Of a stretch of DNA of 37,137 bases, positions 1-37,137 are shown in pieces. The stretch covers positions 1-37,137 of the IMG/VR virus record IMGVR_UViG_3300034374_000150; one strand, 5' to 3'. Both the position numbers and the translations under genes were made by a program. Source of the DNA: a virus. A model generated the notes under the pieces. That model had not been told where the DNA came from, ran no database searches, and saw only the letters and a list, made by a program, of their open reading frames with translations. The stretch's first letter is position 1; each line of letters opens with the position of its first letter.

Positions 1-293
1 GCTTCCAGTTGGGCGAATCCATTCTTTACTACTTCTTCCATACCTGGAATGAACGCAAGAATGAGAGGAATGCTGAACAGTACCGTAAGCCACTCGTCTT
101 TCCACGAAGACTGACTGCCTTTAGCCATTTCCAAATCCCAGTCAATTTCTCCAGTAGCTTTCTTTTCCATGATGACAGCTTCTGCTTTAGCTTTTGCCAC
201 CTTTGCAGAAGTTTCTGCTTTAGACTTTTCAACTTTTCCATTGATCCAAGTTCCTGCCAGTTCAGCGACTGGTCCTATTAGCAAATTGAGCAT
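1..293 (-). CDS. Putative holin, GTA-holin 3TM type (3' end cut by window edge)
   Basis: The leftward frame opens with ATG at 293 and stays open to the window edge, so about 97 codons are visible. A good ribosome site (AGAGGATC) lies 7-8 bases before the ATG. The N-terminus (LLIGPVAELAGTWINGKVE) is followed by an Ala/Lys-rich helix. Next comes WKDEWLTVLFSIPLILAFIP, a hydrophobic segment preceded by the Trp-Lys-Asp-Glu-Trp stretch typical of holins of the GTA_holin_3TM family. Such proteins form lesions in the inner membrane that release endolysin. Only the first membrane segment is inside the window. The family call rests on remembered motif similarity. It overlaps the upstream small ORF by 32 bases. 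Confidence 0.7.
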   Translation of the reverse strand, partial: MLNLLIGPVAELAGTWINGKVEKSKAETSAKVAKAKAEAVIMEKKATGEIDWDLEMAKGSQSSWKDEWLTVLFSIPLILAFIPGMEEVVKNGFAQLE

Positions 294-480
294 AACGATC
301 CTCTATAATGTATTTGAGATATTCCAGTCTGTCTTCCCAATCTGGCATCTCTTCACGTAACAACTTTATGTTACGATCCTCTGCGAAATCTTGCAGTCTT
401 CTTTGCAATTGATTTTGGCTGTCGTACAAACTGTTTTCCTGCACGTGTACCTTCCCGCTTTGCTTTTGTTGTTGCTGCAT
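262..480 (-). CDS. Small charged hypothetical protein
   Basis: A 72-codon leftward ORF of unknown function lies between the basic protein gene (371-619) and the holin. The first 36 codons overlap the basic gene in another frame. The C-terminal half (residues 40-66) is rich in Glu, Asp, Arg and Tyr and looks helical (MPDWEDRLEYLKYIIEDRY). The true start is uncertain. ATG at 480 has no clear ribosome site, and ATG at 348, just after the preceding stop, would give only 28 residues. Its place directly before a holin makes a lysis-associated role possible, but nothing in the sequence proves it. Confidence 0.45.
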   Translation of the reverse strand: MQQQQKQSGKVHVQENSLYDSQNQLQRRLQDFAEDRNIKLLREEMPDWEDRLEYLKYIIEDRYAQFANRTSR

Positions 481-619
481 ACTCTGCTGGGCTTAATGCT
501 TTAATGGCTTTCTCAGGCAAATACCTCTCGCCTGTTTTACCAGATGGTTCACCTGACTTAGTACGCCATTTCTGCTTTGTCCATCTTTTCAGGCTTCGTT
601 GTGACTTTGCAAGTGCCAT
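371..619 (-). CDS. Small very basic phage protein (DUF5872-like)
   Basis: An 82-residue protein dominated by Lys and Arg. Recognisable blocks are SLKRWTKQKWRTKSGEPSGK at the N-terminus, GERYLPEKAIKALSPAEYAA in the middle, and a basic tail (KQFVRQPKSIAKKTARFRR). I recall this pattern from small conserved proteins of marine phages and related DUF5872-type sequences; no function is established. The net positive charge suggests binding to nucleic acid (inference). Its ATG at 619 overlaps the stop of the upstream gene by one base, so the two are probably translationally coupled. Confidence 0.7.
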   Translation of the reverse strand: MALAKSQRSLKRWTKQKWRTKSGEPSGKTGERYLPEKAIKALSPAEYAATTKAKREGTRAGKQFVRQPKSIAKKTARFRRGS

Positions 620-1098
620 TACACCATTCCCCTACGTGCCATTCCCCAATAGACAAGACCACCTAATATACCCACTGCTATCATACTAGATAGTATTATT
701 ACAACAATCTCTACAAACTTCTGCCTACGTTCCCGTTGGCGATACAAAGTTTCCTGCCTTTGTTTTCTTATATCGGCTTCCATACGAATGAGTTCATCCC
801 ATTTGGACTGACCCATCGTATACTGTATCCACGTCTTTAATTCTTCTCTTTGCTTTTCTGCTTTAGTCTTTGCAGCAAAGGCTTCCATAGCCTCTTGTTC
901 GACAGACGAACCTGCAAACAGTTTTTTAAATATTGGTGGGTTCTTTGCTTCTTTCTCTGCCTGTTCCAAATCAGACAGTGCGCCCATCCAGCGTCCTAAG
1001 TCTGACGCCATCTGCTCTATGTCACGGCCTACTTGAAAGCCTTGTTTAATAGTATTGAACGCTGCAGATGCGGTCGCCATCGCAGTAATCGGGTCCAT
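619..1098 (-). CDS. Putative virion-associated coiled-coil protein with C-terminal membrane segment
   Basis: A 159-residue protein. Residues 1-45 are small and hydrophobic/helical (MDPITAMATASAAFNTIKQG). Residues 45-125 are highly charged and probably coiled coil (EAMEAFAAKTKAEKQREELK, then IRKQRQETLYRQRERRQKF). Residues 128-152 are a single hydrophobic helix (VEIVVIILSSMIAVGILGGL), followed by the tail GMARRGMV. I know proteins of this build from late clusters of marine podoviruses but not their role; a membrane or ejection-related role is inference. The stop of the upstream gene (TAA at 1099-1101) touches the ATG. Confidence 0.65.
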   Translation of the reverse strand: MDPITAMATASAAFNTIKQGFQVGRDIEQMASDLGRWMGALSDLEQAEKEAKNPPIFKKLFAGSSVEQEAMEAFAAKTKAEKQREELKTWIQYTMGQSKWDELIRMEADIRKQRQETLYRQRERRQKFVEIVVIILSSMIAVGILGGLVYWGMARRGMV

Positions 1099-1326
1099 TT
1101 AGTATATCCTTACGTTGTCGGGGTTAACGTATTTGGGTACACAGTAAGCTGTCACCCGGTCTTTTGGGTCTACAAAATCTCTATATTGATAATTACCATA
1201 CCTTTGTGTTATTTGTTTAGCAAAATAATTACATCTGTCTATATTCCAGAAATACATATCTTGACTAGCTGGCCTTCTGAAATCTCCTGTACCTAAATAA
1301 ACCAGAAGTAGGAACACGTGTTCCAT
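1099..1326 (-). CDS. Small hypothetical protein, possible signal peptide
   Basis: A 75-residue protein whose N-terminus (MEHVFLLLVYLGTG) is short and hydrophobic like a weak signal peptide or membrane anchor. The remainder is rich in aromatic residues and has two cysteines (Cys32 and Cys62) that could form a disulphide outside the cytoplasm. I do not recognise a family beyond similar small late genes in marine phages. It is packed between two other small membrane-type genes, with only 1-2 bases between neighbours, which fits a lysis or envelope-related cluster (inference). Confidence 0.55.
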   Translation of the reverse strand: MEHVFLLLVYLGTGDFRRPASQDMYFWNIDRCNYFAKQITQRYGNYQYRDFVDPKDRVTAYCVPKYVNPDNVRIY

Positions 1327-1327
1327 A

Positions 1328-1525
1328 TCATTTATCTACAGCCTTGTCGTGTAAAACCCACTGCAGACGCAGGACATCTTGACGTAGTTCTTCTATATCT
1401 TTTGCAGTGGCATGTCCTATCATAACTTCTCTCATTTCAAGTTGAAGTTCATTTACAGTTTTCATATTCCATGCAGCCAATGCCATAAGCAATGCCATCA
1501 AACCACCAACGATTTGCTTTTCCAT
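1328..1525 (-). CDS. Small membrane protein with coiled-coil tail
   Basis: A 65-residue protein with one N-terminal hydrophobic helix (IVGGLMALLMALAAW, residues 5-19). A charged amphipathic segment follows (ELQLEMREVMIG, then DIEELRQDVLRLQWVLHDK) and probably forms a coiled coil. This N-in, anchored layout is shared by many small phage holin-like or inner-membrane spanin-like proteins, but there is no diagnostic motif. Its ATG shares a base with the TAA of the upstream gene (TAATG), suggesting coupled translation. Confidence 0.6.
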   Translation of the reverse strand: MEKQIVGGLMALLMALAAWNMKTVNELQLEMREVMIGHATAKDIEELRQDVLRLQWVLHDKAVDK

Positions 1526-1887
1526 TATTTATATCCACCGCCTGCTGCTTTATATTCTCTTGCCAGCATCTGTGCCTTACGTGCTGACCACTGACCTGGT
1601 TTACCACCTTTGCTGCCAGCTTTAATCTTTTCAAATAATCTTTTTCTCAATGCTGGCTTAGTGTAGTTGCCAGCTTCATTAACTCTACTCTTGCTCTTCT
1701 TTTTAGTGACCTTCGATTTGCTAGTTTTTCTAACGCTGCCACCTTTCTTGTATTCTTTTTGTTCCTTCTCCACGCCGCTAATCGTGCCTCTTTGTGCTGC
1801 CCCGTAGAAAACTCTCTCACCTTTTTTCTCCCCATATTGCTTGGTCATAGCAGATTTAATCTTTTTTCCTTTAGGTGTAAGCGGCAT
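1525..1887 (-). CDS. Basic phage protein with GGKPGQWSARKAQ motif (DUF5872-like)
   Basis: A 120-residue Lys-rich protein. The N-terminus, MPLTPKGKKIKSAMTKQYGE, and the C-terminal block around GSKGGKPGQWSARKAQMLA (residues 91-109) are patterns I recall from small marine-phage proteins and the DUF5872 type. The middle (residues 48-70) is a low-complexity Lys/Ser run with KKGGS. No enzymatic motif is present. Extreme basicity suggests DNA or RNA binding or packaging with the virion (inference). A ribosome site (GGAG) lies about 10 bases before the ATG. Confidence 0.7.
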   Translation of the reverse strand: MPLTPKGKKIKSAMTKQYGEKKGERVFYGAAQRGTISGVEKEQKEYKKGGSVRKTSKSKVTKKKSKSRVNEAGNYTKPALRKRLFEKIKAGSKGGKPGQWSARKAQMLAREYKAAGGGYK

Positions 1888-1892
1888 CTCCT

Positions 1893-2231
1893 TTAACTCC
1901 GTTGAGGCATATATGATTCTTTAAGTTTTACAGTAACAGTTACGGCACTGCCTACGCTGGCAAGGCCACGCAATTTGTCACCCTTAAACAACCATAATGG
2001 GTCATCGTTAATCTGAAGCAGTGAATTACCTAGCAATTCAACATTTTCAGCAAGGGTATAATATGTAGCACTTTGGTTATCATACCAATCTAAACTAAAT
2101 GTCACGTTAGAAGAACTAGCATTATTAATGTATATATTATCTACCTCTGCTTCATAGTTTGATGGAACAGTGTAGATGTCTGCATTACTTGTGGTCAGTT
2201 CAAGTCCAACGGTGCGGTTCTTTGTTTCCAT
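1893..2231 (-). CDS. Beta-rich putative virion protein
   Basis: A 112-residue protein with alternating hydrophobic/polar stretches and many Thr, Ser, Asn and Val residues (TVPSNYEAEVDNIYINNAS, then VTFSLDWYDNQSATYYTLA), as expected of a small all-beta structural domain. It has no signal or membrane segment. It sits directly downstream of the larger beta-rich protein at 2233-2982 with one base between stop and start. The two are probably co-translated virion or head-decoration-type components. The specific role is not recognisable from sequence. Confidence 0.65.
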   Translation of the reverse strand: METKNRTVGLELTTSNADIYTVPSNYEAEVDNIYINNASSSNVTFSLDWYDNQSATYYTLAENVELLGNSLLQINDDPLWLFKGDKLRGLASVGSAVTVTVKLKESYMPQRS

Positions 2232-2232
2232 A

Positions 2233-2982
2233 TTAGTTCTCTATGTAAAGGATGTCCATTGAAGCAGCTACACGTAAGTCTGCATTCGAACTAGTGGCTA
2301 CAGCGCGAAACTCAATGTCTGTCTTTTCTGAAATAGGTTCAGGCGTAATGTAGTTTTGGTGAAACGCCGCCTGAAACAAATCAAACTTATTTTTAACACG
2401 AAACACGCCGTTAAGTTCTCGTGTAAGATAGCGCAACGTAGCGACCTTGTTGTTCTGTTCTGTAAACGCAGTAGCATCTAATGCTAGTAGATATGCCGTA
2501 TATCCAGCAGGTACAGTCCACACTGTCATCAGGGTTTGATTTTCACCATTGGTAATCTGTGCATAAGTAGTGCCGCCGTTGGCTACAGTTACGTCATCAG
2601 TGGGAGCAGTAGACCCCGCTATGAAACAGCGATTAACCCGCAGGAATGTTTGGGTTGTTGTAGCCGTACCACTACCAGCCAGTGTGACAGTCTCGTTGAC
2701 TTCATTATAATCAGCATCCAGACCACCTACATTTACCTGCACACCATTATCCGTAGCACCTGCACCGCTAGTCACTGTCATAGCCACAGCACTAGATGGG
2801 TAAGTGTATATACCACCACCATCCCAAATGGTTTCTTCTACGTCTTGAATTACAGAATTGTGACCAAACTTGAATATGCGTTTGTGACCATTTACAAGAC
2901 CACGGGATACCTGTACAAAGTAGGGGTAGTAACCAACACCCCCACCCATTCCAATCAATTGTGGGTAGCTTGTTATACTCAT
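2233..2982 (-). CDS. Putative virion structural protein (beta-rich, 249 aa)
   Basis: The protein begins MSITSYPQLIGMGGGVGYYP and continues with a Gly/Thr/Val-rich beta-structured body (VAMTVTSGAGATDNGVQVNV, then ETVTLAGSGTATTTQTFLRV). The C-terminal half contains VPAGYTAYLLALDAT and a closing strand DLRVAASMDILYIEN. This composition is typical of phage head or tail surface proteins, and I recall similar proteins in marine podoviruses, without a proven function. There are no catalytic motifs. The neighbours are small late genes in the same leftward unit. Confidence 0.65.
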   Translation of the reverse strand: MSITSYPQLIGMGGGVGYYPYFVQVSRGLVNGHKRIFKFGHNSVIQDVEETIWDGGGIYTYPSSAVAMTVTSGAGATDNGVQVNVGGLDADYNEVNETVTLAGSGTATTTQTFLRVNRCFIAGSTAPTDDVTVANGGTTYAQITNGENQTLMTVWTVPAGYTAYLLALDATAFTEQNNKVATLRYLTRELNGVFRVKNKFDLFQAAFHQNYITPEPISEKTDIEFRAVATSSNADLRVAASMDILYIEN

Positions 2983-2985
2983 TGT

Positions 2986-3096
2986 CTATCCAAAATATGC
3001 TTTAGGCTTGTTCCGCTTATTCACATTTTTCTTGTGAACACCCGGACGCCTAATGCGCTTCTTTTTCATAAAACTATTGGCGTATTGCTTTGCCAT
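2986..3096 (-). CDS. Tiny basic protein (36 aa) with RRPGVHKKN motif
   Basis: Found by reading the gap between larger genes. ATG at 3096 opens a 36-codon frame ending TAG at 2986-2988. The protein is almost entirely Lys, Arg and Asn, and its RRPGVHKKN segment (residues 16-24) resembles an RPGVH-containing micro-protein seen in marine phages. Its ATG shares the last base of the TAA of the upstream MRGG-repeat gene (TAATG), and an AAGAAGAAGAAA purine run could serve as ribosome site. The function is unknown; nucleic-acid binding is inferred from charge. Confidence 0.6.
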   Translation of the reverse strand: MAKQYANSFMKKKRIRRPGVHKKNVNKRNKPKAYFG

Positions 3097-3239
3097 TATT
3101 TCTTCTTCTTAGCCATGCCACCACGCATCATCATTTTCTTTTTAGCAGCCATCTTAGCCATGCCACCGCCGCGCATTCGCTTCTTGGCAACTCCTCCACG
3201 CATCATTTTCTTCGCTGCTACTTTTGTCTTGCCCTTCAT
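3096..3239 (-). CDS. Tiny repeat protein with Met-Arg-Gly-Gly repeats (47 aa)
   Basis: ATG at 3239 opens a 47-codon leftward frame ending TAA at 3096-3098. The peptide consists of three copies of a unit like KMMRGGVAKK: MMRGG at residues 12-16, MRGG at 22-25 and MMRGG at 37-41, each followed by Ala/Met and Lys residues. It overlaps the end of the 3154-3756 gene by 86 bases in another frame and is coupled to the next gene by TAATG. The same RGG/GGM type of motif recurs in other late proteins here. No function is known; the repeats suggest nucleic-acid or capsid contact (inference). Confidence 0.6.
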   Translation of the reverse strand: MKGKTKVAAKKMMRGGVAKKRMRGGGMAKMAAKKKMMMRGGMAKKKK

Positions 3240-3756
3240 TTCTCAATCTCCGTCTGTCTATAACTAATGAGTGAAATACTTCTACGGGAAACTTTAAGTA
3301 GTAGCCACTCTTTTCTAAACTCAATGCTGCATCGTCCAATACAGATAGTCTCTGCACAAATACCATGCAGTATGTCAAGGAATTATCAACTACCCCATCT
3401 TCAATGAGAAAGTCCAGACCAGCCTTCTCAGCATCATAGTCTGGATGAAATACCATTAAGTGTAAGTCAGTACCTGACACTGACATTGCTTCGTTAACAC
3501 CGTCACAGAAACCATCCAGATATTCCATGTCGGGTAAGGCTTCACTAGCCCACACAACTATGTCATAGTCATGTTTATCAAAGTCACGCACAGACTGTAC
3601 CAGTCCATCTATGCCAGTGTTGATGCTAAAAGTAACCTTGTCATCAGCCCATGCCTGTTTAGCATAGGGGCAAGGTGGTAGTCCATTTAACTTGTCGTTA
3701 GGTATTTCAAGAAAGTTTTTAGACCAATTACGTATATCTTTTTCTACAGGATGCAC
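3154..3756 (-). CDS. Conserved phage hypothetical protein (200 aa)
   Basis: The start is GTG at 3756, three bases after the stop of the upstream gene. The N-terminus contains WSKNFLEIPNDKLNGLPPCP followed by YAKQAW, a block I recall from hypothetical proteins of marine phages. The middle has a DIVVWASEALPDMEYLDGF stretch, and the core ends near SLVIDRRRLRNEGQ. It has the acidic, mixed alpha/beta look of a soluble cytoplasmic protein, with no membrane segment and no catalytic motif I can name. The last 28 codons overlap the MRGG-repeat gene, so the functional domain probably ends near residue 175. Confidence 0.65.
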   Translation of the reverse strand: MHPVEKDIRNWSKNFLEIPNDKLNGLPPCPYAKQAWADDKVTFSINTGIDGLVQSVRDFDKHDYDIVVWASEALPDMEYLDGFCDGVNEAMSVSGTDLHLMVFHPDYDAEKAGLDFLIEDGVVDNSLTYCMVFVQRLSVLDDAALSLEKSGYYLKFPVEVFHSLVIDRRRLRNEGQDKSSSEENDAWRSCQEANARRWHG

Positions 3757-3758
3757 CG

Positions 3759-4001
3759 CTATACGTCAAATCCCATGTTACGTACAGCATCCCGTCCTTT
3801 AGATGTGGAGGCCAATTTACGCAAGCCTGTGTTTGGCAACTTGTCAGTAACACTGCCACCAGCAGCATACATATGCTCTTTACCATTGGCAACACCACCG
3901 CGCATCATGCCCTTCTTCATCTTTTTAATCTTGTCCTTTGGCATAGAACTAACACCGATTGACACAACAGTTACCATATCGTCTTTCTTGTTCTTAGCCA
4001 C
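3759..4001 (-). CDS. Small protein with MMRGGVANG and YAAGGSV motifs
   Basis: An 80-residue protein. I prefer GTG at 4001 because GGAGA lies 7 bases upstream (4009-4013); the frame is also open from TTG at 4019. The sequence holds IKKMKKGMMRGGVANG, then MYAAGGSVTDKLPNTGLRKL and a conserved-looking end (KGRDAVRNMGFDV). The MRGG segment matches the repeats of the 47-residue protein at 3096-3239. It overlaps the end of the upstream gene by 8 bases. Function unknown; it is probably a small structural or nucleic-acid-binding late protein (inference). Confidence 0.6.
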   Translation of the reverse strand: MAKNKKDDMVTVVSIGVSSMPKDKIKKMKKGMMRGGVANGKEHMYAAGGSVTDKLPNTGLRKLASTSKGRDAVRNMGFDV

Positions 4002-4338
4002 GACTCTTTCTCCGATCAACGGTAGACTTTACCATACCGCCTACTCGCATATCTTGTGCGCCCTTACGTGCTGCAAGTTTGGCTTTTTGTTGCGCTTCTT
4101 TTTCTGCATAAACTTCTTTAGCACCATCAATAATTTCTTGCACAGCTTCACGTGCTTCAGAAATAGATACACCTTCTCTAAGTGCATCGTTTACAACAGA
4201 CTCTTTGTTGAAAATATTAGCACCAAAATCTTTCCTTGCTTGATCCCGTGTCAGATCACCCATTTCAATAGCACCATCAATAAAGAATCTAGCTTTCTCG
4301 TATAGTTGCCCAATTTGCTCTTTCTTGTTTTTAGCCAT
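3994..4338 (-). CDS. Small helical hypothetical protein
   Basis: A 114-residue, mostly helical, highly charged protein. It contains EKARFFIDGAIEMGDLTRDQ, an acidic middle (EAREAVQEIIDGAKEVYAEK) and a basic tail including MRVGGMVKSTVDRRKSRG. The N-terminus MAKNKKEQIG has the same MAKNKK-type opening as its downstream neighbour (VAKNKKDD). The stop of the upstream gene shares a base with its ATG (4338). It has no recognisable domain. The RVGGM tail belongs to the recurring basic Gly-Gly-Met motifs of this late cluster. Confidence 0.6.
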   Translation of the reverse strand: MAKNKKEQIGQLYEKARFFIDGAIEMGDLTRDQARKDFGANIFNKESVVNDALREGVSISEAREAVQEIIDGAKEVYAEKEAQQKAKLAARKGAQDMRVGGMVKSTVDRRKSRG

Positions 4339-4640
4339 TAGTATTTTCCTTTGCGTGACTTCGGGCTAGACTTTGTACTGCCACCCGGACCTTTCCATAA
4401 ATGCCGACATGCCCAATAGCGAGCAGTCAACTTGTCATTCGCTGTATCACAGTTGTGCCTAGCACGAAACGACTTACGCGCCGCAGCACTATAGTTGTGA
4501 CCATAGCCTGTAGCACCAAAATGTATCAACTTAACTTTATCACCGTCTTTGGCAAGAACCATCATCTTCTTACCTTCACGGTTTGACTTAATCGGTTTGT
4601 TATAACCTGGAAACTTTGTACCGCGATATTCAATAGTCAT
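4338..4640 (-). CDS. Conserved small phage protein with FRARHNCDT / ARYWACR core
   Basis: A 100-residue protein. It has an N-terminal TKFPGYNKPI segment, a beta-like MMVLAKDGDKVKLIHFGATG segment and the core KSFRARHNCDTANDKLTARY-WACR (residues 57-79), ending in a Ser/Lys-rich tail. The FRARHNC and ARYW(S/A)C signature is widespread in small proteins of tailed phages and in some bacteria, and the two Cys plus His could bind metal (inference). Role unknown. Its ATG overlaps the stop of the upstream gene (ATGA). Confidence 0.75.
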   Translation of the reverse strand: MTIEYRGTKFPGYNKPIKSNREGKKMMVLAKDGDKVKLIHFGATGYGHNYSAAARKSFRARHNCDTANDKLTARYWACRHLWKGPGGSTKSSPKSRKGKY

Positions 4641-4843
4641 ACGGATGAACCTTTTTTTAGTTCTTCACACTTCCACATAAATTGTACAGGAACACGTGGG
4701 AGAGTCGGTGTAATACTTGCCACCATCTCTTCAACACGGACTAGACATTCTTCTTCGGTTTTGTACGGGCCTCTATTGTCTGTAAACTGTACACAGTCAT
4801 CCCGTGTCATCAGACTGCACACCAGTACCATTGCTGTCAGCAT
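4637..4843 (-). CDS. Small Cys-containing protein with N-terminal hydrophobic segment
   Basis: A 68-residue protein. The first 12 residues (MLTAMVLVCSLM) are hydrophobic and may be a short signal or lipoprotein-like segment. Cys9, Cys17, Cys34 and Cys58 could form disulphides outside the cytoplasm. I do not recognise a family with certainty; similar proteins with TEEECLVRVEEM-type motifs occur in marine phages. An alternative start is Met5 (4831). It overlaps the upstream gene by 47 bases and the downstream gene by 4 (ATGA). Confidence 0.55.
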   Translation of the reverse strand: MLTAMVLVCSLMTRDDCVQFTDNRGPYKTEEECLVRVEEMVASITPTLPRVPVQFMWKCEELKKGSSV

Positions 4844-5045
4844 CGTCTGTCCACCCTTCCATACGCATTGCCCACTCTACGTGTTCTAATGTGAAAGGGC
4901 GGCCATAATGGGCTTCTACTGCCTTACGTACATAAAATACATCGCTATGAGGTATGTGTAATCTATCTAATGTGTTCGTTCTAATTGCTTCATAGAATGC
5001 TTCAAGAACATCGTCTGTATATAGTTTTACAGATTTTTTCGCCAT
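4797..5045 (-). CDS. First gene of the leftward unit, small hypothetical protein
   Basis: An 82-residue protein starting at ATG 5045; an in-frame TTG two codons upstream is less likely. The first 64 residues look like a compact helical domain (LYTDDVLEAFYEAIRTNTLD, then VRKAVEAHYGRPFTLEHVEW), followed by a polar tail. This could be a small DNA-binding or regulatory fold, but no helix-turn-helix is clear. It is the first gene downstream of the leftward promoter at 5228-5256, about 175 bases after the predicted start of transcription, so a regulatory role is conceivable (inference). Confidence 0.6.
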   Translation of the reverse strand: MAKKSVKLYTDDVLEAFYEAIRTNTLDRLHIPHSDVFYVRKAVEAHYGRPFTLEHVEWAMRMEGWTDDADSNGTGVQSDDTG

Positions 5046-5101
5046 TGTCAACTACTTTTTTGGAAATACGGAATTTAGTCCATATGGGGTATATTGGATG
5101 T

Positions 5102-5214
5102 AACATTAAATGTCTTTAACAAGTTTATCTATATTTAATGTTTTCATTTAATGTCTTTAACATCTAATGTTCTTACATCTATGTTTCTTTATTTAATGTA
5201 GAACATCTAATGTT
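5102..5214. repeat. Cluster of AACAT-n3-ATGTT dyads and ATTTAATGT repeats
   Basis: The 13-base dyad AACATCTAATGTT occurs exactly at 5159-5171 and 5202-5214. Variants are AACATTAAATGTC at 5102-5114 and ACATCTATGTT at 5175-5185. ATTTAATGT occurs at 5133-5141, 5146-5154 and 5191-5199, and the longer block (T/A)TTAATGTCTTTAACA occurs twice (about 5106-5121 and 5147-5162). The cluster lies just downstream of the leftward promoter start, where a bound repressor or activator would control late transcription. Origin iterons are an alternative reading. Confidence 0.65.
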
Positions 5215-5227
5215 TTATTTTATATAT

Positions 5228-5256
5228 GTTATACCATACCCCGAAAATCGTGTCAA
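5228..5256 (-). promoter_or_regulatory. Leftward sigma70-like promoter for late genes
   Basis: On the minus strand there is a perfect -35 box, TTGACA (5256-5251), then a 17-base spacer, then TATAAC (5233-5228). The -10 is preceded by TGG, i.e. an extended -10 of the TGn type. Transcription should start near 5221 and run left into the gene at 4797-5045 and the rest of the late cluster. The near-consensus match suggests use of host RNA polymerase; no phage RNA polymerase gene is seen in this window. Confidence 0.75.
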
Positions 5257-5292
5257 GCATAAACTGCATATGTCGCAGCAATTATCATAAGT

Positions 5293-5309
5293 TGCCTATT
5301 TTTTAGGCA
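5293..5309. repeat. Perfect inverted repeat (6-base arms)
   Basis: TGCCTA (5293-5298) and TAGGCA (5304-5309) are perfect complements around a TTTTT loop. There is no following T-tract, so it is unlikely to be an intrinsic terminator. It lies about 37 bases upstream of the -35 box of the leftward promoter, where a regulator binding site would fit. Confidence 0.55.
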
Positions 5310-5313
5310 CTGT

Positions 5314-5330
5314 TGCACAATACTTGTGCA
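5314..5330. repeat. Perfect inverted repeat (7-base arms)
   Basis: TGCACAA (5314-5320) and TTGTGCA (5324-5330) form a perfect dyad with a 3-base centre (TAC). It sits 4 bases after the dyad at 5293-5309. A short centre like this is more typical of a protein-binding operator than of a stable RNA hairpin. Confidence 0.6.
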
Positions 5331-5554
5331 TAGGTTGTGTATGAGTTGCCTTTGTGGTTAACACTTAATTTTCCCAATCTGTGTATTTCTCCATATATAC
5401 GTACGTATACCCGGGGTGTGGCCCCTGCCCGCCACCTTTGATCCGCGCGATTTGCGCCTGATTGCGACACTTTTTATCTTATTCGCGCCAGCGCATGGTG
5501 GAATTGCGCGAGCATTCTATAAAAAAAGCAGCATTTTCAAGGGGTTGGTGGTGG

Positions 5555-5603
5555 ATAGTCAATGGATATCCTATGAATTGACGCCATACCATAGTCAATA
5601 GAT
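5555..5603. repeat. 13-base direct repeat ATAGTCAATRGAT
   Basis: ATAGTCAATGGAT (5555-5567) and ATAGTCAATAGAT (5591-5603) differ at one base and start 36 bases apart. The core TAGTCAAT occurs again inverted at 6002-6009, overlapping the -35 box of the candidate rightward promoter. The copies could be regulator sites, origin iterons, or arm sites for the phage recombinase; the sequence does not decide. Confidence 0.45.
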
Positions 5604-6002
5604 GCATCGAATAATGAAAGGCAACACAAAACTATAACGGCGATGCATATAATCTTAGCCATACCCCAACAATTTAGTGACGCCTAACATTTAAGAACAC
5701 ACCATGAACAAATCCCTTTATACTTTATATATAAAAAATAAAAAATTTTTCTTAAAAATAATTTTATCAATAAAAACAAAAACTTAACCAGGCATACCAT
5801 CTTAACTTATTGAAAACATTACAAATCTTTTTTCTTTACTTTGTTTTTTTCTTCATGATAGGATTTAACCAAGATGAACGGCAAGACAGATTAGAGTCTT
5901 ACAAAAATTATCTGATACCGATAAAGCCAAAAGCATCTAGAAACTGAATATCTAAACGCCACGGCAAATTGATACAGTTTCGACAAGGGAATAAAAAAAG
6001 AA

Positions 6003-6031
6003 TTGACTAACCGAATAAAGCGAATTAGGAT
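6003..6031 (+). promoter_or_regulatory. Candidate rightward sigma70-like promoter for early genes
   Basis: TTGACT (6003-6008), a 17-base spacer and TAGGAT (6026-6031) match the sigma70 consensus at 5/6 and 4/6 positions. It lies in an AT-rich context about 360 bases before the first rightward gene. Transcription would start near 6038. It is weaker than the leftward promoter, and other weak matches exist nearby (for example TTGATA at 5969), so the real early promoter could differ. Confidence 0.4.
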
Positions 6032-6214
6032 TTAGAGACTGAAACAAAACGAAAGGACCAAAAAACCAGACATTCAAAAAATGCTAGGTATCCATCACCA
6101 GCAAAAGCCCCAAAAGCACCCAAAAAGTGTAGGCATAGAACGATGGCAAGTGGACACATGAAATCCTTGTGGGTGGTACAGACCATAATGCACCAGAAGT
6201 GCGCCTAATTACCT

Positions 6215-6285
6215 GACCTACTGTAACGCCTATGCGCCTAGTTAGCCATAAGGTGAGGTCGAAGCGAGAGGGTATCCAGTAGGTC
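6215..6285 (+). other. Possible structured leader RNA upstream of the early operon
   Basis: GACCTACTG (6215-6223) and CAGTAGGTC (6277-6285) are perfect 9-base complements enclosing 53 bases. Outside them, GGGGGT (6301-6306) and ACCCCC (6349-6354) could pair around an inner hairpin (GTGTATG / CATGCAC, 6331-6345). The stretch is clearly less AT-rich than the preceding tract. I recognise no known riboswitch or ribozyme. A competing explanation is a 90-codon leftward ORF across 6084-6356. Confidence 0.3.
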
Positions 6286-6390
6286 GGAGAGTGCCAAGAC
6301 GGGGGTAGAGTGTAACTATCGGCAGCGGTAGTGTATGCCATGCACAAAACCCCCATTTCTTAATCTATAACTAGACCAAGGGGTGACACA

Positions 6391-6990
6391 ATGAGTGTTG
6401 AAAATATTCTTGCCATATATAAGATGGCAACACCAGAAGAAAAGCGTGACGGTATTGTGTGGTATGCTGACGCATTGCGAGACTGTACCCGAATTGCGCT
6501 TGACACATGTGTTCCATTGCATGTTGTCGTTGGTGTGGTAGCAAGTCTATCGCCAAACAACAAGTGGGAACGCAATATTCAAAATGCAAAAGACTTAATC
6601 CATGCCTGTGTAAATGGGGATGGTATCGACAGTGTGAAGGTATGTACCTACCACAAAATGAAAGAAAAAGCATGGTCAATACTTGAGGCAATGCCTGACC
6701 ATGATGGCGTGATTACTATATTGAATGGGCAAAAAATTATCTCATTCTATCGTAACATCATGGGTGACGACACATGCACAATTGACGGTCACGCACGTAA
6801 TATTGCATACGGTGAACGTGTGGGCTTGACAGATGACAAGACCAACATTGGTGTAAGGGAATACCGTACACTACAGGCAGAGTATGTTCAGGCCGCGAAA
6901 CGCACAAGGGTTAATGGGCGTGCGCTTAAAGCGTTTGAATTGCAAGCCATCACATGGGTGACATGGCGCAGAATACACAACATCAAGTGA
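6391..6990 (+). CDS. Conserved phage protein, first early gene
   Basis: A 199-residue soluble protein. Recognisable blocks are VVVGVVASLSPNNKWERNIQ (residues 46-65), VKVCTYHKMKEKAWSIL, LNGQKIISFYRNIMGDDTCT and IDGHARNIAYGERVGL (residues 131-146). The set, with SPNNKW and a DGHA motif in a helical protein, is conserved among phages. Its all-helical layout with a late Asp-Gly-His reminds me of helix-hairpin-helix DNA glycosylase folds, but that is a tentative inference. It opens the rightward operon and is followed at 8 bases by the next gene. Confidence 0.7.
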   Translation: MSVENILAIYKMATPEEKRDGIVWYADALRDCTRIALDTCVPLHVVVGVVASLSPNNKWERNIQNAKDLIHACVNGDGIDSVKVCTYHKMKEKAWSILEAMPDHDGVITILNGQKIISFYRNIMGDDTCTIDGHARNIAYGERVGLTDDKTNIGVREYRTLQAEYVQAAKRTRVNGRALKAFELQAITWVTWRRIHNIK

Positions 6991-6998
6991 GGTGACAA

Positions 6999-7235
6999 AT
7001 GGTAATGAATAAGCAAACAAGCAATCTTGTTGAGATTGTAAAACTCAGGCAAAAAGTATCCCACCTCAACGGTAAAATATTGGGCATGTATAATCTTTTA
7101 GAGATGTCTGAGGATTGGATATCAGAAGAGCAACGCCATGGCTTATACATGGAAGCACAGTCATTGGAGGGTTTCTTTGCTATGAAGATAGAAGAAATCG
7201 AAGAAGAGATTGAAAAACTCAGACAAGGGGAATAA
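6999..7235 (+). CDS. Small coiled-coil hypothetical protein
   Basis: A 78-residue helical, Glu/Lys-rich protein (KLRQKVSHLNGKILGMYNLL, ending in EEIEEEIEKL), probably a coiled coil. GAGGTG at 6989-6994 gives a good ribosome site for ATG 6999; ATG 7005 is an alternative start. No family recognised. It belongs to a run of short genes of unknown function between the first early gene and the methylase. Confidence 0.6.
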   Translation: MVMNKQTSNLVEIVKLRQKVSHLNGKILGMYNLLEMSEDWISEEQRHGLYMEAQSLEGFFAMKIEEIEEEIEKLRQGE

Positions 7236-7236
7236 A

Positions 7237-7413
7237 ATGACGTTAAAGTTTGAACGCAAAGAAAATTGGGGTGAGATTAGGTTCTACCCAAAGTGTGAAA
7301 AATCCAGGTTTCTTGCGGATTTGTGTGGACGCAAGACATTCTATAGGTATCAGGTGCTTGACATTCGTGACAAGTTAGGATATGAAATAGAACTTACAAA
7401 CACCACACTCTAA
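7237..7413 (+). CDS. Small hypothetical protein (58 aa)
   Basis: The frame is open from TTG at 7210, but ATG at 7237 has AAGGGG six bases upstream and avoids overlapping the previous gene, so I take it as the start. The product is basic with an aromatic pattern (ENWGEIRFYPKCEKSRF, then RYQVLDIRDKLGYEIEL) and two cysteines. I do not recognise it. Confidence 0.55.
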   Translation: MTLKFERKENWGEIRFYPKCEKSRFLADLCGRKTFYRYQVLDIRDKLGYEIELTNTTL

Positions 7414-7435
7414 CCAGTATGAGGAGACTAAAACC

Positions 7436-7669
7436 ATGTTTAAGACTGTATTCACTAAGAAAGTATCAGGTATCACACGCAACCATGTAGGTGTGGAAAA
7501 TCTGCAAGCCAGACGCACTACCAATCGGTATGGACGCAAGGGTACTATGTTGAGCAAACGAGCAACCAAGTCACTACTTGCTGTATCGCGTGTCGATCAA
7601 GGCGGTACTGTAATCAATGGCAAAGAATACAAGGGTGGTCAATTCTGCCCACGCCAGAACATTGCGTAA
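7436..7669 (+). CDS. Small basic hypothetical protein (77 aa)
   Basis: ATG 7436 follows a clear GAGGAG ribosome site. The protein is rich in Arg, Lys, Thr and Val (TKKVSGITRNHVGVENLQAR, then GRKGTMLSKRATKSLLAV), ending in GKEYKGGQFCPRQNIA. No known domain is seen. The last 53 bases overlap the next frame. Confidence 0.55.
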   Translation: MFKTVFTKKVSGITRNHVGVENLQARRTTNRYGRKGTMLSKRATKSLLAVSRVDQGGTVINGKEYKGGQFCPRQNIA

Positions 7670-7832
7670 GATATCGCGCATCAATCCAGTAGCCAAGGCG
7701 CTTGCCTTGTCCAAACGCAGGGCAAGTGTTATACCTAATAAAAAAAGGTATGATAGGAAGAGGGATAAAAAAGATGTCGAAAAAGATCATCACCTATCGC
7801 AAACCAGTAAAGGTCAAGGCGATTACGAATAA
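7617..7832 (+). CDS. Small basic hypothetical protein with NPVAKAL / PNKKRYDRK core
   Basis: A 71-codon frame from ATG 7617. The core, INPVAKALALSKRRASVIPN followed by KKRYDRKRDKK, is a pattern I recall from small phage proteins. The first 15 or so residues overlap the preceding gene, so a downstream start (GTG 7635 or TTG 7662) is possible. Function unknown; the basic composition is compatible with RNA or DNA binding. Confidence 0.55.
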   Translation: MAKNTRVVNSAHARTLRKISRINPVAKALALSKRRASVIPNKKRYDRKRDKKDVEKDHHLSQTSKGQGDYE

Positions 7833-7908
7833 ACAGAGAAAGCCTGTGTCAGCATTGCGTAAGCAACAGCGACAGGACAAACAGCAACGACAGAGAATGG
7901 GGTACTAG
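7774..7908 (+). CDS. Small basic Gln/Arg-rich protein (44 aa)
   Basis: ATG at 7774 is preceded by a purine run, GGAAGAGGG (7756-7764), and gives a 44-residue protein ending at 7908. The frame is open further upstream but would overlap the previous gene more. The protein is a Lys/Arg/Gln helix (VSALRKQQRQDKQQRQR). No family recognised. It overlaps the preceding gene by 59 bases, and its stop is 3 bases before the next ATG. Confidence 0.5.
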   Translation: MSKKIITYRKPVKVKAITNKQRKPVSALRKQQRQDKQQRQRMGY

Positions 7909-7911
7909 ACC

Positions 7912-8277
7912 ATGAACAAAGCAACAGCAAAAGCACTACGTGAAAAACTGAACGCAATCTTTGCGGAGCATGGCATTGATGGCTATGAGATACACGCAGG
8001 GAATGCATCATTTGATGACACACAAGTTACCTTCAAGGTAGAGGTACGTGAGCAGGGGGCTGGGTCAGTAGAAGAACGCGACTTAGAAACTTTTGCCAAC
8101 ATCATTGGGCTTGACACAACCAAGATTGCCAACCAGCAAGGCAAGACTTTCACGTTGGTTGGGTACAAGACACGTGCCAGAAAGAACCCATGGATTGTGC
8201 AAGACATGAGCAGTGGCACAAAGTATGTCATCAATGACATGACAGCCAAGCGTTGGTTTGCAAAGGATATTGCATAA
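7912..8277 (+). CDS. Conserved phage hypothetical protein (121 aa)
   Basis: A soluble alpha/beta protein. It has an N-terminal helix (KATAKALREKLNAIFAEHGI), a strand-rich middle (TQVTFKVEVREQ) and a well-defined C-terminal domain containing KTFTLVGYKTRARKNPWIVQ and GTKYVINDMTAKRWFA. I recall the GYKTRARKNP-W pattern from hypothetical proteins of several unrelated phages, suggesting a small conserved domain, but no activity is known. Its stop overlaps the next start (TAATG at 8275-8279). Confidence 0.65.
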   Translation: MNKATAKALREKLNAIFAEHGIDGYEIHAGNASFDDTQVTFKVEVREQGAGSVEERDLETFANIIGLDTTKIANQQGKTFTLVGYKTRARKNPWIVQDMSSGTKYVINDMTAKRWFAKDIA

Positions 8278-8453
8278 TGCGACAGCAAGATTTCAAAAAC
8301 ATGAAACGGTATCCCAATGGGGATATCGTTGATCTGTACAACGTCCATCATCTATTGACAGACAAACAGAAAGACAGTCTATCTGACGATGATTGGTCAA
8401 GAGTGATTGAATATGAACTTGAGTTGGAGGCAATGCGCTATGAATGTGCTTAG
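8277..8453 (+). CDS. Small acidic hypothetical protein (58 aa)
   Basis: It starts at ATG 8277, sharing a base with the TAA of the previous gene. The protein is polar and acidic (NGDIVDLYNVHHLLTDKQKD, then DDDWSRVIEYELELEAM). It overlaps the methylase start by 14 bases and is presumably co-translated with it. A role connected to the methylase is only a guess from position. Confidence 0.5.
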   Translation: MRQQDFKNMKRYPNGDIVDLYNVHHLLTDKQKDSLSDDDWSRVIEYELELEAMRYECA

Positions 8454-9369
8454 TTTATTTGACGGTATGTCCTGTGGACAGATTGCACTACAGAAATCTG
8501 GATTTCAGGTTGACAAATATTTCGCGGCAGAAATAGATAAATACGCTATCAAAGTGGCAAAGGCTAACTATCCTGACATGGTACATCTAGGTGATGTGCG
8601 TGATGTGTCAGCCAATGACCTGCCACAAATTGACCTATTGATTGGTGGCAGTCCATGCCAAGGGTTCTCATTTGCTGGCAAGCAATTGAACTTTGATGAT
8701 CCACGCAGTAAATTATTCTGGGAATTTGTGCGCTTACTCAAAGAGTGCAAGCCCAAATATTTCTTGCTTGAGAATGTCAAGATGAAACAGCAGTCGATGG
8801 ATGTCATCACTGAGGCATTAGGTGTCGAACCAATCTTTATCAACAGTAGCCTAGTGTCTGCACAAAATCGGCAACGCTATTACTGGACAAACATTCCGAT
8901 GGATGGATTGCCAGATGATAAGGGCATCAAACTGCGTGACATTCTTGAGGATGGTTTTGTGGATCGTGACAAGTCACATTGCTTGGACGCAAACTATTTC
9001 AAGGGTGGCAATCTCAAGTCATACTTTGAGAAACATCGTAGGCAACTTGTGTTCAGCAAGGATGGCTTGTGCCATGTCGGTGATGCAGATATCAGTGGCA
9101 ATCAGACAGTCAAGCGAGTGTATCATCCTGATGGTAAAGCACCCTGCCTGACAACAATGGGTGGAGGACATCGTGAACCCAAGACACTAACAAGTGATAC
9201 CACATGGCGCAAACTTACTCCACTTGAATGCGAGAGATTGCAAACTGTACCAGAAGGTTACACCAATCATGTCAGCAATACCCAACGCTACAAAATGCTT
9301 GGCAACGGCTGGACAGTTGATGTAATATCACATATCTTTAATGGAATGAAGGAGACAATCACATGCTAA
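8440..9369 (+). CDS. DNA (cytosine-5) methyltransferase
   Basis: A 309-residue C5 methylase from ATG 8440. Motif I (LSLFDGMSCGQIAL, residues 4-17) binds S-adenosylmethionine. Motif IV is GGSPCQGFSFAG with catalytic Cys73. Motif VI is ENV (111-113), motif VIII QNRQRYYWTNIP (142-153), and motifs IX-X occur at the C-terminus (LTPLECERLQ and YKMLGNGWTV). All catalytic parts are intact and the length is that of a compact phage methylase with a short target-recognition region (roughly residues 165-245). No matching restriction enzyme is seen, so it is an orphan enzyme, probably protecting phage DNA from host restriction (inference). Confidence 0.93.
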   Translation: MNVLSLFDGMSCGQIALQKSGFQVDKYFAAEIDKYAIKVAKANYPDMVHLGDVRDVSANDLPQIDLLIGGSPCQGFSFAGKQLNFDDPRSKLFWEFVRLLKECKPKYFLLENVKMKQQSMDVITEALGVEPIFINSSLVSAQNRQRYYWTNIPMDGLPDDKGIKLRDILEDGFVDRDKSHCLDANYFKGGNLKSYFEKHRRQLVFSKDGLCHVGDADISGNQTVKRVYHPDGKAPCLTTMGGGHREPKTLTSDTTWRKLTPLECERLQTVPEGYTNHVSNTQRYKMLGNGWTVDVISHIFNGMKETITC

Positions 9370-9692
9370 CACTTAACACAACACACTATGACGCACCGAA
9401 GGAACATCTCGCTGAATCACTTGGCTTGTTACCTCATTGGGTTGTTGAATACAACCTGCTAGGTGAGACAGACCTTGTTCAGTACATGACAGAACGCTAT
9501 GGCTTTGGGGAGTTGTATCGTTTCGGCGGCGAAGTACAAGAGAATGGGTCATACAAAAGTAACTATGATGAAGACGATGACCTAGAATATGTAGGCAAGA
9601 TGGAGACAAAGGATGGTACAGTATACTTCTATCCCTATGCTATCACTGCCTTGCCTACTGATGACGGCTACTTTATTACAAGGATGGACTAA
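9363..9692 (+). CDS. Hypothetical protein (109 aa) following the methylase
   Basis: ATG 9363 overlaps the methylase end by 7 bases. The protein is acidic with many Tyr, Gly and Asp (AESLGLLPHWVVEYNLLGET, YGFGELYRFGGEVQENG, DEDDDLEYVGKM), ending in FYPYAITALPTDDGYFITRM. I recognise no domain. An acidic small protein beside a methylase could be a DNA mimic, but the evidence is composition only. Confidence 0.6.
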   Translation: MLTLNTTHYDAPKEHLAESLGLLPHWVVEYNLLGETDLVQYMTERYGFGELYRFGGEVQENGSYKSNYDEDDDLEYVGKMETKDGTVYFYPYAITALPTDDGYFITRMD

Positions 9693-9695
9693 CCT

Positions 9696-9836
9696 ATGCA
9701 AGAACTTATGAAAGAAGGACTGAAGAAACTTATGTTTGACCATGATTGGCTGGACACCAGCGTCATGGGCCTAACAGATGAGAACATTGACACTAACGAT
9801 TATGAAGAGGAGATTAACTATGACACAGAAGATTGA
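9696..9836 (+). CDS. Tiny acidic protein (46 aa)
   Basis: ATG at 9696, three bases after the previous stop, opens a 46-codon frame ending TGA at 9834-9836. It begins MQELMKEGLKKLMFDHDWLD and ends in an acidic tail (TNDYEEEINYDTED). The last 17 bases overlap the start of the GIY-YIG gene, whose ribosome site GAGGAG lies inside it. Unknown function. Confidence 0.5.
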   Translation: MQELMKEGLKKLMFDHDWLDTSVMGLTDENIDTNDYEEEINYDTED

Positions 9837-10362
9837 CCAATACTATGTCAAATCAAACAACGTAGTCTTTGAGGACGGTGAATGGTGGTATGTGAGTCCT
9901 GACACAACAGGATTCAAATATCGTGAACGACTCGAAAGTCATGCCCGAAAAAATCGGACGCGAATGTTTGTCAACGGTAAGTACATTCCCAAGTCACACC
10001 CACTCCATAAGCCAGGAAATTTCAAAAGTTTGGATGATGCGTGGTCACACAAAGAAATCAATAGTGTGCCACAGGGGTATGTATATGCCATCATCAATCC
10101 GGCTTGGCCTGAATGGGTAAAGATTGGTAGCGCTTCTATTGCAGAAGATAGACTCAATGGATACCAGACATCCTCACCATTCCGCGACTACGAGATTGTC
10201 TGTACCTTTGAGACGAAAGACAAGCGCAAGGCTGAAACCCTGATGCACCGTACGTTAGAGCAGTATTCAGATGAACGGCGCAACGAATGGTTTAAGATAG
10301 ACATTGACAAAGTAAAGGATATGTTCTATCACTATGACGATTCAGTAGTAAACAACCAGTAG
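9820..10362 (+). CDS. T5orf172-type GIY-YIG nuclease-like protein
   Basis: A 180-residue protein from ATG 9820, 8 bases after GAGGAG. The C-terminal domain (about residues 84-170) has GYVYAIINPAWPEWVKIGSA, then a DRLNGYQTSSPF segment, a strand FETKDKRKAETLMHRTLEQY and RNEWFKI. This is the layout of the T5orf172 (MUG113-like) branch of the GIY-YIG superfamily, with the conserved K-I-G, the Arg after it and the Glu-x-x-x-H helix. The N-terminal 80 residues are unrecognised. GIY-YIG domains usually cut DNA. With the methylase two genes upstream, a DNA-modification or homing role is possible. Confidence 0.8.
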   Translation: MTQKIDQYYVKSNNVVFEDGEWWYVSPDTTGFKYRERLESHARKNRTRMFVNGKYIPKSHPLHKPGNFKSLDDAWSHKEINSVPQGYVYAIINPAWPEWVKIGSASIAEDRLNGYQTSSPFRDYEIVCTFETKDKRKAETLMHRTLEQYSDERRNEWFKIDIDKVKDMFYHYDDSVVNNQ

Positions 10363-10375
10363 AGGAGACTTAACT

Positions 10376-10915
10376 ATGCCAAATTGGTGTGAGAACAGAC
10401 TGACGATATGGCACAAGGATGCTGACGTACTTGATAACCTCATGGCGCAGGTTCGTGCAGACGAGAACGGTGACTTGTTTAAGTACATCAAACCTATGCC
10501 AGACAATACTTTTCGCGGCGCACTTGGTAACGAGGAACGTGAAGAGTGTGAACGCAAAGGCATACCAAATTGGTATGACTGGTCGATTGATAATTGGGGA
10601 ACTAAGTGGGATGCATGTCACATGGATTGGTCACATGGTGATGATAACAATGTAACATTCACCTTTGACACTGCATGGTCGCCCCCCATTCCTATCTATG
10701 AAGCACTCATGGAGCAGGGCTTTGATGTCGAGGCATACTATGTCGAGTATGGTTGTGCCTTTGCTGGCGAGTGGCACTACTCAAGTGAAGATGAACAATA
10801 CCTAGATGCATCCTTTAACATTGACGAAGAGCAAGTGTCGCCAGAATTAGATGAGGTATTTGATATCACTCGACAACTTCAAGAGTGGGCAGAAGAAGCA
10901 AAGGAGTGTGCCTAA
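10376..10915 (+). CDS. Api92-like / ferredoxin-like-fold phage protein (DUF1281 type)
   Basis: A 179-residue protein opening MPNWCENRLTIWHKDADVLD, the hallmark of the Api92-like (YubB ferredoxin-like) family found in plasmids and phages. The middle has FKYIKPMPDNTF and WSIDNWGTKWDACHMDW; the C-terminus is acidic. Members are small soluble proteins without proven activity. A strong GAGGAGA site precedes the ATG, and its TAA shares a base with the next ATG (TAATG at 10913-10917). Confidence 0.8.
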   Translation: MPNWCENRLTIWHKDADVLDNLMAQVRADENGDLFKYIKPMPDNTFRGALGNEEREECERKGIPNWYDWSIDNWGTKWDACHMDWSHGDDNNVTFTFDTAWSPPIPIYEALMEQGFDVEAYYVEYGCAFAGEWHYSSEDEQYLDASFNIDEEQVSPELDEVFDITRQLQEWAEEAKECA

Positions 10916-11430
10916 TGAATCGGTTTTTAATTGACCACCACCCTATCGCAATAGCCCAACAGTTATGCGATCAACACATTGTCAAGATGCCATTGGAAGA
11001 GGCGCAGATGTTATGCACTGCGCTGTGGCATCATGCACCAGAGTATGCAGAGGAACATGATCTATACAGACCTGTACATCAAAATCATCCATGTACTCTG
11101 TGGGCTATGGAGAGTCGTGCAAACTACACATATGCGTTCAATCTATACTCAGCAATGCTCAAAGAATATACCTATCGCTACAGTAAGAAACATGGAGCAG
11201 GTAAACATTTCCTAGCACTAGCCAAGGGTAGAGACTTTGTTCCAGCACATGCTATCAATCATGTAACAAAGCACCCTCAATGTTTTAGTGGAATGGATCA
11301 CCTGAAGACAAAAGAACATTGGCCTATTACACCATATCGTAACTTTTACATTGCAGACAAATCTAAGTTTGCAAGGTACAACAATGGTCGGGATATGCCT
11401 GGCTGGATGAAAGGAGCAATCAATGTCTGA
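10915..11430 (+). CDS. Conserved protein with DQHIVKMPLEEAQML signature
   Basis: A 171-residue protein from ATG 10915. It has HPIAIAQQLCDQHIVKMPLE near the N-terminus, then HHAPEYAEEHDLYRPVHQNH-PCTLWAMES and a helical YAFNLYSAMLKEYTYRYSKK, ending WPITPYRNFYIADKSKFARY. The LCDQHIVKMP.E.AQML pattern followed by HPCTLW is conserved in many phage and bacterial proteins of about this size. Automated annotation sometimes links it to pyrimidine-dimer glycosylases, which I cannot confirm. His and Trp content suggests an enzyme or metal site (inference). Confidence 0.7.
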   Translation: MNRFLIDHHPIAIAQQLCDQHIVKMPLEEAQMLCTALWHHAPEYAEEHDLYRPVHQNHPCTLWAMESRANYTYAFNLYSAMLKEYTYRYSKKHGAGKHFLALAKGRDFVPAHAINHVTKHPQCFSGMDHLKTKEHWPITPYRNFYIADKSKFARYNNGRDMPGWMKGAINV

Positions 11431-11602
11431 GTACAAACCTTTTATAGATAGGAAGCATCTTATGCAACACGCATCTGTATTGATGGATGAGATTGATTTC
11501 CTAAGAGAGCAACTGCAACCCCACGATACTGGACACATACACACTGCAATCAGTGTGCTAGAAAGTCGTGTTGAGAAATTATTGGAGGACTTGAAAACAT
11601 GA
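11423..11602 (+). CDS. Small helical hypothetical protein (59 aa)
   Basis: ATG 11423 overlaps the previous stop region by 8 bases and opens a 59-codon frame to TGA 11600-11602. AAGGAG is located about 7 bases upstream. The product is helical and acidic (QHASVLMDEIDFLREQLQ, then ISVLESRVEKLLEDLK), probably a coiled coil. Its TGA overlaps the next ATG (ATGA). Unknown function. Confidence 0.6.
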   Translation: MSEYKPFIDRKHLMQHASVLMDEIDFLREQLQPHDTGHIHTAISVLESRVEKLLEDLKT

Positions 11603-11844
11603 GTAAAGAATTGAAAGCATGGGAAAAAGAACAGCAAAGACGTAAGCAGGAAATTGCAGTAGCGATTTCAGAGATGCGGCCTGAACAATGGAAGGCAGTA
11701 AATGATGCGTTCAAAGCATTGCTCGCATTTGATATTGACTTCTCTGAATGTTATGAAATATGTAGCGCAGATGTTCCAAGAGATTTGAAGAGGGCTATGG
11801 CTGCACTTCAGTATGAGTTTGACCTGAGTTATGACGATGCCTAG
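11599..11844 (+). CDS. Small hypothetical protein (81 aa)
   Basis: A soluble, mainly helical protein (ELKAWEKEQQRRKQEIAVAI, then RPEQWKAVNDAFKALLAFDI), with two cysteines near the middle. It overlaps both neighbours (ATGA at the start, 14 bases at the end). No domain recognised. Confidence 0.6.
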   Translation: MSKELKAWEKEQQRRKQEIAVAISEMRPEQWKAVNDAFKALLAFDIDFSECYEICSADVPRDLKRAMAALQYEFDLSYDDA

Positions 11845-12019
11845 AAACTTAGAGGAGACACTTGTTGCTACATCTAAGGACGATCTATCCGAAAAGATCA
11901 GGTGGTATCTAAACAGATATCACCCCCTTGGATATGACACTAGAGTTATACGCATGACACATGATCCTAACACTGGTAGGTTCACTGCTGTTATGTCACG
12001 TTGGGATTCTTGCGATTAG
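11831..12019 (+). CDS. Small hypothetical protein (62 aa)
   Basis: It starts at ATG 11831 or, two codons later, ATG 11837. It contains ATSKDDLSEKIRWYLNRYHP followed by LGYDTRVIRMTHDPNTGRFT, which looks like a helix followed by a beta hairpin. The compact alpha/beta pattern suggests a small folded domain, but I cannot name it. Confidence 0.6.
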   Translation: MTMPRNLEETLVATSKDDLSEKIRWYLNRYHPLGYDTRVIRMTHDPNTGRFTAVMSRWDSCD

Positions 12020-12030
12020 GAGAAAAATAC

Positions 12031-12087
12031 ATGGACATTATTATTGCAGTAATTGGTATGATTATTTTGTTGGCGTTTGGGCTATGA
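12031..12087 (+). CDS. 18-codon hydrophobic leader peptide before the recombinase
   Basis: ATG 12031 follows an excellent ribosome site (AGGAGAAAAATAC). The 18-residue peptide MDIIIAVIGMIILLAFGL is a pure membrane helix. Its TGA (12085-12087) overlaps the ATG of the tyrosine recombinase at 12084 (ATGA). The recombinase has no good ribosome site of its own, so it is probably translated by coupling to this peptide. It could equally be a genuine membrane micro-protein. Too short for ordinary gene finders. Confidence 0.55.
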   Translation: MDIIIAVIGMIILLAFGL

Positions 12088-13016
12088 CTACTTTCAACGA
12101 CATGGTAAGTGATTACTATTCTTCCTATGAATACAATGACTTGAGAGATGAAACTAAAGCAGATTATAAATATCTAATCGGCCAGGTTTTAGATACAAAA
12201 GTTGAAGGAAGAATCTTTCGTAGCCTAGATGTCAAACAATTGACAACTAAGATGTGCAAACTTGCATACAACACATGGTGCGATAGAGGTATCCACTTCG
12301 CTAACAAGACAATGGCTATTGCGCGAGTCGTGTACAATCATGGCTTGCGTATGGAGATGGTCAACAACAACCCATTCAATGCTGTTCGCAGGCGTAAGCC
12401 TAAGAGTCGAACCACCCTGTGGGATAAAGAACACATCGTCCAACTACTGGACACAGCATATAGCGACTTTAACACACGCAACCTTGGGCTGATAGCACAG
12501 ATGGCATATGAATGGTGTCAGCGTGTGGGTGACATGCGCCTACTCAAATGGTCTAGCATAGACTTTGAGCATAGGCGTGTGCATATCCTGCAATCCAAGC
12601 GTAGGGCAGAGGTTTATTTGCCTATCTCTGACGATCTTATGGATATGCTGGAACAGCAGCACGAAGACTTCGGCTTTCAGGAGTACGTTGCCCCCCGTCC
12701 TTATCCTATTCAGGGTAAGTATGAACCCTATACTATATACAAAATGTCCAAGCATGGACGCACACTTATTCGTAGCGCTGGGTTGCCTGACACTCTCCGA
12801 CTGTCGGACTTACGGCGCACAGGTACTACAGAAATGGTCCAAGCAGGTGTTGGAATTGGACAGATAATGTCGGTTACAGGACATGCTAACCCACAATCTG
12901 TAAAGCCTTACATAAAAAATACATTCGATGCTGCAAATTATGCATTGACAAAACGAACTGCGCATGGTAAAAGCACATTAGATGCCGCAAAAGATGAGGA
13001 TACATACAATGTATAA
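12084..13016 (+). CDS. int: Tyrosine recombinase / integrase
   Basis: A 310-residue site-specific recombinase from ATG 12084; the frame is open upstream, but this start overlaps the leader-peptide stop. The N-terminal 105 residues are the arm/core-binding SAM-like domain. The catalytic domain has Arg147 in EWCQRVGDMRLLKW, Lys172 in the beta hairpin, LSDLRRTGTTEM with Arg244, GHANPQS with His267, and nucleophile Tyr276 in VKPYIKN. The usual His of the HxxR box is Ser241, a substitution tolerated in some family members. It lies in the replication operon just before the primase rather than next to a visible attachment site. Integration of a temperate phage or resolution of genome multimers are both possible. 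Confidence 0.9.
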   Translation: MTTFNDMVSDYYSSYEYNDLRDETKADYKYLIGQVLDTKVEGRIFRSLDVKQLTTKMCKLAYNTWCDRGIHFANKTMAIARVVYNHGLRMEMVNNNPFNAVRRRKPKSRTTLWDKEHIVQLLDTAYSDFNTRNLGLIAQMAYEWCQRVGDMRLLKWSSIDFEHRRVHILQSKRRAEVYLPISDDLMDMLEQQHEDFGFQEYVAPRPYPIQGKYEPYTIYKMSKHGRTLIRSAGLPDTLRLSDLRRTGTTEMVQAGVGIGQIMSVTGHANPQSVKPYIKNTFDAANYALTKRTAHGKSTLDAAKDEDTYNV

Positions 13017-13779
13017 TACATTAAATGATATAATAAATGAGACTACATTGTATATTGGTGAATCTAAGCGAATTAATTGTCCATCATGTAGAGGATATAA
13101 AACCTTTACAATTTCTAATATTGGTGGTAATGTAGTTTGGAATTGTTACAAGGCATCTTGTGGTATCAGTGGTGGCAAACGTGTTGGTATGACACCTAGT
13201 GATATCAGACAGATGAAAAAGAAACAGGAAGAAAAGGAAGTAGAATTTGTATTGCCACCATTTGTTGTGGCCCATCGTAATCAGAGACACCTAATTAAAT
13301 GGTGTGCTGAGTGGGGTATTGACATTGATGAGTGTGGCTTGATGTATGATGTAAAGGAAGACCGTATTGTATTTCCTGTCGTACATGACAACAAGATTGT
13401 TGACGCTACTGGTCGGGCGTTGACAAAGCGACTCCCTAAATGGCGAAGGTATGGGTCTTCTAGTCTCCCCTATACCTGTGGTCAAGGTGATGTCGCCGTG
13501 GTTGTTGAGGACTGTGTGAGTGCGTCTGTAGTTGGCAATGAGAAATTTGTCGGGGTCGCATTGCTGGGTACTACGCTGCTTGATGAACACAAGCAATATC
13601 TCACACGGTTCTCAACGGCTATCGTTGCTTTAGACCCTGACGCATTACCAAAGACTATCTCGATTGGTAAACAATTGCGTGGTTATGTGCCACAAGTAAA
13701 AGTGTTGCGCCTTGAACAAGACTTAAAGTATCGCAACCCGACAGACGTAGAAAAACTAAACAAACTAGGAGCAATATAA
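13009..13779 (+). CDS. DNA primase (zinc ribbon + TOPRIM)
   Basis: A 256-residue primase from ATG 13009, overlapping the recombinase end by 8 bases. The N-terminal zinc ribbon uses Cys24/Cys27 (CPSC) and Cys46/Cys51 (CYKASC). The TOPRIM domain has VAVVVEDCVSASVV with Glu167 and VALDPDA with Asp209 and Asp211, the metal-binding acidic residues. It corresponds to the N-terminal half of T7 gp4, here a separate gene from the helicase that follows with a one-base overlap. It makes RNA primers for lagging-strand synthesis by the phage polymerase. Confidence 0.88.
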   Translation: MYNTLNDIINETTLYIGESKRINCPSCRGYKTFTISNIGGNVVWNCYKASCGISGGKRVGMTPSDIRQMKKKQEEKEVEFVLPPFVVAHRNQRHLIKWCAEWGIDIDECGLMYDVKEDRIVFPVVHDNKIVDATGRALTKRLPKWRRYGSSSLPYTCGQGDVAVVVEDCVSASVVGNEKFVGVALLGTTLLDEHKQYLTRFSTAIVALDPDALPKTISIGKQLRGYVPQVKVLRLEQDLKYRNPTDVEKLNKLGAI

Positions 13780-15011
13780 TGGAACTTATGGAACTAGCAT
13801 TGATACGAAGCCTTATGAACAAGGACTTCTATGACAACAATCGTGGGGCTAAATGCCCAGACAAACTATTCAGTGGTGACAATCGTAAGATTAAAAAGGT
13901 TGTTGACATGGCAATGGATAAGTACAATCGAAGCGTAACCCCAGAGGAAGTACAGGCTTTGTTTGTATCAAGTAATCCATCTATTACTACAGCGCAACGA
14001 GAAGCATATAGCAACATCTTCCATCGTATCCAGCGCACTGACCCACTAGGTAATGATGTAGCAGGAGAGGTGCTTTCTCGCCTGTTTCAGCAGGTTGTAG
14101 GGGCAGAGATATCAGAGTTGGGGTTTGACTATGTGAATGGCGACAAGTCCAGCCTAGAACCCTTACAGCGCATTCTTGAAAGATACAACGATGACTTCAC
14201 ACCCAACCTAAACATTGAGTGGGATGACATTACGATTGATACTATCATCTCTAAGAATGATCTTGAAGCACGATGGACGTTCAATATCCCAACGCTTGCA
14301 ACCAAAGTTTCTGGTGTCAACGATGGACATCTTATTGAGGTTGGTGCTAGACCCAACACAGGTAAGACATCCTTCCACGCAAGTTTGATCGCTGGTCCTG
14401 GTGGGTTTGCTGAACAAGGTGCAAACTGTATTGTACTCTGTAACGAAGAGAGTTACCATCGTGTTGCCGCAAGATATCTAACTGCAGCCACAGGCTTGAC
14501 CATGTGGGATGTTAAGCAAAATCCTGCAAAGGCACGTGACCTGTATCGTCCTGTGTATGATAAGATTCGTATCAAAGATTCTACAGGCAGAGACATGTCT
14601 TGGGTAGAGAGTGTGTGTAAATCGTACAAGCCTGATGTTTTAGTCCTTGACATGGGCGATAAATTCGCTACAATGTCTGGCTACTCACGGCCTGACGAAG
14701 CACTCAAGGCTAATGCCATTTATGCTAGGATGATTGCCAAGCAATATGGTTGTGCTGTATTCTATATGTCACAGTTGAGTGCAGAGGCAGAGGGTAAGAC
14801 AATATTGAACCAGAGTATGATGGAAGGTTCACGAACTGGTAAGGCAGCAGAGGCAGACCTCATGGTGCTGATCGCTAAGAACCCTGTAGTTGATGGGCAG
14901 GACGAAGAAGACACACAGCGTCATCTGTGCGTAGTCAAGAACAAACTGACTGGCTGGCATGGTAGAGTACACTGTGAACTAAACTATACTATAGGCAGAT
15001 ATGAGGTGTAA
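13779..15011 (+). CDS. Replicative DNA helicase (DnaB/T7 gp4-like RecA fold)
   Basis: A 410-residue protein. The N-terminal 160 residues are helical, as in DnaB-type helicases. The RecA-like motor has Walker A, GARPNTGKTS (189-198), and an acidic motif after it (VLCNEES, about 219-225). Walker B is VLVLDMGDK with Asp291, a sensor-like YMSQLSAE lies near residue 329, and basic residues occur near the C-terminus. It should unwind DNA at the fork together with the separate primase, whose TAA overlaps its ATG (TAATG at 13777-13781). The polymerase follows after 2 bases. Confidence 0.88.
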   Translation: MELMELALIRSLMNKDFYDNNRGAKCPDKLFSGDNRKIKKVVDMAMDKYNRSVTPEEVQALFVSSNPSITTAQREAYSNIFHRIQRTDPLGNDVAGEVLSRLFQQVVGAEISELGFDYVNGDKSSLEPLQRILERYNDDFTPNLNIEWDDITIDTIISKNDLEARWTFNIPTLATKVSGVNDGHLIEVGARPNTGKTSFHASLIAGPGGFAEQGANCIVLCNEESYHRVAARYLTAATGLTMWDVKQNPAKARDLYRPVYDKIRIKDSTGRDMSWVESVCKSYKPDVLVLDMGDKFATMSGYSRPDEALKANAIYARMIAKQYGCAVFYMSQLSAEAEGKTILNQSMMEGSRTGKAAEADLMVLIAKNPVVDGQDEEDTQRHLCVVKNKLTGWHGRVHCELNYTIGRYEV

Positions 15012-15013
15012 TT

Positions 15014-17056
15014 ATGAAACTAACACTTGACGTAGAGAATACTGTCACACATCGGGATGGCAAGATGCATCTTGATCCCTTTGAACCAGACAACTCCCTG
15101 ACTATGATTGGTATGCTGAGTGACCAAGGAGAAGAGGTTCTCGTTACCTTGGATCATAAAGAGGTCGATAAGACCCCTAATGGTCACACTATAGTACAAG
15201 ACTGGCTGGATAGAGCAACTGTGCTTATCATGCACAATGCTGCACACGACTTGTTGTGGTTGTGGGAATCAGGCTTTACGTATGATGGGCCTGTATTTGA
15301 CACAATGCTGGCAGAGTATGTATTACAGCGTGGTATAAAAGAACCACTGTCTCTTGAGGCATGTGCTGAACGATATGACTTGGACACCAAGAAGCAGGAC
15401 ACACTGAAAGAATACTTCAAGAAGGGGTATTCAACTCGTGACATTCCTCATGCAGAGTTGTGTGGTTATCTATCTTCTGACCTTCATGCAACACAGCAGT
15501 TGTCAGATAAGTTGATGGTGAGTTTGAATAGTTTAGAAAGTGCTGGCTTGCGAGGCACAGTTGATCTAACAAATCAGTTTGCTGTAAGTCTTGCTCGTAT
15601 CTATCAGCGAGGATTTACAGTGGACCTGTCAAAACTAGATGAGGTACGCCAGGAATTTGAAAAAGAAAAGTCTGAGTTGCATGAGAGTTTGAAGACACAC
15701 ATCCAGCGTATCATGGGTGACACGCCTATCAATCTCAATAGCCCAGAGCAATTGTCTTGGGTTATCTACAGTCGCAAGGTTAAGGATAAGACTGTGTGGT
15801 CTAATGCTATACATCCCTACATGAAGGATGCACCATTTAAGGATTTGATAAGAAGAGAGACAGAACGTATTTACAAAACGTATGCTGAACAGTGTAGTGA
15901 TTGTAATGGTACTGGATACATTCGTAAGACAAAGAAGGACGGAACACCCTTTGCTAAACCACATAAGTGTATACCATGTGCATCTAGTGGTTATCTATAC
16001 AAACCTACTGAGCAGGTAGCTGGCTTAAAGTTTATGCCACCTAATGCTAAATGGGCTAGTGCCAATGGCTTTAGCACAAGCAAGGGTAATCTTGAGATGC
16101 TAGAGAAGGCCGCACATAGCAAGGGTATGGACGATGCTGTTGATTTCCTGCGTGACATTCGTAGGCTATCGGCTGTTGAAACCTACTTGTCATCTTTTGT
16201 TGATGGCATACGAATACACACCAAGAAGGATGGTAAGTTACATGTAAGACTATTACAACATAGGGTTGCCACGGGGCGTCTGTCAGGTGCTGACCCTAAC
16301 ATGCAGAACATGCCACGTGGTCAGACATTCCCTGTAAAGAAAGTGTTTGTATCACGATTTATAGATGGCAAAATATTAGAGGCTGACTTTGCTCAACTAG
16401 AGTTCAGAGTGGCGGCATTTTTATCACAGGATGGAGTTGCAATTGAGGAAGTATCTACTGGATTTGATGTACATGCATACACCGCTAAAGTTATTACCGA
16501 TGCTGGTCAGCCTACGGATAGGCAGACTGCGAAAGCCCACACCTTCGCACCATTATACGGTGCCACCGGATTTGGCAGAACAAAAGCAGAGGCAGCGTAC
16601 TACGAACACTTTACGCAGAAATACAAGGGCATCGCAGCTTGGCATTCCAGATTGGCTAAAGAGGCTTTAAGCACACAGATGATTACTACACCTTCTGGTA
16701 GGCAGTTTAAGTTTGAGGGTGTACAGCGTCTTGAGAGTGGTCGTGTAACTAACTTCACGCAGATTAAGAATTATCCTGTGCAGTCGTTTGCTACAGCAGA
16801 CATTGTTCCCATCGCCCTGCTTCACATAGAAAAGTTATTGCACGGCATGAGATCGTGTGTTGTCAACACAGTACATGACAGTATTGTAATTGACGTACAC
16901 CCATTCGAGGAACGATCTGTACTGGACATAATTAAAAAAACTAATGATGACCTTCCAGGTTTAATTACAATGCGTTGGGGTATTGTGTTTAATGTACCAC
17001 TAGAACTTGAGGCAAAAATAGGTAATAATTGGCTTGACACAAAAGACGTAGTGTGA
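15014..17056 (+). CDS. polA: Family A DNA polymerase with DnaJ-like zinc insert
   Basis: A 680-residue replicative polymerase. The 3'-5' exonuclease domain has LTLDVENT (Asp6, Glu8), LIMHNAAHD (Asp79) and YLSSD (Tyr152, Asp156). Between exonuclease and polymerase is an insert with CSDCNGTG (Cys294, Cys297) and CIPCASSG (Cys319, Cys322), the CxxCxGxG style of the DnaJ central domain. Polymerase motif A is LEADFAQLEF (Asp458), motif B RQTAKAHTFAPLYG (Arg503, Lys507, Tyr515) and motif C NTVHDS (His621, Asp622). A polymerase fused to a partial DnaJ zinc domain is the known hallmark of HMO-2011-type phages. All catalytic residues are intact, so it should copy and proofread the genome. Confidence 0.95.
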   Translation: MKLTLDVENTVTHRDGKMHLDPFEPDNSLTMIGMLSDQGEEVLVTLDHKEVDKTPNGHTIVQDWLDRATVLIMHNAAHDLLWLWESGFTYDGPVFDTMLAEYVLQRGIKEPLSLEACAERYDLDTKKQDTLKEYFKKGYSTRDIPHAELCGYLSSDLHATQQLSDKLMVSLNSLESAGLRGTVDLTNQFAVSLARIYQRGFTVDLSKLDEVRQEFEKEKSELHESLKTHIQRIMGDTPINLNSPEQLSWVIYSRKVKDKTVWSNAIHPYMKDAPFKDLIRRETERIYKTYAEQCSDCNGTGYIRKTKKDGTPFAKPHKCIPCASSGYLYKPTEQVAGLKFMPPNAKWASANGFSTSKGNLEMLEKAAHSKGMDDAVDFLRDIRRLSAVETYLSSFVDGIRIHTKKDGKLHVRLLQHRVATGRLSGADPNMQNMPRGQTFPVKKVFVSRFIDGKILEADFAQLEFRVAAFLSQDGVAIEEVSTGFDVHAYTAKVITDAGQPTDRQTAKAHTFAPLYGATGFGRTKAEAAYYEHFTQKYKGIAAWHSRLAKEALSTQMITTPSGRQFKFEGVQRLESGRVTNFTQIKNYPVQSFATADIVPIALLHIEKLLHGMRSCVVNTVHDSIVIDVHPFEERSVLDIIKKTNDDLPGLITMRWGIVFNVPLELEAKIGNNWLDTKDVV

Positions 17057-17097
17057 TACAACTACGGTTCTATTTTCAATGAAAGGAGCAAATACAT

Positions 17098-17970
17098 ATG
17101 AGTGAACTAACAGTAATTGATTCTAATAATTATGCAGCAGTGGCCCAAATGTTGGGCATGTCATCTGATACCAATGACAACGCAAGCACACTTGCAAGAA
17201 TCAAAATTCATAGCCAGCCCATCAAGGGTAAGGCAGAAGTCAATGGTAAGATGATGAATGTAGATATAGTATCTGCAGGATCATTCTTCATGGCAGACGT
17301 TGAGGGTAAAACTATATACGCAGAGAAGATTAAGATGCGTATGTTCATGCAACGATTTATGTACCAGAAGTATGACCCTAATGCAAAGAACTATGTCAAG
17401 ACAGTTATGTCAGAAAATCTTAAAATTGATCTTAAAGATAACTATGGTGGGTTTAACTGTGGCAAACCTTCTGGGTACATCAAGGACTTTGATGCATTGT
17501 CAAAGGATAAACAAGACCTGATCCGATCAATCAAACGTACACGTTCTACGTATGGTACTGTCACGTTTATTGATGCAAAGGATGAGAAAGGTAATGCAGC
17601 AGAACTTGAGAACGTGCCTTTTGTTTTTGACATTAGCCAAAAGGAAGGGTTCAAAAATTTCGCAGACGTTACAGCCAAGTTTGCCCAGCATCGTAGGCTT
17701 CCAATTATGCATGACATAATTGTATCCACTGCAGAACGAACTGGACCTAATGGCCCATACTACATTCCTGTGTGTGAGGCAGACCTTAACACAACACACG
17801 AGATTACTGATGAAGATCAAAGCCTACTGCGCGACTTTCAGGCTGTGATTGAGAATCATAATCGTTGGGTTCTGTCTGAATGGGAACAGAAGAACGTACA
17901 AAAAGCAACAGAAGAAGAGAAAGAACTCGCTGAATCTTTTGTTGACATTGATGTTGAAGAGGTAGAATAG
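17098..17970 (+). CDS. Putative single-stranded DNA-binding protein
   Basis: A 290-residue soluble protein with a strong AAAGGAG ribosome site. It lies between polymerase and exonuclease, where T7-like phages carry their ssDNA-binding gene. The body has strand-rich stretches (VDIVSAGSFFMADVEG, YGTVTFIDAKDEKG, VPFVFDISQKEG), and the C-terminus is a strongly acidic tail ending VDIDVEEVE, typical of SSB proteins that recruit replication partners through their tail. No sequence motif proves DNA binding; the call rests on position, size and acidic tail. A recombination-annealing or conserved scaffold role is the main alternative. Confidence 0.55.
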   Translation: MSELTVIDSNNYAAVAQMLGMSSDTNDNASTLARIKIHSQPIKGKAEVNGKMMNVDIVSAGSFFMADVEGKTIYAEKIKMRMFMQRFMYQKYDPNAKNYVKTVMSENLKIDLKDNYGGFNCGKPSGYIKDFDALSKDKQDLIRSIKRTRSTYGTVTFIDAKDEKGNAAELENVPFVFDISQKEGFKNFADVTAKFAQHRRLPIMHDIIVSTAERTGPNGPYYIPVCEADLNTTHEITDEDQSLLRDFQAVIENHNRWVLSEWEQKNVQKATEEEKELAESFVDIDVEEVE

Positions 17971-17971
17971 T

Positions 17972-18832
17972 ATGAACCATCCAGCTGAACTGGCGTTGCA
18001 TAGTTACATGGAGAAGGCTTCCAATGGGAAGTCTACCATGTCGGAAAAAACTGCAAATCAGATTGCGGAAGATGTCCGACAGGCTGTGCTTCGCCAGTTT
18101 GGTGAGTCAGGTAGTAGAGAGTTTAAACTTCGCATGTCAAATATTGGTAGGCCAACCTGCCAGTTATGGTTTGAGAAGAATAAACCAGAGACTGCCCTGC
18201 CTCGCCCAACCACATTCGTAATGAACATGATGCTTGGCGACATCGTTGAAGCAGTGTTCAAAGGTTTATTAACTGAAGCAGGAGTAGAGTATGGTGATTC
18301 CGAAAATGTATCTCTTGATATTGGAGAGCATACCATTAATGGAACATATGACCTTGTTATTGATGGTGCTGTTGATGATGTTAAATCAGCATCTGATTGG
18401 TCTTATCGTAACAAGTTTGAGTCATTTGAAACTCTTCGTGATGGAGATGCTTTCGGATATGTCGGACAACTTGTTGGCTATGCTACAGCAACTGGCTTAA
18501 AACCAGGTGGCTGGTGGGTAGTTAATAAAGCAAACGGTAACTTTAAATATGTACCAGCAACTAATGTTGAATCTGAAAAAGAAATGTTGAAGATTGTACA
18601 AACAGTCAAGACTGTAGATGACAATAAGTTTCAGCGTTGCTTTGAACCTGTAGAAGAAACATTCAGAGGCAAGCCGACTGGTAACAAAGTCCTAGCCAAA
18701 GAGTGTTCGTTCTGTGACTATCGCAAAGCATGTTGGCCTAACATGAAAGAGTTGCCAGCAGTGAAGTCACAGGCAAAGGAACCAAAGATTGTTTCGTACG
18801 TTGAACTAGCGAGTGAATACAGCAGTGCATAA
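17972..18832 (+). CDS. PD-(D/E)XK nuclease, Cas4/RecB-like with Fe-S cysteines
   Basis: A 286-residue nuclease. The core has GTYDLVIDG with Asp127 and VDDVKSAS with Asp136 and Lys138 (the D...D-x-K catalytic set), then GQLVGYA with Gln166 (motif Q). Cys63 in RPTCQLWF and the C-terminal CSFCDYRKAC (Cys245, Cys248, Cys254) form the four-cysteine pattern of Cas4/AddB-type nucleases, predicting a 4Fe-4S cluster. It is probably the phage 5'-3' exonuclease for DNA processing and recombination, in the position T7 uses for its gene 6 exonuclease. No CRISPR array or cas1/cas2 is nearby. Confidence 0.82.
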   Translation: MNHPAELALHSYMEKASNGKSTMSEKTANQIAEDVRQAVLRQFGESGSREFKLRMSNIGRPTCQLWFEKNKPETALPRPTTFVMNMMLGDIVEAVFKGLLTEAGVEYGDSENVSLDIGEHTINGTYDLVIDGAVDDVKSASDWSYRNKFESFETLRDGDAFGYVGQLVGYATATGLKPGGWWVVNKANGNFKYVPATNVESEKEMLKIVQTVKTVDDNKFQRCFEPVEETFRGKPTGNKVLAKECSFCDYRKACWPNMKELPAVKSQAKEPKIVSYVELASEYSSA

Positions 18833-19286
18833 TGCGAAACGATTTAGGGCAGCACGTAAGTTAGGATTTCGTAGTGGCCTTGAGCATAAGATTTCTGAAT
18901 ATCTTACAGACCTGAAAGTAAAATTTGATTACGAGTCTATTAAGATTGAATGGGAAGACCTTGCTTACAGGACATATACTCCAGACTTCGTGCTGTCCAA
19001 TGGTATAATCATTGAGACAAAAGGAATGTTTACAGCGGCTGACAGAAGAAAGCACCTTGCAATCAAACGTCAGCATCCTAAATTAGATATTCGGTTTGTC
19101 TTTGAAAACAGCAGACGAAAGCTACGCAAGGGTGCTAAGTCTACATACGCAGAGTGGTGCATAAAGTATGGCTTTCGTTATTATGATAGGATCATACCTG
19201 AAGAATGGCTAAAGGAAAAGGGGAAAAATAGGCATCAGAAATTTATTAAATTTACAGGAACTAAAGTGAAGAGGAGCAATAAATGA
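18813..19286 (+). CDS. Endonuclease I, Holliday-junction resolvase (T7 gp3-like)
   Basis: A 157-residue nuclease. Catalytic residues fit T7 endonuclease I (Glu20, Asp55, Glu65, Lys67): here Glu24 in RSGLEHKI, Asp58 in YTPDFVL, and Glu68/Lys70 in IIIETKG. A basic C-terminal half follows. It would resolve branched DNA before packaging and help degrade host DNA. The frame starts at GTG 18813, inside the previous gene, with no strong ribosome site; GTG 18825 is an alternative, four codons shorter. Its TGA overlaps the next ATG. Confidence 0.85.
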   Translation: MNTAVHNAKRFRAARKLGFRSGLEHKISEYLTDLKVKFDYESIKIEWEDLAYRTYTPDFVLSNGIIIETKGMFTAADRRKHLAIKRQHPKLDIRFVFENSRRKLRKGAKSTYAEWCIKYGFRYYDRIIPEEWLKEKGKNRHQKFIKFTGTKVKRSNK

Positions 19287-19651
19287 CAGAGGAAAACGAA
19301 GAAGATAAAGAAGTGGTTAAGATTACAGAAGAAGATTTTCTTATTCGTGTTAGTCCAATTAAAACTGATGAAGGTGAGTTTACAGGAGAGGCTAGTTTCT
19401 CTGTCATTAGTTCACAGGATAATGAAATACCAAGGGCTTTATATGAGGACTTAGAGTATGTAGTAAAGTGTATGCTATCAACAATTCCTTTGATGGAACA
19501 GGATGAGGCTTTCAGAGACTTTGTTGCTAACTATGTGGAGAATTATTTTTCATACGAGTTTGATGAAAGAAGTGACAAGCCTGTTGTGCAGGGTGTAGAT
19601 GGTAACGTAATAACAATAAACTTTAACACAGACACGAAAGGTAGCGCTTGA
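19283..19651 (+). CDS. Acidic hypothetical protein (122 aa)
   Basis: An acidic protein opening TEENEEDKEVVKITEEDF. A mixed alpha/beta body follows, including VKCMLSTIPLMEQDEAF and an ending strand GNVITINFNT. A GAGGAG ribosome site precedes ATG 19283, which overlaps the endonuclease stop (ATGA). The stop overlaps the next start. No family recognised. Confidence 0.6.
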   Translation: MTEENEEDKEVVKITEEDFLIRVSPIKTDEGEFTGEASFSVISSQDNEIPRALYEDLEYVVKCMLSTIPLMEQDEAFRDFVANYVENYFSYEFDERSDKPVVQGVDGNVITINFNTDTKGSA

Positions 19652-20001
19652 TGACAGATTATAATAAGATAATGAAAGAAATAGAAATGAAGCGACAGTG
19701 GAAAGATGTTGTCTTTGAAGACAAGACTGAACAGGCAGAACAACAGTCAGATAATAAATGGCTTGACGGAGTACGTCCTGATATGGTAAACAATCCACCT
19801 CACTATAATCACGCAGGTATTGAATGCATTGAGGCTATTGAAGCAGCACTAACACCTGAAGAATTTCGTGGGTACTGTAAGGGGAACAACATCAAGTACA
19901 CATGGCGAGAAAGATATAAGAACGGCGATCAAGATATTAAAAAGGCTAATTGGTATATGAATCGTCTAGCAACTTATGGGGAACGACATGACAAGAGTTA
20001 A
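19651..20001 (+). CDS. DUF3310 family protein
   Basis: A 116-residue protein from ATG 19651 (an in-frame TTG one codon upstream is less likely). After a charged N-terminal helix, the DUF3310 block is clear: NPPHYNHAGIECIEAIEAAL, then FRGYCKGNNIKYTWRERYKN, DQDIKKANWYMNRL. This domain is very common in phages and is sometimes fused to nucleotide-metabolism enzymes; its activity is unproven. It precedes the ribonucleotide reductase by one small gene, which fits a nucleotide-related role (inference). Confidence 0.85.
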   Translation: MTDYNKIMKEIEMKRQWKDVVFEDKTEQAEQQSDNKWLDGVRPDMVNNPPHYNHAGIECIEAIEAALTPEEFRGYCKGNNIKYTWRERYKNGDQDIKKANWYMNRLATYGERHDKS

Positions 20002-20149
20002 AGTATACATTACACTTGACATTGACCCAGAAGAATACCCTATACCAGCTGATGAAAATGTAGGGCAGGATATACAGGATAGTTTAGAAGAATACTTTTA
20101 TGAAGTAGAGGGTGCTAACATTAGAAATATAAAAACAATTATGGAGTGA
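19988..20149 (+). CDS. Small acidic hypothetical protein (53 aa)
   Basis: ATG 19988 overlaps the DUF3310 end by 14 bases. The frame runs 53 codons to TGA 20147-20149, six bases before the reductase ATG. The sequence has a strand-helix-strand look (RVKVYITLDIDPEEYPIP, QDIQDSLEEYFYEVEG, ANIRNIKTIME). This pattern is common in small ferredoxin-like folds. Unknown role. Confidence 0.55.
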   Translation: MTRVKVYITLDIDPEEYPIPADENVGQDIQDSLEEYFYEVEGANIRNIKTIME

Positions 20150-20155
20150 TATACT

Positions 20156-22096
20156 ATGAACAACTATTTACCAACAGACTACCAAAACTTTATTGCACTC
20201 TCACGTTACGCGAGGTGGAAAGAAGATGAGCAACGTAGAGAGACATGGACTGAAACTGTATCCAGATACTTTGACTATATGGAAAAGCATCTTGCAGACA
20301 AACATAACTATGTCTTGTCGGATGAACTACGGGCTGAACTAGAAGAGGCTGTACTGAATCAGCAAATCATGCCTAGCATGAGGGCGTTGATGACTGCAGG
20401 TCCAGCACTAGATCGTTGCCATGTAGGTGGCTATAACTGCTCATACGTGCCTGTAGATAGCCCACGTGCATTTGACGAGACAATGTATATTCTCATGTGT
20501 GGAACAGGCGTAGGCTTTTCTGTGGAACGCAGTTGCGTTGAGAAACTGCCTATTGTAAATGAACACTTTGAAGAAAGCGATACAGTAATCAAGGTCGGAG
20601 ATAGCCGTCCAGGTTGGGCGAAAGCGCTACGTGAACTTATCTCTCTGTTGTATGCTGGGCAAATTCCTAAATGGGATGTTTCAGAAGTTCGTCCTGCGGG
20701 CGCACGTCTTAAAACATTTGGTGGTCGGGCATCTGGCCCAGCACCACTGGAAGAACTATTTGAGTTTATCATTCAAAAGTTTAAGGCGGCATCAGGACGT
20801 AGGCTGTATCCAATCGAATGCCACGACATTATGTGTAAGATTGGCGAGGTTGTTGTAGTCGGTGGTGTGCGCCGTAGCGCATTGATTTCGTTGTCTAATC
20901 TTAACGATGACCAGATGCGTCATGCAAAAGCAGGTGATTGGTTTAAGTATGAAGGACAGCGTATGCTTGCTAACAACAGTGTTGCTTACAAAGAGAAGCC
21001 ACAGATGGGTACATTCATGCGCGAATGGCTGGCTTTGTATGAATCAAGGTCAGGTGAACGTGGTATATTTAACAGGCAATCGGCAAAAATGCAAGCATCG
21101 AAGAATGGTCGGCGTGATACTGAACATGAGTTTGGGTGTAATCCATGTAGTGAAATTATCCTGCGCCCATATCAGTTCTGCAATCTATCAGAGGTTGTAG
21201 CACGTGCATCAGATACACAACAGACTCTATCTGAGAAGGTTCGCCTTGCTACAATTCTTGGTACATTCCAATCAACACTGACTGACTTCAAATATCTTCG
21301 TAATATCTGGAAGAAAAACACAGAGGAAGAACGCTTGCTCGGTGTATCCCTTACAGGTATCATGGATAATGAACTGTTGTCTGGTAAGTCGGCACATTTA
21401 GGTATTAATATTGGTCAGACACTTGAACGTCTACGTGATGTTGCTGTCGAAACTAATGCAGCACTGGCTGAACAGATTGGTATTCCACAATCAACAGCCA
21501 TTACTTGTGTTAAGCCTAGTGGTACAGTCAGTCAGTTAGTCGATAGTGCATCAGGCATTCATGCAAGGCATAACCCTTACTACATCAGGACTGTTCGAGG
21601 GGATAACAAAGACCCAATTACACAGTTTCTGATTAGCACTGGTATTCCTGCTGAACCAGATCACATGAAGCCAGACAGCACAACGGTATTTAGTTTTCCT
21701 ATGAAGTCGCCTGATCGTGCTGTAACTCGTACAGATATGACTGCTATTGAACAACTTGAGTTGTGGTTAATGTATCAGCGTTACTGGTGTGAACACAAAC
21801 CTAGTGTTACCATTACTGTAAAAGAACATGAGTGGTTTGAGGTAGGTGCTTGGGTGTATAAAAACTTCGATGAGGTATCTGGTATTAGTTTCTTGCCACA
21901 TGATGACCATGTGTATAAGCAAGCACCTTATCAGGACATTGATGCAGAACAATACAAAGAGTTCTTGGCAAAGATGCCAAAGAGTGTAGACTGGTCAAAA
22001 CTACAGGAGTTTGAGAAGGAAGATACCACATCAGGTGGACGCGAGTTGGCTTGTACTGCTGGCGTGTGTGAAGTAGTTGACTTAGATGCAGCATGA
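20156..22096 (+). CDS. Adenosylcobalamin-dependent ribonucleoside-triphosphate reductase (class II, monomeric)
   Basis: A 646-residue RTPR-type enzyme that reduces NTPs to dNTPs using vitamin B12. It is compact like its viral relatives. The redox pair is Cys95 (GGYNCSYVP) and Cys342 (FCNL). The thiyl-radical site is GCNPCSEI with Asn329, Cys331 and Glu333, with 11 residues from Cys331 to Cys342 as in the Lactobacillus enzyme. VKPSGTVSQL is the phosphate-binding region, and the C-terminal CTAGVC pair would relay electrons from thioredoxin. No thioredoxin gene is present in the window, so the host must reduce it and supply cobalamin. It feeds the phage polymerase. Confidence 0.93.
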   Translation: MNNYLPTDYQNFIALSRYARWKEDEQRRETWTETVSRYFDYMEKHLADKHNYVLSDELRAELEEAVLNQQIMPSMRALMTAGPALDRCHVGGYNCSYVPVDSPRAFDETMYILMCGTGVGFSVERSCVEKLPIVNEHFEESDTVIKVGDSRPGWAKALRELISLLYAGQIPKWDVSEVRPAGARLKTFGGRASGPAPLEELFEFIIQKFKAASGRRLYPIECHDIMCKIGEVVVVGGVRRSALISLSNLNDDQMRHAKAGDWFKYEGQRMLANNSVAYKEKPQMGTFMREWLALYESRSGERGIFNRQSAKMQASKNGRRDTEHEFGCNPCSEIILRPYQFCNLSEVVARASDTQQTLSEKVRLATILGTFQSTLTDFKYLRNIWKKNTEEERLLGVSLTGIMDNELLSGKSAHLGINIGQTLERLRDVAVETNAALAEQIGIPQSTAITCVKPSGTVSQLVDSASGIHARHNPYYIRTVRGDNKDPITQFLISTGIPAEPDHMKPDSTTVFSFPMKSPDRAVTRTDMTAIEQLELWLMYQRYWCEHKPSVTITVKEHEWFEVGAWVYKNFDEVSGISFLPHDDHVYKQAPYQDIDAEQYKEFLAKMPKSVDWSKLQEFEKEDTTSGGRELACTAGVCEVVDLDAA

Positions 22097-22476
22097 TGCT
22101 ACAGTACGAATTATTTGCAGTAGAACATCAAGAAGATGAGAATGGTATTTTATGCAGAGATTGTGGATTAAAAAAACCCAGAACATCTTTTAGATTGTAC
22201 AGACGAGCAACAGGAGATAGGGAATGTAGAAGTACATCATGCAAGTCTTGTCAAAGTAAGCATAATAAAACTGTAAATAGAATACGAAAAACAGCACCAC
22301 CAATGCCTAAACATTGCGAGTGTTGTGGTAAAGAACAAGATCGCCTAGTGCTAGACCACTGCCATGAAACTGAAGTGTTTAGGGGGTGGCTGTGTTCTCC
22401 TTGTAATCTTGCTTTAGGAACACTAGGCGATTCAATAGAAAGAGTTAAAATGGCATTGCATTATTTACAACGATAA
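22093..22476 (+). CDS. Recombination endonuclease VII-like HNH protein
   Basis: A 127-residue protein. The N-terminal half has a zinc-finger pattern (CRDCG, then CRSTSCKSCQ). The C-terminal half has the endonuclease VII core: HCECCGKEQDRLVLDHCHET, then FRGWLCSPCNLALGTLGDS, with four cysteines for zinc and the DH/H-N active-site residues. T4 endonuclease VII resolves branched DNA. Because a T7-type resolvase is also present and this gene sits right behind the reductase (ATGA overlap), it may instead be a free-standing HNH homing nuclease of the same fold. Confidence 0.85.
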   Translation: MMLQYELFAVEHQEDENGILCRDCGLKKPRTSFRLYRRATGDRECRSTSCKSCQSKHNKTVNRIRKTAPPMPKHCECCGKEQDRLVLDHCHETEVFRGWLCSPCNLALGTLGDSIERVKMALHYLQR

Positions 22477-22491
22477 AAGTACAGAAAGGCG

Positions 22492-22520
22492 TTGACAATG
22501 ACAGGAAAAATTGTTATACA
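22492..22520 (+). promoter_or_regulatory. Internal rightward sigma70-like promoter
   Basis: TTGACA (22492-22497), a 17-base spacer and TATACA (22515-22520), with an extended -10 TGT directly before it. The match is nearly perfect and overlaps the start of the 63-aa gene at 22498, so a transcript would begin about 22527, inside that gene. It would give extra expression of the downstream small genes and MazG. Confidence 0.5.
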
Positions 22521-22689
22521 GGAAGTAATGGAACACGAAGATGGTTCTGCCACTGTAACATTTGAGTGCGACAATGAAGCAAAGGAAGCACTTATTAGTG
22601 AGGGGATACTTTCACTAATTACAAAAGCAGTAGATAAATATAATGAAGATTATAGTTGGATGAAAGGAGAAAACAAAGATGAAGATTAA
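22498..22689 (+). CDS. Small acidic hypothetical protein (63 aa)
   Basis: ATG 22498 (an in-frame TTG lies two codons upstream). The protein is acidic: GKIVIQEVMEHEDGSATVTF is a beta hairpin, followed by an Ala/Glu/Leu helix (EAKEALISEGILSLITKAVD) and a charged tail. No family recognised. The start codon sits inside the spacer of the candidate promoter. Confidence 0.6.
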   Translation: MTGKIVIQEVMEHEDGSATVTFECDNEAKEALISEGILSLITKAVDKYNEDYSWMKGENKDED

Positions 22690-22894
22690 GTTCGATACAT
22701 ACACAAAGGATGTAGCATCAGCCGCATCTGCCTTTAGTTCTCTGTATGCGTACTGCAATGATCTAACAATCTCAAAGAATGATTGGAACGATGGTGCTAT
22801 CAATGTTCATGGAGAGATTGATTCAGGTAATATGGCTACATTAGAGAAGGCACTGCCTGATGGCACCTTCAACGAAGACACAGACAAACTCTAA
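22679..22894 (+). CDS. Small hypothetical protein (71 aa)
   Basis: ATG 22679 overlaps the previous gene by 11 bases, with GAGAAAACAAAG as a weak ribosome site. The protein has a helix with small residues (DVASAASAFSSLYAYCNDL) flanked by polar segments and an acidic end. No domain recognised. Confidence 0.55.
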   Translation: MKIKFDTYTKDVASAASAFSSLYAYCNDLTISKNDWNDGAINVHGEIDSGNMATLEKALPDGTFNEDTDKL

Positions 22895-22895
22895 T

Positions 22896-23021
22896 ATGAT
22901 ATGGAAGAGGGGTGAAGGCTGGATACAATTTAATCCACCACGTAGTCATCCCTCTTACCAAGAATGGCAGAAGTTGAAACAGAAACATAAGGAGAAACAA
23001 AATGAAAGAACGGTTGATTAA
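22896..23021 (+). CDS. Tiny hypothetical protein (41 aa)
   Basis: ATG 22896, one base after the previous stop, opens a 41-codon frame ending TAA 23019-23021. The product (IWKRGEGWIQFNPPRS, then YQEWQKLKQKHKEKQ) has an aromatic N-terminus and a basic helix. The ribosome site of the next gene (AAGGAG) and its ATG lie inside the last codons. Confidence 0.45.
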   Translation: MIWKRGEGWIQFNPPRSHPSYQEWQKLKQKHKEKQNERTVD

Positions 23022-23268
23022 TGCACAACAATCACATCTTATGGGTCACATCAACAAGCACCTCGCAAACATCGAGGTATTGCTTAACAACCCTGTAGGC
23101 ATTGGTGAGCATCAAGACATTGGTACAGCAATTGAAGATGAACTTGCTGAAGTAGCAGACTACCACGATAAGTTGGAGATGCTTAACAAGTTCTTTGTAG
23201 AACCAACGGTGAAAGCACAGCAAGTAGCACAACAACAGGCAGAAGGTGAATCATCTGATGAGGCGTAA
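23002..23268 (+). CDS. Small helical hypothetical protein (88 aa)
   Basis: ATG 23002 follows a good AAGGAG site. The protein is helical and polar (QQSHLMGHINKHLANIEVLL, EDELAEVADYHDKLEMLNKF), ending in a Gln/Ala/Glu tail. A coiled-coil or small helical bundle is likely. Unknown role. Confidence 0.6.
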   Translation: MKERLINAQQSHLMGHINKHLANIEVLLNNPVGIGEHQDIGTAIEDELAEVADYHDKLEMLNKFFVEPTVKAQQVAQQQAEGESSDEA

Positions 23269-23491
23269 TGGTCTGAAGAAATACGATGCCCCACTTCGTA
23301 TTCAGTACGAGTGGGGTTACGAAGCGTTTAAGAAATGTGTTGGTAGAAAGAGGGGCAAGAGTACTGCATACCATCATACAGATAGTGGCATGGATCACAA
23401 CACTATGCAACATCGCGAGTGGCAACGTGGCTGGAATGCCGCGTACTACGAAAACCTGGAGAAGATAAATGAACTTGGAGCAAGAGTTTAA
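23258..23491 (+). CDS. Small aromatic-rich hypothetical protein (77 aa)
   Basis: ATG 23258 is preferred over the in-frame GTG at 23246. The protein has KKYDAPLRIQYEWGYEAFKK and then MDHNTMQHREWQRGWNAAYY, with many Trp and Tyr. The RxW..GWNAAY pattern faintly resembles ribosome-modulation-factor-type helices, but this is too weak to call. It overlaps MazG by 23 bases. Confidence 0.55.
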   Translation: MRRNGLKKYDAPLRIQYEWGYEAFKKCVGRKRGKSTAYHHTDSGMDHNTMQHREWQRGWNAAYYENLEKINELGARV

Positions 23492-23852
23492 ACAGTGGCT
23501 GAAGGAGAAACAAAAGAGTATGATTACAGCAAGTGAATATCAATCTAAAGCCTGTGAGACAGCTATCTTCCCAAAAGAAAGGGCAATGGAGTATCTAACT
23601 CTTGGCCTCACAGGTGAAGCAGGTGAGATAGCAAATAAGGTAAAGAAGTTTATTAGAGATGGCGCAGCACCAGATGAATACGCAGCAAAGCGAATTGAAA
23701 TAGGCTATGAAGTCGGTGACGTTCTTTGGTACTGTGCTGTATTAGCAGATGAGTTAGGAATGAATCTTGGTCACATCATGGAAAACAACATACAGAAACT
23801 TGCTGACAGGAAAAGTCGTGGCACTCTTTCTGGCAGTGGAGACAATCGTTAA
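23469..23852 (+). CDS. mazG: MazG-like nucleotide pyrophosphohydrolase
   Basis: A 127-residue protein. The MazG helix-loop-helix metal site is GLTGEAGEIANKVKK (Glu50, Glu53) followed by EVGDVLWYC (Glu81, Asp84), i.e. the E-x2-E ... E-x2-D pattern. Single-domain phage MazG enzymes hydrolyse nucleoside triphosphates and have been proposed to lower (p)ppGpp or to sanitise dNTP pools. ATG 23469 has GGAG upstream; Met18 (23520) would match the usual family N-terminus. It fits with the reductase as a nucleotide-supply function. Confidence 0.85.
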   Translation: MNLEQEFKQWLKEKQKSMITASEYQSKACETAIFPKERAMEYLTLGLTGEAGEIANKVKKFIRDGAAPDEYAAKRIEIGYEVGDVLWYCAVLADELGMNLGHIMENNIQKLADRKSRGTLSGSGDNR

Positions 23853-23991
23853 ATGGAGTATATACTCTTGTCTTATTTTGTGGCTTCTTTATGTTATCGG
23901 TACAGCGTTAGCGAACGACTTGTGCGGGTGTGTAAAAGACTATAACAATTGGTGGACAGCAGAGTATTGGACAAAAAAAGAGGGGGCTTAA
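23818..23991 (+). CDS. Small membrane protein, last early gene (57 aa)
   Basis: GTG 23818 is chosen because AGGA lies 6 bases upstream; the frame is open from ATG 23767. The N-terminal half is a membrane helix (WSIYSCLILWLLYVIGTALA), probably extended by the preceding hydrophobic ALFLAVETIV. Two cysteines (CGC) and an aromatic tail follow. The stop codon lies in the loop of the terminator hairpin. The function is unknown; it could be a small envelope-acting early protein. Confidence 0.55.
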   Translation: MALFLAVETIVKWSIYSCLILWLLYVIGTALANDLCGCVKDYNNWWTAEYWTKKEGA

Positions 23992-24007
23992 TTGCCCCCT
24001 TTGTTTT
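23972..24007. terminator. Bidirectional intrinsic terminator
   Basis: AGGGGGC (23981-23987) and GCCCCCT (23994-24000) form a perfect 7-base stem with a TTAATT loop. It is followed by TTGTTTT on the plus strand and, on the minus strand, by TCTTTTTTT (from the A-run at 23973-23980). Convergent early (rightward) and late (leftward) genes end on either side. The rightward gene stops inside the loop and the leftward gene at 24006. Confidence 0.9.
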
Positions 24008-27000
24008 AGTTAAAGAATTTAGAAGATCGCATCTTTGCTAAATATTTTGCGTAATAAAGCAGTTTGGTGTAGTCATAGTTACCATCCTCTGGCACTCCAT
24101 GATTCTCGTGATACACTTTCATGGCACGTTCTTTGTCAATCTTTGGTATTCTATTCCATCCTGCTTTTTCCATAGGATTAAACCCAAAGCGTTCCTTATA
24201 TACAGGTTGCTTTGCATTGTACTCAACAAGTTCCATAATATCATTCCGATATTCTTGTATGACCTGCTTGAGAAAATCCTTCTTTTCTTCCCTTGTTTTA
24301 TTTTTATATGTGTCACTAGCTTCTATTGCAGGCACGACATAATCCGTAATATACTCTCCCATAAATTCTGATATAAGTGCATCTGCCTCTGGTACGCCTG
24401 TCTTTTTATATATAATCCTACGAGATATTTTATTTTCTGCTAGTTCTTTTTCAAATCTATTCTTGCGTTCATTATACAGCGCACCATAAACCTGACGCGA
24501 GAATGGTGTGACCCTACGCAAATCTTCTGCACGAGTTGGTGATTGGTATATTTCTGACGGGCTAGTACCTAAGTGTTCTGCCAAAAACTCTTCAATTTTG
24601 TAGTTCATTGGGATACGTGCTAACGCACGATTGATTCCAAAACTCAACATGTCTGATGATTTTGTATCTCTTACAATACGTGCGTCATCTGGTGCGGCAA
24701 AGGTATTATAAGTATCCTGTAACATTGTCATAGGAATTGTAAATGTATTGATGATGTTTGCAGCAGAAGCTGTTAAAAACTTTTGCAACTTGGCTGGATC
24801 ATCTTCAGCCATAACGTCACGAAACATAGCATCAAGTGCATATAAACTCATACCAGATTTAAACTGAGTACCCGACAATGCTTGAATAGCATCAGCTAAT
24901 TCATTATTGTCACCGTACAGCGGTCTATCCTGTTCTTTAAATCCTACCGTATTAGCAATGTCTTGGTCTAGCGCACGGGCTACTAGATCACCAACAAATA
25001 AGAAAGGTGCAGCAGGGAAGAATGGGCGTAGGTCGTATGTACTACCGTCAGCTTTCTTTCCTTCCCACCAGTTTTCGCCAGCATGTTCTGACATACGGTA
25101 TGCTATAGCACCCATCAACATGCCTGTGCCTACTAGACCCTTTGCCAGTTCCTCATAGTTATCTTGATTCTTCGCAGCAAAACGTACAAACCCTGCGTCC
25201 ATAAGGTACAGCGGGGAGTACTCGTATGTGAAGCGCATTGCGTTAGCAATAAATCGTGGGAATGGTACAAGGGATGTTGTAAGGAATGGGGCTTTATGAA
25301 TACCATCAATCAAAGCACGTGCCACTGGACTGTCTGGAGTCTTCTGATATGTAAAATACAAAGCATCTTCTACCGCTTTGTCTAACATTTCCTTCCCTTC
25401 TTTTTTACCGAAAATTGTTTTGAACTGACCAGTGCGAACAATTTCACGTAGGTTATATTGGGCGGCATCGGCCTTTGTCTTATTGCCTGCACGAATTTCA
25501 CGTGTAAACAATTCATTCAATTGACGCTTCAAGCTACCTACAAATGCTGCCCGTTTAAATAGATTATCAGATGCTTGGTTTAATGCATTTAGGTTTGCAC
25601 CGATTGCCCTCATCTTTCCCATCTTTACACTATTAGGCATCTCTGTAGTATTAACTATGTCCTGCAACTCACGAAACATCTGACTGGCTTTTGTGGAAAA
25701 CCCCGACTTGAACACAGCTTCAATTGCCATCGCTTCTTTTTTATTCGTGATACCAAACATTACAGCAAAGATATCTTCATTGGCTTTATGTAACAAAGAC
25801 TTTTGGCCAGGCAAGACTTTAGATATACCTCTGTCCATAGCTTTTGTTAGCACATCAATACCCACACGAGATACACCCGATACTGTGTTACGTACTGTTG
25901 TACCAGTCTGTGATGTCATAAAGGCAAGACGCATACTGTCAACACCTCTTGCGCCATTAAGTAATCTTTTAAGTGCGCTGACACTCATGTCATCTGTCAT
26001 CATGTCAGTTTTTTCAAGGAATCTATTTACGCCAGCAGAACCTTCCTGTTCTAGCGCACGAGTAGCCTGATACAAATCCCCTTTTCTTTGGGAACTCAGA
26101 CCAAATATATCATCGTGTGTAGCGTCTAATATCTTACGCACTGCCCCTGCCTGCTGTAGAGTACGAGCAGCATGTGACACATCTGCCATAAACATGTTAG
26201 CAAAATCGTCTGCTGTAAGATTATATTTTTTAAATATATCACCCAGATCAAACGCATCCTTTAAGGTGTCTTCTGACGCACTACGTAGAACACGTCCAAT
26301 TGCTTCAGTAACCCGTTCACCTTCTTTGCGTCCACCGCCTTTAGCAAGTATCTCTACCGTCATTGCGAAGACACGTTTCTTTTTACTTGGATCAATAATC
26401 AGATCAAATACTGGTACGTCTTCATAGTCAACGCCAACTTCTGTTGGAGGTAGGTCTTCACCTCTTCTAAATCTATAGCCTGTTTCAATCTCTTGACGCA
26501 CCTTATCTGACGCAACGTCACCTTTTTTTATAGACTCTGGGTCAAGGCTACGCAACACCTCTCTAGTGTCATCCAATATTTTTTTATCTGTATCCCGTAA
26601 TGTTTTTTCTGCCGCCTCTGTTGCCTCTTCAATAAGTTTAAGTTCTGCCTTATCAGCATCATCTAGCAAATCGCCTACATTACGTTCTGCAAATCGTGAG
26701 AACTGTCCTTTCGCTAGACCAACTGCCGCTGCAGCAGGTAGCACACCACTGGCAACAGATGTTACAAGCAGTTCACTATTGTCAAACTCTCTACGCAGGT
26801 CTGCTTCAATCTCTGTCTTCTGTGCTGCCACATTCTGTAGCGCACCGAATGCCGCCTCACCTGCAATAGTTGTCGGAATAGGATTAGATGCAGCTGCTTG
26901 AATCATACGACTGCCAAGACGTTGGGGTTGAAATGCCTGACGAAGTGTACCAGCAACTGCTGCTTTTGCGGCTTGCGTACTTGCAACTCCAGCACCCTTA

Positions 27001-27557
27001 CCAATACCAGGAAGCAGTAGACCCAAATAAGTAGACGGTGCTGTGAGCAACCCCTCCACATAGTCTGTGAAAGTATTCTCAGCACCGCCTTCCTCGTAGA
27101 AATTAGGCATCTCTCTAAAGGCTTGATACAACAAACGGTAATCTGCTAGACGCATCTTAGCTTTTTCATCGTTTCTTTTTGTTGCATCAGCCGCCGCAGC
27201 CGATACATAATTATAGTCGCCTGCTGTTGTCATTTCGTTTACATCAAACGAACGGAAGTGGCTGATAAACTCATCAATCACATCTTCGTTTTTTACTTTT
27301 GTCATACCATGTCGTTCTGACAAGAATCTCTTGGCAGCTTCAAACACAGCAGGATTGCGTTTAAGGGCTTCGTAAGACTTTACAGAGTTGTCAAATGTAT
27401 TATCTGCTATAACAGCACTATCCAGCAAACCAGCAGACCTTGCTTCGGACCAAGACTTTGGCGCTGGTGTACTAAGAATTTCTTCAGTCTCTGATAGGGC
27501 GTCTTCTGTATCTACTATTTTACCTTGCGCTTGCAGGTATTGAAACATTCTGCTCAT
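24006..27557 (-). CDS. Giant internal virion (ejection) protein, 1183 aa
   Basis: The last gene of the leftward unit, 1183 residues. It is mainly helical and polar with several hydrophobic stretches (LLTAPSTYLGLLLPGIGKGA near residue 175, VASGVLPAAAAVGLAK, VGTGMLMGAIAY, FFPAAPFLFVGDLVARAL). Size, position next to a 947-residue helical partner and interspersed membrane-active segments match the large ejection proteins (T7 gp15/gp16 type) that build a channel through the host envelope. No lytic transglycosylase motif is apparent. The conserved end is LLYYAKYLAKMRSSKFF. Translation starts one base after the stop of its upstream partner. Confidence 0.7.
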   Translation of the reverse strand: MSRMFQYLQAQGKIVDTEDALSETEEILSTPAPKSWSEARSAGLLDSAVIADNTFDNSVKSYEALKRNPAVFEAAKRFLSERHGMTKVKNEDVIDEFISHFRSFDVNEMTTAGDYNYVSAAAADATKRNDEKAKMRLADYRLLYQAFREMPNFYEEGGAENTFTDYVEGLLTAPSTYLGLLLPGIGKGAGVASTQAAKAAVAGTLRQAFQPQRLGSRMIQAAASNPIPTTIAGEAAFGALQNVAAQKTEIEADLRREFDNSELLVTSVASGVLPAAAAVGLAKGQFSRFAERNVGDLLDDADKAELKLIEEATEAAEKTLRDTDKKILDDTREVLRSLDPESIKKGDVASDKVRQEIETGYRFRRGEDLPPTEVGVDYEDVPVFDLIIDPSKKKRVFAMTVEILAKGGGRKEGERVTEAIGRVLRSASEDTLKDAFDLGDIFKKYNLTADDFANMFMADVSHAARTLQQAGAVRKILDATHDDIFGLSSQRKGDLYQATRALEQEGSAGVNRFLEKTDMMTDDMSVSALKRLLNGARGVDSMRLAFMTSQTGTTVRNTVSGVSRVGIDVLTKAMDRGISKVLPGQKSLLHKANEDIFAVMFGITNKKEAMAIEAVFKSGFSTKASQMFRELQDIVNTTEMPNSVKMGKMRAIGANLNALNQASDNLFKRAAFVGSLKRQLNELFTREIRAGNKTKADAAQYNLREIVRTGQFKTIFGKKEGKEMLDKAVEDALYFTYQKTPDSPVARALIDGIHKAPFLTTSLVPFPRFIANAMRFTYEYSPLYLMDAGFVRFAAKNQDNYEELAKGLVGTGMLMGAIAYRMSEHAGENWWEGKKADGSTYDLRPFFPAAPFLFVGDLVARALDQDIANTVGFKEQDRPLYGDNNELADAIQALSGTQFKSGMSLYALDAMFRDVMAEDDPAKLQKFLTASAANIINTFTIPMTMLQDTYNTFAAPDDARIVRDTKSSDMLSFGINRALARIPMNYKIEEFLAEHLGTSPSEIYQSPTRAEDLRRVTPFSRQVYGALYNERKNRFEKELAENKISRRIIYKKTGVPEADALISEFMGEYITDYVVPAIEASDTYKNKTREEKKDFLKQVIQEYRNDIMELVEYNAKQPVYKERFGFNPMEKAGWNRIPKIDKERAMKVYHENHGVPEDGNYDYTKLLYYAKYLAKMRSSKFFN

Positions 27558-30401
27558 CTATCGCCTCATTAATCCACCACGTGCTATACCTTGCCTGCTT
27601 GTTCTTTTTTGTAGTGCCTTCACTTGACTTGGGCTAAGACTGTCTTTCGGCGCAGGCGGTTGAGATGCCATATCAGCATCGGTATACGCAGAAACTTCTT
27701 TTTCTGCTTCTCGTCTTTCACGAATACGTTGAATAGCCATAGCAATATCTGCACCGTCTGGCCCCTCTACTCGCTTTCTTAATTCCTTTGCCTCTTTTGC
27801 AGTAAGTGTACCATCTACATACTTCATTGCCAAAGCTATAGAACTGACACCGCTTCTTTTGTTAGGCTTAGACACGAGAGATTCTCTTTTTTCTCCATCA
27901 CTGCTACGCTTAGAAAAGTCTGTTAGTGCATTTGATAGGTTAACGTCTCCTACATCTAGCAACAAGCCGTCTTCGCCAACCAAAGGTCTATTGCCCTTTA
28001 GCGCCCTAGCTATAGGGTTGTCGGAGATTTCTTTTGACGCCGCTGCGATACGGGCATCCCTTTCCTCTGGCGAAACATCATCCCTTTGACTTGTATCTGT
28101 AGGTATGTCAAACGCTTCCACATCAAATGCGCTGATATCATCAGCGGGTGCAATTGCTCTTTGTATAAGCATATCTGCATTCTCAGGAGATACGTTAAGC
28201 ATAGTTGCTATATACTCTATAGCTTGATCTCGCCTATATGGAATAAGTTGTCCAGTAATATTACTCAAGAAATTTTTTCTATCTAATGCATCTTTTACTA
28301 ACGGAATATTTTTCTTTAAATTTTCTGTCTCTACTTGTGTTCTTTCTTGGATTACTTCGTTTACAATATGATTAGTAACCTCTAAACTTAGAGTAGGGTT
28401 TCCTTGAATCAAGGATTGTACTACAGCGTCACGAGCATTCTTGTCCACAACAATGCCAACTTCACCTTGCTTGAATACCTCCCCAGAATCTAAAGCCTCT
28501 GTTATGTTTTTTCTAACATTAGGATCAAGAAGATTACGAACGGTATTAGTAAATTCTTCATCGTGTATACCCACAGACTCCGCTATAATTTCATTTTCGG
28601 TAGCTTTTGGTATACTAGTTACCTGACCTGTCTTTTCATTAGTTACGTTCTGTTGCTTGAATATATCCTGCTTAATAAAATCTAACGCACCTTTAATAGT
28701 ATTAGGAAAATCTGCCCGCATAATATTCATAGTAGATTCATCTACTTTTTGTTTAGAGTCAACTGCCTTTTTAATGTCAGCGTCATTGATGACACCAGTA
28801 CCAGCCGAATCCTCACCAGCACCAGTTGAAACTTGACCTAATGCTTCATCAGTTTGTCCAGCAACTGTGCTACCCACTGCACCACTGGTTGTGTCAGAAA
28901 CTGATTCAGATAGAAGAATGTCCAATGCTCTGTCAACAGAAATAGTTTCTTCGCCTAGTTCTGCTTTCATCGCCTTAGTTTTAGAGGCCACATCTCGGAT
29001 AGCATCCTTAAATGCTTCAATAGAATTTTGATTTAAATCTCCTCTCTCACGGGCGGCTATCATTTCAGCCATCAAAAAATCAAACTGTTTACCGGTATCT
29101 CCACCAGCAGATTCCGCTTTATTTACAAGGCCTAGCAGTACGGGGTCCGTAAAAGATAACCGTTTTTTGGCATTGCTGTATATGGTAGTAACCATGCTAT
29201 TAATATCGTTGGTAGTAGTGCCTTTGAAGTTTGCAAGTTCTGTGCGATATGCCATACGCATTTTGTTATCTTCTGCGTATCCCCTACCTGCAAACTGTCC
29301 AGTGCTGTCCATGTAAGCGTCACCAAACTGGGCTTTCTTACGCTGCATGTCTTCTTCCAGATCAGACAGTTTTGTTTCAGTTGTTACTATACCACCTGCC
29401 TCAATGTCTCTTGCTTTCCTAGTAAGTCTCAAAGATTCCGCTAGACCCTCATCTGTGCCATCACGAGCAGCGATTGTAGCTTGAACCTTTAGAACCGCAG
29501 CCTCACCCTCAAGTTCAGCTTCCTGCAAAGAAATTCTGTCTTTTAATTTTGTAACCTGATCTGTAAGAGTTGTGTAATTGTCATCTGTCGGCTTTGCCCT
29601 ATCTAACATTTGCTGTGCTGCCGCCAAAGCATTTGTAGCATCACCTTGGTCAATACTTAATTGAAGGAGTGCCGCCTCGCGTTCCTGCGCCTTTTTCACC
29701 ATGCTTGGTGTAGACGAAGGATCAACAATAATATTACGAAGATACGACAGTTTTTCATTTGTATCCTTTGTGTGATAAGTAAGACCTTCACGATCAAAGG
29801 TATACTTAGTAAACGAAAGAGATGTTGCAGTAGGCACAGCCTCCATTCCCATCTCTTGCATCTGCTGGGTAGCACGTGTTTCACCTGCAGCCATCACATC
29901 AAATCCTGGCACAATTGCACCAATCATCCCGCTAGGTTTAATAGTACCCTTTGGAAAGATCATGTCAGTCGGGGCATAACTACTTTCAGCATCAGAAAAG
30001 CTACGAACAATCTCTGATAGTTTAAATCTATTCTCTGGAGCATCTTTATTAGCACGATTAATAAAGTCTAGTGGACGCACACCAACACCTGATTCTACTT
30101 GTTTTCTCATAAACTCTATATCAGATGTAAAACCAGACAAACCACGTTCTTTGTACAAAGCGGCTGCTATATTCTGTGCATCCACATTGTTTTGATCGCC
30201 ACCAATTACAAAGGCTGCGTCCTTAATCATAGTTTCAATTTCTTGATCCTTTTTGCGCCGTTCCTTTTCGCGTTCTTCAGCCTTCTTCAAACGCCACTTG
30301 GACACCATGTCAATGTTGTCGCGAGTGCGTTCAATGCTTTCTTTTAACTGTGCGTCAACTGACTTAGCAAAACCTGTAGCAAAACCTATAAGAAAACTCA
30401 T
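27558..30401 (-). CDS. Large internal virion protein, helical (947 aa)
   Basis: A 947-residue protein with long helical, charged segments. The N-terminus has a Lys/Arg/Glu coil (LKKAEEREKERRKKDQEIE), and residues of about 245-300 are a predicted coiled coil (TDQVTKLKDRISLQEAELEG). A Thr/Ser/Gly linker lies near residue 500, and the C-terminus is Pro/Ser-rich and ends RQGIARGGLMRR. It is probably the second ejection protein, paired with the 1183-residue protein. The basic RGGLMRR end resembles the RGG-Met motifs of the small late proteins. Its ATG overlaps the stop of the gene upstream. Confidence 0.65.
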   Translation of the reverse strand: MSFLIGFATGFAKSVDAQLKESIERTRDNIDMVSKWRLKKAEEREKERRKKDQEIETMIKDAAFVIGGDQNNVDAQNIAAALYKERGLSGFTSDIEFMRKQVESGVGVRPLDFINRANKDAPENRFKLSEIVRSFSDAESSYAPTDMIFPKGTIKPSGMIGAIVPGFDVMAAGETRATQQMQEMGMEAVPTATSLSFTKYTFDREGLTYHTKDTNEKLSYLRNIIVDPSSTPSMVKKAQEREAALLQLSIDQGDATNALAAAQQMLDRAKPTDDNYTTLTDQVTKLKDRISLQEAELEGEAAVLKVQATIAARDGTDEGLAESLRLTRKARDIEAGGIVTTETKLSDLEEDMQRKKAQFGDAYMDSTGQFAGRGYAEDNKMRMAYRTELANFKGTTTNDINSMVTTIYSNAKKRLSFTDPVLLGLVNKAESAGGDTGKQFDFLMAEMIAARERGDLNQNSIEAFKDAIRDVASKTKAMKAELGEETISVDRALDILLSESVSDTTSGAVGSTVAGQTDEALGQVSTGAGEDSAGTGVINDADIKKAVDSKQKVDESTMNIMRADFPNTIKGALDFIKQDIFKQQNVTNEKTGQVTSIPKATENEIIAESVGIHDEEFTNTVRNLLDPNVRKNITEALDSGEVFKQGEVGIVVDKNARDAVVQSLIQGNPTLSLEVTNHIVNEVIQERTQVETENLKKNIPLVKDALDRKNFLSNITGQLIPYRRDQAIEYIATMLNVSPENADMLIQRAIAPADDISAFDVEAFDIPTDTSQRDDVSPEERDARIAAASKEISDNPIARALKGNRPLVGEDGLLLDVGDVNLSNALTDFSKRSSDGEKRESLVSKPNKRSGVSSIALAMKYVDGTLTAKEAKELRKRVEGPDGADIAMAIQRIRERREAEKEVSAYTDADMASQPPAPKDSLSPSQVKALQKRTSRQGIARGGLMRR

Positions 30402-30928
30402 TAGCCTCTCCTACCCATCAAACCTGTAGCACGTTCTGTAGCAACACCTTTCAACGTATTAATAATTTCATCAGTCGTTTCTTGATCTTTAGCAGAAACC
30501 TCTTCATCAGACTCTGCCTCAGTTTCCTCTTGAAGCCTAAGAATTGCTTTATCAATCTGTGTTCCACGAACCTCAGTATCCTTTTCCATTCCTGTATTGT
30601 ATTCAATACCCTCAGAATCTGCCATGTACATAATCAGTTCCATGAGAACAGGGATGACCAGCATACCTACGTCTACGCTATGCTTGCCTTCCATAACACC
30701 ACCTAATTGAATAGTATTCGCTAGTGTAGTTACAGGCACACCCATCTCCAGAACATCCATAAGCTGTTCTGTTACTTCATCATTTGCAAAACGAGGAATG
30801 TAGTAATCTAGTGCTTCTTCTACTGTAGTGTATTGTGCAGGAGTTTGCCAAGGACGTGCGCCAAGTTCGTGGGTCAAAGACTGACCAGGAATAGGAGCAT
30901 CAAGAGTTGGTTCGTTATTAATATCCAT
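30401..30928 (-). CDS. Conserved phage structural/assembly protein with PGQSLT...RPW motif
   Basis: A 175-residue protein with an N-terminal block, APIPGQSLTHELGARPWQTP (residues 12-31), followed by TTVEEALDYYIPRFANDEV. I recall this PG-x-SLT ... RPW-x-x-P pattern from T4-like and podoviral late genes of marine phages. The middle has a hydrophobic segment (DVGMLVIPVLMELIMYMA), and the C-terminal part is acidic, ending ATGLMGRRG. No proven function; a virion assembly role is likely. It shares a base with both neighbours (TAATG-type overlaps). Confidence 0.65.
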   Translation of the reverse strand: MDINNEPTLDAPIPGQSLTHELGARPWQTPAQYTTVEEALDYYIPRFANDEVTEQLMDVLEMGVPVTTLANTIQLGGVMEGKHSVDVGMLVIPVLMELIMYMADSEGIEYNTGMEKDTEVRGTQIDKAILRLQEETEAESDEEVSAKDQETTDEIINTLKGVATERATGLMGRRG

Positions 30929-31140
30929 TATGCCTCTGTCTCCCTTTGTTCCCGAATCATGCTAACATAAGACACAACACGATCCATAGGTTCTGTAATC
31001 TCGTTTTTAGGCATACGCATTTTGTCTTCCGCTTTTGAAAGAAGACCTCTCATTACAGGCTTTGGTTTTTTTGTGTCATTTTCTTTTTTTACACGCCTAT
31101 CAATATTGTGATACAACATAGGGGCTGGATTATTAAGCAT
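30928..31140 (-). CDS. Small basic hypothetical late protein (70 aa)
   Basis: A 70-residue protein between two structural genes, overlapping the gene upstream by 8 bases. It is rich in Lys, Arg, Met and Pro (DTKKPKPVMRGLLSKAEDKM), with a C-terminal amphipathic helix (MDRVVSYVSMIREQRE). VMRGLL is similar to the Met-Arg-Gly motifs of other late genes. No family recognised. Confidence 0.55.
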   Translation of the reverse strand: MLNNPAPMLYHNIDRRVKKENDTKKPKPVMRGLLSKAEDKMRMPKNEITEPMDRVVSYVSMIREQRETEA

Positions 31141-34048
31141 AATTATACCTCGTTTTAGGCTTCTTTACAACCAAATTCATCATTTGTTTCAACACAAATT
31201 TAATCTTTGGCTTGTCTTTGATGTACTCTGCAAAGTCCTTACCATGCTTTACGTACAGTTTATACAGCCAACGTGGTGCTTTGTGCTTCATCCAGTCGCG
31301 GAAGATAAACCAACGGATGTCTGTAGGCCCATACACTTCTCGTGCTACCCAACAAAACTCAATAAATGCACTGCCAAGTGTACCAATCAAACCACCAATT
31401 GCACTACCTGCTGCCGTTTTATTTGCCGCCTTAGTTGCTGCGGCTTGTGCGTCTGCACTCAACTGCGCAATAGCCATGCTGTTAATACGATCAAGTTCAT
31501 TTTCAGCAGATGTCCAAGCCCACTCCATTGTATCAGCATAGTATGTCCACAAGTTGTCATAGGCCTGCTTTGATATATTCAATGCTGCAGTAGCGTTCAA
31601 CTCGTTGGCACGATTTATAGCGGCAGTATTCGCTGTAGCAATTTCTCTACGCCATTGTGCATTAGACTGTGCAATTACAAGTTGGTTCTGTGCATTAAAC
31701 TGGTCACGCTGGTTATTCAGTTCTGCATTAAAGCGTTCTACAGTATTCCGCTGACCTGCATTAAACTGTGATTGCGCATTAGATTGTGCGGCATTGAACT
31801 GAGAAACCTGTGAACTAAGATTTGCAAAGAATTGATTCGTTTGATTTTCAGACGTAGCATTAAACTGCCGTGCCGCATTTTCTGCCGCCTGATCTGTGAA
31901 CAGACTTTGGATACGCTGTTGTGCCTTGAACATTGTAGTCTGCTGACGATTAGACAAGTTTGCCATATCCATGTTAAGAAAAGACTGAGCATTCTGTACC
32001 GCCGCTTGCTGGCGATTATTAAGATTTGCCATATCAAGTTGGGCTAATGCTGCCGCCTCTGCCATAACCATTGCCTGTGAGTTGGACAGGTTTTGCAAGT
32101 TCATCGTATTTGCGATACGGCTGTTCTCTAACTGTACCTGCTGTTCAGCAGTAAAGTTCATATTAGCAATGTCGCTAATCCTTGCCGCATTTTGTACACG
32201 TGCTTGGAAGTCTTGTGTGAACTCCATGCCCATGAACTCTGCTCTTTGTTGCGCTGCAAGCATAGCACGTTGCTGACGGTTTGTCAAGTTCTGTGCTTCA
32301 AATTGTGCTGTAACAGATGCATCAGCTTGCGCTATAGGCAGAGCAGCCTCAAGCGTGGCCTGTACAATTGCTTGACCCGCGAGGCTACTTGCGCCAAGTC
32401 CACGTGCCGCCATTTGTGCTGTCGCATTACGTAGTGCGCCAGCAGCCCATGCAGGTGGATTCTTGGCATCAAAGTTTGCAGTAAGATTTGCCAGTTGGCC
32501 TTGTACAGTTGCTTGGTCAGATGGTGTAGCCTGTGCAGCCTGAATCTGCTCAGTAAACTGTGCGGCCTTTTGTGCATCGGCTGAACCACTAATAAGTTCA
32601 CCTGCCTGAATCTCACGTTGTACAGGATTGTCAATAAGTGTGGCATTACCTTGTGCGGCAGATACATTGCCTACACTGCTTGCTGTTTGTTGTGCAGCCA
32701 CTACTTCAGCACGTGGATCAACAGTACCTTGTGCCGCCTGTGTAGCATCAAGTGCAGAAGCAACAGCAGGTGCGGCAGTAGATGCCTGTATTTGTGCGGC
32801 CTGTGCTTCCTGTGGTGCAGTGGCTTGTGCTGTCGTTGCCATAGCAGTTGGTACAGCCATCGTGCCAGTCACTTGTCCAGTAGTTGGGTCCACCATTTGG
32901 TCAGGCGTTGCTACAGTTCCTACAGGTGCGACAGCCCCACCCGTTGGCAAACCTGGCGTAAATGCTTGTTGTGCCATGATGTCACCAATCTGTGGTTGCT
33001 TTGTTTCAGTAACCTCAATAGGAGTTGTTGTTACACCCTCTGGAACATCTGCTTCACTTGCATATACTGTACCATCTTCTGTTTGATATTGCGTAGTGGT
33101 TGTTGTAGTGGGTTCAGGCATTGTAAAGGTAGGCACAGCCTGTTGTGGGAGTTGTGTTTGTGGGTCTGTTGATGCAGTAGGTACAGGAGGTTGGACTATC
33201 TGTGTCGTGCCTGTCGTATTTAAGTCAACGGGTGGTTGACCTGTAAATGGTCGGTTAGGGTCAAGGTCAGGTGGCATAAAATTTGGATTGCGCATCAATT
33301 CATACTGATTTCCTTGCTTCCAGTTTTCATAAGACATTTCACCGGGAAGCATTATTCTACCCATAAACCCTGCATCACGCTGTGCTTTTGCATTTGCACG
33401 TGCCTGTTCATACTCTCTGCGCAGTTGGTCTTCAGGTTTTACTTTAGATGTGTCAGGAATAAATTCAGGAGTATACGAACTTAAATCAAAGGGTCGTTGC
33501 GCTTGCAGTCCACCCACGTTAACTGCTGGGGTAAAATTAGACACACCCTGTGCTACACTACCAGTGTTTGCAGCAGGTTGTGTGCGGGGTTGAATGCGTA
33601 CAGCATCGGGCAATCCACGTGGGTCAATATAACGACCACTCGTTACATTCGGCGCACCCGGTGCTACAGTACCAACTGCTGGCTGTAAACTAGGCTGCCT
33701 CAAAGAAGTGTCTATTCCGCTTAAGTTTAGTGGCTGACCTACCTCACTTCCGGGTATTGGTGCAAACTGACCACGCCTGAAAGGGTTCACTTCTTCATTT
33801 CCACCGCCACGTGGTGTAAATGTATTTTGTGGAATTGAACCGGGGGCTTGCATGATACCACCTTGCTGCATCTTCACTACACCACCTTTAGCCATCTGCA
33901 TAGCCTTCTGTTGATATGTCTGCATCTGCTGTTGTTTCATAGGGTCTTGGGCAAGATAGTCTTGGAAGCCTTGCATATTACCTTGATAACCCATGGCACG
34001 TGCAATCTTCTCCATGCCACTAGGTTTAAATGCTTTGAACATTGCCAT
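31133..34048 (-). CDS. Repeat-rich virion structural protein (971 aa)
   Basis: A 971-residue protein. The N-terminus has AKGGVVKMQQGGIMQ; residues of about 60-400 are a Pro/Thr/Gln-rich, probably disordered region. Residues of about 400-590 are Ala/Gln/Thr-rich. A long repetitive helix follows with N-L-x-N-R-Q-Q units (NLTNRQQ, NLNNRQQ, NLSNRQQ) and then six consecutive 11-residue units of the form FNAxxxNxxxQ (residues 729-794). The C-terminus is a distinct domain starting CWVAREVYGPTDIRWFIFRD and ending in a basic helix (IKFVLKQMMNLVVKK). This C-terminal CWVAREVYG module occurs at the end of other phage structural proteins. The long repeats suit a fibrous or channel-lining virion component (inference). 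Confidence 0.7.
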   Translation of the reverse strand: MAMFKAFKPSGMEKIARAMGYQGNMQGFQDYLAQDPMKQQQMQTYQQKAMQMAKGGVVKMQQGGIMQAPGSIPQNTFTPRGGGNEEVNPFRRGQFAPIPGSEVGQPLNLSGIDTSLRQPSLQPAVGTVAPGAPNVTSGRYIDPRGLPDAVRIQPRTQPAANTGSVAQGVSNFTPAVNVGGLQAQRPFDLSSYTPEFIPDTSKVKPEDQLRREYEQARANAKAQRDAGFMGRIMLPGEMSYENWKQGNQYELMRNPNFMPPDLDPNRPFTGQPPVDLNTTGTTQIVQPPVPTASTDPQTQLPQQAVPTFTMPEPTTTTTTQYQTEDGTVYASEADVPEGVTTTPIEVTETKQPQIGDIMAQQAFTPGLPTGGAVAPVGTVATPDQMVDPTTGQVTGTMAVPTAMATTAQATAPQEAQAAQIQASTAAPAVASALDATQAAQGTVDPRAEVVAAQQTASSVGNVSAAQGNATLIDNPVQREIQAGELISGSADAQKAAQFTEQIQAAQATPSDQATVQGQLANLTANFDAKNPPAWAAGALRNATAQMAARGLGASSLAGQAIVQATLEAALPIAQADASVTAQFEAQNLTNRQQRAMLAAQQRAEFMGMEFTQDFQARVQNAARISDIANMNFTAEQQVQLENSRIANTMNLQNLSNSQAMVMAEAAALAQLDMANLNNRQQAAVQNAQSFLNMDMANLSNRQQTTMFKAQQRIQSLFTDQAAENAARQFNATSENQTNQFFANLSSQVSQFNAAQSNAQSQFNAGQRNTVERFNAELNNQRDQFNAQNQLVIAQSNAQWRREIATANTAAINRANELNATAALNISKQAYDNLWTYYADTMEWAWTSAENELDRINSMAIAQLSADAQAAATKAANKTAAGSAIGGLIGTLGSAFIEFCWVAREVYGPTDIRWFIFRDWMKHKAPRWLYKLYVKHGKDFAEYIKDKPKIKFVLKQMMNLVVKKPKTRYNYA
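31667..31864 (-). repeat. Coding repeat: six 33-base units (11-residue FNA repeats)
   Basis: Within the 971-residue protein, six back-to-back 11-residue units follow the pattern FNAxxxNxxxQ: FNATSENQTNQ, FFANLSSQVSQ, FNAAQSNAQSQ, FNAGQRNTVER, FNAELNNQRDQ, FNAQNQLVIAQ. The exact 11-residue period with a single Phe per unit is what a hendecad (right-handed) coiled coil would show. Confidence 0.75.
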
Positions 34049-34050
34049 AT

Positions 34051-34275
34051 TTAATCCCTACTCAATACTTTATCTAGCTTATCTTCAACACGATGCAATG
34101 CATCCATGACCTGCCTCATATCATCACGTAATTCAAATTTGGTTGCGTACTCTTCACGTGTCTTGTTCACAAGGATGTTTATTCGCTTCTGTTCTTTGTT
34201 TTGTTCAGCCAAGAACCACGCAACACCTGCCACAACAAGGCCAAGTAACATATCAATGAGGCTGGTCATTTCCAT
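34051..34275 (-). CDS. Small membrane protein with cytoplasmic coiled coil (74 aa)
   Basis: ATG 34275 has a perfect GGAGGT site upstream; the longer frame from 34305 is less likely. The N-terminal helix (SLIDMLLGLVVAGVAWFLA) is a single membrane span followed by a charged coiled coil (LRDDMRQVMDALHRVEDKLD). This layout is common among small phage holin-like or DUF2730/Bcl-like anchor proteins. It lies between the oxygenase and the large repeat protein. Lysis or virion-membrane roles are possible; no motif decides. Confidence 0.6.
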   Translation of the reverse strand: MEMTSLIDMLLGLVVAGVAWFLAEQNKEQKRINILVNKTREEYATKFELRDDMRQVMDALHRVEDKLDKVLSRD

Positions 34276-34277
34276 GA

Positions 34278-34820
34278 TTACCTCCAGCGTGGCCCAAAGA
34301 ACCAAGCGACAAGTGATTTGCGTGTGCCGGAGGTTACTGGCAGAACCCTGTGTCTAAGGTAGCTTGGGAAGACCAAAACAGTGCCTTTTGATTTGAAGTC
34401 GGCTGTGTTGCTAACCTCGTCAAACTCAAAGTCACCGCCCTCGTAATCGGATGGATCACTGAGTTGGACCGTGATCGACAGTTTCCTATCGGAGTTGGTC
34501 TGGCCGTTCCAGTTGATATCGTGATGCCAGTCGTAGTGACCGCCCTCGTTAGCGTGATACTCCGTGAACTGAACCTCAGCGTGATTTTCAACATTCACAC
34601 CGAAAGCATTAATGTTCGCTACCTTGGTATATTCCCAAAGCAAGTCTCTCACCCACTGGTCCGGCACCCATCGAACGATGCTACTGCGGACCTCTTTTTT
34701 GGTGTCGTTCGATGAAAACACTTTAGCCGCTTGAGGCGGTTGGGCTTCAGCTGCCTTCGTAATGTCATCTATCTGCTGCTGAGTAAGCGCAGACGACCAG
34801 AGTTGATAAAGATCACGCAT
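34278..34820 (-). CDS. 2-oxoglutarate/Fe(II)-dependent dioxygenase (PKHD/P4H type)
   Basis: A 180-residue enzyme with the double-stranded beta-helix signature. YHANEGGHYDWHHDINW contains His99 and Asp101 (H-x-D). QLSDPSDYEGGDFEFDE is the conserved G-G-x-F/L region. FPSYLRHRVLPVTSGTRKSL gives the distal His157 and Arg167, which bind iron and 2-oxoglutarate. The ending (SLVAWFFGP) matches prolyl-4-hydroxylase-like families. All metal and cosubstrate residues are present, so it should be active, hydroxylating a protein residue (Pro is typical) or another substrate. It is placed among tail-fibre and virion genes, 3 bases after its neighbour, suggesting a virion or host-surface target (inference). 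Confidence 0.88.
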   Translation of the reverse strand: MRDLYQLWSSALTQQQIDDITKAAEAQPPQAAKVFSSNDTKKEVRSSIVRWVPDQWVRDLLWEYTKVANINAFGVNVENHAEVQFTEYHANEGGHYDWHHDINWNGQTNSDRKLSITVQLSDPSDYEGGDFEFDEVSNTADFKSKGTVLVFPSYLRHRVLPVTSGTRKSLVAWFFGPRWR

Positions 34821-34823
34821 GGT

Positions 34824-35129
34824 CTAATCTCCAGTGATAAGCACGATGTCTTTATCATGTTTAGCTTGAGCAATCAAAATGTCGCGGTTGAGGTCGTTGG
34901 ATTTGACCATCTCGTTGCGGAAACTTTCTACGGCTGCGCCTGTCTGACGCGATTGTTGCGCGTTCTCGATCATCAACATCGGCATCCAAGCCATAGAGCA
35001 GCCCCAGTCGTCAACCTCATCACCAGTGTTTGGGTCAGTGCCTCTGATTTGTATGAACCAAGCACAATCAAATTTCTTGCATGACTCAAAGCCATTCAAA
35101 GGGCAGTTATCCTTGACTTCTAGTTTCAT
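34824..35129 (-). CDS. Conserved Cys-containing phage protein (101 aa)
   Basis: From ATG 35129, sharing a base with the TGA of the gene upstream. Sequence blocks are KLEVKDNCPLNGFESCKKFD, CAWFIQIRGTDPNTGDEVDD, WGCSMAWMPMLMIENAQQSR and QTGAAVESFRNEMVK. Four cysteines (CPL, SCKK, DCAW, GCSM) in the first half suggest a zinc or Fe-S site. The protein is conserved in many marine phages, but I know of no demonstrated function. It lies between the tail-fibre assembly-like gene and the oxygenase. Confidence 0.7.
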   Translation of the reverse strand: MKLEVKDNCPLNGFESCKKFDCAWFIQIRGTDPNTGDEVDDWGCSMAWMPMLMIENAQQSRQTGAAVESFRNEMVKSNDLNRDILIAQAKHDKDIVLITGD

Positions 35130-35434
35130 CAAGCCTCACTCTCAGCTTCTTTAGCCGCTTGCTCGGCTGCAATTTCTGCTTGCTCGGCGTCATAGGCCGC
35201 TTGCCATGTGGCATCGACATTCGACCACCAACTCAATGTGGTGACGTCCTCAACAAGTTCATTGGCTGTGATTGTCCGCGTGGACCTGACGCCTTTCTCA
35301 AGGTCGGCTGATCCATCTACAGCTGCTTGCACGGCGAGGATGTCGTCTGGTAGCCAGCTGAGTGTTAGGTCAAGGTAGCCCACGCCATCCTTAGAGATAA
35401 AGCCGTCATCCGCGATTATTGTGTATCTTGCCAT
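35129..35434 (-). CDS. Small protein downstream of the tail fibre (101 aa)
   Basis: A clear AGGAG site precedes ATG 35434. The N-terminus MARYTIIADDGFISKDGVGY is followed by DLTLSWLPDDILAVQAAV, and the C-terminus is a helical Ala/Glu tail (EQAEIAAEQAAKEAESE). I recall proteins with the DDGFxxKDGVGY start directly after tail-fibre genes in phages; a tail-fibre assembly or chaperone-like role is an inference from this position. Confidence 0.65.
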   Translation of the reverse strand: MARYTIIADDGFISKDGVGYLDLTLSWLPDDILAVQAAVDGSADLEKGVRSTRTITANELVEDVTTLSWWSNVDATWQAAYDAEQAEIAAEQAAKEAESEA

Positions 35435-35445
35435 GATTTACTCCT

Positions 35446-37095
35446 TTAGTTTCTCGATGCGAAAATGACATCGACATATTGTACGTTAATTGAAGCTGTT
35501 CCAGACATTGTGTGGTTGTGAGAATCGCCGCTACCAGCGGAACCACTCGATCCCTGCATATTAAGAAGCAATGTTGAGCCTACACCTTGATTCAGATTAG
35601 CGCCGCCAGTGCCACCCCCTGTATGACGAAGCTGCGCTTTGTAAGATCCTGCACCGTGAGTGTGGGATGCAAGCTGTGCGGTTGAGAGTGTTGTACTGCC
35701 TGTTGAGCCTGATAGTGATGGCGTTCCAAGAGCAGTTGTAAAACCACTCGAACCGCCGCTACCAACAGTGCCAGATACAACCCTCAATGCTTTGTCGTTG
35801 TGGGTTGTTATCTTTGTCCATCCTGTTGGCGCAGATGTCTGTTGGAACAGCATGATTGTACCCGAAGGAAAGTCTGGTCCTTGGGGTCCAGTCGGGCCGG
35901 TCGGACCTGTAGGTCCAGTAGGACCAGCAGCACCATCAGAACCACTAGGGCCAGTCGGTCCAGTCGGTCCAGTTGGCCCTGTAGGACCAACCAACGCCGC
36001 ATTAGCTATTGTCGCTTTGCGAACAGCACCACCCGAAACGTCATAAAAAGCAATTGTATCGGTAGAAACAGGAGTAGCTGTGGTCAAACCATTAACATCA
36101 AGATTAACAGTAACAGTACCAGATGTGCCACCTCCAGAAATGCCAGTTCCAGCAGTAACACCATCAATATCACCTGTACCACCTGTTGCAACGGCGGTTA
36201 CTCGTCCATAAGCGTCAAGTGTAATCGTATCAATCTTAGTGTTGTTAGAAGTTGAACCGTAAGTTCCAGCACCAGCACCAGCTGTTGCTAGTGAAAGGGT
36301 ACCACTGCTTGTAATGGTGCCACCAGTTAGTCCTGTTCCTGTAGCAACACTTGTCACAGTTCCGGTTGTGGTTGAGAAACCAGCATCGTTGTTGAAACCA
36401 GAGATTGCAATATTGGCTTTAGTCAACTTGTGTTGTGAACCGTCAGCACTATCTACAACTACAAAATAATCACCATCAGTATTTGTTGTGGATGTTGCGA
36501 GTTCATTTAAATCAAGGTTAAGTGTATGTGCAACGCCTTCACCAGATGTAGCACCAGTAGAGTCAATGCCAGTTCCACCTGTAATAGTGCCTACATAGTT
36601 TCCTGTTGTATCCGTACCAAGAGCAACAGAGTTTGCCGTTACCCCACTTGCTGTGGTAGCAGTGGTAGCATTACCTGAAAGCGTTGCTGTAATAGTGCCA
36701 GCAGAAAAATTGCCACTTGCATCACGGGCAACAATTGTGCTTCCCGTGTTTGCAGAGGTGGCATTTGATGTGACTGTGAATGTTGCGCCTTCAGCACTGG
36801 CTGAACCAGATAGACCTACACCGCTTACTGCACCAGTAGCGACATAGTTACCTGATGTTTTTGTTCCAAGTGTTACTGCGTCATTATTAATCTTTGCCGT
36901 AGTGACAGCACTGTCAGCAATACCGCCTGTGCCGATTTGTGGACCTTCACCTGTTGTGCCATCGTGACTGTGACCTGTTGTTGCGTTAAACGCCGCCTGA
37001 ATTGCATCAAACTCGCCATCAAGGTCAGAGGCGTTGATTACGTTCCCGTCTGCAATGTTATTGGCGGTATCATTACGAGTGTAACCTGTACCCAT
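35446..37095 (-). CDS. Tail fibre with collagen-like repeats and collar-type tip
   Basis: A 549-residue protein. The N-terminus [20 protein letters not shown] followed by a GHSHDGT loop (about residues 40-50) is typical of marine phage fibres. Residues 60-365 are Thr/Gly/Ala/Ser-rich repetitive beta structure, ending in VGPTGPTG. Residues 370-407 are collagen-like Gly-Pro-Thr triplets. The tip (residues 413-549) has [29 protein letters not shown] and [12 protein letters not shown], the HxH metal-binding pattern of phage collar/receptor-binding domains. It should bind the host surface. AGGAGAT precedes the ATG. Confidence 0.85.
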
Positions 37096-37097
37096 AC

Positions 37098-37137
37098 TTA
37101 TCTCCTAGCGTTGGTAGTATACTGCAACGTGGCAGCG
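37098..37137 (-). CDS. 3' end of the gene upstream of the tail fibre (partial, frame uncertain)
   Basis: Forty bases upstream of the fibre contain the end of another leftward gene. Two frames end here: one with TAG at 37105-37107 (10 codons ending YYQR) and one with TAA at 37098-37100 (12 codons ending TTNARR). Both stops lie just before the fibre start, as expected for tightly packed late genes. The product, perhaps a tail-tube protein, cannot be identified from so few codons. Confidence 0.35.
   Translation of the reverse strand, partial: AATLQYTTNARR

What the first reader, a model, noticed from the sequence alone, without database searches (positions are those of the whole stretch)
34278..34820. 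Active-site-complete 2OG-Fe(II) dioxygenase among virion genes
His99, Asp101, His157 and Arg167 are all present. The gene is not in the metabolic early unit but between tail-fibre-associated genes and a large structural protein, so its likely target is a virion protein (for example the Gly-Pro-Thr collagen-like fibre, since P4H-type enzymes hydroxylate proline) or a host envelope component.
Basis: inference. Interest (0 to 1): 0.58.

Follow-up and report, generated by a model that had tools for sequence, protein, structure and literature searches.

The report
Phage enzyme paired with collagen-like fibre
This marine phage carries, right behind the gene for its collagen-like tail fibre, an intact prolyl-hydroxylase-like enzyme, and in related viruses the enzyme and Gly-Pro-Thr collagen fibres mostly occur together, which suggests, but does not prove, that the phage chemically modifies its own fibre the way animals modify collagen.

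Summary
In detail: the minus-strand ORF 34278-34820 (180 aa) is a 2OG-Fe(II) oxygenase (Pfam PF13640, 61 bits) with H99, D101, H157 and R167. It is third in line after a collagen-like tail fibre (35446-37095), in a tightly spaced late operon. The predicted fold (pLDDT 94.7) is closest to peptidyl-prolyl hydroxylases, including the chlorella-virus collagen hydroxylase.

Viral relatives at least 45% identical with 4 kb upstream: 14 of 14 lie near a Gly-Pro collagen fibre; below 45%: 12 of 26. Among fibres found by a conserved segment just before the collagen, 25 of 31 with GPTGPT carry the enzyme, against 2 of 14 without. Sister phages swap collagen tip and enzyme together between conserved flanks.

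Against: GPT collagens across viruses in general mostly lack it; 15 of 18 named phages with more distant homologues have no collagen; bacterial chromosomal copies stand alone; a phylogeny-corrected test had too few pairs.

Best reading: a fibre-dedicated prolyl hydroxylase acting on X-position proline of Gly-Pro-Thr. Not shown biochemically. It is not a classical collagen P4H by residue (Arg, not Lys) or site. New variant of a known kind.

The parts
34278..34820 (-). 2OG-Fe(II) dioxygenase, 180 aa, proposed fibre prolyl hydroxylase
   Evidence: PF13640 61.3 bits; phrog_61; AF2 model pLDDT 94.7; prolyl hydroxylase fold
34524..34526 (-). H99 codon, Fe(II) ligand 1 (role by family knowledge)
   Evidence: invariant in 44 of 44
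34518..34520 (-). D101 codon, Fe(II) ligand 2 (role by family knowledge)
34350..34352 (-). H157 codon, Fe(II) ligand 3 (role by family knowledge)
34320..34322 (-). R167 codon, expected 2OG C5-carboxylate ligand (H157+10)
35446..37095 (-). tail fibre, 549 aa, with collagen-like segment; proposed substrate
   Evidence: PF01391 27.9 bits (cut-off 27.2); PHROG tail and tail-fibre families
35872..35988 (-). collagen-like run of 13 Gly-X-Y triplets, 11 with Pro in X, 8 of them GPT
35968..36129 (-). conserved adaptor segment before the collagen (...[27 protein letters not shown])
   Evidence: alignment of 16 fibres
35129..35434 (-). 101-aa gene of the fibre cassette, unknown function
   Evidence: homologue in same order in L016
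34824..35132 (-). 102-aa Cys-containing gene of the fibre cassette, unknown function
   Evidence: homologues in L016 and in the prophage remnant L404
34051..34305 (-). 84-aa gene, conserved right flank of the exchanged cassette
   Evidence: phrog_12220 and phrog_462; 73% in L082, 70% in L426, 72% in L432
31133..34048 (-). 971-aa large protein of the structural region, conserved right flank
   Evidence: 95% (first 40 aa) in L082, 80-86% in L420, L425, L426

Best explanation
The gene encodes an active-site-complete 2OG/Fe(II)/O2-dependent peptidyl hydroxylase, made late with the tail fibre. It most likely hydroxylates prolines in the X position of Gly-Pro-Thr repeats of the fibre chains before they trimerise, stabilising or tuning the collagen-like rod and/or adding a hydroxyl for further decoration. 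Shown: intact catalytic residues, prolyl-hydroxylase-like fold, operon position, clade-wide linkage to GP-collagen fibres, and exchange of collagen tip and enzyme together. Inferred: catalysis, the residue modified, timing before trimerisation, and the effect on the virion.
For: Active site complete and invariant in 44 of 44. The AF2 model's best structural matches are peptidyl-prolyl hydroxylases: P. putida P4H bound to EF-Tu Z 19.1, PHD2 18.3, PBCV-1 viral collagen prolyl hydroxylase 17.8, algal P4H with (Ser-Pro)5 17.5 (Foldseek agrees). Operon: fibre, 101 aa, 102 aa, enzyme, with gaps or overlaps of at most 11 bases. Viral enzyme representatives (95% dereplicated, at least 4 kb upstream): at least 45% identity, 14 of 14 near GP collagen; 40-45%, 5 of 12; below 40%, 7 of 14. 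Fibre-anchored set not chosen by the enzyme: 5 of 5 GP-collagen fibres have the enzyme against 2 of 20 without, Fisher 4e-4. Lys-collagen set chosen by GQKGQKG: median GPT count 25 with enzyme (16 loci), 0 without (25 loci), p 2.5e-7. Adaptor-anchored set: GPTGPT 25 of 31 with enzyme against 2 of 14, p 4e-5. Sister phages: L082 shares fibre residues 1-315 (90%) and the right flank (73-95%) but lacks both collagen and enzyme; L420 and L426 lack both, L425 and L432 have both. Enzyme-linked fibres have 13 unrelated C-terminal and 7 N-terminal types, so the collagen is the shared part.
Against: Collagen alone does not predict the enzyme: 7 of 39 informative GPT-pattern loci have it, and only 3 of 50 of the remaining GPT contigs carry any PF13640. 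15 of 18 named phages with homologues (33-44% identical) have no collagen anywhere. Close homologues (51-64% over full length) sit alone on alphaproteobacterial chromosomes without detectable collagen genes. L315 has the enzyme but its Lys-rich collagen has no X-position proline. 5 of 48 collagen-free fibre contigs carry some PF13640 oxygenase. The tree-corrected pair test had only 3 supported pairs (2 agree, 0 oppose, 1 no difference): not significant. Classical collagen P4H uses Lys where this has Arg and acts on Y-position proline (recalled).
Confidence: 0.55

Rival explanations
1. The enzyme modifies the collagen-like fibre, but on another residue: Lys (lysyl-hydroxylase-like, a handle for glycosylation, as in mimivirus) or Thr of GPT.
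For: Arg at H+10 is recalled as typical of lysyl hydroxylases; LH3 is among the structural matches, Z 15.5; many linked collagens are rich in Lys at Y (GxKGQKGE); L315 has Lys but no X-proline; Thr is the commonest Y residue in the linked collagens.
Against: The window's own collagen run and many linked ones (L007, L113, L097) have no Lys; Lys-collagens without GPT mostly lack the enzyme; prolyl hydroxylases rank above LH3.
Confidence: 0.15
2. It hydroxylates a host or other virion protein (for example EF-Tu, as the P. putida enzyme does, or an envelope component); the fibre link is cassette hitch-hiking.
For: Best structural match is the EF-Tu prolyl hydroxylase; stand-alone chromosomal copies exist; distant homologues sit near non-collagen tail genes or uvsW; the distal fibre region moves as a cassette.
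Against: Does not explain why GPT content predicts the enzyme, 14 of 14 in the close clade, or recurrence with unrelated fibre N and C termini.
Confidence: 0.2
3. Small-molecule or metabolic role (auxiliary metabolic gene, iron-uptake PiuC-like), unrelated to virion proteins.
For: PHROG files the family under auxiliary metabolic genes; the closest PDB sequences are PKHD/PiuC.
Against: Late fibre operon; far below NCBIfam's PKHD equivalog cut-offs (62 against 143 bits); association with fibre composition.
Confidence: 0.08

Closest known systems
PBCV-1 viral collagen prolyl hydroxylase vCPH (PDB 5c5t)
   Same: Viral 2OG prolyl hydroxylase fold, similar size, Z 17.8 over 163 residues
   Different: 23% identity; a eukaryotic algal virus; recalled to use Lys for 2OG; here Arg, and the enzyme is linked to a phage tail fibre with X-position proline
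Pseudomonas putida prolyl hydroxylase with EF-Tu (PDB 4iw3, 4j25)
   Same: Top structural match, Z 19.1, bacterial peptidyl-prolyl hydroxylase
   Different: 19% identity; solved with EF-Tu as partner; no fibre link known to me
PKHD-type hydroxylases PiuC / YbiX / Sbal_3634
   Same: Closest PDB sequences (E 1e-12 with the profile), same ligand pattern in the alignment
   Different: Scores far below the curated PKHD equivalog cut-offs; longer proteins; iron-uptake context (by name)
Mimivirus collagen lysyl hydroxylase/glycosyltransferase and Bacillus anthracis P4H (seen only as cited or described in PMC8968730)
   Same: Microbial or viral enzymes modifying collagen-like proteins; the Bacillus enzyme is described there as hydroxylating both X and Y prolines
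   Different: Not tailed phages; the mimivirus enzyme acts on Lys and adds a sugar
Phage 2OG oxygenases of PHROG 61 (cyanophages, pelagiphages)
   Same: Same family; often near tail-fibre genes
   Different: 15 of the 18 named phages examined have no collagen-like protein

Membership tests
2OG-Fe(II) oxygenase superfamily (PF13640) | Curated Pfam score | tested here: met
   61.3 bits, cut-off 27; 46 of 46 relatives match at E 0.001 or better
2OG-Fe(II) oxygenase superfamily (PF13640) | HxD...H Fe ligands and a basic 2OG ligand | tested here: met
   H99, D101, H157, R167 invariant in 44 of 44
2OG-Fe(II) oxygenase superfamily (PF13640) | Double-stranded beta-helix fold | tested here: met
   AF2 model pLDDT 94.7; 743 of 999 aligned chains have Z 8 or more, best 19.1
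Collagen prolyl 4-hydroxylase (C-P4H type) | Lys as 2OG C5-carboxylate ligand (recalled) | tested here: not met
   Arg167, invariant; that C-P4H has Lys comes from memory, not from a call
Collagen prolyl 4-hydroxylase (C-P4H type) | Substrate proline in Y (X-Pro-Gly) | tested here: not met
   In the linked collagens proline is in X; Y-proline fraction 0.00-0.15, mostly 0, in enzyme-positive loci of the three sets. This tests the neighbouring fibre, not the enzyme's real substrate
Collagen prolyl 4-hydroxylase (C-P4H type) | Formation of 4-hydroxyproline | not testable with these tools
   needs MS or an enzyme assay
PKHD-type hydroxylase (PiuC/YbiX) | NCBIfam equivalog cut-off | tested here: not met
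   62.3 of 143 bits; other PKHD models 28-37 of 180-399 bits
Prolyl-hydroxylase-like fold group (PHD2, P. putida P4H, vCPH) | Structural similarity over the whole domain | tested here: met
   Z 17-19 over 163-173 of 180 residues; a shared fold shows no function
Collagen-like protein (PF01391), for the neighbouring fibre | Curated Pfam score | tested here: met
   27.9 bits, cut-off 27.2, a narrow pass; 13-triplet run

The most novel reading that the evidence does not exclude
A lineage of tailed phages carries its own collagen-maturation system: a dedicated Arg-type 2OG hydroxylase that modifies X-position proline in Gly-Pro-Thr tail fibres and is gained and lost together with the collagen tip as one exchangeable cassette, independently of fibre base and receptor-binding domain. 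This would make hydroxyproline collagen a phage virion component.
Probability: 0.42. Interest if true: 0.75.

Novelty: new variant of a known kind. Interest (0 to 1): 0.57.

Why it matters
A 2012 paper on prophage collagens states that bacteria and viruses lack the prolyl hydroxylase for collagen (PMC3368898, passage read), and a 2022 paper says how viruses use prolyl 4-hydroxylase 'remains cryptic' (PMC9301287, passage read). If the pairing is functional, phages modify collagen after translation, which would give a concrete job to one branch of the very common phage '2OG oxygenases' filed as auxiliary metabolic genes, explain how a Pro-in-X, Thr-in-Y collagen rod is stabilised or decorated, and offer a compact hydroxylase for recombinant collagen. 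Cultured phages with the pair exist (S-CAM9, S-PRM1, S-8S56), so it is testable now.

Tried and rejected
Classical collagen P4H: not filed as such (Arg for Lys; proline in X). PKHD/PiuC: closest by sequence but far below the equivalog cut-offs. General rule 'phage collagen implies the enzyme': rejected (one search set G: 7 of 39; 3 of 50). General rule 'the enzyme implies collagen' for the whole PHROG family: rejected (3 of 18 with collagen). Host role as origin: in the tree the five chromosomal copies form one clade nested beside the window's copy inside the phage clade (97% SH-aLRT, quick tree), which fits phage-to-host transfer better, but the root is not inferred. Lys-only substrate: rejected as a general reading because many linked collagens lack Lys.

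A phylogeny-corrected test on the fibre N-terminal tree was tried and lacked power. The scan for more sister phages with an alignment added two loci (L434, L435) that I did not examine. The GPTGPT motif used was chosen. The adaptor query A5 was built only from fibres linked to the enzyme, so only comparisons inside that set count. In one search enzyme-positive loci were admitted with less downstream sequence than negatives (L111, 935 bases), a bias towards association; removes it for the enzyme-anchored set. In one search the two 'no GP, enzyme' representatives are L105/L107 (one after dereplication) and L142, whose collagen lies in the next ORF. That P3H1, PHD2 and lysyl hydroxylases have Arg, and vCPH and C-P4H Lys, is recalled. 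Absence of a fold family is not evidence. No paper on phage fibre hydroxylation was found in searches of the open-licence library; most subscription papers are not held.

Full report
What is there. The ORF at 34278-34820 is on the minus strand, 180 aa, ATG start. It matches PF13640 with 61.3 bits (cut-off 27) and PHROG 61. H99, D101, H157 and R167 are in place and invariant in 44 aligned relatives, together with R45, Y88, Y96, R112-K113 and the Y-x-G-G motif. The gene belongs to a tightly packed minus-strand series: fibre 35446-37095, 101 aa, 102 aa, enzyme, 84 aa, 971 aa, with gaps or overlaps of at most 11 bases from fibre to enzyme. The fibre carries a 13-triplet collagen run, 11 with Pro in X, 8 GPT (PF01391 27.9 bits, cut-off 27.2). 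Polymerase, helicase, RNR and MazG lie on the plus strand. The record is a 37137-base IMG/VR virus contig.

What the protein looks like. A 44-sequence alignment gave an AlphaFold2 model with mean pLDDT 94.7. Its best structural matches are peptidyl-prolyl hydroxylases: P. putida P4H with EF-Tu (Z 19.1), PHD2 (18.3), PBCV-1 viral collagen prolyl hydroxylase (17.8), algal P4H with a Ser-Pro peptide (17.5); PiuC 16.1, OGFOD1 15.8 and LH3 15.5 follow (Foldseek). By sequence the PDB's closest are PKHD hydroxylases (1e-12), then algal P4H (6e-7), an entry named prolyl 4-hydroxylase that is vCPH (3e-6; title) and prolyl 3-hydroxylase 1 (0.003). It falls far below the PKHD equivalog cut-offs. A fold shows no function; it does make a peptidyl substrate plausible.

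Co-occurrence, enzyme side. One search kept 80 of 199 relatives in viral contigs. With the window they make 55 representatives at 95% identity: 33 near a GP-rich collagen ORF, 2 near another Gly-X-Y protein, 4 with none despite long flanks, 16 undecided. Without regard to outcome, requiring 4 kb upstream, 25 of 34 have GP collagen, 2 other Gly-X-Y, 7 none (window not counted). By identity to the window, now with six representatives of named phages: at least 45%, 14 of 14; 40-45%, 5 of 12; below 40%, 7 of 14. In 30 of the 32 collagen neighbours listed there the fibre is upstream, from overlapping to 4 kb away. Of 18 named phage genomes with homologues, 3 (S-CAM9, S-PRM1, S-8S56) have a collagen-like protein, about 1 kb from the enzyme in each case; 15 have none anywhere.

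Co-occurrence, fibre side. (a) Loci fetched by the fibre's N-terminal 122 aa (80 loci): after dereplication 25 informative; 5 of 5 GP-collagen fibres have the enzyme, 2 of 20 others do (Fisher 4e-4); one of these two, L142, has its collagen in the next ORF. Six further GP-collagen fibres without the enzyme (L089, L090, L091, L108, L114, L118) were not informative because the contig ends within about 1 kb. With a broader test 5 of 48 collagen-free fibre contigs carry some PF13640 protein. (b) Loci fetched by the Lys-collagen pattern GQKGQKG: 41 informative, 16 with the enzyme; median GPT count 25 with and 0 without (p 2.5e-7); exceptions are L315 (no X-proline) and L344 (3 GPT). (c) Loci fetched by the adaptor before the collagen: 45 dereplicated of 53 informative of 80; GP collagen 25 of 35 against 2 of 10 (p 0.008); GPTGPT 25 of 31 against 2 of 14 (p 4e-5, motif chosen after seeing data). 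With a stricter demand of 3 kb downstream the GP comparison weakens to 18 of 28 against 2 of 9 (p 0.052). Of the ten GP fibres without a nearby enzyme, two contigs have a clear PF13640 gene elsewhere and a third a weak one. (d) Loci fetched by a GPT DNA pattern over all viruses: only 7 of 39 informative have the enzyme, and 3 of 50 of the rest have any PF13640. So the rule holds inside a lineage of fibres, not for all phage collagens.

A natural swap. L082 shares fibre residues 1-315 (90%), the 84-aa gene (73%) and the start of the 971-aa protein (95%) with the window, yet between these flanks lacks both collagen and enzyme. L420 and L426 (and its near-copy L428) also have the flanks and lack both; L425 and L432 have the right flank and both. 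Across 33 enzyme-linked fibres the parts after the collagen fall into 13 unrelated groups and, for 24, the parts before it into 7. The collagen is what they share. On the fibre N-terminal tree collagen and enzyme each change 7 times, but supported independent pairs are only 3 (2 agree, 0 oppose, 1 no difference), too few for significance.

Bacterial copies. Genome contigs gave 8 loci. L405, L407, L408 and L409 (alphaproteobacterial, L405 being Candidatus Puniceispirillum) and L406 (a deltaproteobacterial MAG) show the enzyme among cellular genes. Four of these five genomes have no PF01391 hit; that of L406 has one on another contig. L404, a SAR116 single-cell genome, keeps a decayed prophage piece with fibre C terminus, the 102-aa gene and a broken enzyme, in the window's order. 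In the quick tree the five chromosomal copies are one clade beside the window's inside the phage clade. They show that the enzyme can exist without collagen.

How it most likely works. Made late with the fibre, the enzyme would use Fe(II), 2OG and O2 to hydroxylate fibre chains before trimerisation, most likely X-position prolines of Gly-Pro-Thr. That step, and any effect on stability, decoration or host range, is inference. Rivals: another residue of the same fibre (Lys or Thr); a host or other virion protein with hitch-hiking; a metabolic role.

Literature. Passages of PMC3368898 state that bacteria and viruses lack the collagen prolyl hydroxylase. PMC9301287 reports a P4H gene among abundant Baltic viral auxiliary genes, mentions collagen in tail fibres and calls its use by viruses cryptic (passage), so the idea is hinted at in print. 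PMC8968730 (passages) describes B. anthracis P4H acting on X and Y prolines and cites the mimivirus enzyme. PMC7029224 (passages) mentions collagen repeats and a 2OG protein separately. Searches found no report of the linkage shown here; the library is partial.

Verdict. Observation confirmed; interpretation partly supported and sharpened. New variant of a known kind (virus-encoded collagen-modifying 2OG hydroxylase), confidence 0.55.

Noticed in passing
L298:5791-6381, L293:2260-2883, L310:4209-4826, L354:5044-5706: More distant 2OG oxygenases lie beside very Lys-rich, nearly Pro-free collagens (L298, L310) or mixed ones (L293, L354); possibly a separate lysyl-hydroxylase-like lineage.
   Followed up: no
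L404:9300-10534: SAR116 single-cell genome AG-893-M18 holds a decayed prophage piece behind a his operon: fibre C terminus, 102-aa gene and broken oxygenase in the window's order, pointing to SAR116 as host of this phage type.
   Followed up: partly
L405, L406, L407, L408, L409: Stand-alone chromosomal copies of the enzyme in marine alphaproteobacteria and a deltaproteobacterial MAG (the copy in L407 is split), probably taken from phage.
   Followed up: partly
window 11961-13016: Integrase (phrog_1) next to the replication module: the phage may be temperate; no tRNA in the window.
   Followed up: no
L402 (HTVC008M), L401 (Sf-CH11), L443 (S-RSM4), L445 (P-RSM4): Cyanophages and a pelagiphage carry clusters of two to five 2OG oxygenases near tail genes, in HTVC008M and Sf-CH11 with a tryptophan halogenase, hinting at wider chemical modification of tail proteins.
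   Followed up: no
window 35968-36129 and 15 related fibres: A conserved segment (about DLIPVYDVSAxAWxKxTVANxAL) precedes the collagen in many otherwise unrelated phage fibres, perhaps a trimer-nucleating cap.
   Followed up: partly
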